From: Pyxicephalus adspersus
Lineage: Eukaryota > Chordata > Amphibia > Anura > Pyxicephalidae
DNA length: 64,000 nt
Assembly (NCBI RefSeq): GCF_032062135.1
Contig: NC_092859.1
Span: 50,209,629 to 50,273,628, forward strand
Direction of reading: 5' to 3'
In this document: positions 1 through 64,000 of the stretch, in pieces
How positions within the stretch are numbered: the first letter of the stretch is position 1
Layout of the letters: every line of letters starts with the position of its first letter
Position numbers and translations under genes: made by a program
Notes under the pieces: model-generated
The model's input: the letters and a program-made list of their open reading frames with translations, nothing else
Told to the model about the DNA's origin: nothing
Database searches by the model: none

Positions 1-137
1 TCTGCGTAAGGCAACCGTGTCCTCAGCTGGGGACCATGCCGCCACACTTAACATTATAGGGGACTGTGCGTCCTCTAGGGTCACCCATCCCTTAAAACAG
101 GCATGTCTACACCAGTCTACTAAGCGGGTCAGATGTA

Positions 138-955
138 CCGTGGTGAAGATTCTCAGCAAAAACAGAAGAAACATTACACAATTTATGAAACAAGCATATC
201 TTGCATATTTTGGTATTAAACTGGGGGATCAAGATAAGTACTGGGCTCCCCATATGGTATGCAAAACTTGTGTAGAGTGTCTACGTCAGTGGAAAAATTG
301 GTAAACTGAAATGTTTGAAATATGGTGTATCTATGGTATGGCGATAGCCCAAAAATCATCATAATGATTGTTATTTTTGTGCTGTGAATGTAAAAGGTTA
401 CAATCATTACAAGAAAAACAAGTGGGAGTACCCTGATTGGGAATCAGCAAGACAACCTGTACCGCATGGTGCTGATGTTCCCATACCAATGTTCAGTACA
501 CTCCCTGATATTTCTGTATCCGACATGGAGGATATACAGGGTTTGGCGTGTAATCCAGGAGTTAGCACTGGAAGTGAATATGAAGGAAATGTTTCATCAA
601 ATCAGTAGTTCTCCCAAGAGGAGCTCAATGATTTAATATGTGACCTAAGTCTGTCAAAACAAGCATCTGAACTTTTAGCATCCAGGCTAAAAAAAAAGAA
701 CTGTCTGAGACCGGAAGTTAAAATAACAGTTTTTAGGACCAGAGAGGTGACACTCCTACCATATTTCAGTGAAGATGGAGACATCCTGTACTGTTGTAAC
801 ATCCCTGGACTACTAGACTATATGGAAGTACTAGAATACAGAGCAGAAGACTGGCGGCTTTTCTTGGACCGTTCCACTCGAAGTTTGAAATCTGTTTTAC
901 TGCATAATGGCAACTGCTATGCATCAATTCCAATCGTTCACTCAACAAAACTTAA
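138..955 (+). pseudogene. Copy A (partial) of a dispersed uncharacterised zinc-binding protein family
   Basis: I recognise this family only as a recurrent 'uncharacterised protein' of animal genomes; its function is unknown to me. The copy begins inside the N-terminal module (GEDSQQKQ-like start, then ITQFMKQAYLAYFGIKLGDQ and WAPHMVCKTCVECLRQWKN). It continues through the central linker with ARQPVPHGADVP and DISVSDMEDIQG, and ends in a segment with LFLDRSTRSLKSVLLHNGN at about 860-915. The reading frame is broken at about 301 (stop after the CLRQWKN block), 606 (stop) and near 700, so no full protein can be made. Homology to copies B and C stops near 955, and the C-terminal half is missing. 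The first ~137 bases do not match the other copies. The shared CxxC pair in the first block suggests a zinc-binding fold; this is inference. Confidence 0.75.
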
Positions 956-1779
956 CCTCCTGAGTGGTTCATTACTGTCTGGATTTATATGTGTCGAAAA
1001 GCAGCACATTGTTTTTCACAAAAATTTATTTTACAGTATATTAATAGTATAGAATAGGAAGAAGAAAGAAGACAAGAAGGAAAAGAGAAGACACGAAATA
1101 CCACAACTAAAATAATAGTCTACTAATATTTTGGAAAAAAATATATTCCTTTTTTTCCAACATTTCTAACATAGGAGTGGAGGGTAGTAATGGAAGTAAA
1201 TAAAGGATATGGAGGAACGATGGAGGAAATTAGGGAGTTATAAGATGTTGGTGGCGGGATGTACATCAGGGGGTGACCGGGGGATATAAAGTGTGAAAGG
1301 TAATAAGTGAATGTGTTGGTAGGTCCATAGGCAGTATGTACAAAGCTCTTTTACAGCATTTCTTCAGACAAAATCTGTGTCTAGCCTCAAGGGAGTTTCA
1401 AATTTCATACTTAAATTTGTGCTAGCTTCATCCTTATTGGAAGTTTAAAACCTTATTCCTGGTAATGGCCTGGGTGGAAACAAACATTGGCACTAACACA
1501 CCACAAAAGCTATGTTTATAATGCATTATATGCTGCTAATCTGTTTCACAGTAGCAAGGAATATACCTTTAAGCCCTACTGATTAAGCCTATTTTGCATT
1601 GTTTGGATAAGGATGTGGGTATCACTGATCAGTGCAGTGTCTTACTACCGTTTAAAAGAGAAGCCATTTCGTTTTATTGTATTAACTCCCAGGCAAGACC
1701 AGAAACTACAAATTGAGGAATCCCAGCAAACAATATTTCTAATGCTTCTTTTAAAAATTTTCTGCCTAGAACATACTGA

Positions 1780-2200
1780 CTGTCACTTATCTGCAGACCA
1801 CTTATCTGATAAACACCACCATTGATCACCAGAAACTGCATGTCACTAATGTACCTGCCTATCACTTAGCTACCTGTTACTTGGAAATCTGCCTGATTGT
1901 CTGCCTTTTAGTTGATCGGTCTGGTATTGATAGCTGTCTACCATTGGTACTATCTACATATTACTATCCACATATTACTGATATCTACCTGTTATTAAAA
2001 AAAATGCTGTTAATATTTACCTGTTGTTGGTAATATCTACATGTGGTTTGTATTATTAGTATGTCACTGATATGTGACTCTCATTGATATTCCCTGCCTA
2101 TTCATGGTATGATCCGCATGCTATTGATATCTGCCTGTTGTTGGTAATATCTTTATGTCATTGCATCAAATTGCTTGTCGTTGTTAATACAAAATAGTAT
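1780..2200. repeat. Degenerate minisatellite-like tract
   Basis: Variants of a short unit resembling 'tattgatatctacctgttgt' and 'ggtaatatctacatgtcact' recur about every 20-40 bases across this stretch, for example near 1990, 2020, 2115 and 2140. Copies are diverged and spacing is irregular. No coding signal is present. Confidence 0.55.
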
Positions 2201-2317
2201 TCCCCCGTTGGTCAATATTTCAACAAAAATGGTACATCCCTATTAGTAACCACAGAAAAGACATATGGGACTTCCAAAGCATCACTGTGGGAGCCAAATT
2301 ATTATTGAGATACCCTG

Positions 2318-3127
2318 TTTCCCCGATTATAAGGCACTCTCTTATATTTTTTGAAATGCCAAAATATGCCCTGGGTCTTTTTTTCAGGGGATGTCTTATT
2401 TTTCCATGAAGAAGACTACAGTACACATTTATTGTTGAAAGTCACTCATGATCACTCATGTTCCATNNNNNNNNNNNNNNNNNNNNNNNNNNNNNNNNNN
2501 NNNNNNNNNNNNNNNNNNNNNNNNNNNNNNNNNNNNNNNNNNNNNNNNNNNNNNNNNNNNNNNNNNNNNNNNNNNNNNNNNNNNNNNNNNNNNNNNNNNN
2601 NNNNNNNNNNNNNNNNNNNNNNNNNNNNNNNNNNNNNNNNNNNNNNNNNNNNNNNNNNNNNNNNNNNNNNNNNNNNNNNNNNNNNNNNNNNNNNNNNNNN
2701 NNNNNNNNNNNNNNNNNNNNNNNNNNNNNNNNNNNNNNNNNNNNNNNNNNNNNNNNNNNNNNNNNNNNNNNNNNNNNNNNNNNNNNNNNNNNNNNNNNNN
2801 NNNNNNNNNNNNNNNNNNNNNNNNNNNNNNNNNNNNNNNNNNNNNNNNNNNNNNNNNNNNNNNNNNNNNNNNNNNNNNNNNNNNNNNNNNNNNNNNNNNN
2901 NNNNNNNNNNNNNNNNNNNNNNNNNNNNNNNNNNNNNNNNNNNNNNNNNNNNNNNNNNNNNNNNNNNNNNNNNNNNNNNNNNNNNNNNNNNNNNNNNNNN
3001 NNNNNNNNNNNNNNNNNNNNNNNNNNNNNNNNNNNTATAAACGGGTGAGTGTCTTATTTTAATTATTTTTTTAAAAATCGGGGGTGGCTTACTTAATGGG
3101 GATGTCCTAAAATCGGGGAAACACAGT
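2318..3127. mobile_element. Non-autonomous DNA transposon with terminal inverted repeats, interrupted by an assembly gap
   Basis: The left end reads 'ccctgtttccccgattataa' (from 2322). The right end, on the opposite strand, reads 'ctgtgtttccccgatttta' (to about 3127). Subterminal blocks also mirror each other: 'ctcttatattttt' on the left and 'gtgtcttattttaatta' on the right. Ends of this kind (tgtgtttccccgaaaataag) occur in a widespread vertebrate MITE family as I know it. The centre, 2467-3035, is N. Confidence 0.6.
2467..3035. other. Assembly gap (569 N)
   Basis: Run of N. It lies inside the inverted-repeat element at 2318-3127, so translations across it carry no information. Confidence 0.99.
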
Positions 3128-3527
3128 ATTTCAAATATATTGGTCGTGTACGGTAAAGTTGATAGGGGTTCGCAACCCCTTTTGGGGGACCGGGTGGGGA
3201 TGCTTATTGATAAAAATAAATGACATATTGAAGTTAAGTTGTTAAATAAATTTTATGTGGTTTTGATATTATTGGTTTATTGATTTGTGGGTTAATTTTA
3301 AGTGTAACCTTGCTTGACTGTGATTGTGAAAAGAATTTCAACTATTTAGGAATTCACGTGGAAGAACCCTTGTTTGTAGGTACTCTGCTCCTTTTTTGTG
3401 TTGAGAACAATTCTGTTTTTTTGATTGTGCATACATTGGGGGAAGTTAAGAAAGTGGAGCAACTTGGTTAGCAACAATATAACAATTAAAATTGATATGC
3501 CTATGTATTGTATTATTTGTAGGTCTC

Positions 3528-3580
3528 CAATTTCCTGAAGAAGCAGACAAGGTATCCCCGAAATGTGTAGGAATTAGGAG
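3528..3580 (+). ncRNA. Hammerhead-ribozyme-like motif (copy a)
   Basis: CTGAAGA lies at 3535-3541 and GAAA at 3560-3563, matching the CUGANGA and GAAA core boxes of hammerhead ribozymes in order. The flanks TTCC (before) and GGAA (after GTA, about 3570-3574) can pair as a stem I. Stem II is weak here. The motif is followed by a retroelement-like 3' tail (aataggtttttttt...tccaataaaaa). Activity is unproven; the copy may be dead or the resemblance fortuitous. Confidence 0.35.
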
Positions 3581-3674
3581 CTTGAGACCATATTAACTAT
3601 GTTTAAACATACAAATGTTTTTAATAGGTTTTTTTTTTATAGTCCAATAAAAATTGTAATGTTACGTATTTTAT

Positions 3675-5935
3675 TTTACAATAATTACACTGGTCAACAA
3701 ACATTTTCTTGCCAAACAGAATAAAGTCATTTAAGGTTATGTTTGATGCACAGATTCCAAATATGGTATTGGTTTTGCTGGATTCTCTCCAGTTTTTGAA
3801 ATAAAGACCAAAATAATAACCTCATAGAAAACTAATGAAACATGAAAATGAAGCAAAATTTAACTAAATATGCTAAATACTAAAAAGTATTTTTTAAATA
3901 CTTAATGTCAATATATTCTATATTCAGTATATTTACAGAACTAATCACAAATAAGTAATTGAAAAACTCTGTTTGTATGTTTCCTTTTATGCTGATGATC
4001 AGGACAATCACGTTGAAGGCTCCAGCAGTAGTCTGCCATCATGTATCTCTCATCTGCCCTGATACCTTTCTTCCATCACCTTTATATCTTGATAGAACCT
4101 CTTACCTTGTTCTTCACTGAAATCGCCAAGATTTTCTGGAAATTTTGCAAATGGCCAAGGAGATAATGTACCTTTATGCTCATAGTAACACCCAAATTTT
4201 TAAAGTTTAAGTATCAGTTCTTCAAAATTAGTTTTGTACCAGTTCTTCATAATTTTGTGCTTTATGGTTACCCAAGAAGTGACCACAGGTGTGTGTAGGG
4301 CGTGCATGACATAGCTCTGCCGGGCTGAAGCTTCAGTATCAGTCGTGTAACGTGTGAAATTTGAATAATTTATCAGTTTCTGAATCTGGGGTCCATCAAA
4401 GATTCCAGCTTTTAATTTCTCAGTACTCAATCCAGGGAAGAATCTACAAAAGTATTTGAAGCAATCACTGTCCTTGTTCAGAGCTCTAACAAATAGCTTA
4501 ATTAATCCCAACTTTATATGTAGTGGAGGGAGAATGATTTTTTCTTTGTCAACCAATGGCTTGTTAATGATGTTCGCTGCACCTTTTTTCATGTTTTCCC
4601 TTGGAGACCTTGAAGTCACTTTTTTCCAGTAATCCTGCTTTGCTCTACTTTCCCACAAGCAAATGAAACATGCGTACTTTGTGTATCCACTTTGCTGTCC
4701 AAGTAGGAAGTTCACCATTTTCAAATCAACACAAATGGACTATTGGTGTTCATGATAGCAAAGCTTTTGTAAGACCATTTTGATATTTTCATATTCTTCT
4801 TTAAGTTTTGTTGAGTGACCAACTGGAATTGATGCATAGCAGTTGCCATTATGCAGTAAAACAGATTTCAAACTTTCTAGTGGAAAGGTCTATGAAAAGC
4901 CGCCAGTCTTCTGCTCAGTATTCTGGTACTCCCAGATGGGCTAGTAGCCCAGGAAAGAGACAACAGTACACAAAGTCTCCATCTCACTGAAATATGGTAA
5001 GAGTGTCACCTCTTTTGTCCTATAAACTGTTATTTTAACTTCCGGTCTCAGACATTTCTTTTCTTTTATCCTGGATGCTAAAAGTTCAGATGCTTGTTTT
5101 GAGAGATATAGGTTACATATTAAATCATTGAGCTCTTGTGGGGAAAACTGCTGGTTTGATGAAACACTTCCTTTTTTTCACTTCCACTGCTAGCTTCTGC
5201 ATTACACTCCAAACCCTGTATATCCTCCATGTCGGATACAGGAATATCAGGGAGTGTACTGAACACTGGTACGAGAACATCAGCACCATGCGGCACAGGT
5301 CGTCTTGCTGATTCCCAATCAGGGTACTCCCACTTGTTTTTCTTGTAATTATTGAAACCTCTTACATTCACAGCACAAAAATAACAATCATTGTGATGAT
5401 TTTCGTGCTCTCACCATACCATAGGTACACCAAATTTCAAACTTTTTAGTTTTCAATTTTTCCACTGACGTAGACACTCTACACAAGTTTTGCAAACCAT
5501 ATGGAGAGGCCAATCTTGGTCCTCCAGTTTAATACTAAAATATCCAAGATATGCTTGTTTCACACATTCTGTAATGTTTCTTCTCTTCTTCTGTTTTTGC
5601 TGAGAATCTTCACCACAAATGTAGCAAAATACATTAAGGGCATTTCAACAACTTCTTCTTGAAGAACTCATATTTCTGTAAAAAAAGAAAATGTATGAAT
5701 AAAAAGAAGGCAAATGAAAGTTTCATGAAAATAATGCTACATTTAATATATAAAATGCAAAACATTGATGTAAATATAGATAGATAATAATATGCTGTGT
5801 TAACATTTGTTGTTAGTAAAATTGTTTATTCCGATTCCTGTATCACAAGAACCAGAGCCAATTCAGAGAAACTGTCATTTCTGGATTCAGCAGAACTGAA
5901 ATACATTAAATATATTGAGAAATCCTTGGTAAGTG
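3675..5935 (-). pseudogene. Copy B of the dispersed uncharacterised zinc-binding protein family (longest A-C type copy)
   Basis: Read on the minus strand. A likely start ATG is at 5671, directly downstream of a pyrimidine tract ending in acag that looks like a 3' splice site (5674-5691). The N-terminal module has CYICGEDSQQKQ, CVKQAYLGYFSIKLEDQD and CKTCVECLRQWKN. Next come ARRPVPHGADVLVPV and DIPVSDMEDIQG (5120-5371). The central block (4200-4724) has GYTKYACFICLWESR and LPPLHIKLGL. The C-terminal block (3990-4140) has PENLGDFSEEQGKRFYQDI and KVMEERYQGR. A stop at codon 9, a small deletion in the DQDKYWAPH region and several frame changes show decay. Non-coding sequence on both sides is shared with copy C, so the repeated unit is larger than the coding part. 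The acidic and histidine residues of SEEQGxRFxQDI could be part of a transposase-like active site; that is only a guess. Confidence 0.75.
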
Positions 5936-7884
5936 AAAAACATTTCTTTTTTGTTAAGCTATGTTATCACTATTATTGTAGAAATGTTAGTTTCTCTCAC
6001 AGGTCTTGCAGAGGTGTTACATATAATTTGACATTGGATTATTATCAGATTGAAGGACTTTAGAACTTTCCTGGGTGCACTTGCAAGGGGAACAAAAATC
6101 CCTCCAAGGATCTATTGTACGTATAAAAGCTGCGGGTTAAAATTTTAGATAGTATCATTGGTATATAGTGGAGAAGACGGACTGTTGGCAGCATTTTTTT
6201 CACTGGTTGTAATGTAAGATTGCTTATATGTTTATTATGCAAAATCAATATAGTTTATTTTCTGTTCATTACATGGAAACAAGTATGAAAAGAAATGTTG
6301 TGGTAGATATTTTTCTATTTGTATGGTATATCTCTACTAAGATACTGTCAATAAATTTGTTGAGAAATTAGGATGATATGAAATATTTGCATCTTTTGTT
6401 TTCCTATCTTATGATTGTTGCTCACAGCTGCACATCAGAGCTCTCCACCAAGACCAGCCGCAGGTGCCCTGGCCTATAAGAGCATATCTCACTCACTCAC
6501 TGGAATCCATAGACGAACACCAGTCGCATTCCTATTCCCTTATAAACCTTTATGTCTCAACAGACAAGCATTCTGCATTCTAAATATCAGTTGTATGGCT
6601 GTACGTTATAACCCTGCCACCCAATCCCAGGGCCTATGTTGGGTACATGTTAAATAAAAATATGTCAGATATTTATACTTTTTCACTATTGTTGGAGATG
6701 TGATGGAGAATCTTTTGTATTTCTTTTGTATCTAGGTAAGAAAACACAGCCACACCAATTTCAGCAAAATGACTGTTAGTAGAAATTTGGATGCTGTCAA
6801 TGATGGCATCATTCCTTCTCTCCTAGCCTTGTCTGAAACAAGTACTTTTGAGTATCAGAGAGATCCAGAACAAATATATGTCAGAAAACCAGTTCCTTAT
6901 CTCTATACTTTTTCCAATTCACGGACTCACACAACATTGAGAAAAAAAGGATCAGCATGTTGGACAAGCATTCTCAGAGGTCGGTCTTGGCAGCCCCATT
7001 CCCGTCTCACAAGAAACTTCTTTTAACAAGCAGATTGCTAGGGGTATACAAACAGCGAAATAAATATACAAATATAATATACTGCCTTTTTTAGTAAATG
7101 TACAACACTCAGTCGTTTCAGTTACTTATCTCAAAAATAGTTTAGTTCTTTAAAATTTCGATCTGAAGTTTTCATGACAAAATGACAACAGCTGTCAAAC
7201 CTGCTGTAGCCTTCTGGAAAGTAATTCAATAAGATGAAAATCCTAAAATCCTATTGTGAACACTATAAAATACTAGACAGCTCTCTGCAAATATCTGCAA
7301 AAAACTGTCAGCTGCAACTGTTTTTATGTGTCTGCATTTAAAAGTAAAACTTTCTAGTATGTATTGATTGGTTAATGAAATAAACAGGAACAAAACACAT
7401 ATGGGTTTCTCAACAAAGTTATATGAGTTGCCTAAGAACCATCACTGAGATTTAAACATTCCCAGTGCAGGATTAGGTCTGATTGGCGGTGGTGAGATAA
7501 CCCAGAACATTTCATATTTAAAATGAACTTGTTAACCAAATTTAGCTAAACTCCAGGCAAACAGCCAAACACATAGAATAAATACATACATGATAGCTAT
7601 TGTATCTTCCAAAGATTAGTATTTCTGTCCATTTCTGTGCTGTCTAAAGTTCTAAAGTTTTCACAGCTCTTCCTCAAAGTGCAACCTTCCTAGTAATGAA
7701 AGACAGCTGATCTAGTTTTGCTCTAGTTTCACTTTCACTTACAGGCTTCCTTCCCACCTCCATCCTGTGACTGGGCAGTGAATACAGAAGCAGGGCATTG
7801 ATGAATTCATCTCTCTGCCACTGCCTCATCTTATATTATATATATTCACAGCGCTGGTAATGGTGCTCTGCCAAGTCAATACAT
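5936..7884. other. AT-rich stretch without a recognised gene
   Basis: Apart from the tail of the copy B repeat at its left edge, I see no family motif, tRNA or tandem array. Two short open frames (6415-6657 and 6769-7026) have no recognisable domain and are not called as genes. Confidence 0.4.
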
Positions 7885-7886
7885 AA

Positions 7887-8557
7887 GGCTGGGTCTACAC
7901 AGACTTTTTTTAAACGCATATAAACGTTCCTACTGCATTTTTATGCACTTTTTTAAAGCTTTAAAGCTTGCCTTTAAAACACTGGAAAACGCCTATGCCG
8001 CGTTTTCCCGTGTTTACGTTTCAAGTGCATTTATGTTTGAAATCAATAGAAGCATTTACCCACATTTACCGGCGTTTTTGGGCATTTTCCAGCGTTAACC
8101 TTGCATTTAAATTTTTTAAAAGTTGCAAGCAACATTATAGATAGCGCTCGTAGGCTTAGTCTACATGAACGTTTTCCCCAGCGTTTAACCTGAGGCTTTA
8201 AAAGCCCATGTTTGAAATTCCCATTCATTCCAATCAGCTAATCTACACCCGGACATTTCCTTAGAGGCACGTTTATGAGCATTATCTATCTTTCTAAATT
8301 AAAACGCAGGGTTAACGCTGGAAAACACCCAAAAAACATGTTTTAAAGGCAAGCTAATAAAAGTGCATAAAATGCATATAAACGCAGTAGGAACATTTAC
8401 ATGCATTTTTAAAAATGTCCGTGTAGACCCAGGTTTAAACGTACCCCAAAGAAACGTCCTGGTGTAGATTGGCCCATTGGAATGCATTGGAGTTTTAAAC
8501 ATGGGCTTTTAAAACCTCAGGTTAAACGCTGGGGAAAACGTCTGTGTAGACTAAGCC
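7887..8557. mobile_element. Compound foldback MITE (nested inverted copies)
   Basis: The outer ends pair: ggctgggtctacacagac at 7887 and gtctgtgtagactaagcc ending at 8557. A second internal start, ggcttagtctaca at 8153, begins an arm of about 110 bases (gacgttttccccagcg, cctgaggctttaaaagccc) that is the inverted copy of 8450-8557. The block 'cctactgcatttttatgcac...gcttgcctttaaaaca' at about 7940-7980 reappears inverted at about 8330-8400. The simplest reading is a long-armed foldback element fused to half of another copy in opposite orientation. It has no coding capacity. Confidence 0.7.
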
Positions 8558-10473
8558 TAAGAGAGAGGTTTTTTTAAGCACTTTAATGTATACCAATCAA
8601 TTAAAAATTGTTAACAACTTTTTTATGAACAATTTAATGAACGTCTTGATTAAAAAAAAACAATAGTATACAAAAAAGCAAAATCCCATAACATACATTT
8701 GAATTTTGTACTTTATGTGGCAGTGCAAGCTTCCTGCCACCCTATCTGTAGTCGTGCTGTAAATATTAAATAATCCAAGATTATCCAAATAGACATGCAT
8801 GCTTCTTGCACTGAAACACAAGTGTCTGGCTCCTTGTGCTGTATTCATTTTTGGATTTAATAAATACATATTTATTTGCAATCATTCTCAGTTAAAAAAG
8901 TGCAAAACCACATGTTTTTCCCCACAATTCCATGTCTTTGCTACTTCTTTATTAGCCCAGGAGGTGCTTTCATTGTGTTATTGCCTAGGTGTCTAAACAA
9001 ATTTATATGTCCAAACTTAGAAAAAGCACATGCAAGGCAAGCTTAGTACTGAAATTGGACTTCCTTATCCACAAACAATTTTTTTGATTCCATCTGGTGA
9101 TTTTGTTGCAGTAAACTATTTTATTTAGATGTAACTTATGCAAAAAAAGTAAATATCCATATCTAAAATCCAAATACAACAGTATCTATTGCAAATAACA
9201 ATAGAAAAAAGTCACCACTAAATCTTGCCCCACTTCTTTAAGAAAAGTGTTTTATTGCTGTATTTGCTCTAATTGGATAGATTGTGGCTAATTCCTGCTT
9301 TGGTAAGCACAAAGGAAATGAGGGAATATTTCCCAGCTCTAAAACTGTACAGTTTATGTTCAGTACCCAAGCTCAACTATATACTTATTTGTAAAATCTA
9401 ATCACATGTTCTACAGTTAGCTGCAGCTATACTTTCCATTAACTGTAGTTAGTATTTTAGTTTAGTGTACACAAACGTGGGTTCAGTCACTGTTAATTAC
9501 TGTAGGGCTTATTGTAGATGTTATTTTCTTCTCCTCTTCCCACAAGACCAAAGAAGGTGTTACCATTATGAATTTGGACTTCCTGTACCTAATTATTTTT
9601 TTTATGGAAACATTCATTGACAGAAAATGACACCATCGATTGGCTTTGAAATTACCATGGCAATTGGGTGGAACTGGAAAAATAACTTGCCTGCAACGAT
9701 GAAAAATGTGTAATATTACTTTTCTAGAGTTAGCTTGTGAAGGGTCTGTAAACACATTTATTTTATATAAAAGTCAGTTCCTAATGATTTCTGATTTTCA
9801 AAAGTTTATCAGAATTACCTGATCAGTTATTGAACCATTAAAGAAAAACTTACAAGCAGCTACTTCACATTTAAAATAACATTCCTAGATCATTTAGTAA
9901 TCATTTTAGCAGATTTTTTTTTCTATTCTGCTAATTCTCCAGTATTGCCACTACTATACATAATATACATACTTGTATACATCACAAAGAACCTTTTCAA
10001 CTTTTCAGATATAATTAAAACATTTTAAAATGACATAATTGGGAGTGTTATTTCTCCCAAAAGCTCTAAGACAAGAGTTAAACATTTTATTACACATTTG
10101 TTTAAGGCTACAGTTAGAGTGCTCCCTCTCCCTCTTTCTCATATATATATATATATATTGCATAACAGCATATGTATGTTACATACTGTAACAGCATTGA
10201 TTTATGTGTAATGTGCATTGTAATAAAAGGGAAGTATATCTAGGCAGTATTTTGTGTATATTGTAAATAATTTCAATCCCTTTGCAGAAATCTGTTTTTA
10301 CTCTGAGAAAAATCAGTTTCTCAATTGGAAAACAAACATGAAATCCACTCTGATTCAATGTAAAATGGCAATAAAATATGAAAACTTCCAAGATTATATA
10401 TATATATTGCACCAGTGCTACTAGTGTACTGTTGACATGTTGTGTGTTGTGCTGTCAATAATATTGAGCTAAA
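8558..10473. other. AT-rich stretch, nothing recognised
   Basis: It contains a short (AT)n run at about 10140-10160 and homopolymer tracts. No gene, RNA or mobile-element signature could be supported. Confidence 0.4.
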
Positions 10474-10545
10474 GGGTCTGATTTATTAAGGCTTTCCTAA
10501 GCTGGAGAGAGTATAATTTTATCATTGAAGCTATCCAAATAGGTA
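10474..10545 (+). mobile_element. Solo arm of the gggcctgatttattaaagc MITE family
   Basis: gggtctgatttattaaggc followed by tttcctaagctggagagagtataattt matches one terminal arm of the full copies at 12229 and 40679. The second arm is not present. Confidence 0.6.
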
Positions 10546-10869
10546 ATGCCACCATTACCTAAATGTATAATGCCAAAGACATGTGTATTACTCTTCCTTT
10601 GAAAAAAATAGTAAATGTGAATCTAAGTGTAAATCCCCATGGCACAACCATCATTGATTTCTCAGATGAGCAAGGCAAGTACGAACTGAGCTGGACTGAG
10701 TTTTCCCATGTATTATATGTTGGCAGTTGAGGAACACTGGATAATACTTCCACCACATCATCCGCAAAAGTCAGTTAGTTTATGTACGCAATATAGGACA
10801 TTTAGGCATACTATGACCATTTTATGTGCATTTATATAGCTCATTTATTAAGTGTGCTAGGCTCTGCAC

Positions 10870-11375
10870 TCTCTTTATTTTGCTGCATTCTAAAACATTC
10901 TTCCTACCATTTCCACCTGCTCAGCATACCTAAAGTATAGCTGTTTCATGGCCCCATTGACCACCAAACTCCTGGTACACATTTTCATTATCTATCCCCT
11001 GTTCTGTTTGCTCCACTAATGACCTAACCCATAACCTCTTCTAATAAATGATTCCAAGATTTCTTTGGAGCTGCCACAACACTCTGGAATTCTCTATTGC
11101 ATCCCATTGAACCTGCTGTTATCTGTAACACATTTAAACAAGCCATCAAAACCCACAAGAGTGATACATACATTCTAACCCTCTTAACCATCATTTATTA
11201 CCCAAAGTTCACTTTCCCCATCCATTGATTACTATGCTCCCCACCTTTTACACCTTAAGCTTAATTTGTGTCATAGTTTGTACTTTTTTTATATGCAGAT
11301 TTGTCATCTGAACCCCCTGTTTATTACATGGTGCTGCATAAGTACATGCTTTATAAATAAAATATACCGGTAGTC
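10870..11375 (+). mobile_element. Decayed 3' end of a CR1/L2-like non-LTR retrotransposon
   Basis: Around 11070-11160 the translation GAATTLWNSLLHPIEPA...FKQAIKTHK resembles the C-terminal tail of CR1/L2/Rex-type reverse transcriptase ORFs (LWNSLP...FK..LKT). Downstream comes the tail 'ggtgctgcataagtacatgctttataaataaaa', a typical frog repeat 3' end of the tgtacagcgctgcgtaatatgttggcgctatataaataaa type. The catalytic RT part is absent. Confidence 0.5.
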
Positions 11376-12228
11376 ATTATTACAAAACTGATTTTATTAG
11401 TGCAGTTGTCCTTTAAATCAGCTAATAACGTATAGCTCAATTAAGGGACTCACTTAAAGAGTGTGACATTTTCTTACAGGGTATGAAGAGCCTTCTGTTT
11501 TTGTTTTTTTTTAGAAGCATCTTAAACTTAAGGAAGCTAGACTTTTCACAAATATGTATGTAAAGCAATTGTTTGGCCGTTCTCATATTAACTACACAAG
11601 AACATTTGTTTTTGAAACTTCTTTTTTTGTCATGTTGAAAAAAAAATAAATGTTTTGCTAGACAGGTGGCCTGGAATGGTCATTGTGCCTTAGGGTTTAT
11701 TCACAATAGATTCTCTGTAAAAGGGATGGCAGAAATATTATCTACAAGAAAATAATTTTCTTTTTTGCATTTTAAAAGTTTTTTTTATCATTTAGTTTTT
11801 ATTTATCATTTTGATAAATAAAAATGTAATACAGGATTCACCAAAAAATGATGTCACAGACCCAAATTGAGGTTTTACAGAAAAAAACATAGCAGAGGTT
11901 TTTTGTTTTAGATTTTCCATCTCTGTTTAAAACTCTGTACTATCTTGTATGAAAAGTGAAGGCATGGATGAAAAGAGAAGGAGAATATGTTACTCTGTCT
12001 ATAATTTTAAACTATTAAGCTTTGTAAATAATATGTTTTTTCAGCTAATAAATATAAAACATTTGTATTAATTTACCTAGCTAAAAATTAAAAAAAAAAT
12101 CATTTGTAACCCTAAACCGAAATAAAGAAACCATTTATTGAAAACCTTTTAATTCACTTTTTCACTTAAAGTAGAAGTAAACTCACAATACAAAAAATCA
12201 CCAGGTAGTGTCAGATTTGGGAACAAAG
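11376..12228. other. AT-rich stretch, nothing recognised
   Basis: Poly-A/poly-T tracts only; no supported gene or element. Confidence 0.4.
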
Positions 12229-12442
12229 GCCCTGATTTTTAATGCTCTGGAGAAGATATACTTTCCTCAGTGATGCTGGGTGAACCAGGAAACCTAGAAT
12301 GGATCTTGTTCAGAATTGAAAACGTTTGCTAACAAATAGCTAATAACTTTAAGGAAATCCATTCCAGGTTTGCTGGATCATCTAGCTTCACTGATGAATG
12401 TGTATGTTCTCCGGCCTTGGAGAGCTTTAATAAATCAGGGCC
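12229..12442. mobile_element. Full copy of the gggcctgatttattaaagc MITE
   Basis: The left end ggccctgatttttaatgctctggagaag and the right end gagagctttaataaatcagggcc are inverted. The arms (about 95 bases) carry the paired blocks 'gatgctgggtgaaccaggaaacctagaatggat' and 'atccattccaggtttgctggatcatctagcttc'. The centre holds tttgctaacaaatagctaat. No coding capacity. Confidence 0.75.
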
Positions 12443-13947
12443 AAAGTCTCCGTTGCAAATATAGCTGCTCAATGACTGAATACCACAGTGTACTCAGAGG
12501 AGTCCGCTGAAGAGCTAGCAGCAAAAAAAATATGTTTTGAGGGATGCAGTGGTGATAGGATCCTAGATTTCTCATGGCTGAAAAGCACTAAGAAAAAGAT
12601 AGGCGGCATAATTGTGTCATAGGCAGAAGGTCAATAACAATATATGTTTGGGGCACGGGTTCTAGTCAGCCTGGCATGGAGACCAGAGATTAGTGTAGAT
12701 AAACAGGGACTCAGGTAAAAAACACACAGGAATCCACAGACACAATATGGAGCCAATAGCCGGAGCCCACCACAGGCAGAGTAATCAGTATCTCCCAGCA
12801 GCAGGAGGCAATCTAGCAGGATAAAGTCAATGCCAAAGTCCCAGGCAAGCTTGGATAATACCAAAGAAACAGTTTCTTTCATGGTTGTTTCCAGTGACCG
12901 GAGAATGAACGAGCACTGTACAAAGTGGAGCTTTGCTCTCCTTAATCGGTACACATGCTAGATTTTTGCACGAGACAAGCACAACCATTTGTCTTGTGCA
13001 ACAACCATCCAGTGTGTCTATGTAGCTGAAGCTAACACAATACACTGCGGCTATCTTGAGTCACTATTGGCATGCTAGTTTTGCCAAGAATCTTACTATC
13101 TGACCATACAAAGCCTTGTACACTACTACTGATAGGCTCCATGGTGTTGAAACCTCTGTGAATGATAATTATATTCCAAGTTTAAAGCACTCATTATCTA
13201 CGGTGGCCTTACACTGCCCAGTTTTTGCATTAATGTTCCATTGAGCTATAAAATTGAATGTGGACTGTTCTAAGAGCTGAAGCACTTTTACTCATTTAGA
13301 CAGTCATGCAGATGTAGTAAAATTAGAAGGAAAATCCACATAGCCTGAATGTTGGAAATACATGAAATCCTTCCAGAACTGTAAGTTGAAACAGGCCCAC
13401 TCAAGAGAGGTGACAGATAAACAAAATGCCCATAAGGCACTGAGTGAGCTGTGAGAGGGAAATAAAAGGGTTATTTGTCTTCCATTTTTTGGGCACATGC
13501 TCTTTTCACTCGCATTTTAAGGAATCCACAATAACTCACAGCAAGCATCTGCATATCCCCGGTGCAGTGATCCATGGGGTTTTTAAAGCGGAAAATCAAA
13601 AAAGGACCTTGTTCTCCATTTGTTATTAAATCTTTATGAACTGGTCTCAGCATCCTTAGTTATTACCAGCCTCTCAGGAACCTAAAAAAGATGTAAAACA
13701 ATAGCAAACAAGATTTAATAAAGTATTAATGTAGCCGTGTTATGTACATTAAAATATTTACATTTTCTTAATCTGTAAATATTAGAAAGCTGCACGCACT
13801 ATAAAGTAGTTTATTCTCCAAATCATACAGGCTCACTGAAGAATTGTAAGCTGCATTCATGGATACTAATTAGTGCATTCCATTTCCCCAGGTATTGGCT
13901 TTGTGTTTGAATTAGAAATTAGAAGACTGGGAGGTTGTTGAGTCACT
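12443..13947. other. Mostly unique sequence with a short repeat-like block
   Basis: At 12955-13030 the string tgcacgagacaagcacaaccatttgtcttgtgcaacaaccat resembles the block at about 36185-36230 and is probably a piece of another dispersed MITE. The rest shows no recognisable gene. Confidence 0.4.
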
Positions 13948-14122
13948 GGGCCTGATTTATTAAAACTTTCAAAGGCTGGAGAGGATACACTTTCATCATT
14001 GAAGCTGGGTGATCCACTAAATCTGGAATGGATTTCTTCATTTTAGCAAAGTCATTTGCTATATGCTATGCAAATGTTTTGAATCCTGGGCCAGATTCAT
14101 TACAGGTTTGCTGGATTACCCC
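13948..14122. mobile_element. Right-truncated copy of the gggcctgatttattaaagc MITE
   Basis: It starts gggcctgatttattaaaac, then ggctggagaggatacactttcatc and aagctgggtgatcc. It runs through the centre (gcaaagtcatttgctatatg) into the second arm (aggtttgctggattacccc), where homology stops. Confidence 0.7.
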
Positions 14123-15984
14123 TTGCATGTACTACCTATAGCCTGGCCACACATTTACTTTAAGAATAAATAACCCCCCCTACTATAGTCTCACAAAAGT
14201 TAGTTAATGAGCCAACAAGAACTCCTTTTTTTTTCTTATTTAAAAAAGACGTGTAGAACACATAAGCTGTGGCCCTAAAAAGGGCCCTATCCTATAATAG
14301 GAACAATTATTGGAACAATCTATTCTTAAATGAAAAAAACACATTGATTGTATGCAAGAATTATTCCTTACTCTTTAGGACCAAATTATTGGTAAATATT
14401 TTCACTGTGATAAACGATTTCTGCTGACAAAGCTAGAAGTGTTTTGTAGTTCCCAACATTGCTGCTTAGCTATTTATGACCTCCTGTGTTATCCAGTTTT
14501 ACTAGTGATACTCATACATACAATCTGGTATGAAATCTGGAGTATAATAATTATTCTATAGATTTTTTTTTGTTTTATAGCTGAAACTATCCATATAAAA
14601 CGTACATCCTGATCTTCATGAAAATTATTCGTTTTGTTTAGGAATTTTAAGGACACAGCAACTTTATTTCAAGAAACGATTAGAAGGCCAGAACTCTGAA
14701 ATAAAAACATGAAATATTCGAGTAGAACACAGGGACCATTAAATTCTTAAAATAGCAATCTGTTCAGTTGACTATAAAAAAAGCAAATGTTTCCTTTCTT
14801 TTAACAATTACACAGAAATTCTGTTTCTGTTCTGTAGCTATGATATATGTTCTGCATTTGGTGTTAGTGGCATATTTATTGGAAGAAGCTAACATTTCTG
14901 CAAGAAAATGACTTTAGTTACTGGCCCTAAAGGGTATTTTGTCTTGGGCTTGCAGTATTGTTTTTGATGTACAGAAAAAAATCATAAGGAAGTAAACCAT
15001 GCTTTTCAGAGAACACTAACCTTTTACCAGCCTCTAACCCATTTGCTTGCAATCTATTGGCACTGGCTTAGGTACAAAGGCTCTATGTGGGAAGAGATTT
15101 TATTATCATACGTGGTTAGTTGGGATTTCCATTTAAACAGAATATCTTTCTGAAACCATGCCTTACTAAATTTATGGCTATCTGCTGGAGAAACGCTAAA
15201 AATGTGTGTACATCCAGGCCCTTGACGAATGGAGTTTGAGGTAATGGTTTAAGTCTTTTGGTGTGTATGAAAGCTCCATGCTTAATGTACTAAAACATTT
15301 TAGAAACATCTCTTTTGACAACTACCTTGGAAAAATGAGGCCCATTGACTCAACATTTGATTATATTTTCTGAAATAAAAACAGTCACTATTTAGAACCT
15401 AATAGTACCATCATTATTGTATGTTTGAATTTAAAAGAAGATTTGCCTATAGAGTTGTTAAAAAGGTAAATGCTGTTAAAATAGGTGCATCCACTTAATA
15501 CGTTTGTCAGCTAAAAAATGCTGCTTGGCTCAGTTAGCAACTGGCTTCTTCCATGTTTTAGGAACTCCAACAGTCAGGTTTCCATGTTGGAAATGAATTA
15601 GCAATAATCCTAATAAGTTGTCTATATCGTACTATGAATTAAACCTTGATTGAGAAAGTAAAAACGTTGCCACTGCTAACCATTAATTCAGATTAATTAA
15701 GGCTAATTATCATTCCAATGATTTTGGTCATTTCTTAATTAAAAACTTTGAACAAATATGTAGATAAGGAGTTCTGCCTTCACTCTGATTTTCCTAATTT
15801 GCATTCTTGTTTCAGATCAGTGACTCAAAGTACAGAGAGACAATTAGCATTTTCCAAAGAAGCTAAGCAATGTACATTGGACATAACAAATGTCCCAACT
15901 CTTGTTAAAATGCCAGGAACGTGTGATGTAAAACACAAGACCACAATAAGTATTTTAAAACTTTGACAGTTTTAATGTGACCTA
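14123..15984. other. AT-rich stretch, nothing recognised
   Basis: No gene, RNA gene or repeat family could be supported. A short open frame at 15748-15966 has no recognisable domain. Confidence 0.4.
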
Positions 15985-16195
15985 TAACATGTGCAATTCA
16001 ATTAAAAAACAAATCTGTTAGAGGAGAAAATATAAAAACTAAAAACCTACAAAAAGCTGGTTGCATAAGTGTGCACACCCTTAAACTAATTATTTGTTGA
16101 AGCACCGTTTGATTTAATTACAGAATTCAGCCTTCTTGGTTCAGCATGGCACATCTTTTCTTGGAAACTTTCCCAAAAACTCTTTGTCTATACTT
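15985..16195 (+). mobile_element. Tc1/mariner end-region remnant
   Basis: The string 'ctggttgcataagtgtgcac' and the following 'cccttaaactaat...tgttgaagcacc...ttgatttaattacag' are characteristic of the non-coding end of a Tc1-like transposon common in fish and frogs, as I know the family. The transposase gene is not next to it. Confidence 0.55.
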
Positions 16196-17225
16196 CTGAC
16201 CATGACATAATAAATACAGTTTTATTTTTTATACAATTTCCTGCAGGAACAAGACCTCTAAATATGGCTTCTTACATTACAAGGGAAGGCGACAGTACAC
16301 TAAAGACAGTTTGCTAAGTTTGACTAAACATAGACACTTTACCAGTTTTATGTATATTATTATGTCTACTGATACACAGCTGTAATAAATTCAAGCTATT
16401 TTATATATAACATTACACCCAGTAATACACACGTTTTGACATATCTGAGGGTGAAATAATGACTTTCCTTGTTCTAAACTGTTTTCCTTTAAGGCCACAT
16501 AATGAATCTTCAAATAAAGAAAGAGTATATGCAAATATGAGAGAGCAGGAAATTGCTACAGTTAACATTTAAAAGACCTGAAACACCAAACTATTCTGTG
16601 ACCACAAATAGTTACATTTTCAGCTTTGCATCTAGTCCAAACTGTAAAAGAATAGCCTAGTGTTATTAGAATATAAAATATGTGTGTGTAACTGAGTTAG
16701 CACCTTCATAACCATGTATTTTGTTTGGAAATCAAGCACTGTCTTAAAATGAGAACCATTTAGGCATACAATGCTTCATAGTAGAACATTGTCATTTTAG
16801 TACTATATTTGCAGAAAGACTGTTCCACCTACTTCCTTTTTCTGTACTACCTTACATCCCCTTATTTTGATTTATTCACCTCAGTCACCACAACAAAACA
16901 GAATATAGATGGGCCATCTAACACAAATCATGGGAAATAGCATTTACCTTTTAAGTATTTAGACTTCCATTCAATACTAAACAGATGGATATTGACGAAC
17001 CATAACACCTCTTCTACCTGAAACTAAAGCAACTTCACAATGGAACCATGAATATCCTGTACTTCATTTTTTTAATTTCAATAATATTTCCTCTTTTTGC
17101 CAACATAATGCTGTAAGTAAATGTAACAACCCAAAACATTTTTGAAAAGAAAATAGTATGAATTGCCTACACACAATACAATTAGTCGCATATCGGTAAG
17201 CAAGGGAATAAATGTCTCAGATAAT

Positions 17226-17290
17226 GGGCCTGATTGAAGCTTTCCAAGACTGGAGACTGTCATCCATGTGATGCCCTGATCAAGTTGGAT
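17226..17290 (+). mobile_element. Degraded arm of the gggcctgatttattaaagc MITE
   Basis: gggcctgattgaagctttccaagactggag matches the arm with a small internal deletion (ttattaa lost). Only one arm is visible. Confidence 0.45.
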
Positions 17291-17808
17291 GTTCAATTTA
17301 ATTTGCTGCAATGGAAGAATCTGAATAGTTTATATGGGGCAGGCAACACCACCAAATACCTATAGATGTATTGACTGTTGACTGTAGTTGGTGAAAATTA
17401 TTGGGCAGGCTAGACTAGGATAGTTGTTAACTATCATGAACACATCTGCTGAGAAAAAAATCTGGGTTTCTGGTAATGGGACAATCAAGACAGTTTTGAA
17501 TTGAATAGTGACCTAACTACCTGATATCCCCTGTTTATTTAATAAAAGTATGCAAAGAGTGGTCTGTATATTGCTTATATTGCTGCATCCTATAGCTACC
17601 ATTTTAAAATGACCTTTTACTTAATCTGATGGCAGTAAAAAAAAAACTTGGTTTCTTTGGGATATTACAGATACAAAAATTACTGCATGAGTGATGACTA
17701 ATCCGGTTTATAAAACAATCTTTTGGTGTAAAAATTATTTGGCTGTATTTTTGAGATACTGTTTCTTGAATGGATAGATTTAAACAGGATGTCAGCCTAT
17801 TTAACTTA

Positions 17809-17931
17809 GGGCTCTATTTATAAAACAGGGAAGTCTGACTAGGTAGGAATCAATTAGTTTCATTGATACACATGGACCTGGAATATTCACACAAGGGAAT
17901 GTATGATTCCCTGTTTTATAAATAGAGACCT
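17809..17931. mobile_element. Short MITE (about 120 bp)
   Basis: Left end gggctctatttataaaacagggaa and right end gattccctgttttataaatagagacc are near-perfect inverted repeats of about 24 bases. The interior also holds ctaggtaggaatcaatt. No coding capacity. Confidence 0.7.
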
Positions 17932-20610
17932 TCAAGTTAAAGTACAAACATGTGCATGTGCAAATCAATTAGGGTATATTTGAACCAGATTCAAAAAACT
18001 TTTCATGTTCACCATTATTACTGCACTCGCTTGAACATTACCCGCTTGAACATCTGTAACAAACTGATGTAAAATGAAATATTTGCTTTGATATTTCTAA
18101 ATGCTCTCATATAAAATATATCAATATCTATTATGCACACCCAAAAAAAGAAACTTTGATAAAAACTACATGAAAGCACAAGTTAAAAAAAAGTTTACAA
18201 GTTAAAAAAAAGTTAACCTGTGAAAACATTACACAATAAGGTGTAAACAAGTTACATAACATTTGCAATAAAGTTAATAACAGAAGGCTTTCCTTTCCTT
18301 GATGTAGACCACTATAAAACATCCACTAATAAGGCCTAACTGGAGAGTTTTGCCACTGGCACAGTAAAAGTCACAGATTGGAGGGCAAATGCCCATCTTT
18401 CCCCTAGCCCATCCCTTTTATAGCTACAGTAATTGTGAGTAAAAGCCATTCCCAAGAAAGAAATGGGTCTTGCCTTCTTATGGAAAGACATTGGGCATTG
18501 GACATAGTAAACAATATGTTTACAGTTCCATAAGTGGGTGTTTAGCTGAGAGATAAGAGTGCATGTGCTGAGTGTCAAGCACAGAAATTCCATGCATGCT
18601 GGTGAAGTGCGGGGATATCAGTTCAGGTTGGCTGGAGGCGGTGGACTGCTTGTTTGAGTTTTCAGTATAGTAGTAGTGTTAGATGGGGTGACCATTCATG
18701 TATCTACCTTTGAAAAGACTATTTTGTTTTTTTTTTTGTATTCAGCTAATAATCCGTTTTTCTCTCTTTATTATGCATCACTTTCTTAAAAAAGAAACAT
18801 GGATGAATAAGATACTGAAAAATTTAACATCGAATCTTCATCTAAATTATAATAAAATAGTTAGTATTCACAAAGCAAAAGTTATAGCTAGATATGGTGC
18901 TTACTTAAAGTGTTATATTTGCATTTACTGAACTTTTATTGGTAGGAACAAAAAATGGAGAAAAGAGAAAAGAGTCTTTATGGAAGGCAAATTAAGCACT
19001 CTACTTCAATCATGTTGAGCACTAGTAGAAACATGCAGAGCACATGTTGCATTGTGCCAGGGACATGCTAAGCAAAACGAGAACGCCACCAGACACATAC
19101 CAGACATTCTGCCAGAGACACATAGAGCTTCTGAAGACCTCTTTACTCTGTATCTAAGACAGGGCCTTTTGTATTCAACATGTTCTTCAGAGGTATACAT
19201 ATTGTTAGCTATAGACATACTGAACACATGGGATTCTCTGGTAGACTGGGATAAAAAAAATAACACGTCAGCATAGATTTTATTCAGCTTTCATTTTTCT
19301 ATATTTTTTTATTTTTAAATATACAAATATAAATATAGTCTTATGCTCTATAGGGGGTGTGCAGGTGTGAGAGATAAACTAGTTTAAGTATTGCCTATGG
19401 ACAGTTTTGAGTATCAAAATTATTTTGTAGACGAATGCAATAAAGGGTGAATTTGGTATTTATTTTCCCATTTTTCTTCTCTTTAAAACTATACAAAAAA
19501 TTAAGTAATATTGTGTTTAAACAAATGATTTTTGTCTCTTAAATATCGGTTCGAGCAATAGTTGTGCAAATATTGCGTTACTTAAAAAAAAAGGTGAAGG
19601 TAGTAGACACTAGCTGGTGAGTTTAAGAGCTTGTATTTTGCAGCATTCTTTTAAATTTCTTTGTAACACTCTTTACAGTCATCAGTAATGGATGCAGGAT
19701 GGGACAAAATGGCATGATACTCGCAGTTTTTAAGATCTATCTCGCGGGTTCAAGATTTACCTTCCTCTCCGACCATGCCAGGGTGTTATTCATGGGATGG
19801 AGAGCCATGGAGGCAAAATAATTAGTCAACAGTTGTTCAGAGTCCATGGCTATGGACATGACAAGGCCTGATAAACTGCCCGATACCTTTTCGAGTCGCA
19901 TGAAATTGCTGAGTACTTGTGTAAGTTCAGCCATTTATATTTTGCTCCATATTTGACATACTGGTCATTATTAAACACAATGATCAACTTTTACCTTTAA
20001 AGGTATCTTATAAAGCTCTATTCCCTGAGGTCAATGTATTATTGGGGCAGAAGCTGTGGAGTGAAGGGGGGTAGCTGCCATATGCAAGAAATCCCTAGCA
20101 CCCTCTTAAGATCCTGTGGGGGTTATTGCGTCTTTTAGGTCTACACCAGCCTACTCAGTGATGACGTTTTCACACATGGGCTTAGCCAACTGTCATATCC
20201 TAGCACAAGTTTGCTGCCCTTAAGAAACAATATGGCATGTCTTTGTCTACTACCCTTACCACTGAAGCACCTGAGCACCGAAGTCTCACACATTCTCATG
20301 CTGCATATCCTACTGGAATTACTTATTTTATGTCACTGGATCCAATCTCTATGCCTATGTGGAGTATTACACACCATCTTGTTCATACTTTGTTTTAAAA
20401 TTACACTAATCATGGCCTCATGTGTGACAAGATACCCTTTCTTTCTACTACTCTAATTCAGCCTACTTACATTTGAACAATGTTATCTCCTGGTGGGAAT
20501 TGCCCAAGCAGATCCAGGACTAAAAGCAACTAATGTCTATGCCTTTGAGTTTTATCCTATATGAGTTCAAAAGAAGACTACTGTAGTAGTTGCCAAGCCA
20601 TGAGGAAATA
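17932..20610. other. AT-rich stretch, nothing recognised
   Basis: Several short open frames are present but none has a recognisable domain or coding-like composition. Tandem ttaaaaaaaagtt blocks occur near 18185-18215. Confidence 0.4.
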
Positions 20611-21032
20611 TAGTATGCAGATAAAGACGGAAGAAGATGGCTTTTTTTCTGGCAAACTGAGTATTGTAAAACTTTTTTTTTAAAAAAAGAACCTTTGTTT
20701 ATAGACAATACATAAAAAAAAATTATGATTCAGACAAAATTGACTGGACAATACGCAATATTGATACCCCCTAGGGAAATATCAAGAGTCTATGTACACA
20801 ATGAATTAGACATATGCTCCTTGGAGGTCTTTATGGAGCATTTGTGTACATAGACACTTGATATTTCCCCACGGGGTATCAATATTGCCTATTGTCCAGT
20901 CAATTTTGTCTGAATCACAATTATGTTTTTTATGTATTGTCAATTAAAAAGGTTCTTTTTTAAAAAAAAAAGTTTTACAATACTCAGCCTACCAGAAAAA
21001 AAACATCCTTTCTTGTCTTTAGCTGCATACTA
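20611..21032. mobile_element. Long foldback (palindromic) element
   Basis: The left arm, about 20611-20802, and the right arm, about 20843-21032, are inverted copies roughly 190 bases long. Paired landmarks are tagtatgcag / ctgcatacta, tgagtattgtaaaactt / aagttttacaatactca, gattcagacaaaattgactg / cagtcaattttgtctgaatc and caatattgatacccc / ggggtatcaatattg. The short centre holds a further hairpin (atgctcc...ggagcat). No transposase. Confidence 0.8.
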
Positions 21033-22949
21033 TGCCTGTGAATTGTTATGCACTTCATCCAATTATACACTTTTTGTTTTTTTTTTTGGTAATTACCTAA
21101 ATAAAAGCGTGTGTACACTCTTCTCACTCTAAGTGATTCAGTGAACAGAATTATGTTTTGAAAATGCCTCCCTGAAAAACTTAGCGTTATCCAGTATGAA
21201 GCACAGGTATAATACTTTTTACGCTAGTGATAGGTGGTTTGTTTTTTTATTTAAAATGATTTTTTTCTGACGGGGCAGTGGGTGGACTGAGCTTGCACAC
21301 TGTCCAGTCATTTTACCTCCATTGGGGCATAGGGGGTTACAATATATAAGTAATGTTTCCTTAAACTGACCATGCCAAACCCCCAAACCCCAAACAAACT
21401 AATTTGTGGCTTAAGTTGTGGATAAATTATAAAGGTTTCCACAGACATTTGATGATCATTGTCATCAACCCTCAGATATTGACAAAAACATTTTGTTTGG
21501 AATAACACATAGCTATAATGGATATTTCTTGCCAATAGTTATTGTTTCTCCTAAAATAGGATAAAATGTATTACAGGTTATGGCAGTCTCAACAATACTC
21601 AATCTATATTCATTCAAATCTGGAATCCTGACAATAATACTTTTGGAATATTAATACAGCTCAAAAATGACTATATGGAAGTGTAATTTAAAAAAAGGCA
21701 AGGCGAAAAGAAAGTAGTAATAAAAGAACAGTTAATGTTTACAGCCTATCAATCAATGAAAAACTCATATACAGCAATTTGGTGAGAGTTTGAGAACTAT
21801 TTGATGTCTGCTAAATAACCTAGAAGACATTACATTTGTATGCTCGGCTCAAGGAAAGTTAATTGTCTTTTAAATGTAGAGATTCAGTTCAAGGCTTTGT
21901 TTACCAAGCTGAAAAAAGACTACCAAGAGCTAGACAGCCTGAGGCATGGAACTTGATTTTTTTTCTTAAAACTTGAAGATTGAATTTCAGTTTGTAGGAT
22001 TAGGAAGATGTCCTTTATAGAGGGTTATTCCTTGGAAAAAGGCAAAGGAAAAGCAGCTGGGAGGGATTAGTGTGAACCAGCATCTGCACATTCAAACTGA
22101 TGCAGTATTACACATACAAGATATTGTATCTAAGGCTTTCTGGAGAATGCTGAATGCAAATAACATCCCTTTTTTTAACATTTGGAAAAGTTATTTGTTT
22201 AAAAAAAGGTCATTGCCTTTATTTCCATTCCAATAATACATCTAAAATGCATGATATGATAAACAAGAGCATTTACAATGCAAACAATATTGGGTAATTT
22301 TATTAGGAAGTGCATCCCAAAACTGAGGTCACAGACTTACATATTTTATCTTCGTTATATGACTTAAGGCCATGTTACAAGAGATTGATAGGGTTGCAAT
22401 TGATGACTACCTTAAAACAATTGTAGCCTGGCTATATTAGTAATTAGTGACTAGCTTCAGAGCGTTTTATATTTGTCACAATTTTAGGGACTCACGACAG
22501 ATTCAGCAAGGCAACTAAGCAACAAGCATTTTCAAAGGAGGGTTCATCAACTGCAGCCTTCATTCTTCTCCAATGAATGGTTAATATAAAGAATCTTTTA
22601 TTCGGAAAAACACATTTCACATTACCTATTGAAGATTTTTTTTTTTTTATCTCCATGGGTGGTTGTTTTAGCAAGAACATTAAAATATTTGTTTGCCACT
22701 AGTGTTGCACAGCTAAATATTTATTTTTTACTTAAAAAAAAATTAAAGTACTATGTGAACCCCAAAAATGAACCTCCCCTTTTTGCTACCTTTTTTTACC
22801 TTATATGTTTAATTTAATGCAAAACAAATCTGTTGATCATGTCAGACATTTAGAACTTTTCTTTGTTGATAAAACTTTCCCATGTTTCAAAGAAAAAAAA
22901 TCGGTTTTTTTTTTGTGTCTTCATGTAAGGAGGCCTCAGTCCATTTCAT
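21033..22949. other. AT-rich stretch, nothing recognised
   Basis: Homopolymer-rich and non-coding in appearance; no family motif or RNA gene seen. Confidence 0.4.
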
Positions 22950-24480
22950 TTTAAATAATTGTTACATTTTTGCTAGGAATAGGGGCATCATTGATGGGGT
23001 AGGAGTCAGCCAACAATGCAAAATCATTTTTTTGGCCACCGCAGATAATAAGAGCACCAATCTTTTTGTCTTTCTGGAAAAGGGAGTCCCGTATTTCTCG
23101 GCCATCCTGAAAATTGCCCACTCTAGGGTGGGAGGCAAGAAATCTAGTAAATGGGTTTGAATATAATTGGTCAAATGATATAAGAATCGCTTTACTACGG
23201 ATTGGATGCCACTTGTGTTCCACTTTTACGACATTTATTTGATTCAGCTATTCCCAATATATGGACTCGCTTGGGGGACATTTCTCTGAATTGGACAGCT
23301 GGTACAGCCTTCTAAGAGGCACAGTACATTTTCTGGATTTTCTGCAGGTCCAAGTCAGGAAAATACCCCCCCCCCCCCATCTCACCATACACACTCTAAA
23401 TACCGGAGGATGCCAATGGGACCAGTTAAGTGTTTATTTTTTTATATTTTTAGCTACCCCAAGTGTGGCTCGGGGGTTTTAGCAGGATTTTTTTCCCCAA
23501 AGTCACACTTTGGCTTACCGCTGGGAAGGTTAATGGAAATATACTGTTTTCCATTAATGGAAATTTCTTTTTTAGTTCTGGGATGGAGTAAATCCTGCAA
23601 ATTGTTGGGTCAATTATAATGCAAACAGAGGTGAGACCTCTGACTGCCTATTTGGATTACATTGGGTATGAAAGTCGATGTGAAAATTCCTTATTTCCAC
23701 ATTGGAGGAGTGGGCATTAGGGTATTCTCTCCTTAATATATGCCAGAGTTGCCATTGTGAAAATTACAAGGGATTGTTGCAGGCCTCATCTGGAAAGAGT
23801 TCTTGAATATGCAAGATGGATAGTGGGTTCCAGGGGGGATGTAATGTGAAATCACAGGTTAGTGTAATAAGAAGTACCATCTGCCGTTGCATGTTGATTG
23901 TTGCAAGATTTTACTACTAGCCACTGCATGTTTGGTACCCGAAATTAACATCTGATCTGTTTTACATCTTGTGGGGATAGGAGTAAAGGAAGCGTTTGAA
24001 ACAAAAATAACCGGGGGAAGGTAATCATCTAAATTAGTGCTACTGTACCCAAAAAAATAAGGTAAAGTAAGGGAAGACCCTAACTTAAAGTCTTTTTTCA
24101 TTGAGCTTACATCTTAGACAAAGTTAAGTGTGTAAATTTTTGCTGGATTTTTGGAATTAGTACACCAAGGTATCTGAAGTGGTATTTAGTCCACTGAAAA
24201 GGATAATAATTATTATAAGGTGGATGATGGGGTGGTTGTACAAAAATGTAATATGTGATTGAAATTGGGTGCCAAATTGTTTATATGCTCAAAGGGTGTG
24301 CAGGTGTGACCACAGAATTTTGTCAAATACTTTTTCTGCGTCTAAGCTCAAAAGTGGTTTTGTATTACAGAGAGTTGTCGCAGCTATGGCTGTTCTTATT
24401 CCAACAGAAATTTGGCGGTTGTGGAGGAACCCCAGTTGGTGGTTAATTAAAAGAAGCAGACGGTTAGCCATGCAGACGGT
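22950..24480 (-). mobile_element. L1-like LINE ORF2 relic (reverse transcriptase to C-terminus)
   Basis: On the minus strand, 24470-24290 reads QLGFLHNRQIS...LLSLDAEKVFDKILW, matching the conserved L1-clade reverse-transcriptase block (Q.GF..GR...; LLSLDAEKAFD). Further along, about 23400-23360, GGG..FPDL fits the post-RT GGLGLPDL block. At 23220-23090, HPI.SKAILISFDQLYSNPF and SHPRVGNFQ fit the region before the C-terminus. Frame changes and stops are frequent and the catalytic (F)ADD box is not convincing, so the relic is dead. The RT block is the strong evidence; the downstream matches are weaker. Confidence 0.6.
23367..23379. repeat. Poly-C tract
   Basis: Uninterrupted run of about 13 C within the LINE relic. 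Confidence 0.9.
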
Positions 24481-26139
24481 TCCATAGGGAACAGTTTATA
24501 TCTAGATCCCCTAATATGCCTCCTCTGTGTTGTAGACATTTTAGGTTTATCCATGGATTTCTTCAGATGACATTCATTATTTTAGTGCATATACTAAACA
24601 AAATTGCACAAAGTGGTCTATTTCTGTAAGAATACATAAAAACAATAGAAAATGTACTAATAGCAAAAATGCTTTGGTCTTTTATTTCTTGATTTGTTTA
24701 TTTATCTATTTTATTTCTGGTTATTTTTTGTCCAATGTTCTAGCTGTTTTATATAGTTGTTTTGAATTGTAATAACATAGGTCATGTTTGCATCATGCGT
24801 GTTCTTAACAAAATGTCCATGTATTGAAGAAAGAAAAAAACCTTTCGTATTTATGCAAAATGGCTATAAAATACCTATCAAATGAAATATTAGTAAATCA
24901 TAATACAGATATATTTACTTTAGTTATTTACCTATATTATACAAATTAAGGCAAAAATTTTATTTCAAAATACCTATTTCAAATAAAAACTATGTTTTAT
25001 TATAGCGGCGTAAAATGAAGAGTAAATAAAAAAACATCAATATTTACATTTCTATGTTTTAGATGCCTCAGGTGAATTATTTTGCAAATGTGGAGAAGAG
25101 GAACATCTCCATGTAAGGATGCTTTGGAGTAGGTGCGATACTTTGTCAGAACAGTTTGGTTTCTACGTATATTTAGAAACTATCAGGAATGCACCCACTG
25201 GCAGAACAACAAAAGTTTTACAGCTGCATTGTTGCCATTTCGTGCGCGGGCGCCCCATACTTAGCAGACCTCTAAACTACAAATCTCTGTTTTGCCTTTT
25301 ACTGATGCAAAAGTGTCCCATGAAATCTTTAACTTTACAACTGCAGATTAATATAATACTATCCCTGGAAATATCCACATGCCCCATACCTGTCTCTAGC
25401 TGTAAGTTGTAAACATTTATCATCCATTCCTGACCAGCAGTAAAGTGTCTCTGAAAACACCAATATCCTATTCTTGACTTAGCAATAAATTCTTCATCAA
25501 AATTTCTGTTTTTGTATCCTGATTTTATTCTCCCAGGGCTGTTTAGTGATATATTTTCCAAATAGTATTTCTGCTTTAAAAAAAAGAAGGAAAAGGAAAG
25601 AGGTTAGGCAATAATGAGGTACAATGTCCAGTAAACCTGAATTTTCTTAGAAAATTTCTATATACCGAAATTTGGTTGGATGCCATAAGTTACTGGTTCT
25701 ATTTATATCACTATGTGTGCTTTTTATTGAAAAGCTGAAAATTGGCTTATAGTAACTCCTCACCTTCAAAGCAAAACCCACGTGCAGTACTCTGCAGTAC
25801 GTCAAACTCTCACCGTAAGGGGTTACCTCCTATTGTAAAAAAATAAATAGAACTTATTATGTATGATCTTTAGGATATTCTACCATATCTGTATTACAAC
25901 ACTGGGTTTTATATGTATGCAATTATTATTATGTACCTTAGACTCTTAGGATGTACTATGAAGTAAAAGGGAGCGTACCAGCTATTTACGATTGGGGTCA
26001 GAAGGATTGTGACATCACCAAGCTGTGAAAATACGGTCAATACTTTTCTGGTATCTGCATCCTATACTGTATACTGTATACTTTGTCAATAATGAACAGA
26101 AGTAAAATAAAAATATAAAGAAAAAAAAAACATGAATGC
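24481..26139. other. Non-coding stretch, nothing recognised
   Basis: The more GC-balanced segment at 25119-25560 is open for short distances on both strands, but no domain is recognisable. Confidence 0.35.
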
Positions 26140-26437
26140 AGAAGTTTTGGCAGTGTGCTAGTCTAGAGCATTCAGATGTCTGTTAATACAATGTCAAAAA
26201 GGAAAGACATCCTCGATAATACTAGAGAAGCAATTGTTGCTGTCTTTTCTTCTAAGAAAGATTATAAGGCCATTTTCCAAAAAAATAAAGTCCATCATTC
26301 TACAGTGGGAAAACCTTCAAAAAAAAAATGGCAGCATGGCATAGGTTTGCAACGCTGCAGCAGAACACACAAGACTTCTGGAACAATGTCCTCTGAACAG
26401 ACAAGACCAAAGTAGAGATGTTTGTTCAAGTACATGT
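26140..26437 (+). pseudogene. Internally deleted Tc1/mariner transposase fragment
   Basis: The translation from about 26191 reads SKRKDILDNTREAIVAVFSS, then KDYKAIFQKNKVHHSTVGK. This is the N-terminal helix-turn-helix (PAIRED-like) DNA-binding region of Tc1-type transposases. It jumps directly to a segment that in another frame gives DFWNNVL.TDKTKVEMF (26373-26427), the region around the first catalytic Asp in Tc1 elements (WTDE). About 200 codons of the normal ~340-residue protein are missing and a stop lies in the catalytic block, so it is inactive. Confidence 0.7.
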
Positions 26438-26795
26438 ATCAAGTATAAAGGTTTGTTAGCATAACAACTTTTATAGAATAGTTTATATCAATGTGTCTAT
26501 CACAGAGATATATTACATTGAGGTGCCGAATATCAGATACCAAAACAAATTCTTTATAAAGCAGCTACGTGCAAAAAAACAAAAAGTTGTGTACAAAAAC
26601 TTAAGTACATTTGTTACCTAGCAATGAAAGGTTGATTAAGATCATTTCTTGTGGACGTTAATTTCAGAATAACTCTTTCTGTACCTATGAATATTGTAAA
26701 AAGCACTGAAATGGTACTGAGGCTGCCACATTTAGGGATCAATAAACCAAGCCAAGGTTCAATGTTTACAGCAATCTTTCAACAAAATTTTGAAA

Positions 26796-26842
26796 GATTC
26801 CAACACGTTTCATGGGAGACTTGATTCTTCAGGGAAGATACC
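26796..26842 (-). ncRNA. Hammerhead-ribozyme-like motif (copy b)
   Basis: On the minus strand the order is CTTCC, CTGAAGA, a 14-base variable region, GAAAC, GTGTT, GGAATC. CTGAAGA and GAAAC match hammerhead core boxes, and TTCC/GGAA can form stem I. Stem II is not convincing. The call rests on recurrence with the other copies. Confidence 0.35.
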
Positions 26843-26903
26843 ATAGAAGATTTCATATACATAACACCATCGACATGACTAAAAAACCAAAAGCTTACAC
26901 AAT

Positions 26904-26975
26904 GGGCCTGATTTGTTAAAGCTCTCCAAGGCTGAAGAGGATACACTTTTATAAGGGAAGCTGGGTGATCCGGTG
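26904..26975 (+). mobile_element. Solo arm of the gggcctgatttattaaagc MITE
   Basis: gggcctgatttgttaaagc, then tctccaaggctgaagaggatacac and aagctgggtgatcc; the second arm is absent. Confidence 0.65.
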
Positions 26976-29110
26976 GGGGGTTGGTTTAAGCAACAGAAAA
27001 GTCCATAACATAATAATATAATATATATAACAGATCCTTTCAAGGACACCCCCAGGAAATTAAATAAAGAAACCCAGCTTCTTTTGCCAAAGCAGCTTCT
27101 ACTATACCCATACCCACTATAACTCTGCCCACTTCACTGCCTTCAGACACTTCTCATGTCACCACTACATCATGAATATGACAGAGTTTAGTAATAAATC
27201 TGTATTGTTTCCTTCTGGTAATTCTCATGCTCCCACATTTAATTTTTCCACCACCTCTGATCTGATTGTTATAATGGAAACTATCACTTATGCACCACCC
27301 TCTATGGTACAAGCAGCAGATAAGCCTACATGTTCATGTGTGTGCAGACAACTCAATGCTGGTTTGACTTCAGATGTAATACCCAAGATATCTTGATCCC
27401 ACATAGTGTCCATCCAGCATTCTGCCAAGTAACACATTCTCACTTTACTTCAATAAAAAAAAATCCAGCAGTAATGTGCTGAAAACGTGTAAGAAAAGAA
27501 AAGAAATGCAGAGACTGTGATAAGCCATAAGCTTTTATTGTTCAGGTTGGTCCTAATGAAAGAATATTGTGGTTGCTACACATGATTACTATTTTATATG
27601 TGTAATTCAATAGGCTCAATATAGTATAGGTAGTACATGTTAGCTAACAGAATGTTTCTTCAAATGTATTTTTTAAAAGAGTTTTACTTTATGAAAGCCT
27701 ACCCTGTAAGAAAAAAAAGTGAAAAGGCCAAATTCCAGCAGTAAATAATAAATATAGCAAGAACTATGCAAGATCAACAATAACCGGAAAGGCACATGAT
27801 GTACAATTTTGTGTTTTATGTGATTTCTTGCACAACACTCTAATACAGGTTCATGTGGTGTTCTGTATATATAAGGAAGCTGTATTATAGGTATGGCAGA
27901 TGGCAAAGTTGTGTTCGTGCTCAGTTTAAATTGCATGAAAATATTTCAAGTCATGCAATTAAAGGGGAAAATGTTTGAGTAAGCAAACATGGATTGTAAT
28001 TGAACCCACATGCATCACGGAAGACAAAAATACATTCATGAGCAACACAGTTCCATTATGTTTTTTTATGTTATACTTCTGGGGATTCCACAGCAAAGTT
28101 ATTGCTAGATTTAGAAATGTTGTTTAGTTTATTTTGTATTGAAGAAGACAAGAAGACTACATTCAAGTGTTTACATATGTATCATAAATCACTATAGCCA
28201 CTAAAAAAAGATAAATGAAATACAATTTCAAAGTATTATCAGTTGGATCTAGTTGCACCTCGGCAGACAGCCCTGACAGATAGATTTCATAGGAAAGGCC
28301 TATTTGGTTTTTTTGCCTAATACATAATGGTTGCAATAGGGGTAGTCTGTTTCTAACATGGATATGCTTATTTCCATTCTGGCATCTAACTTCTATGCCT
28401 GGCTGTTTTGATAACGTAGTCTTCACAGCTGCTAATATAGTTAGCTTGCAAAAATGAGCTGAATCATGTGACAAGGGACGGCTTTCCTCCCAAAATAACT
28501 ATGTGAAGTATGGATGAATTTAAGTTTAGTAAAGCACACATTAGGCTACCTTTAGTGAAATGCTCAGGTGCAGTGACTCGTGGAAAGAGTTCACTGACTG
28601 ACACTATTTGTAGTGTCAAAAGTTCTAGTGCTACCTAAATGGCTAATCGTTGTGCTTGAATACCATCACCTAAGCCTTTTATAGGCCCTGATACTATCCA
28701 ATATAGAATTTTTACAGATGCTGACTCCAAAAGCAATATATTTACAATTTTTTAAGAAAATGCATGTAAGATCCTGATGCACTGGTACCTCAACCCAGAA
28801 AGATTACATACAATCTACCCCATCACTAGTGAGTGCTAGAGATGAGAGAAGTGGGTATGATGTACCATAAAAAGTTCTTGGCCCCATACTGAAAACTGGC
28901 CCATGATCCCCTAGAGGGTTTGTTGAAGTTCCCTTACATCTTACATCTAGATTACACAATCGTTTTGAAAAATGTATAGCTATTTGGGAACCGTGGGATT
29001 TTTATCTACTATCCCCTCCAAAACATTTAGGCAATATACAGATCCCCCCTCCCCTTTGATTATTTGCCAAATAATCAAATGTATAAAACACACTCACAGC
29101 TTGTATTATA
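26976..29110. other. Non-coding stretch, nothing recognised
   Basis: No supported gene, RNA or repeat family. Confidence 0.4.
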
Positions 29111-29169
29111 TACCGTATATATATATAGATATATATATATATATATCTATATATATATATATATATATT
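29111..29169. repeat. (AT)n-rich microsatellite
   Basis: Imperfect TA repeats with tagata/tatcta interruptions. Confidence 0.9.
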
Positions 29170-29944
29170 TATTAGAAAGCTATGCTGCTTGTCACACTTG
29201 GGGAGACAGGGCCTCTATGGGAGTAATTTGCTGTCACTTCCATCAGTCTAATCACACATATGTTTTACTTTGTGGAGCTTTGTTATAAATTTACATTAGC
29301 AATATCAAACAATAATAAGTACACTTTTTTAATACAGGTAACTATATTTATATATCTTACCTAAATAAATTAATTATATGCTGCAGTAGTTTTGTAAGAA
29401 TTTTCACTAGGGCCACCCAAGAAAAAAACACATTGTTTCTGCTACATGCATGTTTCTATGCACCTGTGAAGGGTCATTGTCTTTCTGAAAGTATTTTCTC
29501 CAAAGCATTCGTTTGGAGCAACAGGGCAGAAATTCAGTGGCTTGAGGAAGCAGTAACTCAAATTGCAAGCTCTCTTTCAGTCTGAATATAGCCTAAAGAA
29601 AAACCTCTTTAAAAAGTTTAGGACAACTAAATTGTGGAGTGGGTAATGTACAATATAACAAATAAAGTGCAGTGGCCAGCAGTATTTAATGTACAAAGCA
29701 CATTGGTCAGCAATATACAGGTTGTACAGGTTGGCAGCATTGGACTGTATGCAATCAGGTGTCCATGGGCCCCTAGGGACAACTGGGCCTCAGCAGGCGT
29801 TCCACACAAAAGGAAATCAGTCTCCAGCTAAAGCATATATACAAATGTAGTGAATGGGATGAGCCTAGAAATGGTAAAAAGACCAAAACCCATTGAATTG
29901 CCTGTCATCTGACTTAATAAGATAATATGAAAAGCTTAAGCTGT

Positions 29945-30620
29945 TCTTAAGAACAGTATACCCTTTAGTCAGTATCTAAAGGTGCGTACACACTTCCAAT
30001 TTTTATCGTTCCAATCGAATGACGAACGATCGATTGGGCAAAAAATCGTTCGTAAAAAAGTAACCAACGACGCCGACGAACGAGGAAAATCGCTGGAAAC
30101 GAACGACCGGACCGACGGATCCGATTGGACGACGATCGTTGAACATCGTTCGTGTGTACGGTCGTTCGTTGATCGTCCATGTTCAGAGCATGCGTGATGA
30201 ACGAACGTCCGTTCACTTTCCTGTCGTGCACATAGTTCCTCTATCGCTCAAACGATCGTATCTATTGTGTGTACAATATCTATGAACGATCGTGTCGTAA
30301 CTCTATGTGCAGGATCGGTGCTATACGATCATTCATATATATCGTGCATGAACGTTCGTCGTTCGTTTTCCAACGATAATAATTGGAAGTGTGTACGTAG
30401 CTTTAGACTAATGAGAAATTGTAAAGATGCATCTGATTTTGATCTAGAAGCATGGGCCCTAAAAGACAGATTACTCTTGGGTAGTTATAGCAAGAACCTA
30501 CTCAAAAAATCTTACCACCATGCAAAAGCATATGATCGCCAGAACCTAATCTTTCAGAACAAACCACAAAAACCAGATGATCATCTTCGAATCATCACAA
30601 CCTATAACAGATAGCACCGA
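29945..30620 (+). pseudogene. Penelope-like reverse-transcriptase C-terminal fragment, split by a MITE
   Basis: Just before the MITE the frame gives NSIPFSQY (about 29950-29974). Just after it the frame gives RLMRNCKDASDF...ALKDRLLLGSYSKNLLKKSY and AKAYDRQNL, ending RIITTYNR and a stop at 30612. This matches the post-catalytic region found in frog Penelope-like ORFs as I know them (Q(F/Y)LR(L/V)(R/K)RNC...DF...L..R...GYS). The RT catalytic core and the GIY-YIG domain are not visible here. The family assignment is from memory of motif order and is moderately secure; that it is a retroelement is more secure. Confidence 0.6.
29975..30407. mobile_element. MITE with tctaaag...cgtacacacttccaa ends, inserted in the Penelope-like ORF
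   Basis: The left end tctaaaggtgcgtacacacttccaatttttatcgtt and the right end aacgataataattggaagtgtgtacgtagctttaga are inverted repeats of about 33 bases. The interior is rich in palindromic cgatcgttcg/acgaacgatc blocks. It is 433 bp without coding capacity. Target-site duplication could not be fixed because the last bases of both ends are ambiguous. Confidence 0.75.
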
Positions 30621-32228
30621 AATACAATTTGTGTTCTGGTATTTTTCTGAATTCTTGTATCTCCATTTAGAACCTTACCCTCTTTGGAGGATAATGAGCT
30701 TATGCACCCTGGTAACAATCAAAGCCAATTGACTGATAAATGCGGGGTGATATTATATTACGATATGTAACTACGTCATAGAATGATGCATATTGTCTAG
30801 CAACATTGTTTTGTTTACTTTTTTGCATTTCTGCATCTACGTTTTAAACGCTTACCCTTAATGGATCTGTCTATATACATAGGTCTCTATTGGAGTATAT
30901 TAAGTGAGATAACTTTAAGCTCTGTAACACAGGTGACATCTACTGATACCATCTTTAAAATCTCATTATTAGGTATCATCCATTGTTATGTCAACCTTCT
31001 TTTATCATTTAGTGCCTGCCCTCTATATATGTTTTCATTCACTCTTGATTAACCCCTTAATCACTAACAATTCACACTGTGCTGTTTTCTATTGCGCACG
31101 CGTGACTAAACTATCTCAGGCATAGTTAACCCATTTAAGGGTGGTTGGTCTGCAGCATCGGTCTTTTAAGTTGTCTTTCTTTTCGGTCTTTTAGGTTGTC
31201 TTTCTTTTAGCAGATCTAATATCTTATACTAATGGATCAAGCAAGTGCACTATCATAAAATGACACTAAGAGTGTAAATATGCATCACATTATCAATTAC
31301 CAGAGTATATATTTTATTACCTCATTTTTTTCACATTTTTAAATTGAAAAAAACACTATCTATGCACTATGCATTCTGACAAGTAACCGAGTTTCCAACT
31401 TCCACATCAATGGGTAACATACCTTCTATGCCCTGTGTATGACAGGTATACATATATCAACATAGTTGTATGATTTTCAACTGCACCTATTACCTAGGAT
31501 TGTGATCTGAAAGTTGGGAACTGAACTTTTTTCTCAGCAAAGCACATTCCGTACGACACCAATGGTAGTACTGCCAGAAATCTCCAAAAAAGTTGGAGAC
31601 AGTTGGAAGCCAACCTTTAAGTGAGTGTTAACCTCTAAGCTTACCCTGTTTTCTTTGATACTGGAATGCATATTAACATTAGACAATGGATTGATTTCAG
31701 GGATAAATTATTGCACAACACCGGAATATCCAATACCGCTATTCTACTCTCAAGTAAGTTCCAGTCCTTAAATTTTAATTTTTTTAAATATTGAATTTCT
31801 TTTTATTTATTTATCTTTACTCTTTTATATACTTAGATATATATATTGCACTATGTTCTACTGTCATTAGCATCAGCTCACCACAATATGTATATTGATA
31901 CCCACTATTATAGTCATAATTATACTATATCTTTTTTATTTTTTGTGTTCAGGTACTTTCTATATGCTATGTACTTTATATATCCACGAAGATTATTACC
32001 CTAGGTTCTATCATGACATACACTACCTAGCTGATAATGTCTATTATTTATTTTTATTTTTTTTAGTTGCCATCTATGTAAATTCTATGTTGACTAAAGT
32101 CGCATAAAATGGAACTTCTATGTTGACCAATTTGCTGACTATAGTTTCTTAATTTGTATTATGTATGCCAAGAACAATACCTTACCATTTCATTGTACTA
32201 TTACCAACAATACTGCGTCTCAAACAAT
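30621..32228. other. AT-rich stretch, possibly 3' part of the Penelope-like element
   Basis: It lies between the reverse-transcriptase fragment and hammerhead-like copy c on the same strand. A GTTGTCTTTCTTTT direct repeat occurs at about 31170-31210. No coding region recognised. Confidence 0.35.
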
Positions 32229-32266
32229 CCCCTAAGAAACCCTTTGGGTAAAACGTGAAACATTTA
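32229..32266 (+). ncRNA. Hammerhead-ribozyme-like motif (copy c, degenerate)
   Basis: cccctaagaaaccctttggg followed by taaaacgtgaaac fits the family pattern CTGAGGA-ACCC-TTT-GGG-GAAAC with CTAAGA for CTGAGGA and AAAAC for GAAAC. A stem ACCC/GGGT is clear. It sits 1.6 kb downstream of the Penelope-like ORF on the same strand. Confidence 0.3.
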
Positions 32267-32791
32267 AACCTAGTAGGTCTATGTTGGAAATAGGTCTACA
32301 CTGGTTCAATAAATCATTTTTTTGTATCACAGTACCCACTTCTGCTGAGAATAGCCTGTCTTTGTTCTTCCTCTTTTATTATGTAATATGAAAACCTGTT
32401 GCAATACAGATTTAATAGTAGTTGGTATTGTCTCCTCTGGGCAATAATTCCATTTAGTATCAAATGCAGTGGGAGATAATCCAATCCTTTCCAGGTGTAA
32501 GAGAATTTGTCTTTACACTAGCTGTGTGCTATCCCTTTTTCACCTAGCCGCTACGTTCTTAGGATATATTAACAGCTTAGGATATAATAAAGGGTTGGAG
32601 ACACATTTGTACAGTAACTGCACTTGTAAGCAATATAGAAAAAGTTCATTTCAGTGCAGGCAGATTACTTCCCTAAAAATTAGTCCTCTTATGAATTCTA
32701 AAATTTAACCCAAGTGGATATTTCTAAAACAGAGCCATGTAACTTTGTAGGCCACTTTTGTGATGTAGTCTAACCTAGTACCACTGGTTTG

Positions 32792-33075
32792 CTAGTGAGC
32801 ACATTTGGTTTGGTCCCCAACCTTTTGGAGCTCACGGACCACTAAATGCAGGGACTCCAGACCGCACATGCCCGGGGAGCCCTGTTTCACTCAAAGGGGA
32901 AAGAAACTTCCCCCCCAGAATGACCTCATGACGCCAGAACTGGCCCACTCTCCCATCGCAACTTTGAGCCTGCCCGCCCACTGCCCTGAGCCTGCGATCC
33001 GCAGCTTTGGCCAGTGCGCCCCCCCAGGTGGGGTCCTTCCTGTCAGACAAACCCTGCCCCAGACCACTCATTTTA
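32792..33075. repeat. GC-rich repeat-like block
   Basis: Locally much richer in GC than its surroundings. It starts ggtccccaaccttttggagctcacggacca, a string typical of hAT-type non-autonomous repeats in vertebrates, and contains C runs near 32910 and 33020. No reading frame has a recognisable domain. Confidence 0.4.
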
Positions 33076-33962
33076 GAATACTTTCTATAAAAGTGTTATA
33101 AATTTTCATTTAAAATATTTTATGTGTTTTTTATCTCTAAAAACTTCCCTTGTGTAGACATCCAAAAGGCCTATTATAGATGTGATGTTAGCAGCCCCAG
33201 TAGACTTAGAGCCTTCATCCCAGGTAAACTTTCCCTTTGTTCCTCTTCCAACAGCTTCAAGAATGGATATGTGGTAGGTTAATAAAGAAGAGGGAAAATC
33301 TACCTGCACAAAGAGTAATTAGACACACCAGGAAGAGGAGGAGGTTTATGACAAGGAATGGGGAATGTGCTAGTTGAGATTCTTCCTGGAGTCAAAGTCT
33401 GTAATAAAGAGTTATATATTATGGAGGTTGATGCTGGCATGAATCTCAAAGTCTGAGAAACCTCCATAACACAGAACCTCTGTGTGGCTGAAAAAATTTT
33501 GTTTTGTTTTGTTTTTTTAATAATTTTTTGTTTTTTGGAATGGTAAATATAATGTAGTAAATGTAAAGTCAGTGTAGTCAGAATGAAGAAGGTTGAGAAA
33601 AGTTAATTTACAATAGGAGCATGTTTTTAGAAATCTTCAGTCATTACTGAAACTTATTGCACAGAGATAAATTTAGGATGACAGAAGAGTCACATGAACT
33701 GGAAAAAGTTTACCCTTAAAATGTGCATGTGGGAAATGCACACTAATTGGGATAATAGCTATTCCCTCTATGTGTAATTTTTTCTACCACAGAAGTGGTG
33801 CAAATGCAATGTCAAATGTAATATTATCACATAGGCAATTATGTTTGAGTATTGCCTCCAACACCTGTTTCCGAAACAAGCAGCACTGGTGCGTGCAAAA
33901 AAAAACATGCAGTCATTAGCATTCCCAGCTTGGTCTCTATACAGACAAATCTTTGGAATAAA

Positions 33963-34277
33963 TTATTATTACACAGTATTTTTATAGCGCTGAAATATTA
34001 TGCAGCGCTTTACAGTCCATAGTCATGTCACTAGCTGCCTCACAATATAATGTCCCTACCATAGTCATATCTTTAGCACAGTCTAAGGTCAAATTTAGGG
34101 AGGAGCCAATTAACCTAACTGCATGTTTTTGGAATCTGGAAGGAAACTGGAGTACCCAGAGAAAACCCAAAGGGAGAGCCTCCAAACTCCATGCAGATAG
34201 TGTCCTGGCCGAGATTCAAACCTGGGACCCAGCACTGCTAAGGCCAGAGTGCTAACCTCTGAGCCACTGTGCTGCCA
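33963..34277 (-). mobile_element. tRNA-headed SINE
   Basis: Read on the minus strand it begins ggcagcacagtggctcagag. A box-A-like element (TGGCTCAGAGGTTAGCACT, 34249-34267) is followed by a box-B-like GGTTTGAATCTC (34211-34222), the layout of an RNA polymerase III internal promoter. The body continues through 'actccatgcag' and a 'gggttttctctgggtact' block to a tail with 'gcgctgcataatatttcagc' and 'gctataaaaatactgtg'. This matches a SINE/LINE-tail type widespread in frogs and fish. Confidence 0.65.
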
Positions 34278-37200
34278 TACTTAATGTAAATGTACTTGGC
34301 TATTACAGTGATAAGGCCAATACTACCACACTACCTTTAATATACAGCAAGAGAAGTTCTATATATATAGATCTAAAACAAGCCCTACTGAAGTATTCCT
34401 GTGGAATCTATCACTTTGCATCCATAAACAGCAGCAGATAATTCTTGTAAAATATATTTGAATTTCTCAATCCTGATTATCCTCTCCTGACTGACCCCTA
34501 CATCCTAGCTAATCCTTCCAGCTATGCTCACTCTCTCCAACCTGACTATTAAAGGACAAGAAAAAGGAGTTTCCAAGTTTGCCAAGAGAGTTTTGCTTAA
34601 AACAGCAAAATAGCCAGAAATTACCATGATTTCAAACATTCAGCATTTTTCAAGCCCCTCTAAAATGCCGCAATCTCCCTGCAATACAATGAGAAGCACA
34701 GAGCTCTACCATATGACCCAGTATCCAATGGCCTAAAGTAAGGCTTGTAAATAAAGTGACTCTCTCTCTCATTCTGTCCCTATACAATATTATATATTTA
34801 TATCTTCTCTTTTTATATATATCTCTCTGCAGTGTGTATTTTATTCACATATAATTTACTATATATATAAAAATTATAACAGGCCTGTCATTGTAGTTAT
34901 ACAACCATCTTTTATATTTTGTAACACACTTTGGATTTTTTTTTTTTACTTCTCTTTCTTCATTCTGTTCTTTACTTAACAAATAAACCATAGCAAGGGC
35001 TGCTTTCTTTTTACAAGAGAAAATATGGAAAGGCATATTGGCATAAAAAGTCATTTACAGTGTTCAGAAAGAACTTTCGTTGTAAAATGATGACCGTTCA
35101 TACGCATAAAAAACCTTTAATTCAAATCCTTTATTTCCTCAACGTCATTCCCTCAGTCACTCAAAGATCACTTCTGTTGTATGTACATTATCTTTCAACG
35201 AACATAACATTACAGCTTGCACAGAATCACATGCTATTTATTCAAAAACAATGTTTAGTAATCATTTATCATTCATTTTCTGATAACATTTATTTAATGT
35301 GTGTACACGGACTAACTTTTTTCTTTTTTCCTGCTGTCCAGATATGCAGATATATAGAACGAGCACCACTACTTACTACAAAATATCAGAATATTAACTA
35401 TGTAAAGCTGTAATAGTCTATGACCTGTTTATAATCAGTACAGTTTTCACTTGTGCTGCATTCTTGCTTCCACCAGTTCAGCTAAATTTCCTTTTGGAAT
35501 GTATGGTGCTTTACCTAAAACATAGGAATAGTGTTTTATTATTGGTTAAAATTAAAATTTATTATATATGGATGAATACATTTTTTTCTATGCTTGTTGT
35601 CTAACACAAATATTTCATCTTACTTTGATGAATACAAAACAGCAAAAATTATTTCCAGAGTCTAATACAGCTGTGTTAAAGGACATAACAGTTTACTCCT
35701 GTACTTAAGAAATTTTAAATACAATTATTTATGCATGTGCTGATCTAATCCTATGGCCTGTTGTAACCCTAGGGGGAAATAACAAGTGATTTAGCATTAG
35801 CTGCACCCATGACAGCACACAGAGATTTCCCACCTTGTTAGAAATTCTCTGCAATCTGGTCACTTTTACTTGCCATGTGCTGCTTCATTTCTTCAAGGAG
35901 AGTCATGAGAGCTAAAGCTGCAGATCTCAGCACAACAGATGATTAACAGATGTCTACCCATCTATGGCTTGCCTAAAGTCCTATATTAGACATCAGATTA
36001 CTGGCGCTGGAAACGATAGTTCTCTGTACACACAGCAGCATACTGTTCTATGAAGAGGGGATGGGGGAGGACGAGTGGCACCCCACTGTCCTCCCCTCCA
36101 TAGAAAAGCACAACTTTAGTTCTGAATTGGTTGTTCATCAATCCACCAGGGTAGACTAATGTACACACAACAGATGATCACTCTAGACAAGCACAATTGT
36201 TCATCTCGGGCAACAATCATTTAACATGCGTACCAAGCTAAAGTGGCACATAACTATCCCAAAAGTAATCTCACCAATGAGGTGGGTTGCACAAAGTATG
36301 TTACATGCATAAGCACGTCCATAGGTTACATGCAACACTAATGCGTTGAACACAACAAAATACACCGTAATCAATTACACCATGCATTCACTAGGCTGCC
36401 CTCATGAAATACATGCTAGCGTGTGTAAAAATTATTGGTATTACACGAGCATTAATACAACAATAAAAAAATTGCCAAGATCTAAATGAGACCTTACAGA
36501 ATCAATAGATAGACTTCATAAAAGGGACAGCCAACTACCATCTTTTCAAAGTATGCCAAAACCTTTTGTCTTATGTTGTCTGCATCACCTGCTGCATGCT
36601 ATGTTACTACATGCTAACTACTATACTACTACAACTCTGCAGCGCTCTTATTTGCGTGACTCACCAAGCCTTTTGTACCGCATGTGTAGAAGAAACATTG
36701 TTTCCTTCTTACCATTAGCAATATGGAAGATTTGACTAGGCTAAGGTCATCTTAAGCTGGACTAATTGTTTTAAGAATATGTTATTGTGTTGCCTTTAAG
36801 CCTTGTATTAGTCTATTATGTACAGTAACAAAAAAGGTACATGAGGGATCTGTAGAAACAACTATGACAAATCTTGCCGGTGCCATTTTTTTGTCCTGAA
36901 GACCCAAACCATTCTGGAAGAATATGTCTGATGAGAAATTCCTTTAGATTTACCAACAATATGTAGTGAATGTATGTGAAAGCCTACCTTAACAATCCCT
37001 TCCATTCATATGCAATCAGTTTTTGTACTAAATTATTTTTGATAAATGTAAATGCAATTGTACAATCATGACCAATACGCATACAGTACTTCATACTTAG
37101 CTTTAATTCCTGTCTACTTAAACTCATTATATGATGTTGTTCAACACTCTACTGTAGGTGAACAGCTTTAACATTTTCTGGTAATCAATGAACTATGTGA

Positions 37201-38690
37201 CTATATAAAAATCTAGCTACACAAGGTTTCTTTTGATTATCTCTGCCCCTCCTAGTCAGATCTTATTTCTCCAGTAAGGATGGTGTAATGGATTTTGCAT
37301 TCATGTTCTATTTCCCTCAGCGCTCATTTTTGCAGAAAGGCAAGGTGAGAACTCTATTTCAAAAGCCCTTAGGTAGTGCTGTCTGAAATAAAATGTCTAT
37401 TTTTAATGGTAGACACAGTTCTAATTTTTAAAGCAGTCAAAGCATTTCCACTCATGACAAATGCACTATGGTTAAAAGGGTAACTTATCCTTGTTCTTAA
37501 AGAAAAATGCTGCCATAAAATTTTGAGTTTCAAATAATTTTCTGTAACATCAATTGCAATAAAAATATTAAAAAACAAAAACAGTATAATAGTATTTACA
37601 GTATATATATATAATGTTTTTGAATAATTGATTCCTGTATGGAAACAGGACTTCATATCTAACTAAATTATTGTAATGCATTCTTAAAATACAGAGCAGG
37701 TAAATTAGTCTGCCATGCCACATTAAATGCATCTAACATTCTGCAAAATCAAATTAACAAAACACGCTTGAACAACACAATGGTGTTAGCTCACCCTCTG
37801 TAGAAACTTTTAGGAAGTAATTAGGAGGTGCTTTATAAGAACAAGTTCCTGCTGTTCAACAGACCAGTAAAAGCTAACTTACATTAACTGATTAAGGCGC
37901 ATAGAGATGGTTAATGCAGGTGGTCATATAAGTGTGCTAAGTTATAAACTGTTGAATGATTATATTGCAAATATATCAACTAATATTTGGTGTCACTGGA
38001 AAAAAAAGGCTTCAGACAACTGTATCTAAGAGCTTTTGTTTGCTATTTTTCGAACTTCTAGAGGCACTGAAGCTTGCATTGCACTCATTTAGCATGGCAT
38101 GAAGGCGGCAGCTGTCTTCCATGTTTTAACAGTGAAGAGAAGCTTATGGAGTGACTTTCCCATACATACTGTACCAGACACTTTGTTTGACAACTGTGGT
38201 TTTCTGCCGGTAAACTAAAAAATAAATATACTTTTCAGGAAAATCATTCTTTTTTTAGCTTTTAATCTTTTAATGACACAAGAGGCAGACTGAGATGTTC
38301 TTTTATAGCCCTAATGAGTCATCAGTAAAACAAAAAACATATTAGGGAGGGAAAAAATGTCAATATTAAATAAAAATAACTCAAAAATAAGAATTTACTT
38401 TTTTGAAGAATTCAAGTTGGTGCTTTAGACCAGTTTTTGTAAGAAACAAGTAAGTGGACGAAGAAAAGAAAGAGGTTTGAGGCTCAAATTTTTTTTTTGT
38501 AAAGAGTGAGGTGTATTGATAGAATATTTTATACATAGACCATCTAATACATAAAAACAAATAATGTTTTTTTCTTTCTGTCCTGTTGATTTTTCACAAG
38601 ACACGATATAAGTACATACTATACAAAGTACATTGCATTAAAGGTAATTAACGTAACCATACAAGCGTTCATATGACCGCGCCGTGGCGC
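34278..38690. other. Mostly unique AT-rich sequence with one repeat-like block
   Basis: At 36046-36110 'ttctatgaagaggggat...gggaggac' pairs with 'gtcctcccctccatagaa'. At about 36145-36235 strings such as tgtacacacaacagatgatc and gacaagcacaattgttcatc resemble the block at 12955-13030; together they look like a degraded MITE. Otherwise nothing was recognised. Confidence 0.4.
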
Positions 38691-38693
38691 GCA

Positions 38694-38738
38694 ATAATCC
38701 GACACGTTTCGCCACGTTTGGCTTCCTCAGGGATATAA
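38694..38738 (-). ncRNA. Hammerhead-ribozyme-like motif (copy d, best conserved)
   Basis: On the minus strand the order is ATCC, CTGAGGA, A, GCC-aaacgt-GGC, GAAAC, GTGTC, GGAT. CTGAGGA and GAAA are the hammerhead core boxes. GCC/GGC forms stem II, ATCC/GGAT forms stem I, and GTC would be the cleavage triplet after a minimal AC/GT stem III. One base (A) between CTGAGGA and stem II departs from the standard core and may abolish catalysis. Confidence 0.45.
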
Positions 38739-38741
38739 ATT

Positions 38742-38790
38742 AATGCGTGCGAGGAAGTCAAAATGTGGGGAAATGCGTCGGATAATTGAG
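38742..38790 (+). repeat. Inverted, degenerate partner of motif copy d
   Basis: gcgaggaagtcaaaatgtgg followed by ggaaatgcgtcggata repeats the same signature on the opposite strand, giving a head-to-head palindrome with 38694-38738. Confidence 0.5.
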
Positions 38791-40678
38791 AACACCCTTA
38801 TCCCAAAATACTTTTATTACAAAATACTTCAAGTTGATGTCATGTTTCAACTTTTTTTGTTCAAATGTGAATAAAGTACCTATTGAGCATGTCATGCCAT
38901 CTCCAACTCCGTATTTGTATGAGTGTATTTTCTAAACATATACTCATTTACTATGTTGTTTTTTTCTTTCATCTACTTTTTAGAGCGACTCTTTGTGGTT
39001 GCTCATGGGTCATTAAAGCTATTGTCTTCCCAGCTAATTTTCCTTTCTTTACAATATTAAGATGATAATAAAGGTAGTCTTTCACACCATGTTTAATTCT
39101 CTGTTCTCCCTCTCTAACATTGCTTTTTCTTTATTTTTATTTCTTCCTTCTAATGTTTGTAAAATCTTTTCTTTCATATAAAAATGTATAGGGGAGCTAA
39201 TTACATAGGGACTCCTTCAAGCCAGTTGTTTACTACAGATATTTGGAAAGTAGCACACCTGGCTGCCCCAGCTGAACAAATGCCATGAGCTTTGCTTAGG
39301 TGGACAAAACTTTTTTTTCATTGTAAAAATAAGAGCAGCCTTGCCACAGAAACGAAAGGTGATGTGACACTTTACATGTCATTCAATTCCACAAAGGTAT
39401 TAGAAAAATAATAATTTGGCCCCTCTATAAAGAGTGCATCCAGATTCCAAATAATCTCCCCACCCACTAGTTTTAGCCAAAAAAGGAAGGGGGCTCCATA
39501 TGCTTTTCCCCTTTCTTTTTATGACAAACCAGATTCCAGAGGACATTTTATTGATGGGAGTGGGGCACACACAAGCTTACTGTCTTCATTTAATATCCAA
39601 GAAGGTCCCAAGAGAAAAAGTAGATTTCTGGTGTATGTTTGTTTATTGATATATGTACTGTTTTTTAAACTGTGCGTGTTGATGTATGATGATATCCCTT
39701 TTAATCTATGTGTAACTCCTAAGCCCCCTTAAAAGTCACTGTAGAAACTAAACTGATAGATAGTCCCAGCACAAAAAAAGAATGTTATTAATGATTTAGG
39801 AAAACAGAACATTTAATCTCAAGCATGTGCGCCACTACAGTTCAAGTTTTGTGGGTGACATGCAGTTTGCAGTGGCCAGTAAGAAACATCTTGCTTAAAA
39901 AGGTACGCTTTGCACACAGTAAAAGTTTCTACATCATTTCAGGCAATCAGGCAAGGTGCAGTAAATTAATTTAGATTTAGCTATAGGTTGGGACACACTT
40001 TTGAGTGTATATTCTAGTTAAAGTAGTGATTGCATTATACAGGACATATTTTATTCTCCTGCAAAAGGATATGTGATTATCTGAAGGATCTATTGCGGAA
40101 GCAGTATATCTACCATTTACTGAAACATTACCTAGGGGGAATCAATTACTTCCTTTGAAAGACATGGATCTGGAAGATTCTCCACCAGAAAATGTTCCAA
40201 TGAATGCCAGATTCACTGTTGTATAAATATACCCCAGTTCATTTATTGTGCACCATTTTCTGAAATTACACCAATCATTTCTAAACAACAGCAATAAAGT
40301 TGTTTAGTGGTGTGTAAATACTTATTTAAAGCCATGGGAACACTTTAATAACAAAGCAATCCATCTGCAACCCTAACCCAAATGCAGAAATAGATAGGAG
40401 CACAATGATTTGACATGAGATTTGACAGTTAAAGGCCCTCAAATTATTAGCAGCAGCATTGTTTGTGTTATATTTGTATCTTTTAGCATCCCAGGACATT
40501 GGCAACCCATCAGTATATCTGCAGGTAAAAAATGTGATAATAATAATGCCAATGTTTTAAGTTAAATTTAAAGGTTAGCAATAAATTAGTTACAATTAAG
40601 TGAAGGTTATATTTTTGTTAAAAATGGAAATTAAACTCCAATTTGAGTAAGAAAAATTCTCAAGTGAATGCAAACAGT
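38791..40678. other. Non-coding stretch, nothing recognised
   Basis: No supported gene, RNA or repeat family. Confidence 0.4.
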
Positions 40679-40903
40679 GGGCCTGATTTATTAAAGCTCT
40701 CCGAGACTGGAGAGGATACACTTTCATCAGTGAACCTGAGTGATCCTAAAAACTTGGAATGGATCTGGTTCAGTATTTCAAACATTTGCTAACATATAGC
40801 AAATTAATTTAGGAAATCCATTTTGTGGGTTTGTTAGATCACCCAGGATCAATATTGAAAGTGTATCCTTTCCAGCCTAGGAGGGCTTTAATAAATCAGA
40901 CCC
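40679..40903. mobile_element. Full copy of the gggcctgatttattaaagc MITE
   Basis: Left end gggcctgatttattaaagc and right end gggctttaataaatcagaccc are inverted. Inner arms: ggatacactttcatcagtga and tcaatattgaaagtgtatcc. The centre is tttgctaacatatagcaaat. This is the best-preserved copy in the window. Confidence 0.8.
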
Positions 40904-41764
40904 AGTGTAAAAAAGCAAAGTGGCCAGAAGAATACTTGTTTTATGGGCTAAATGTACTTAACATTTATACACTAAATTCAGACAGTCCTGTAGCTGCACA
41001 CAAAAAAAACAAGGAAATCTGCTAATGGGTTTTTGAATTTGAAAAGTTTAGAAAAAGTTTGAAAAAGATAATATTTTTGCCTGATTTTAACATTTGTTTA
41101 GCTTTTAAGCATAACTAAATGTAAATTATAATATAACACATATGATGCAGATTGTTCATAGCAATAACAAAGCAGCTTTTATTTTATTTTTTTTGTGTCC
41201 TTACTCTAATATGGCTCTATTAACCTTCATGATTAGGTCAGACAGACCAAACTGTACAGCAAATCTAGCAGCTAGAAGGGTAAGGCAAACCATTTAACAC
41301 TTATTTAAATGCGTTATCCAAAATGGAAAAATATGTGGCTGTAGTTGCTTAAAAAATGTTAGCTACAGTTAAGTGCTAATTACTTGTTCTCCTAAGTAAA
41401 GTCTATCTCAGTCTACTATTATATCTAACACTGCTTTTTCAACAGTTGCTCTTGTCCAAGGTTGAGTGAATACAGTGTAGCCAACCTAGGACATGAAATG
41501 TGTTATTGGCATAATTATTAGGTAGTGACTACACGGAATAGTACCACTCATATCAGATGCAGTGAAGTCTTATAAATCAAACCCCATTGTCAAAAACAGA
41601 CAATTTGCTACATTCTGTAGTACCAATAAACATAAACACCACAGTCAATGCATATTTGCCCAAAATGTACTTACTGTACAATAAACATTCACTGCACATT
41701 TACCAACCGGAATAATCATTTTACATAAATGATACATAAAATGATGAATACTGCCATGTATGTC

Positions 41765-42165
41765 ATTGAATTGCTGCTTTTTGCCAGTCTCTTCAACCGG
41801 TTGCCAATCAGAGAATCCAGTTCAGACTCCTAATCCTCACTTACAAAGCCCCATAACCTGTCGCCTTCCATACATATGCCTGCTAATTTCCAGATACTGT
41901 TCCAAATGCAACCTTTGCTGCTCTGCACATGAAACCATCATCTTCTCCTCTTTGGACTCTTCTCATGTGCTTCATTTCTTCTTTGGAACTGTCAGCCACA
42001 CCACATCTGTGAAGCTCCAAGCCTTGAAATCTTCAGCACATTGTCAACGCAACTCTTCAGATAAGCATACAATCTCTCATTGTGCCCCATTCAATCACAT
42101 ATCCACATCTCACTCCCTCTTCATCATTTGTCAAAAGGCTGGCTACCTTTTCACTACAGTTTTCT
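41765..42165 (+). mobile_element. Decayed CR1/L2-like non-LTR retrotransposon 3' coding end
   Basis: One frame gives LQPVANQRIQFRLLILTYKA at about 41790-41850, which fits the L.WLPV..RI.FK.L.LTYKAL block near the C-terminus of CR1/L2/Rex-type ORFs. An overlapping frame stays open (41760-42215) but does not show the family motifs. Frame breaks and stops make it inactive. Confidence 0.6.
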
Positions 42166-44689
42166 TTGTTAAAATCATTTTTAATAAAAAAAAAAAGGTA
42201 GGTACCAAACAATGATACAGTTAAATCAGATATAACATGACAAGTAGAGCATATATATTCACTGGTGTTTTTATCACCTAACCTTGTGTCTCCAACACAA
42301 TTCCCTCTGGATTGTTGGCTTGCAAGGACTTAGTCCATCTACATTGTGTCTTGCTGTATTCATTCATTGTGTATTGTTTGTTTGTAGTTTTTTCTTATAT
42401 TATTGGATGTTACTGTACTGTATATAAACTGCGTGTGTATGTATGCATGAACTATCTGAAGTGTACATTTCCATGGAAGATGACAGCACCATAAAAAATA
42501 TAGGCACTAAGCACTAATTTTTACATCCAAACCATTGTATTCCAAATTAGATTTCAGTCAGTCATTCTGCAGCAGAGAAATGTTTGTATCACTGTAAGGA
42601 ATTCAGTTAGAATTCACTCTGGATATACCTAATACACTGAACAAGCAGAGTTAATATTTTGGAATGGATTTTTTTTTTTGGGAGGTCATTGAGCACAGTT
42701 GTTATTCCACGTGTAGTGTTTTTGCCTCAACAGAGTACAACATTAATATGTTAAAAAGTTAAAACCTGAAACTCTTCATCTGAATCTTACAAAACACTAT
42801 TGATGCTCGAAAAAAGTGGCGGGACTAAGATCATGGTGTCAAAGATGTTGATTACTCATCACCACAATTTAAGAGAAATAGCAAGTGAGAAGCCACACAC
42901 TTGGGACTTCAATTGTATAAGTAACACACTGATGAGTTAATTTCTATGGGTCTTTGCTGCCTCCTTCTAAGTATGGCTCTGATGTACAGGGAACTATAAA
43001 AGGTCAATGACAAGTACATTCAAGTACTTTCACTGCTTGCATAAAAAATATATTTAAGGATGTGTTGTTTACATTATATCTTTCTAAAGTTTAACCTTAA
43101 ACTAAACATTTAACTTTTCTATGGTATCTGCTGGTCATTCTTTGCTATCACTGAACCTACAATGAGAATATTTGTAAATGAAGCCCATAAAACTTGTCAT
43201 TTGTTCAGTTTAAAATCCTGGATTATGATTTCTCTGTTTCCCTTTAGCATTGCTATAAAAGGACTACATTTGTGGCAAACCTTAAAAAAAGACCAACTAG
43301 ATCTACTAGCGACTGAACTTTAGTTTGGCATATATGCAGCTACATAATCACACATGACTAATAAATGGCAAAAATTTTCTGTATTTTATATGTACAATGT
43401 TCTAAAACAAAATAAAAAAATGAACAGAATAACTTTTTTCAATTTTGTACTTTTTTATGTAGTAGTACTTTTTTAAGTAGAAAAACTGGAAAATAAATAG
43501 TTTATATTTACACAACAAATATGTTTAGGTAGAGATGGGAGGAAGAAGTTTCTAAAAATAATGGTTTATGAATGAAGCCTGACATCTTTCAACATTCAGC
43601 ATTCCAACACACAGAGCTCTGAATGCTATATCAGGGGAGTGCATTTTACCCCTGGCCTCCAGGGGGAGCTTCTCCTGCCTTTGGGTCACCATGGCTTTTC
43701 ATCCAAGTTTCATAAATTGTACATATATTGCAAGGTTCCATGTTCTAATGAGACCAGAACACTATATCCACTTTGCCCAATATTATAACAGCATTACAAG
43801 TGAGTGGCTATTTTTATTTTGAATGATTCAACAATTCCGACATTTCATATAATTGTAATCTCAAAATAGTATTATATATTTTATAGACAGCTTGTTTTCC
43901 TAATTTAAAAGTCATCTGGACTATTTACTCAAACAAGCCCACAGAGAGAAGCAGCAGGAGATGAAATGGTTCAGTAGCATTCTTGTCAGACACCTCAGTA
44001 AGACTTCAGGCAGTGTGTAAAGAAATTCAAGATACAAGCACTGAAATAGTTTTATAGGTTTTAGAACACAAAAAAGTTCAGAGGCAAGATGTTTTCCGCA
44101 GGAGTGCATAGCTGTAATACAACAGGTTGAACAGTGGTGGTCTCTTTAATACAGGAATCAGACATGTATGCAGCTTAAAGTGTTTGTTCTTAAAGTTGTG
44201 TCTCCTTCACAGCAAATTTCTCAAAGCTCTAAAGTGCCCTATAAAACTCAACTCAGGTGGCAAAAGCTCCTTACTATGTGGTAAAACAGACTACTGTACA
44301 TAACTGTTCCCTAACTCGTTTTCACAGCTGAATAAGAATTACCTTGTAAATGTTTCCAATTATTTTCCTGCCATTCACGTTAATAGAAATGTTACTGGGC
44401 ACATTCTGTTCAAGGTAGGCAATTACATTTTTCCACCTACTTAAACAATTGCAATATCAACCAATCAGAATTCTCTTTACTGAAGTCAGACACGTACAAT
44501 ATAACTTCTACTGGCCTGCTTTTGGTGCTACAGTTTGTACTTTTATTGAAAAAGCCTGTGTGTTATAAATTAGTTATCTGAGTGAAACAAAAGTTAACAG
44601 GTAATGGCAGTATAACATTATATGGCATTATAGTATGTTTTTAAGGTCAAATATGCTAACTGAATATTAAATTGTATGGTAAGTATAAA
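42166..44689. other. Non-coding stretch, nothing recognised
   Basis: AT-rich with poly-A runs; no supported gene or repeat family. Confidence 0.4.
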
Positions 44690-44870
44690 CCTTCCCAAAC
44701 TTTTTACATTGCATTTTTTTACATTGCTGGCCAGTGGGAAGGATGACACAGATAGCCAGAAAGATCATTGGTATAAATTAAACTGACCTGAACCCCTAGC
44801 AAGCTCTGGAAGAACCCCATGGTTGCATGGAAGCCTGGCTGAGAAACACTGCACTAGGCACTATCTTAAG
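44690..44870. repeat. Possible dispersed repeat
   Basis: cttcccaaactttttacat...ggaagaaccccatggttgcatgg...gctgagaaacactgcact resembles a common frog repeat of the type 'ggttccatggaacccaggttgagaaacactg'. Identification is from memory and weak. Confidence 0.35.
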
Positions 44871-45074
44871 CATAATATATAATGGTTAAAACACAGCCAT
44901 TCTGTGGTTTATTCTATTGGTGTTTTTTTTCACCGTTGGCTGCACAACATATAATCATGGCTGATTTATTATTCATAGGTAAATTTAATCCAGGACGTTA
45001 GCTGCTTTAATATGTTCTGTATATTAATAAAGTATAAGTGCACCTAATATAAAATCTCATTTACAGTTTAGAAT

Positions 45075-46685
45075 GTTAATATAACACTGGTCAACAAACA
45101 TTTTCTTGCCAAATAGATTAAAGACATTTTAGGTTATGTTTGAGGCACAGTATCCAAATATGATATTGGTTTTGCCAGACTGGCTCTAGTTTTTGAAATA
45201 ATGACCTCATAGAAAACTAATGAGACATAAAAATTAAAATTAGATTTGCCTATGTTTACAAAATTAAATTGTTGAAATACTTAATGTCAATATATTCTAT
45301 ATTCAGTATATGTACAGGACTTATCATAAAGAAGTCATTGAAAAACTTGGTTTGTCTAATTTCCTTTTATGCAGATGATCAGGACAATCACGTTGAAGGC
45401 TCCAGCAGTAGTCTGCCATCATGTGTCTATCCCATCCGCCCTGATACCTTTCTTCCATCACCTTTATATCTTGATGGAACCTTTCCCCTTGTTCCTCACT
45501 AAAATCGCCAAGGTTTTCTGGAAATTTTTGCAAATGGCTATGGAGATAGTGTACCTTTATGCTCATAGTAGCACCCACATTTTTAAAGTTTAAGAGCAAG
45601 TTTTGTACCAGTTCTTCATAATTTTGTGCTTTATGGTTACCTTGACAACCATGACAAAACTTTAAACTTCGAGTGGAACTGTCTATGAAAAGCTGCCAGT
45701 CTTCTGCTTGGTATTCTTGTACTCCCATATGGGCTAATAGTCAAGGGATGTAACCACAGTACACAATGTCTCCATCCTCACTGAAATATGGTAGGAGTGT
45801 CACCTCTCTTGTCCTATAAACCGTTTTTTTAACTTCCAATCAAAGACAGTTCTTTTCTTTTAGCCTGGATGCTAAAAGTTTAGATGCTTGTTTTGCCAGA
45901 CTTAGGTCACATATTAAATCATTGAGCTCTTCTTGGGAGAACTGCTGTTTTGATGAAACACTTCCTTCATATTCACTTCCACTCCTAACTCCTGGATTAC
46001 ACTCCAAACCCTGTATATCCTCCATGTCAGATACAGGAATATCAGGGAGTGTACTGAACACTGGTATGGGAACATCAGCACCATGCGACACAGGTCGTCT
46101 TGCTGATTCCAAATCAGGGTACTCCCACTTGTTTTTATTGTAACAATTGAAACCTTTTACATTCACAGCTCAAAAATAACAATCATTATTATGATAATTG
46201 GGCTCTTGCCATACCATAGGTACACCAAATGTCAAACTTTTCAGTTTTCCATTTTTCCACTGACGTAGACACTTTACACAAGTTTTGCATACCATATGGG
46301 GAGCCCAATATTTATCTTGGTCCCCCAGTTTAATACCAAAATATCCAAGATATGCTTGTTTCACAAATTCTGTAATGTTTCTTTTCTGTTTCTGCTGAGA
46401 ATATTCACTACAAATGTAGCAAAATACATTAGAAAAAAGAAAATGTATGAAATAAAAAGAAGGCAAATTAAAGTTTCATGAAAATAATGCTACATTTAGT
46501 ATATAGAAAGCAAAACATTGGTGTAAATAAAGATTGATAATAATATGCTGTGTTAACATTTGTTATTGGTAAAATCGTCTATTCCAATTCCTGTATCACA
46601 TGAACTACAGCCAATTCAATGAAACAGATGTCATTTCTGGATTCATCAGACCTGAAATACACTAACTATATTAAAAATTCCTTTT
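45075..46685 (-). pseudogene. Copy C of the dispersed uncharacterised zinc-binding protein family (internally deleted)
   Basis: Minus strand. The N-terminal module (46466-46170) reads CYICSEYSQQKQKRNITEFV, GIKLGDQDKYWAPHMVC, CKTCVKCLRQWKNGKLKS and FGVPMVWQEP. The linker (46166-45840) has ARRPVSHGADVPIPV and DIPVSDMEDIQG. The C-terminal part (45728-45324) has LFIDSSTRSLKFCHGCQGN, VHYLHSHLQKFPENLGDF, SEEQGERFHQDIKVMEERYQ and HMMADYCWSLQRD. The GYTKYxCFxCLW centre present in copy B is deleted. About 40 bases around the presumed start ATG are also lost. Flanking non-coding sequence matches copy B on both sides (for example ctggtcaacaaacattttct at 45085 and 3690), so B and C descend from one mobile or duplicated unit. 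Confidence 0.8.
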
Positions 46686-49600
46686 TTTGAGCTGTGTAAT
46701 TATTAAAATACTTTTCAAAAGTTTTGAATCAATTGCTTTTCTTAAAAAATAACACCTGCTGATCTTCCTACCAAGTTTCTATTTTATTTTCTTGCTGTTA
46801 CAAAGCGACAACTTCATTATCACCCTGTCACAATTTCTTGTTTTTTATGCAGACCACCCTAAATGGACATCTCAATGCACATTATGCAGGCACGATCATC
46901 CTCAGAAATTCTATGTTGAGAAATGGCAAGCAGACATCACAGAAGTACATACATGTAGCTCGAGGGTGGTTGTAAAAAAGCTGCAGGAAATCAGTAGCAG
47001 TGAGATGCAGCAAAGTATATGTACTTTAAAGGGGATCCATCATCAAATTTTTTTACTTAACAGATTTTTACTTAACACCAGGTTCCATTCCTGCGACCTG
47101 GTCACTAAGTGGATTGGTCGTTAATCGAGGAGCAAAGGATAGACCTGGTTGTGCAGCGCCTGTCAGCAACATGCTCACTCACAATCTGAAGCCTGGGGAT
47201 CATGCAGGAATGCGGAGGAGGAGGAAAGCTGGAGACCGGAAGACCCAAAAGGAGATGCCAAGTGGATGTACATTGTACAGTTTTGTACAGTGTACTCATA
47301 TTTACTAATTTAAATATGTAAAATACTTTATAGGGGGAAACAGGATTTCTTGCAGGTAAACCATAACAAAATAACATTTAGTTTTCTTTAAAATCCTCTA
47401 CAAAGTCCCATATCGAAGTTTGTGAAGATCAGATCTGTGGCTGAGAGACACATCGGCCACAGAGTCTTCATCAGCTTGGACTTCCCTGCTTTACCCATGT
47501 TTGCTGTCAGTAGTGCCCGCTAAGAATGGTATAGACGGAGGTCCCAAACTAGGCTGCCATCTCCCAGGCCTGTCAAGCCACGCACTGCGAGAATACAATT
47601 TTTAATTTATTTGTATGTATTTTTATTTTTTATGCACTGTTTTTGTGCCCTTGTTACACTGAGTAAAAATCCCCTGGTGTCAGTGGGAGTGAAAATCCCC
47701 TGTGAAAAAATGATCTGATGTTAGTCGTCAATCAGAGGAAAATCGCGTCATTAGTAGACAGCGAAAGGCAAAAATGCAGTGGCATTAGTAATCAATAAGA
47801 GGTCAAAATGGTCAGGTCAGATATTAATGGTCAGTAAAAGGAAAACTACCCCACTTATGGCATATGGAAAAAAGAACATTCTGAAATGCTCCAATATTTC
47901 TTTAAGTTGGAGGAAAATATTAGTGACTTAAAACCCTTGCAGGTGGCTGCGTTGAAGCTCTTTAGGACCCAAGGCCTAGGGGGGCTTTGCAGTCCTTGCA
48001 GTATCTACAGTAACAGCTACAGACTACAGTATCAGCATGGGAGGATAAATGGCTCTATGGGAGGGTGAGAGATGGAGAAATTGGGTAGTTTGCAGGGGGC
48101 TATAAAGAGGGGCTGGAAAGAACTGTGGAGGGCTGGTGGCACAGAACTTTAGCAAGTAGTAGACTGTAGGGGACTGTGGGGGATAAAGTAGGGGAGCACT
48201 GAATTATAGATTCTGTGAGAGGTGAGGAGCTACCTCCCTACCAACTGTTCAGACCTGCTGTCAGTAAAGATGCCCCAAAGAAAGTGAAACTTTTTCCTTA
48301 ACCCTCCATCTGTTGAAGAGACAGGTCACATGATTGTCTGGGGAAGAACAGGCTACCTCAGGAGACCCCTAAGGAGAGGTCAGTATCTGCTCTGCATAAG
48401 GATAGGCATTAATCTAAGTTACCTTCCTTCGAAACCTGAAAAAACACCAACCAGCCCTGGAAAGCTTGTCATTTCAGCCCTGGGTGCCCAATGCTACTCT
48501 GCAGAGTGTCCTAGATCCCTGTCTCTCACTAGGGGCCCTGAATAAATTCCCTGCTGGCTGGGTCTCCTAATTACTGCATCGGTAGTTTTGCCAGTTTTAC
48601 TAGTCCAATGAATGCAGCATATAATGGAGATTAACACAGGCAAAAATGTGGACCTTTGCACTTTCTATAGAAATCATGGAGAAGTAAATATAAATGCAAT
48701 GGAAGTGTTCTATTACCAGCATTACCAGGTGAAAAGAAAGGGAAAAAGGGCTAAAAAAGAATACTAATGCAGCCACTACAACTATTGACCAATTATATGC
48801 ACTCTAAATACTATATAATTAATATAAAATAATTTTGTTTATGGGTTTGGATATACTTTAGGTTGTGTCATAGTATTTATTATTCATAAAGATCTTTAAT
48901 TAGGCAGATATTATTTGGTACAGCATTTTCACAGCCTGCTTAACCTGTATCAGGTAGTTTCTTAACTCAATTCAGTAAAATAGGTAAAACTGGTCATATA
49001 CAGAGCTTATAACTGGTCCTTCGCAAAAAACTTAACACATAGTAAGATCTGTCACAATGTACCATGGTTCCAGTTCACCTTTTCTTTCTTTTACACAGTT
49101 TACATCTTAAATTTTGTGTGTTTTATATAAGTACCATTCTAGGTGTTATATACCAAGCAAATAATAAAACTGTTCAGTAAACTACTAGTTCTAGCCAGGA
49201 TGGATGACATAGGAATGAAAAATTGCACTTCTATAATTTCCAGGTCACTTGTCTCCTAGTGTTTTCTCTATGGCAATGAATGAAAAATGAATTCCTGCAA
49301 AAGGCATGGGTAGCTGCTTTCACATTCACAATGGGAGGGGATTTCCCCATTATAGAGTGCAATAAATATTGGTAAGAAAAGTGTTCTTTGCTTTGCCCAA
49401 CCCATAATCTGTATAAAATTTTGCATAGGACTTTAAGTAATCTACATATACAGTCAAATAATATTACGGCTCCTGTGGCATTTTCAAATGAATAACCTGA
49501 ACCTTGATGGAAATCAAGATCAGTGTATGTATGATCAGAAATGTAGATCAGATCATCTCCAAACAACCGAATTAGGGGAGTTTGAAAAGAAAATATCTGT

Positions 49601-51203
49601 TGTACCATAATGATGGTCAAAAGATCCTGCAGTGAGCATCTTCATGTACTGTACTGCTTTTAGTGTGAGCTTATCAGACGTGATTCAATAGTAAAATCAG
49701 TGCTTCTTGTGTATGGGCAAGTTAAGTTTTTTGTATGGTACATATATTACATGTCTATGTCTGGATTACATGGAATATGTTACCTAGGTATACATATAGT
49801 ATGAAAAAAAGGTAAAACACCCACACATACTGGCACTACACTGCCAAAACCACTTACTGTGTTTTGGAAAAACTGGCAATCACATTCAATTATATGTAAT
49901 GTCTCTAATTATATCATCACAGCCATTTTCAAGGAAGTTCTTTGCACTCACCAGCAGAAGTAATTGGACACAGATCTGTGAACGGAATGTTAAGTCATTA
50001 CCAGAGTTGGGGAAAAATAAAGAATTTACCAAAAAGTTAACTACAGATTTTGTTCTGCTAAAATGTTTTTAAGACTGCACATACTAAATACAAACAGACA
50101 TACATATATGGTTACATTTTGTATCACAAGCAGTTCTTTTTTAACATTAACACATTATATATACATTATATATAAAGTGGATTACCTATATGTATATTAA
50201 AAAAAAAAACACTAACAACAGGGAACTGACTTTACTTAGAAAATACAGATATGTCATTATATTTAATGTAATTTACAAAGAGTGCCAAAATGAGTAGGAA
50301 ACACGTTGAGTAATTTTGAGTAATGTACTTTTAGATTAGTTTGATGACTGATGTACCAATATTAAACAAAATATAGTGCATTTTTTAAAAATTAATATTG
50401 CAAGGAAATTAAGCCTTTAGGGCTCTGTCACACCTATGGTGTGTAACTGTGTAGTTGGCTGCACCCGGGCAACTGCTGCGGTGTACCTGAGAGAGGAAAA
50501 CCACACAGGTTCTGCAAATATTTAAACAATAACCTTGCTGCCAAAAGCAATTTGTTGGTTTTGGGAACAACAATGCAATCTGCCATGCAAAAAATGGTTT
50601 CCATCTGCCCTCATTTACTTGAAAGGGAAAGAATGGTACCATGGCTGAGCCCATAGTAAAAGACTGTGGCTCACCGAGGGTCTACAATGGCCCTTAATGG
50701 GCTATCACATCATGAAAACATATACACAAGATTAGCTATCTACTAGCAACTTTGTTTTTTTAATTACTATAATTTTGTGTTAGTATTTTTAATTTCAAGA
50801 ACCTATTACTGCTTGCCATTGCTACGACCGTGTAAACACTTAGGATAAGATGTGAAAACTTTATTTACTACATATAAAAGAATGGCATTTAAAAGTGAGC
50901 AAATTAAGTGTACGTTTTAAGCGCAAGGGTTCACCAATATAGGAGTTAACATAGATAGAAGGAAGTATGGTATGCCTAGCCTGAGAGTCAAATATATGAG
51001 GTAATAAGGCAAAGACAGACTTTTACAGGCAACGTATCAATTGTGTGCAAGAAAAAATTAATTTATTTATAAAACTTGTGTTTAACTAAAAACTAGAAAT
51101 AGTTTAACTGCTCTATGTATTCACTAACACATTGCTGCTATGCTAGATTTTTGTAAAATACTTAAAATGAGTGACTACCAAATAAAGATGTCAGCAGAAA
51201 ATG
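46686..51203. other. Long stretch without a recognised gene
   Basis: A weak further hammerhead-like string (minus strand CTGATGA...GATG) occurs at about 47440-47475. 50419-50700 begins gggctctgtcacacc and ends near gggccattgtag inverted, possibly a degraded MITE. Otherwise AT-rich, nothing supported. Confidence 0.35.
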
Positions 51204-51205
51204 TC

Positions 51206-51252
51206 TCGATACCCAATGCGTTTCGCCCCAAAGGGTTTCCTCTCAATTCCAG
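51206..51252 (-). ncRNA. Hammerhead-ribozyme-like motif (copy e, degenerate)
   Basis: On the minus strand TTGAGAGGA-A-ACCC-TTT-GGGG-C-GAAAC-GCATTGGG. The GAAAC box and a strong ACCC/GGGG stem are present; the CTGANGA box is altered and stem I is not evident. Confidence 0.3.
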
Positions 51253-53549
51253 GTCTTTAGGTATAATATGTTTTCTTTTCAGTTAAATTGTCCAGGATTA
51301 TGAGAAAACTTAGAACTTTTCATTTTGGTTTCAGCCTTAACCACAGTACAGTACTGATTTTGTGTCTGGGAACATTTTTTTGTTGTACAGTGGGGATTCT
51401 GTATGTGTAGATATATCTGGTTGTTTTAAGTATTTCTTTTGTTAATTTCTTGTATCTCTAATTTGGCAACATGGTTGGCTTAGTGGTTATTACTGTGGCT
51501 TCTGGCCAAGAGGTTAGGTAATTGGCTTTCCCCCAAAATTGACTCTAGACTTTGGTAATGACTAATGCAGGGACACTAGCTTTTAACCCCCTTTAAGGGA
51601 CAGATAGTGGCATAACTCAGGACTATATAGCACTGTGTAATATTTCTTTATATGTAAGTGTGTATGTAAACAATGTAAGTGCTGTATATGTATGCAAGAG
51701 TAGAAATGTCAAACTCCATGGTAGTTGTTGGAGAGTGGGGAAAAAAAAAAGTTAGTAATATGGAAAAAAAAATTATATATCCTGCCTAGGTATCACAGCA
51801 CATATGCTTCTTCCTGTTCTTAAATAATTAGCATTTTCATTTGGGAAACTTTAGCAAATTTCCTTTTCTGCTTGCAATTCAATCAAACAAGGGGAGAAGG
51901 AAAATATTCCCATTGAGGACAAAGACAGCAGCCCCAGCTAACAGAGGATATAATCCTTTCTCACTCTTTAAAAAATATTTTGGATGGAGAAGAAATTTAC
52001 TGCATAGCTGCTATGTATAGTCAGAGATGTCTATAAGCTAAAATCCTAATTAGCTCTTAATGGACTATAATTATTGGATCAGTGCTGCAACTAATGTGTC
52101 CTTTGGCCCAAAATGCAGTAAAAATTCTAGAATCACAGGTCTAGCCTGACTTCTTCACCACTAATAGTTATTGTTTTTGGATGAATCATTAAACATAAAC
52201 ATCTGGTGGAAGGAACAAAAATAGCCATCAAACCCAAGAAAAGTCTTAATCTCAAGCAAGTAAGTAACTTCACACTCAATTATTATGGTACAACTGTCTT
52301 TGTGTTTCCATAGATTATTTCCATTATGAATTATTTGTGTTTAATATTTAAAAAAAATGGTAGCAACAGTACACTTCCCACTGTAAGAATGCAGGAGGGG
52401 GAAAGTTTTGCTTAATAGAATATACCAGAATAGATCACATTATATAATAGAATAATATAAACATTATATATGATTTGCATAGCAGTTACATGCATTATTA
52501 TTTTAAGAAAATGGGGTAATATAAGCCATACTGAAAACTCAATAAATAACTCTCACCTATCCTGTATTTGTATATACTGACAGGCCTTTTAAAGAGCTTA
52601 GCAATGAACTCAAAAAGTCTGCAATCAGATTTAAATATGCTTTTTTTATTTTGTTAGGTGTATGTTCCCATAGGAACCAGTTTGGTGAGAATTCCATATT
52701 TAGAGGTTTTGCAACTTGAAATGTATATGCTGTGTTATCAGTTATATAGTTCTACGCAGAAGGATGGAAACATTGCATTTCTTCAGAAACTTAAGCAAAA
52801 ATGAATTATTTTTTATCTACTCAAATTTTACCTATGGCAAATTGTGCTGCTAATCCAGTAGGGCTGCTTGTGAAAATAAAAGACCAACAAAAAGGTTAGG
52901 AGTAGTAGTTCCAAGCTTAAAGTTTGCAGAAACTTCAAAATTTACAAATAAGTTTAGCTACCTATATCTCTGGATGTGCTTTGACATGTTGTTTTTACTG
53001 ATGGTAACATTTCATAATATTTTGTGTTTTTTTTTTCCTCAGCCCAAACTTCCCATATTTGTAGAAGGGTTCATATTAAAAAATAATTTTAAAAAATAAT
53101 ACATTGAGTAAACTTTTTTTTTAAAGGCTGTCATTAGCAGGTAAAATATGGAATGATTTTTTTGTTTTACTTTATGAGATAAAAAATTGAGTAGGTATTT
53201 TCCCCACATATCTGACCCCTCTCTCTGAGGAATGAGTACAGGTGTACATAATACCTGTTACCAGTTACCAAAAAGAGATGAATATTCCCCCCCAAAAAAA
53301 ACACCACAACACACCAAAATTTTTAAACTGTAATATACTTCACTAACAGTTACTTTTTGGAGTCTACAGTGTCTGAATATGGGATCTCATGACAAATCCT
53401 TTTTAGTACTGGCTGCCTGGTACTCATTCTTAACAGCTGCCTGCTCTCATGTATGGATACATAAAAAGATACATTATAAAAATATACATAACACTATTAC
53501 ATACCCCTGTACTTGAAGATTAAAGAGCACCTGTCACATCAATATTAGG
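51253..53549. other. Non-coding stretch, nothing recognised
   Basis: AT-rich; no supported gene, RNA or repeat family. Confidence 0.4.
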
Positions 53550-53844
53550 CTAAAGCTAGGTACACACTTTCAATAATTATTATTAGAAAATGAACGATTA
53601 CGACCGATCAAAGATCGTTCAAATATAATCCTCCAACAGTGTCCACATGCTAGATACAATCGTTTGAACGATGCAGGGAGGGACATGTAAAGGAGAAACT
53701 GTACCGCAGAAACATGCACAATCACTGAACGACCGTACACGATAGATAGTGAAAGATCGTCGTTCATTTCCAACGACAACCCTCGTTTGTCGGTGTCCTT
53801 GGTCACTTTTTTTTGGCCAATCGGTTGTTCATCGGTCGTTCGTC
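53550..53844. mobile_element. MITE with cgtacacactt-type ends, cut by an assembly gap
   Basis: ctaaagctaggtacacactttcaataattattattag matches the right-end sequence of the MITE at 29975-30407, and the interior has the same cgatcgttc/gaacgac repeats. The other end falls in the N run. Confidence 0.65.
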
Positions 53845-54739
53845 NNNNNNNNNNNNNNNNNNNNNNNNNNNNNNNNNNNNNNNNNNNNNNNNNNNNNNNN
53901 NNNNNNNNNNNNNNNNNNNNNNNNNNNNNNNNNNNNNNNNNNNNNNNNNNNNNNNNNNNNNNNNNNNNNNNNNNNNNNNNNNNNNNNNNNNNNNNNNNNN
54001 NNNNNNNNNNNNNNNNNNNNNNNNNNNNNNNNNNNNNNNNNNNNNNNNNNNNNNNNNNNNNNNNNNNNNNNNNNNNNNNNNNNNNNNNNNNNNNNNNNNN
54101 NNNNNNNNNNNNNNNNNNNNNNNNNNNNNNNNNNNNNNNNNNNNNNNNNNNNNNNNNNNNNNNNNNNNNNNNNNNNNNNNNNNNNNNNNNNNNNNNNNNN
54201 NNNNNNNNNNNNNNNNNNNNNNNNNNNNNNNNNNNNNNNNNNNNNNNNNNNNNNNNNNNNNNNNNNNNNNNNNNNNNNNNNNNNNNNNNNNNNNNNNNNN
54301 NNNNNNNNNNNNNNNNNNNNNNNNNNNNNNNNNNNNNNNNNNNNNNNNNNNNNNNNNNNNNNNNNNNNNNNNNNNNNNNNNNNNNNNNNNNNNNNNNNNN
54401 NNNNNNNNNNNNNNNNNNNNNNNNNNNNNNNNNNNNNNNNNNNNNNNNNNNNNNNNNNNNNNNNNNNNNNNNNNNNNNNNNNNNNNNNNNNNNNNNNNNN
54501 NNNNNNNNNNNNNNNNNNNNNNNNNNNNNNNNNNNNNNNNNNNNNNNNNNNNNNNNNNNNNNNNNNNNNNNNNNNNNNNNNNNNNNNNNNNNNNNNNNNN
54601 NNNNNNNNNNNNNNNNNNNNNNNNNNNNNNNNNNNNNNNNNNNNNNNNNNNNNNNNNNNNNNNNNNNNNNNNNNNNNNNNNNNNNNNNNNNNNNNNNNNN
54701 NNNNNNNNNNNNNNNNNNNNNNNNNNNNNNNNNNNNNNN
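53845..54739. other. Assembly gap (895 N)
   Basis: Run of N between a palindrome-rich MITE and a hairpin array. Confidence 0.99.
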
Positions 54740-55160
54740 GGAGCTTTACTATGCTGACAGCTCTGCTCCCCTGATCGCTCCTGCAGCCCTAGAGGAGCTG
54801 TGACATGTATTCTGTATGTGTAATACATGTCACAGCTCCTCTAGGGCTACGGGAGCGATTAGGGGAGCAGAGTTGTCAGCATAGTAAAGCTCCGCTGATT
54901 GCTCTGCTCCCTGATTGGCTGAGGAAAGGGAAATCCTGATGATGCTTGAGCTGTCATCAGGGTTTCCTATTTCTCAGCCAATCACAGAGCAGTACAGGTA
55001 ATGAATGGAGATACATATCTCCATTCAACCTCTATTGCCCTGGTATTGCTTGTGGTTACAGCTAATTGAAGGCACCTGCTTTCAATTAGCTGTGACCGCA
55101 AAGTTCCCACGGTCCGGGAATCCCACAATGACATTATGATTCATAATGTCATTGTCGGAT
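54740..55160. repeat. Array of consecutive hairpins (inverted-repeat cassette)
   Basis: Successive inverted repeats, non-overlapping and in order: (1) 54740-54811 with 54821-54893 (ggagctttactatgctgaca / tgtcagcatagtaaagctcc, about 72-base arms); (2) about 54901-54944 with 54953-54993 (gattggctgag / ctcagccaatc); (3) 55002-55027 (tgaatggagata / atatctccattca); (4) 55049-55070 with 55081-55102 (acagctaattgaa / ttcaattagctgt); (5) 55104-55120 (ttccc / gggaa); (6) 55126-55139 with 55141-55154 (caatgacattatga / tcataatgtcattg). The first arm may extend into the gap. No reading frame of interest. Confidence 0.85.
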
Positions 55161-55463
55161 AACCTGTAAAAAATAAAAAAAGAACAAGTTAAAATAAAAA
55201 CACATACAAATAAATTCATTTAAGATTAATTTTTATTATTTATTTTTTTTAACTTTTTTTTCCCCAAATTTTTGCTGTCGAATTCCGTGTTTTCCGGGTC
55301 AGGTCTATCCGAATTCGAACAGCCATATTTGGGTCGAATATAGGGACAACCCGAATTCGAACATCAACACTACTCCTGGATACTGACAGCTGACAGCTCT
55401 GCTCACCTGATTGTAAATTGGGCAGGCAAAATTGAATTTTTGGGACCTGCAAGACCAAAGACT

Positions 55464-55494
55464 GTTCTCGCCTACATGTTTGGTAAGCGAGAAC
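55464..55494. repeat. Seventh hairpin of the array region
   Basis: gttctcgc (55464-55471) and gcgagaac (55487-55494) are perfect 8-base inverted repeats. Upstream the string ctgacagctctgctcacctgatt (about 55393-55415) repeats part of the first hairpin arm, tying this segment to the same element. Confidence 0.6.
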
Positions 55495-55539
55495 GGCCCA
55501 ATTCGCCGCGAGACCGAATTTAATAAATTCGCTCGCTCA

Positions 55540-55822
55540 TACCTATTTACTACAGAAAAGGTCAACACCCGGGACAACACGTAAGAATTTTCTACCTCAG
55601 GACGCTTGGAATGAAAGACAGGTTGGGGACCAGGCCAAGAAGGACCAGAGGGCTTGTGAGACTTCCTCCGTGGACACTCGGCGCCCATTACAGTGCTGGA
55701 GATGCCAGGAGTGGGGCCATGTCGCTGCCAGATGCCCTTTACCCAGTGAGGCGATGGAGTGTGGAGTGGCCCGTCAGATGTTCCTGTACGCCCAGCCGCT
55801 ACATACCATGGATACTGAGTGA
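55540..55822 (+). other. Gag-like segment with CCHC zinc knuckle
   Basis: CWRCQEWGHVAARC at 55694-55735 is a textbook CX2CX4HX4C knuckle, followed by EAMECGVARQMFLYAQPL, a layout seen after the knuckle in Gag proteins of vertebrate Gypsy-type LTR elements (knuckle then MxC..R). The frame is open upstream at least to about 55545 and ends at a TGA (55820-55822), beyond which the same frame carries on. No protease, reverse transcriptase or LTR was found nearby. A cellular CCHC protein cannot be excluded. Confidence 0.6.
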
Positions 55823-55834
55823 TTTGCAGAAAAG

Positions 55835-56299
55835 TTGACATCTGTTAAAACGGTTAATGATCAAGAGACAGAATGTGCCCCCTTATCAGCTGAAGAGAAA
55901 ATTACCAATCTTGTTTTGGATGCAGCTTTTGATAAATCAGGTGAAGATTTACAAAATTCTGTCAAAGTGTCTGAAGAAACTGCTCCTGCACCAACTAAAG
56001 TTGAGACTGCAGAAAGTACCACTGTGGAAGATGTCCATGTGTTGACAGAGATTAAAGGTGATGAATGTGTTCCTGTGTTGACTGGGGAAAAGTTTCCTTT
56101 TATTGAAGTCCAAGCTAAAGGATGGGATCCTGTTGTAGCTGAGACAAATGAACAGCCTGAAGGGCAGGAAAAAGAGGCTGAGCCAATGGAGGCTGAAGAG
56201 GGAGATGGTGAATCTGAAGTTGAAGAGAAGAAGAGAAAGAAGAGAAAGAGGATAAGGAAGAAGTTGGCAATCTGCAATGGGGCTTGTCCTACCAGTAAA
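55835..56299 (+). other. Unidentified acidic segment with a basic tail (part of the chimera)
   Basis: About 150 codons rich in Glu, Val, Thr and Lys, for example AEEKITNLVLDAAFDKSGED and EPMEAEEGDGESEVEE, ending in the basic cluster KKRKKRKRIRKK (about 56228-56263), which could act as a nuclear localisation signal. It is in the same frame as the Gag knuckle, separated by a single stop. I do not recognise the source gene. Confidence 0.5.
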
Positions 56300-56319
56300 A
56301 TAGCGAGCACAATAGTGCC

Positions 56320-56541
56320 ATATCTCATTTCACACAGTGTACTGAAGTCCTAGAGAAGAGAGTAGCTCTACTTTCAGAACAGTTGGAAAAAGCTGCAAAT
56401 GAATCCACTGAGAAAATTCTGAAAGAAATGGATGAATTGAAAGGGCTTCTTCCAGACATCCTGGAGAAAATGGAAGTGTCCAAAGAAGCCCATGAAAGTA
56501 TCTGTGTTTCTAAAAAGGTGCGGGAAGAGTTTAGTAAATAA
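56320..56541 (+). other. Unidentified coiled-coil segment (part of the chimera)
   Basis: CTEVLEKRVALLSEQLEKAA, then STEKILKEMDELKGLLPDIL and EKMEVSKEAHES show heptad-like leucine spacing typical of a coiled coil. A stop (56539-56541) follows VREEFSK, and the same frame continues into the CTCF linker. Source gene not recognised. Confidence 0.5.
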
Positions 56542-56559
56542 AGTGAAGTAAAGATGGAG

Positions 56560-56934
56560 GAAGGTGTTGCTACATCAGTGGATGTGAAAGCTGAAAAAGT
56601 GATGGGAAACATGAAGCCTCCAAAAATTAAAAAGAAATGTGTAAAGAAAACTTGCTAATGTGAGCTGTGCAGCTCTACTTGTCCCAGACACTCAAATATT
56701 GATCGTCCTATGCAGAGGCACGTGAGAACTCGGTCTGGGAGAAGCTTTATGAATGCTACTTTTGTCATGTTCAGTTTACGCAGGGTGGAACCAGGAAAAT
56801 GCACATACTGCAAAAGCCTACTAAAAATGTAGCCAAAGTTCACTGTTTCCATTGTGATACAGTCTTCCATGACCGTTATCCCCCCATTCAACATCAGAAG
56901 TCTCCCAAAAATGAAAATCGATTTAAATGTGATT
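56560..56934 (+). other. CTCF: CTCF-derived segment (linker and zinc fingers, internally shortened)
   Basis: CTCF is the 11-zinc-finger insulator protein of vertebrate nuclei. The linker AEKVMGNMKPPKIKKKCVKK is followed by the first half of finger 1 ([16 protein letters not shown]). It then jumps to the helix end of finger 5 (RHVRTRSG), finger 6 ([20 protein letters not shown], read after a frame change at 56739), the first half of finger 7 (HCFHCDTV), the second half of finger 8 ([13 protein letters not shown]) and the start of finger 9 (RFKCD). The last zinc-ligand His of fingers 6 and 8 is Pro. Stop at 56656. The match to CTCF rather than a generic finger protein rests on the linker and on QKxTxNVAKxHCxHCDTV. 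Confidence 0.85.
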
Positions 56935-57612
56935 GGGGTGTGGCAGAGAAAAGTGTGAAGACCATCACCACAGTGGCTGGTAAGGGTGCCATGTCAATAT
57001 TACAGAAACTGGAACCTCAGTATACTGTAGCAAACAACATTGCTGGCATTGGACTAGATAAAATTGAGAGGCTGCCTGTTTTGTATCAGCCAAGTGACAA
57101 GATTGTAGCCAATGGCTCAGAGGCTCTGGCCTGTGCTAAAGACGCAGTGATTTAAAGTAAACCTGGAGTGGTTAATAAGACCAAGGAAGCTGTGTATGAC
57201 AGTGTGGAGATGACTAAATCTGTTGTAAATGGAAGTATCAACACTGTGCTTGGGAGCCATGCGCTGCCCAAAATGTGCAGCGGTGTTGATACTGCTCTTA
57301 CAAAGTCTGAAACTCTTGAACAATACCTACCACCAACTGATGAGTAACTAGAAAAGCAGGAGGCACAAACAGAGGGGTTTGAGGTGTCGAATGACAAAGC
57401 AAGCTGCTATGTTCGCTTGGGATCACTTTCTACCAAGGCATGCAAACATGCTGACCATCAAGCATTGACAAGATTCAGGGATGCGAAATGCAGAAATCAG
57501 GAGGCCATTGCTCAGCCACAGTCTACAGTTGACCTGATTGAATATGCCAGGAAGAACATAAATGATGCCAATCAGAAGATAGATGATGCATAGGAGAGGC
57601 TCTACAAGAAAA
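56935..57612 (+). other. PLIN2: PLIN2 (perilipin-2)-derived segment
   Basis: Perilipin-2 coats lipid droplets. Recognisable blocks in order: [110 protein letters not shown] and STVDLIEYARKNINDANQKI, ending near ERLYKK. This is the PAT-domain rear plus the central repeat region; the N-terminus and the C-terminal four-helix bundle are absent. Stops at 57153, 57345 and 57591 are the only frame defects. PLIN3 is a possible alternative source but PLIN2 fits better. Confidence 0.85.
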
Positions 57613-57875
57613 AGGGAGAAACCTGGATGAAAGCAGAAAGTGCGGTCCAAGCAAGAAAGTTCAACCAAGTAGTAAAGATAAAGCAAGAACTGGGTGAAGA
57701 GTTAACAAAGAAGGAAATTGACATTCTGAGTGATGCCTGCACTAAGCTGAAAGAGCAGAAGTTACTAACAAAGGAGAAGGAAGAACTGCTGGAGCTGAAG
57801 GATGATGTTCAGGAGTACAGTGAGGATCTGGAAAAAACTGATTTAAAGAAAAGACGCTTTGCCGAAGTCGCTTAA
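57613..57875 (+). other. LETM1: LETM1-derived segment
   Basis: LETM1 is an inner-mitochondrial-membrane protein of cation homeostasis. [40 protein letters not shown] and EYSEDLEK reproduce its C-terminal coiled-coil region nearly residue for residue. The preceding [19 protein letters not shown] (57618-57675) is not recognised and may be yet another source. The frame is open from 57594 to the stop at 57873 and is the same frame as the PLIN2 part. Confidence 0.8.
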
Positions 57876-58382
57876 AATTACCAGAGACAAAGTGTTCTAG
57901 AGCACTGGGTCTTTAAAAAGAAAATTGTTTTGTTGGAAGATTCCATCCTCTTTTATGATATGCTGAACTTCTTTGATTATAATTTGTATCCTTCTAGTGT
58001 TAGATTGTATGTGATTCCTGGAGTTTATGTCTGTTTATTATCATTATTATTATTATTATTTTTTGTAGTTTAGGAGATTTTTGGGGGCAAAATGAATGCT
58101 TGTTTTTATGACTTTGTTGCAGTAACCTGTCATATAGAAGGATTTCTCTAGTATTCTGAGTTGCCTATTTCTGTGTTAGGAGACAGAGCATAAGCAGTAG
58201 TAGCCTGCAGTGTGTAATGTCTTGTTTCATCTGTTGGGCTTGAGAGCTGAAACTTTGCAGAGATAGTTGCATCAATCAGCAGGTTTCCTTTAAATTAAGA
58301 CGGCCAGTTTGTAATCTCATGTACTTAAATTGTCTATTAATAGTTTAAAGGGTGAAATATGGTAAATAAGTATTTTTTGTGC
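57876..58382. other. Possible 3' untranslated part of the chimera
   Basis: Non-coding, T-rich, with an (ATT)n run at about 58038-58060. It shows no clear poly-A tail. No gene recognised. Confidence 0.35.
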
Positions 58383-58516
58383 TTCTTCCAGGTTTGCCAA
58401 AAATAGGTTAGTAATTTGTGGTGCCCTTTACTCCCAATAGCAGTACCCAAACACTATAGATACATATCAATGTCAAAGGTAAAATAAATGTGCCCCTTAA
58501 CATCCTCAGAACTTTG
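58383..58516 (+). repeat. Direct repeat, first copy
   Basis: ttcttccaggtttgccaaaa followed by ataggttagtaatttgtggtg through to acatcctcagaact; it recurs at 59113-59247 with about 90 percent identity by eye. Confidence 0.85.
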
Positions 58517-58791
58517 TGGTTTGGTATGGATAAGAATAATAAAAGATAAATATGATAAGAAGGATGACATGCAGCAATCACCTCCATGTAAGAAATGTTG
58601 CTATACAGAGATTACGTAAAGAGAGAGTAAAACTAACCATGGGATCAAAATCAAAATTTTACAGTAATTATCATCTCCATCTTTTATATATTTGTATGCT
58701 TCCCTCATAGCTAGCGCACCCCTTTAATTTTCTGGTTAAATGGTGTTGGTTTATTTGTTGTGTAACTCCGTCGCCTTTCACTCCAGTTATG

Positions 58792-58794
<3 letters not shown>

Positions 58795-58866
<72 letters not shown>
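58795..58866. repeat. (AT)n microsatellite
   Basis: Long AT run with a central acacac interruption. Confidence 0.95.
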
Positions 58867-58869
<3 letters not shown>

Positions 58870-59112
58870 TCTTTTTTGATGATGAATTTGCTAGTGCGCT
58901 TTATATCTTTATGACATTGAAATATCTATTTTCAGTTCAACTTCAACTTTTAGACAAATAGCCCTACATTCTCATCAAGTACACAATAATATCATGCTAT
59001 ATCATATTATATATCATGCAGAATTCATCGCTTAATGACTGCTAGCTACCCATGCCCCGACCCAGCTAAGAAACTCCAGGCTATAATATTTTTTTGTGCA
59101 CTGTTAAGGAAT

Positions 59113-59247
59113 TCTTCTTCCAGGTTTGCCAAAAATAGGTTAGTAATTTGTGGTGCCCTTTACTCCCGAATGCAGTACCCAAACACTATAGATACATATT
59201 ACTGTCAAAGGTAGGATAAATGTGCCCTTAACATCCTCAGAACTATT
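59113..59247 (+). repeat. Direct repeat, second copy
   Basis: Same sequence as 58383-58516 in the same orientation, about 730 bases downstream. Confidence 0.85.
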
Positions 59248-59849
59248 TCAGAAATATTTCATCTACAATGCTTTACAGTTTGCATGAAAGTTTTTTTCTT
59301 AAAATGCTGTCTTGGGCCTTCAACAAACATGTCCACTGCTGATGTTGCTGCGCACCTTTGATCCCTCAGTCAATTGCATATAGATCTTTGTTGATTTGTT
59401 CCTTGGCAAACTGTAGTCTTGCGTTTATGTTCTATCCCATATGTTCAGTGGAAATCATAGTTTTGTTTGTATGCTCTTCTTGCTCAGAAAATACTCTTTT
59501 CCTGGATCACTACCAAGCAATTAAAGTGAAAGTAAAGTTATACTTTGACAAATACATAACACAGCATCACACAAAAATAAATATTGTCTGCTAATTGGTC
59601 TAATCCATGAGTCCTATACTAAAGAGTGTGCTGAATTCAAATCTGTCTTCAAAAGTCCGATTCTGCCTAGATGTCAGGATCCTAAGTTAATTACACATAT
59701 AGAAGCAATTAGCTACATTCTCTTGTCCTGCAGTTACTATATAATCTCTATACATAAATAACTTTTGCCTCATACTTTCATGACATTACAAAAACTTAGT
59801 TTTATGTTGCAACAACATACAGTTTGACATATTTCACCTTGTTCAACAC
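59248..59849. other. Non-coding stretch, nothing recognised
   Basis: No supported gene or repeat family. Confidence 0.4.
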
Positions 59850-61533
59850 ACATGTACACTTCAGAAGTGTTTCAGGCACTTGCTTTTGCTTTTGTGGCGC
59901 TCGTCTGTCTCCCGTTGCAGAAACCAGCAGTAGTCGTTCATCATGTGTTGGGGTTGCACCGGCCTTGATATCTTGTTTCCAACAGAAATGTCTTGGTGGA
60001 ACATCTCCCCTTGTTCATCACTCACATCACCCAAATTTTGTGGGAAGAAGTCCAGGTGGGAATGTAAGAAATAATTTTAAGTGACATTCGGCAGCCAAGT
60101 TAATGGTATGCCGTTTGCATGTTGTTCACAAGCTCAGCATGGTTTTCAGCTCGCTGGTTTCCCAGAAAGTTTTGTGCAACTAGCACAAATGAGTCCGAAG
60201 CAGCAAGTTCAAGTGGGTTAAGTTTGTCTCTGAATGTGGCACCCTGCATCAAATTTTGGATTTGGCGACCAACAAAAATGCTTGCTTTCAGTTTAGCATC
60301 TGTTATAACTTTTCCAAACTTGTCCTTCTGAAAACCCATACCATCACAATCCGTTGCAATGACAAAGTTTTCCATTATTCCAAGTTTATTAGGAAGTGGC
60401 AGAAGGTAAACTTTCTGTGGATCAACGGATGATTTATGCTTCATATTGTACTGGCCAACAGTGTGTTCGGGGCTAGGTGGCCATTCTTTCACTTTGTAAT
60501 GGTTGCTGTCATCACGACTGTTCCATAGGCACAGAAAGCACATATATTTTGTATATCCTGATTGCAGGTCAAGAAGGAGTGCCACCACCTCCAGGTCACC
60601 ACAAACATTCCACTTGTTCCACATCAATTTCAAAATGATGGATTTCATTTTTCAAATCCACCATGGATTTGTATGTCTCTTTCATTCCTTCGGCATGAGC
60701 AAGAGGAAAAGAAGGTTTTTCGTTACCTTTATGCAGCAATATAGCTTTGAAACTTGCTTTGCTCGAGTCTATGAACAATCTCAACTGCTCTGGTATATAT
60801 TCACAACCTAACTCCTTTAAAAGACCACTCATGTCGGTACAGCTGCAAATGTTGTTTTACAGCTTGTAATACCCTGCAAACTTTGTGTGACGATCACGAA
60901 AGTATGAAGTTGAAGGTCCTTTCTGTAGCAAATTCCACTCCTTTAATCTGGAGGCTAACAGTTCAGACTTTTGACAAAGACAGGTCCTTTCCTAGATCAC
61001 CTAAATATGATTGGGTTATAAAATGTGGCTTACGCTCTTCAAATTGGGGTTTATAACATTCATTAACATCAACATCATCCTCCTGTTCCTCATCCGACAT
61101 GTCACTCACTGTCAGTAACAACAGATGTAGGAGGGACTGGCACTGGATTCTCTGCATTATGTCTGGTACTGACTTCAGAGCAGATTCACAATCAGGATAG
61201 ACGATTTTTTACTTAGTCTTCTTCGAAAACCCAACAATTTTCGAAGAAGTAGCAGTCCGAGTAATGGTCTTTTAGCTCACGCCAAACCATAGGCACAGCA
61301 AAAGGCATTTTATTCCTTTTCTTATTCAACCAGTGTGTTAGGCCAACGTAACACACCTGACAGCAGATATGAGGTGCCCAGCTTTTATCCTGATCTCCAA
61401 TTTCACATCCAAAGTGATACTTGTAAGCAAATCTTACCCTCTTGGTTAGGTTCTTGCGTTGATCACACGCGGTATATTTGCCACAAATGTAGCAAAAATT
61501 GTCCGGTTTATTAACACAGCTGTGCCTACTCAT
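59850..61533 (-). pseudogene. Copy D of the uncharacterised zinc-binding protein family (divergent, near full length)
   Basis: Minus strand; the start ATG is at 61533, 5' of which lies a plausible core promoter. The N-terminal module (61533-61213) has CYICGKYTACDQRK, CEIGDQDKSWAPHICCQVC, LTHWLNKKRNKMPFAVPMVW and DCYFF. An acidic linker (MSDEEQEDDVDVNE) follows at about 61100-61060. Then comes EQLRLFIDSSKASFKAILLH (60832-60700), GDLEVVALLLDLQSGYTKYM with CFLCLWNSRDD, LPLPNKLGIMENF, IFVGRQIQNLM and AQNFLGNQRAEN (60648-60100). The C-terminal block (about 60050-59870) has PQNLGDVSDEQGEMFHQDI and HMMNDYCWFLQRE. Frameshifts near 61210, 60965 and 60600 and between later blocks break it. It is clearly a different subfamily from copies A-C. 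The conserved GDL...GYTKYxCFLCLW and DEQGExFHQDI blocks hint at a catalytic core, possibly a transposase; unproven. Confidence 0.75.
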
Positions 61534-61591
61534 CTTTAGCTCAAAACAGACTTACTATGGCCTAGCTGTACTATCCAATAAAATGGTTTCG

Positions 61592-61645
61592 CACTACAGA
61601 CAAGCCCTTGGTCCATCTCGCCTTATATACCTATTTCTGACGTCA
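61592..61645 (-). promoter_or_regulatory. Putative core promoter of copy D (CRE and TATA box)
   Basis: On the minus strand a perfect CRE palindrome TGACGTCA (61638-61645) is followed 8 bases later by TATATAAGG (61621-61629). That places a start site near 61592 and the ATG at 61533. The order and spacing are those of an RNA polymerase II promoter; use in vivo is not known. Confidence 0.5.
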
Positions 61646-61691
61646 GCTCACTGACTTGCCCAGAAATGCCCAGCCGCTGCTGGAACATGCA

Positions 61692-61708
61692 TGCCACCAG
61701 GGGGCGAT
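61692..61708 (+). promoter_or_regulatory. CTCF binding site
   Basis: TGCCACCAGGGGGCGAT contains the full core CCACCAGGGGGCG (61694-61706) of the vertebrate CTCF motif. It lies about 160 bases upstream of the copy D start codon. Occupancy is unknown. Confidence 0.65.
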
Positions 61709-61759
61709 TCAGCAGAGGCGGCAGCAGGCATAGTGGTAGCTGCAACTGGTATATTGTTC

Positions 61760-62845
61760 CCATTATACATACATTACCCAATTACGGACCATTTGAACAG
61801 CTATAGCATGCCTATAACCTAAAAACTGTATGTGATAGGCAAATTCTGAGTTCAGATTTGGAATCAGCACACTGTGTATGTATGTAAATCACATGTGTTA
61901 TTCCCAGTAGCAAAATCGTTGTTGTGGAGTTTCAGGCAGATCATTATTGCAGAGGGACAGCTAATGTTCAGTTTTACCTGCCTGATCGCGACGGGCAACT
62001 GTCAAAATGCTGAAATGCACATGAATCAGTGGTGGTTGGAGAAAACCTAGCTTTAAAACACCAAATTGTTGGATTTTGCTCTTTTTGTTCTGTCAGAGTC
62101 TCTAATCAGGGTATCTTCTAATAAGCTTTTTAGGAGTCCAAGGTTATGTTAATATCAGTCTGGTCTCTTCTGAACTAATCAATAGCATTCCTCAAGTTAT
62201 ATGATGTATACACCCATTATCATGCAAAAGACATAAGGGATAGGAAACCAATTTTAATTAAATGCTGATTAGAATACCACTGAGCAGGTTATCAGAGCTA
62301 ATCTAACCTAACATATGCTGTCAGTGACTGAGAACATCTACTGGTATTGCTTACACATACTAGCACATCTTAAAGTTCAGCTAGTTTCAGCAGGTTAAGT
62401 AACTAAAGACTTAATGTTATGTTACACAGCATTATGTATGCTGGCTAATACTGATGATAGCTAGGTCTGCCTCTCTTTCTGTAGTTTCAGTTTGTCGGTT
62501 AGCCCCTCCTTTTTTCAGTATACGGTAGTCTCCATTTTGTCCACATGTATTGGAGTGTTTCATGCAGTGATCTTTTGACCTATCAGATTTTCACTGATAC
62601 ATTTTTTGAATAAAATTCTCAACGATCTGCAACGTATCATTTTGATTGAGTCTGCCAACACTGCTAAGATTTTAAAATATTGTTATCTCTGGAAAAATGG
62701 GTAGTTTTGAAGATCACACTTTCAATACTTAATCTGGAGAGGCAGGACATTTACGGACTGAATTCAAGTGTATGTGTACTTAACTATATTTCCATTTAAA
62801 TTTGATTCAAACTTTAAACTTTAAAGCTTATCCATGTAAAGAAAT
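61760..62845. other. Non-coding stretch, nothing recognised
   Basis: No supported gene or repeat family. Confidence 0.4.
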
Positions 62846-62849
62846 ACGA

Positions 62850-63060
62850 TTCGTACTGTACTGACCACACCAGAAATCTGTTCCAGGGACACAATCAGTA
62901 CCATAATGATATAGCTGCAAAAGACCCAGAGACACAATCAGCACTGTACTAATACAGTAATACATTTGCAGAGACAATTTTAGTATTGTATTGACACAAC
63001 CAAAAATATGTTCACAGAGACACACTCTGTACTGTACTGTACTGTACGGACACACTGACA
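62850..63060. repeat. Degenerate minisatellite
   Basis: Variants of 'gagacacaatcagtactgta' followed by 'ctgacacaaccaaaaatatg' and 'ttcaca' recur about four times at roughly 50-60-base spacing. A gtact run (gtactgtactgtactgtac) occurs near 63030. Confidence 0.6.
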
Positions 63061-63149
63061 GATACATGATAACCCAGACACAATTAGCACGTAAAATAAA
63101 AAAAATCGTCCAAGGACTGAACAGAAACAAACCTACTAGGCAAAAGCAA

Positions 63150-63440
63150 ATTTTTAAAGTGAAAAGTAAACCCAAAACAATAAAATCACACTTATCTTCA
63201 ATCCCGCAGATCAGTCTGTCCGTCGGAGAATTTCTTCCATCGGGTCCCAGGTCGTTCCAGTATCCGTCTTTGGTCCAGCGCCTAGGCGATAAAGAATTAA
63301 GGGGGGCAGTGCTGTACCCTTTAAAAAAAAAAAGGATGTTGCACTTAAACAAAACACAAATATACAGAATTTTTACTTTAAATAAAAGGGTTGTCTACCT
63401 TTTTAGGTAAAGTAAAAATTCTGAGTTTAGGTACGCTTTA
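63150..63440. mobile_element. Possible MITE with a perfect terminal hairpin
   Basis: cagaatttttacttta (63365-63380) and taaagtaaaaattctg (63408-63423) form a perfect 16-base hairpin, followed by agtttaggtacgctttaag, a typical end of a frog short repeat. The left boundary is unclear. The open frames on both strands here look incidental. Confidence 0.45.
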
Positions 63441-64000
63441 AGAACATACGTTAGCAGGTGAGGGTTCCAAACAGTCCCTTCAGTGACAAGATGAGAAGAG
63501 ACATTAACATATCCAAAAGATACTTTGGGTGTAGCTATCCATAATCACCTGAGATGGTAAACAGAAAAGTGTTAAATTGATTGAGGTAGGATCTGCAATA
63601 GTCTTGCCATTTGTCAGGAAGTTACTAGGTCAAGTATTGAACATATGGAAATAGCAACGAATGGCTAGACGTCAACAGCAACAAGCGGTTTATTAGCAAA
63701 GATAAAAATTTTAAGGAATCTCTAATTGCATAGTAGATTAAAGATAACAGTAGAGCCTTATGGTAGTGCATTCAACCGGTCAGAGGTGTCTGGTGATGAA
63801 TCAAAGAACTTTGTACCTCCTTCATTTTCCACCTCTACTTGCAGGGATGCCATATACTATATATGTGCTATTTTCTCTGCAATCCTGAGAAGTCAGAAAA
63901 AGATGTACTGTTGGATTCTTTTCTTTTTAGATTTCTAAAGAATAATATTTATATTTAGGAGCTTGACCAGTAGAGCCCTGGAATTTACACCAAGCAGTCT
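63441..64000. other. Non-coding stretch, nothing recognised
   Basis: No supported gene or repeat family. Confidence 0.4.

Follow-up and report, generated by a model that had tools for sequence, protein, structure and literature searches.

Spliced pieces of at least five host genes between the LTRs of a dispersed retrotransposon family in the frog Pyxicephalus adspersus

The pick-up of several cellular genes by one LTR element is best known from maize, and retroelement-driven exon shuffling is, to our knowledge, known mainly from the maize element Bs1 and from endogenous retroviruses (ERVs) that captured single genes. For Bs1, three transductions from three genes are described (PMC13317346, extract), and transduction by LTR elements is termed occasional in a review (PMC6431247, extract). 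In amphibians, a SCAN domain is reported for over half of the frog Gmr elements (PMC4131045, extract). A search of titles and the beginnings of abstracts, in which few subscription journals were covered, yielded no paper on the element described here or on multi-gene capture by Gmr1 or by an amphibian element.

Here we analysed a window of 64,000 nucleotides from the 1.44-Gb genome of P. adspersus (G000:C2:50209629-50273628), in which an initial annotation had noticed a chimeric reading frame joining a Gag zinc knuckle to pieces of CTCF, PLIN2 and LETM1. The chimera occupies window positions 55550-57935, its limits being set by homology with other copies, and represents one degenerate copy, without LTRs, of a family of LTR retrotransposons dispersed in the genome. 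Very probably, this family is non-autonomous and akin to Gmr1-type Ty3/Gypsy elements, host cDNA having stepwise replaced its protease-integrase-reverse transcriptase (RT) region through serial template switching, with the products mobilised in trans.

The window copy and its dispersed family

Read frame by frame, the path 55550-57935 is intron-free and frame-broken. The knuckle and the CTCF, PLIN2 and LETM1 pieces named in the initial annotation were borne out by Pfam, the PDB and this genome's LETM1 locus, on the plus strand and in the order given there. A Gag remnant, recognised by Pfam and copy comparison, comes first (55550-55822), with its 5' homology limit set by copies L012 and L025; its CCHC zinc knuckle (55688-55738) matches Pfam zf-CCHC at 0.0028 and 18.1 bits, under the cut-off of 20.8. 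Next comes a NASP cDNA piece in more than one frame (55862-56541; PDB, copy comparison), consisting of an acidic region and then the last TPR/coil. An acidic/basic segment and a coiled coil had been noticed at this place; both are present, not as separate segments but as parts of one further gene, NASP. The coil matches PDB 7v1k at 2.7e-10, and the counterpart in copy L029 matches NASP at 3.5e-43. The window copy has lost the TPR block, which L029 and L031 retain. For the acidic part alone (55823-56350), a search of 5.8 billion proteins gave 120 candidates and none at 0.001, and the PDB gave no matches.

The CTCF cDNA piece (56554-56940; PDB) contains the linker and zinc fingers, with what is probably finger 1 joined to later ones, and the fingers inside 56703-56940 match PDB 5yel at 1.3e-25. 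Placed inside CTCF is a PLIN2 cDNA piece covering approximately human residues 48-285 (56934-57608; Pfam, gene comparison), which Pfam Perilipin matches in three frame pieces from 56934 to 57590 (1.5e-18, 2.1e-14 and 5.4e-17). By copy comparison, 57609-57692 consists of the CTCF tail beyond the last finger, in another frame (57609-57690), and a short stretch of element filler. The LETM1 cDNA piece (57693-57836; gene comparison) is made up of one complete exon spliced to 12-13 nt from the start of the following one; window 57692-57825 is 95.6% identical over 137 columns to an exon of the LETM1 locus, and the piece gave no matches in the PDB. Thus, in the stretch earlier read as LETM1, the exon at 57692-57825 stands, and the first third is CTCF tail, since 57609-57690 is that tail out of frame. 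The copy ends in element sequence common to siblings (57837-57935; copy comparison); where a copy has a 3' LTR, a G-rich tract stands between the corresponding sequence and that LTR.

Elsewhere in the window, a 114-nt direct repeat (58382-58495 and 59114-59227, 94% identical, 732 bp apart) lies just downstream of the element copy, and a near-perfect palindrome with 72-nt arms (54740-54893, 94%) lies upstream of it, bordering an assembly gap. The minus-strand open frames 60103-60651 and 4203-4739 share 39% identity over 147 columns (2e-29), contain no Pfam families above cut-off, and resemble copies of a repeat-encoded protein.

Further copies with the same junctions, for which the initial annotation had proposed a genome-wide search, were found. 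With 56958-57875 (PLIN2 to LETM1) as query, at least 52 matches in the genome correspond to at least 40 places including the window, a lower bound, as matches were merged by eye and 40 of 186 candidates were scored. Among the matches scored, the main ones are 77-91% identical, and at least 15 of the 40 scored places (window included) span at least 880 of the 918 bases in a single match. The junctions recur at many loci and are therefore not assembly joins; both an assembly join and a host chimeric gene are ruled out by dispersed copies with stops and LTRs.

We fetched 20 of the 39 other places (L009-L028), and homology between these copies reaches beyond the remains of the window copy both upstream and downstream. 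Between its two LTRs, L022 holds every piece except the zinc knuckle, which other copies retain. All of it runs in one sense: 5' LTR, putative primer site, Gag capsid, TOP1, nucleolin-like piece, NASP, CTCF, PLIN2, CTCF tail, LETM1, G-rich tract and 3' LTR. In translated searches of the 20 copies, PLIN2 was present in all, CTCF in 19, NASP in 18, LETM1 in 15, the Gag capsid in 14, TOP1 in 11, the nucleolin-like piece in nine and the knuckle in four; by DNA comparison, the CTCF tail was found in 20 of 20 and LETM1 in 19 of 20. The order is collinear in 19 copies, and in L027 two adjacent matches overlap. The label Gag capsid is based on location ahead of the knuckle and the protease in relatives; Pfam gave no match for this piece, which may be SCAN-like, and the nucleolin-like piece is a putative assignment named for a resemblance. 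In L010, Gag capsid and TOP1 lie within one open frame (PDB 9.3e-26).

Direct terminal repeats form LTR pairs in 11 of the 20 fetched copies, and a clear pair was not seen in the other nine. The K2P distance between paired LTRs is 0.064-0.133, in a set without L014 and L028, in which no pair was found. The LTRs begin with TGTGA or TGTAA and end in TCACA (TGTGACAG or TGTAACAG, and GATCTCACA) and fall into two subfamilies; a query with one LTR gave 1318 candidates for further places, 40 of them scored. Both outer ends were located in six copies, four of which are flanked by perfect 4-bp target duplications (L011 ACTG, L012 CCGC, L022 CTGG, L023 AACC), and no target duplication was found for L015 and L025. 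A putative primer site, TGGTGGAG.ATGYGGGC, lies 2 bases past the 5' LTR in five copies, with close variants in five more; in L012 it may match the tRNA-Ala 3' end. At the LTR starts examined, a G-rich run forming the purine tract stands ahead of the 3' LTR, interrupted in L021. The LTRs that the initial annotation had proposed to look for around the chimera itself are seen in these other copies, and a search for the family LTR within the window found none in the window copy.

Donor genes, junctions and order of capture

The spliced pieces between the LTRs come from at least five unrelated cellular genes, TOP1, NASP, CTCF, PLIN2 and LETM1; the segments are thus not the match of one single host gene. 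Because introns are absent at the PLIN2, CTCF and LETM1 junctions compared, and TOP1 is continuous over several exons, the source of the pieces is spliced mRNA. The PLIN2 gene (C3:43638474-43642961) gives separate exon matches, and the window copy is continuous over human residues 48-285. One of its exons (L050) is 86% identical to window 57100-57351, with a match that stops at the splice sites, and both flanking introns are absent in the window copy, as is the 3' intron of exon L054. A CTCF intron on contig C6555 (L038) is precisely absent from element L039. The LETM1 locus has its LETM1_RBD exons at C3:140740542-140742677 and, downstream, the exon matched by the window; in the copies, the end of this exon, TACAGTGAG, is joined to the start of the next, GATCTGGAAGAAA.

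A genome search for TOP1 gave 67 matches (72 of 72 candidates scored), 18 in three TOP1-type genes (C3, C5 and C9) and 49 in 31 further places, merged by eye, nine of which are elements known from fetched loci. The region is spread over six exon matches in the TOP1 gene at C3:15553458-15555727; the longest element match (C13:7842210, in L026) contains query positions 19-206 inside 549 bp, for which the C3 gene needs five exons. A search of the genome with SHNi-TPR for the NASP gene gave three matches (21 of 21 candidates scored), at C3:68914649 (L029), C14:39732326 (L030) and C11:20379104 (L031), all of which lie inside elements and were rejected as the NASP gene. The CTCF matches L039 and L040 were rejected as genes as well, both being sibling elements.

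At the CTCF-PLIN2 junction, GGTGTG is common to both donors, and there are two extra G, which a simple template switch leaves unexplained. Of 22 sequences, 17 yielded the junction anchor, as TTGGGGTGTGGCAG or with slight variation; in L025, PLIN2 is joined at a different CTCF point. The right end of LETM1 shows short homology (ATCTGGAAGAAA versus ATCTAGAGAAA), and L039 has an 85-bp deletion between two TAAAACATTC repeats.

Elements with fewer pieces bear on the order in which these were acquired. L040 and L042 contain Gag, knuckle, aspartic protease and then CTCF, and PLIN2 and LETM1 were looked for in both without being found. In the window family, PLIN2 interrupts CTCF, the CTCF tail lying 3' of PLIN2. 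Copy L026 has PLIN2 and the CTCF tail, then CTGGG joined to AAAGAGGACAAAGG as in L039, where other copies hold the LETM1 piece, which is absent from L026 and from the siblings L039 and L040. From the CTCF-only siblings L040 and L042, and from L026 with PLIN2 and a pre-LETM1 site, we infer that CTCF was captured before PLIN2, and PLIN2 before LETM1. The CTCF of L040 starts at a later finger than that of the window family, so that L040 is a sibling and not a proven direct ancestor.

L030 and L031 contain Gag, NASP with TPRs and CTCF, and no PLIN2 or LETM1 was found within the 3 kb read. In L031, about 830 bp (2043-2924) missing from the related L030 overlap an open frame of 164 aa (1961-2452), for which Pfam gave no family above cut-off and the PDB no match; this extra sequence is perhaps another captured gene or an insertion.

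Gag-Pol relatives and a second family

A query with the protease piece of L040 gave at least 151 matches (552 candidates, 150 scored), and eight of these loci were cut out and read in 3.4-kb pieces. Three of them (L044, L046 and L047) have LTR, leader or gag stretches in common with the L012 element (approximately 71-87%) and continue into protease and integrase. In Pfam searches the relatives show a knuckle and a protease, both under cut-off, and the integrase core is above cut-off in L045, L046 and L048, about 500 bp past the protease region. In L044, an integrase C-terminal domain is followed by RT (Ty3 Gag-Pol, 4e-16), Ty3 being the best match of this fragment. An integrase that precedes RT is reported as characteristic of Gmr1 and as present in Copia too (PMC8220671, extract). 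The domain order and the RT match of its relatives thus suggest that the window family is related to Gmr1-type Ty3/Gypsy elements.

About 25 PLIN2 matches in the genome are limited to approximately residues 119-185; 20 are without stop, some within long open frames. For the second family, 40 of 266 candidates were scored, giving a minimum of 40 places that are 87-95% alike along an 801-bp piece; at least 34 of the places cover at least 784 of the 801 bases. Its copy L049 on C10 reads CTCF, PLIN2 and an RT end in a single frame, and just upstream, L051 has NASP in the same frame, with the TPR-skipping deletion of the window copy (together C10:50491900-50493600). The frame amounts to 1216 aa, protease match included, and was read except for 687 bp between NASP and protease. 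The NASP-derived part of L051, on the reverse strand, contains several tandem repeats of about 25 aa, QKVxEEF-like. Copy L053 keeps an open frame of 267 aa (Perilipin 1.8e-17), and L052 has one stop and a frameshift in RT. The RT match of this family consists of the last 46 positions of RVT_1, with E values under the cut-off (0.018 in L053, 0.0021 in L049); with the RT core seemingly missing, the second family is probably non-autonomous too.

In the window family, we counted differences by codon position over seven segments, in columns represented by at least 10 of the 21 sequences and with the phase taken from the window copy. Differences common to at least three copies fall on positions 1, 2 and 3 in numbers of 46, 41 and 44, and singletons in numbers of 257, 251 and 224. 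No codon-position bias was seen, so coding constraint on this cargo was rejected, and with differences spread evenly the host pieces look like passenger sequence. Among three copies only of the second family, the counts are 15/12/16, 15/10/17 and 9/8/15, which amounts to no more than a slight excess at the third position; compared with the exon of the PLIN2 gene, the three copies give 10/9/13, 5/7/11 and 2/5/11, which the gene's own constraint could explain. It seems doubtful that the NASP, CTCF and PLIN2 repeat-region pieces of this family are translated within a protease-to-RT polyprotein and useful to the element; if they are, they may steer particles to lipid surfaces (PLIN2) or chromatin (NASP, CTCF).

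Origin of the composite and comparison with known systems

That retroelement machinery built and inserted the chimera, much as in Bs1, had been proposed in the initial annotation and is supported by LTR pairs in 11 of 20 copies, 4-bp duplications in four of six, missing introns and recurring junctions. NASP, TOP1, the multicopy non-autonomous nature, the stepwise build and the relatives with a Gmr1-type Ty3/Gypsy layout had been overlooked. Host mRNAs would have been packaged along with element RNA, and the RT would have switched template onto a host mRNA and back at short homologies. Since the products would retain their LTRs, the primer site, the packaging region and the purine tract, the composite elements could be multiplied in trans by the Gag-Pol of the relatives. 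This account builds on features observed in the genome: LTRs, target duplications, a Gag remnant, host pieces that are spliced and all in one sense, junctions common to many copies, forms with fewer pieces, and Gag-Pol relatives with a similar LTR, leader or gag. Counted against it are the window copy without LTR, the nine copies without a clear pair, the lack of duplications at L015 and L025, and the extra G at the CTCF-PLIN2 junction.

The left end of LETM1 coincides, to within 1-2 nt, with an exon border and could also be explained by splicing, if an element in or reading into host genes gave rise to chimeric cis- or trans-spliced transcripts that were then reverse transcribed. Other ends argue against such a course and make it unlikely: TOP1 ends at about query positions 18 and 206, inside the exon matches 2-40 and 191-246, PLIN2 starts inside the exon matching 8-76, and the right end of LETM1 is 12-13 nt into an exon. 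Moreover, the PLIN2, TOP1 and LETM1 genes on C3 are separated by tens of megabases, and a CTCF exon pair is on contig C6555, so that many separate trans-splicing events would be needed. A pile of LINE-made processed pseudogenes or nested insertions with no LTR vehicle might account for the window copy alone, LTR-less and made of spliced cDNA. It deserves next to no credence given the same order at dispersed places, the LTR pairs and 4-bp duplications of the copies, and a 3' limit of the window copy at which no poly(A) was seen by eye. Some ERVs also make 4-bp duplications. Single host-gene captures have moreover been published for crocodilian ERVs (KIT ligand, nectin3; PMC4299795, extract), and yet it is very improbable that the vehicle is a host-gene-carrying ERV instead of a retrotransposon, since in the relatives the integrase is ahead of RT and the RT fragment best matches Ty3.

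Under the preferred reading, serial template switching by a non-autonomous retrotransposon, P. adspersus offers an animal genome with surviving intermediates in which an LTR element would have gathered cDNA of unrelated genes one by one and spread the composite, and retroelement-driven exon shuffling can be read stepwise, with order, breakpoints and donors. The copies also scatter CTCF, NASP, TOP1 and PLIN2 look-alikes, by which gene annotation can be misled.

Like maize Bs1, the family is an LTR element with segments of several cellular genes; it differs in being hosted by an animal, in the number of donors (at least five) and of places (at least 40), in having forms that reveal the order of capture, and in its Gmr1-type relatives. 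These relatives share with Gmr1-type Ty3/Gypsy elements the zinc knuckle, protease and integrase before RT, whereas the window family has host cDNA where they hold protease, integrase and RT. The crocodilian ERVs are also vertebrate LTR elements with captured host mRNA, but each carries one gene, with ORFs reported under purifying selection (PMC4299795, extract), whereas here there are several fragments and no codon-position bias. Large retrotransposon derivatives (LARDs) are likewise non-autonomous, with foreign sequence between LTRs moved in trans (PMC6431247, extract); here, in contrast, what lies between the LTRs can be identified as spliced mRNA from named genes.
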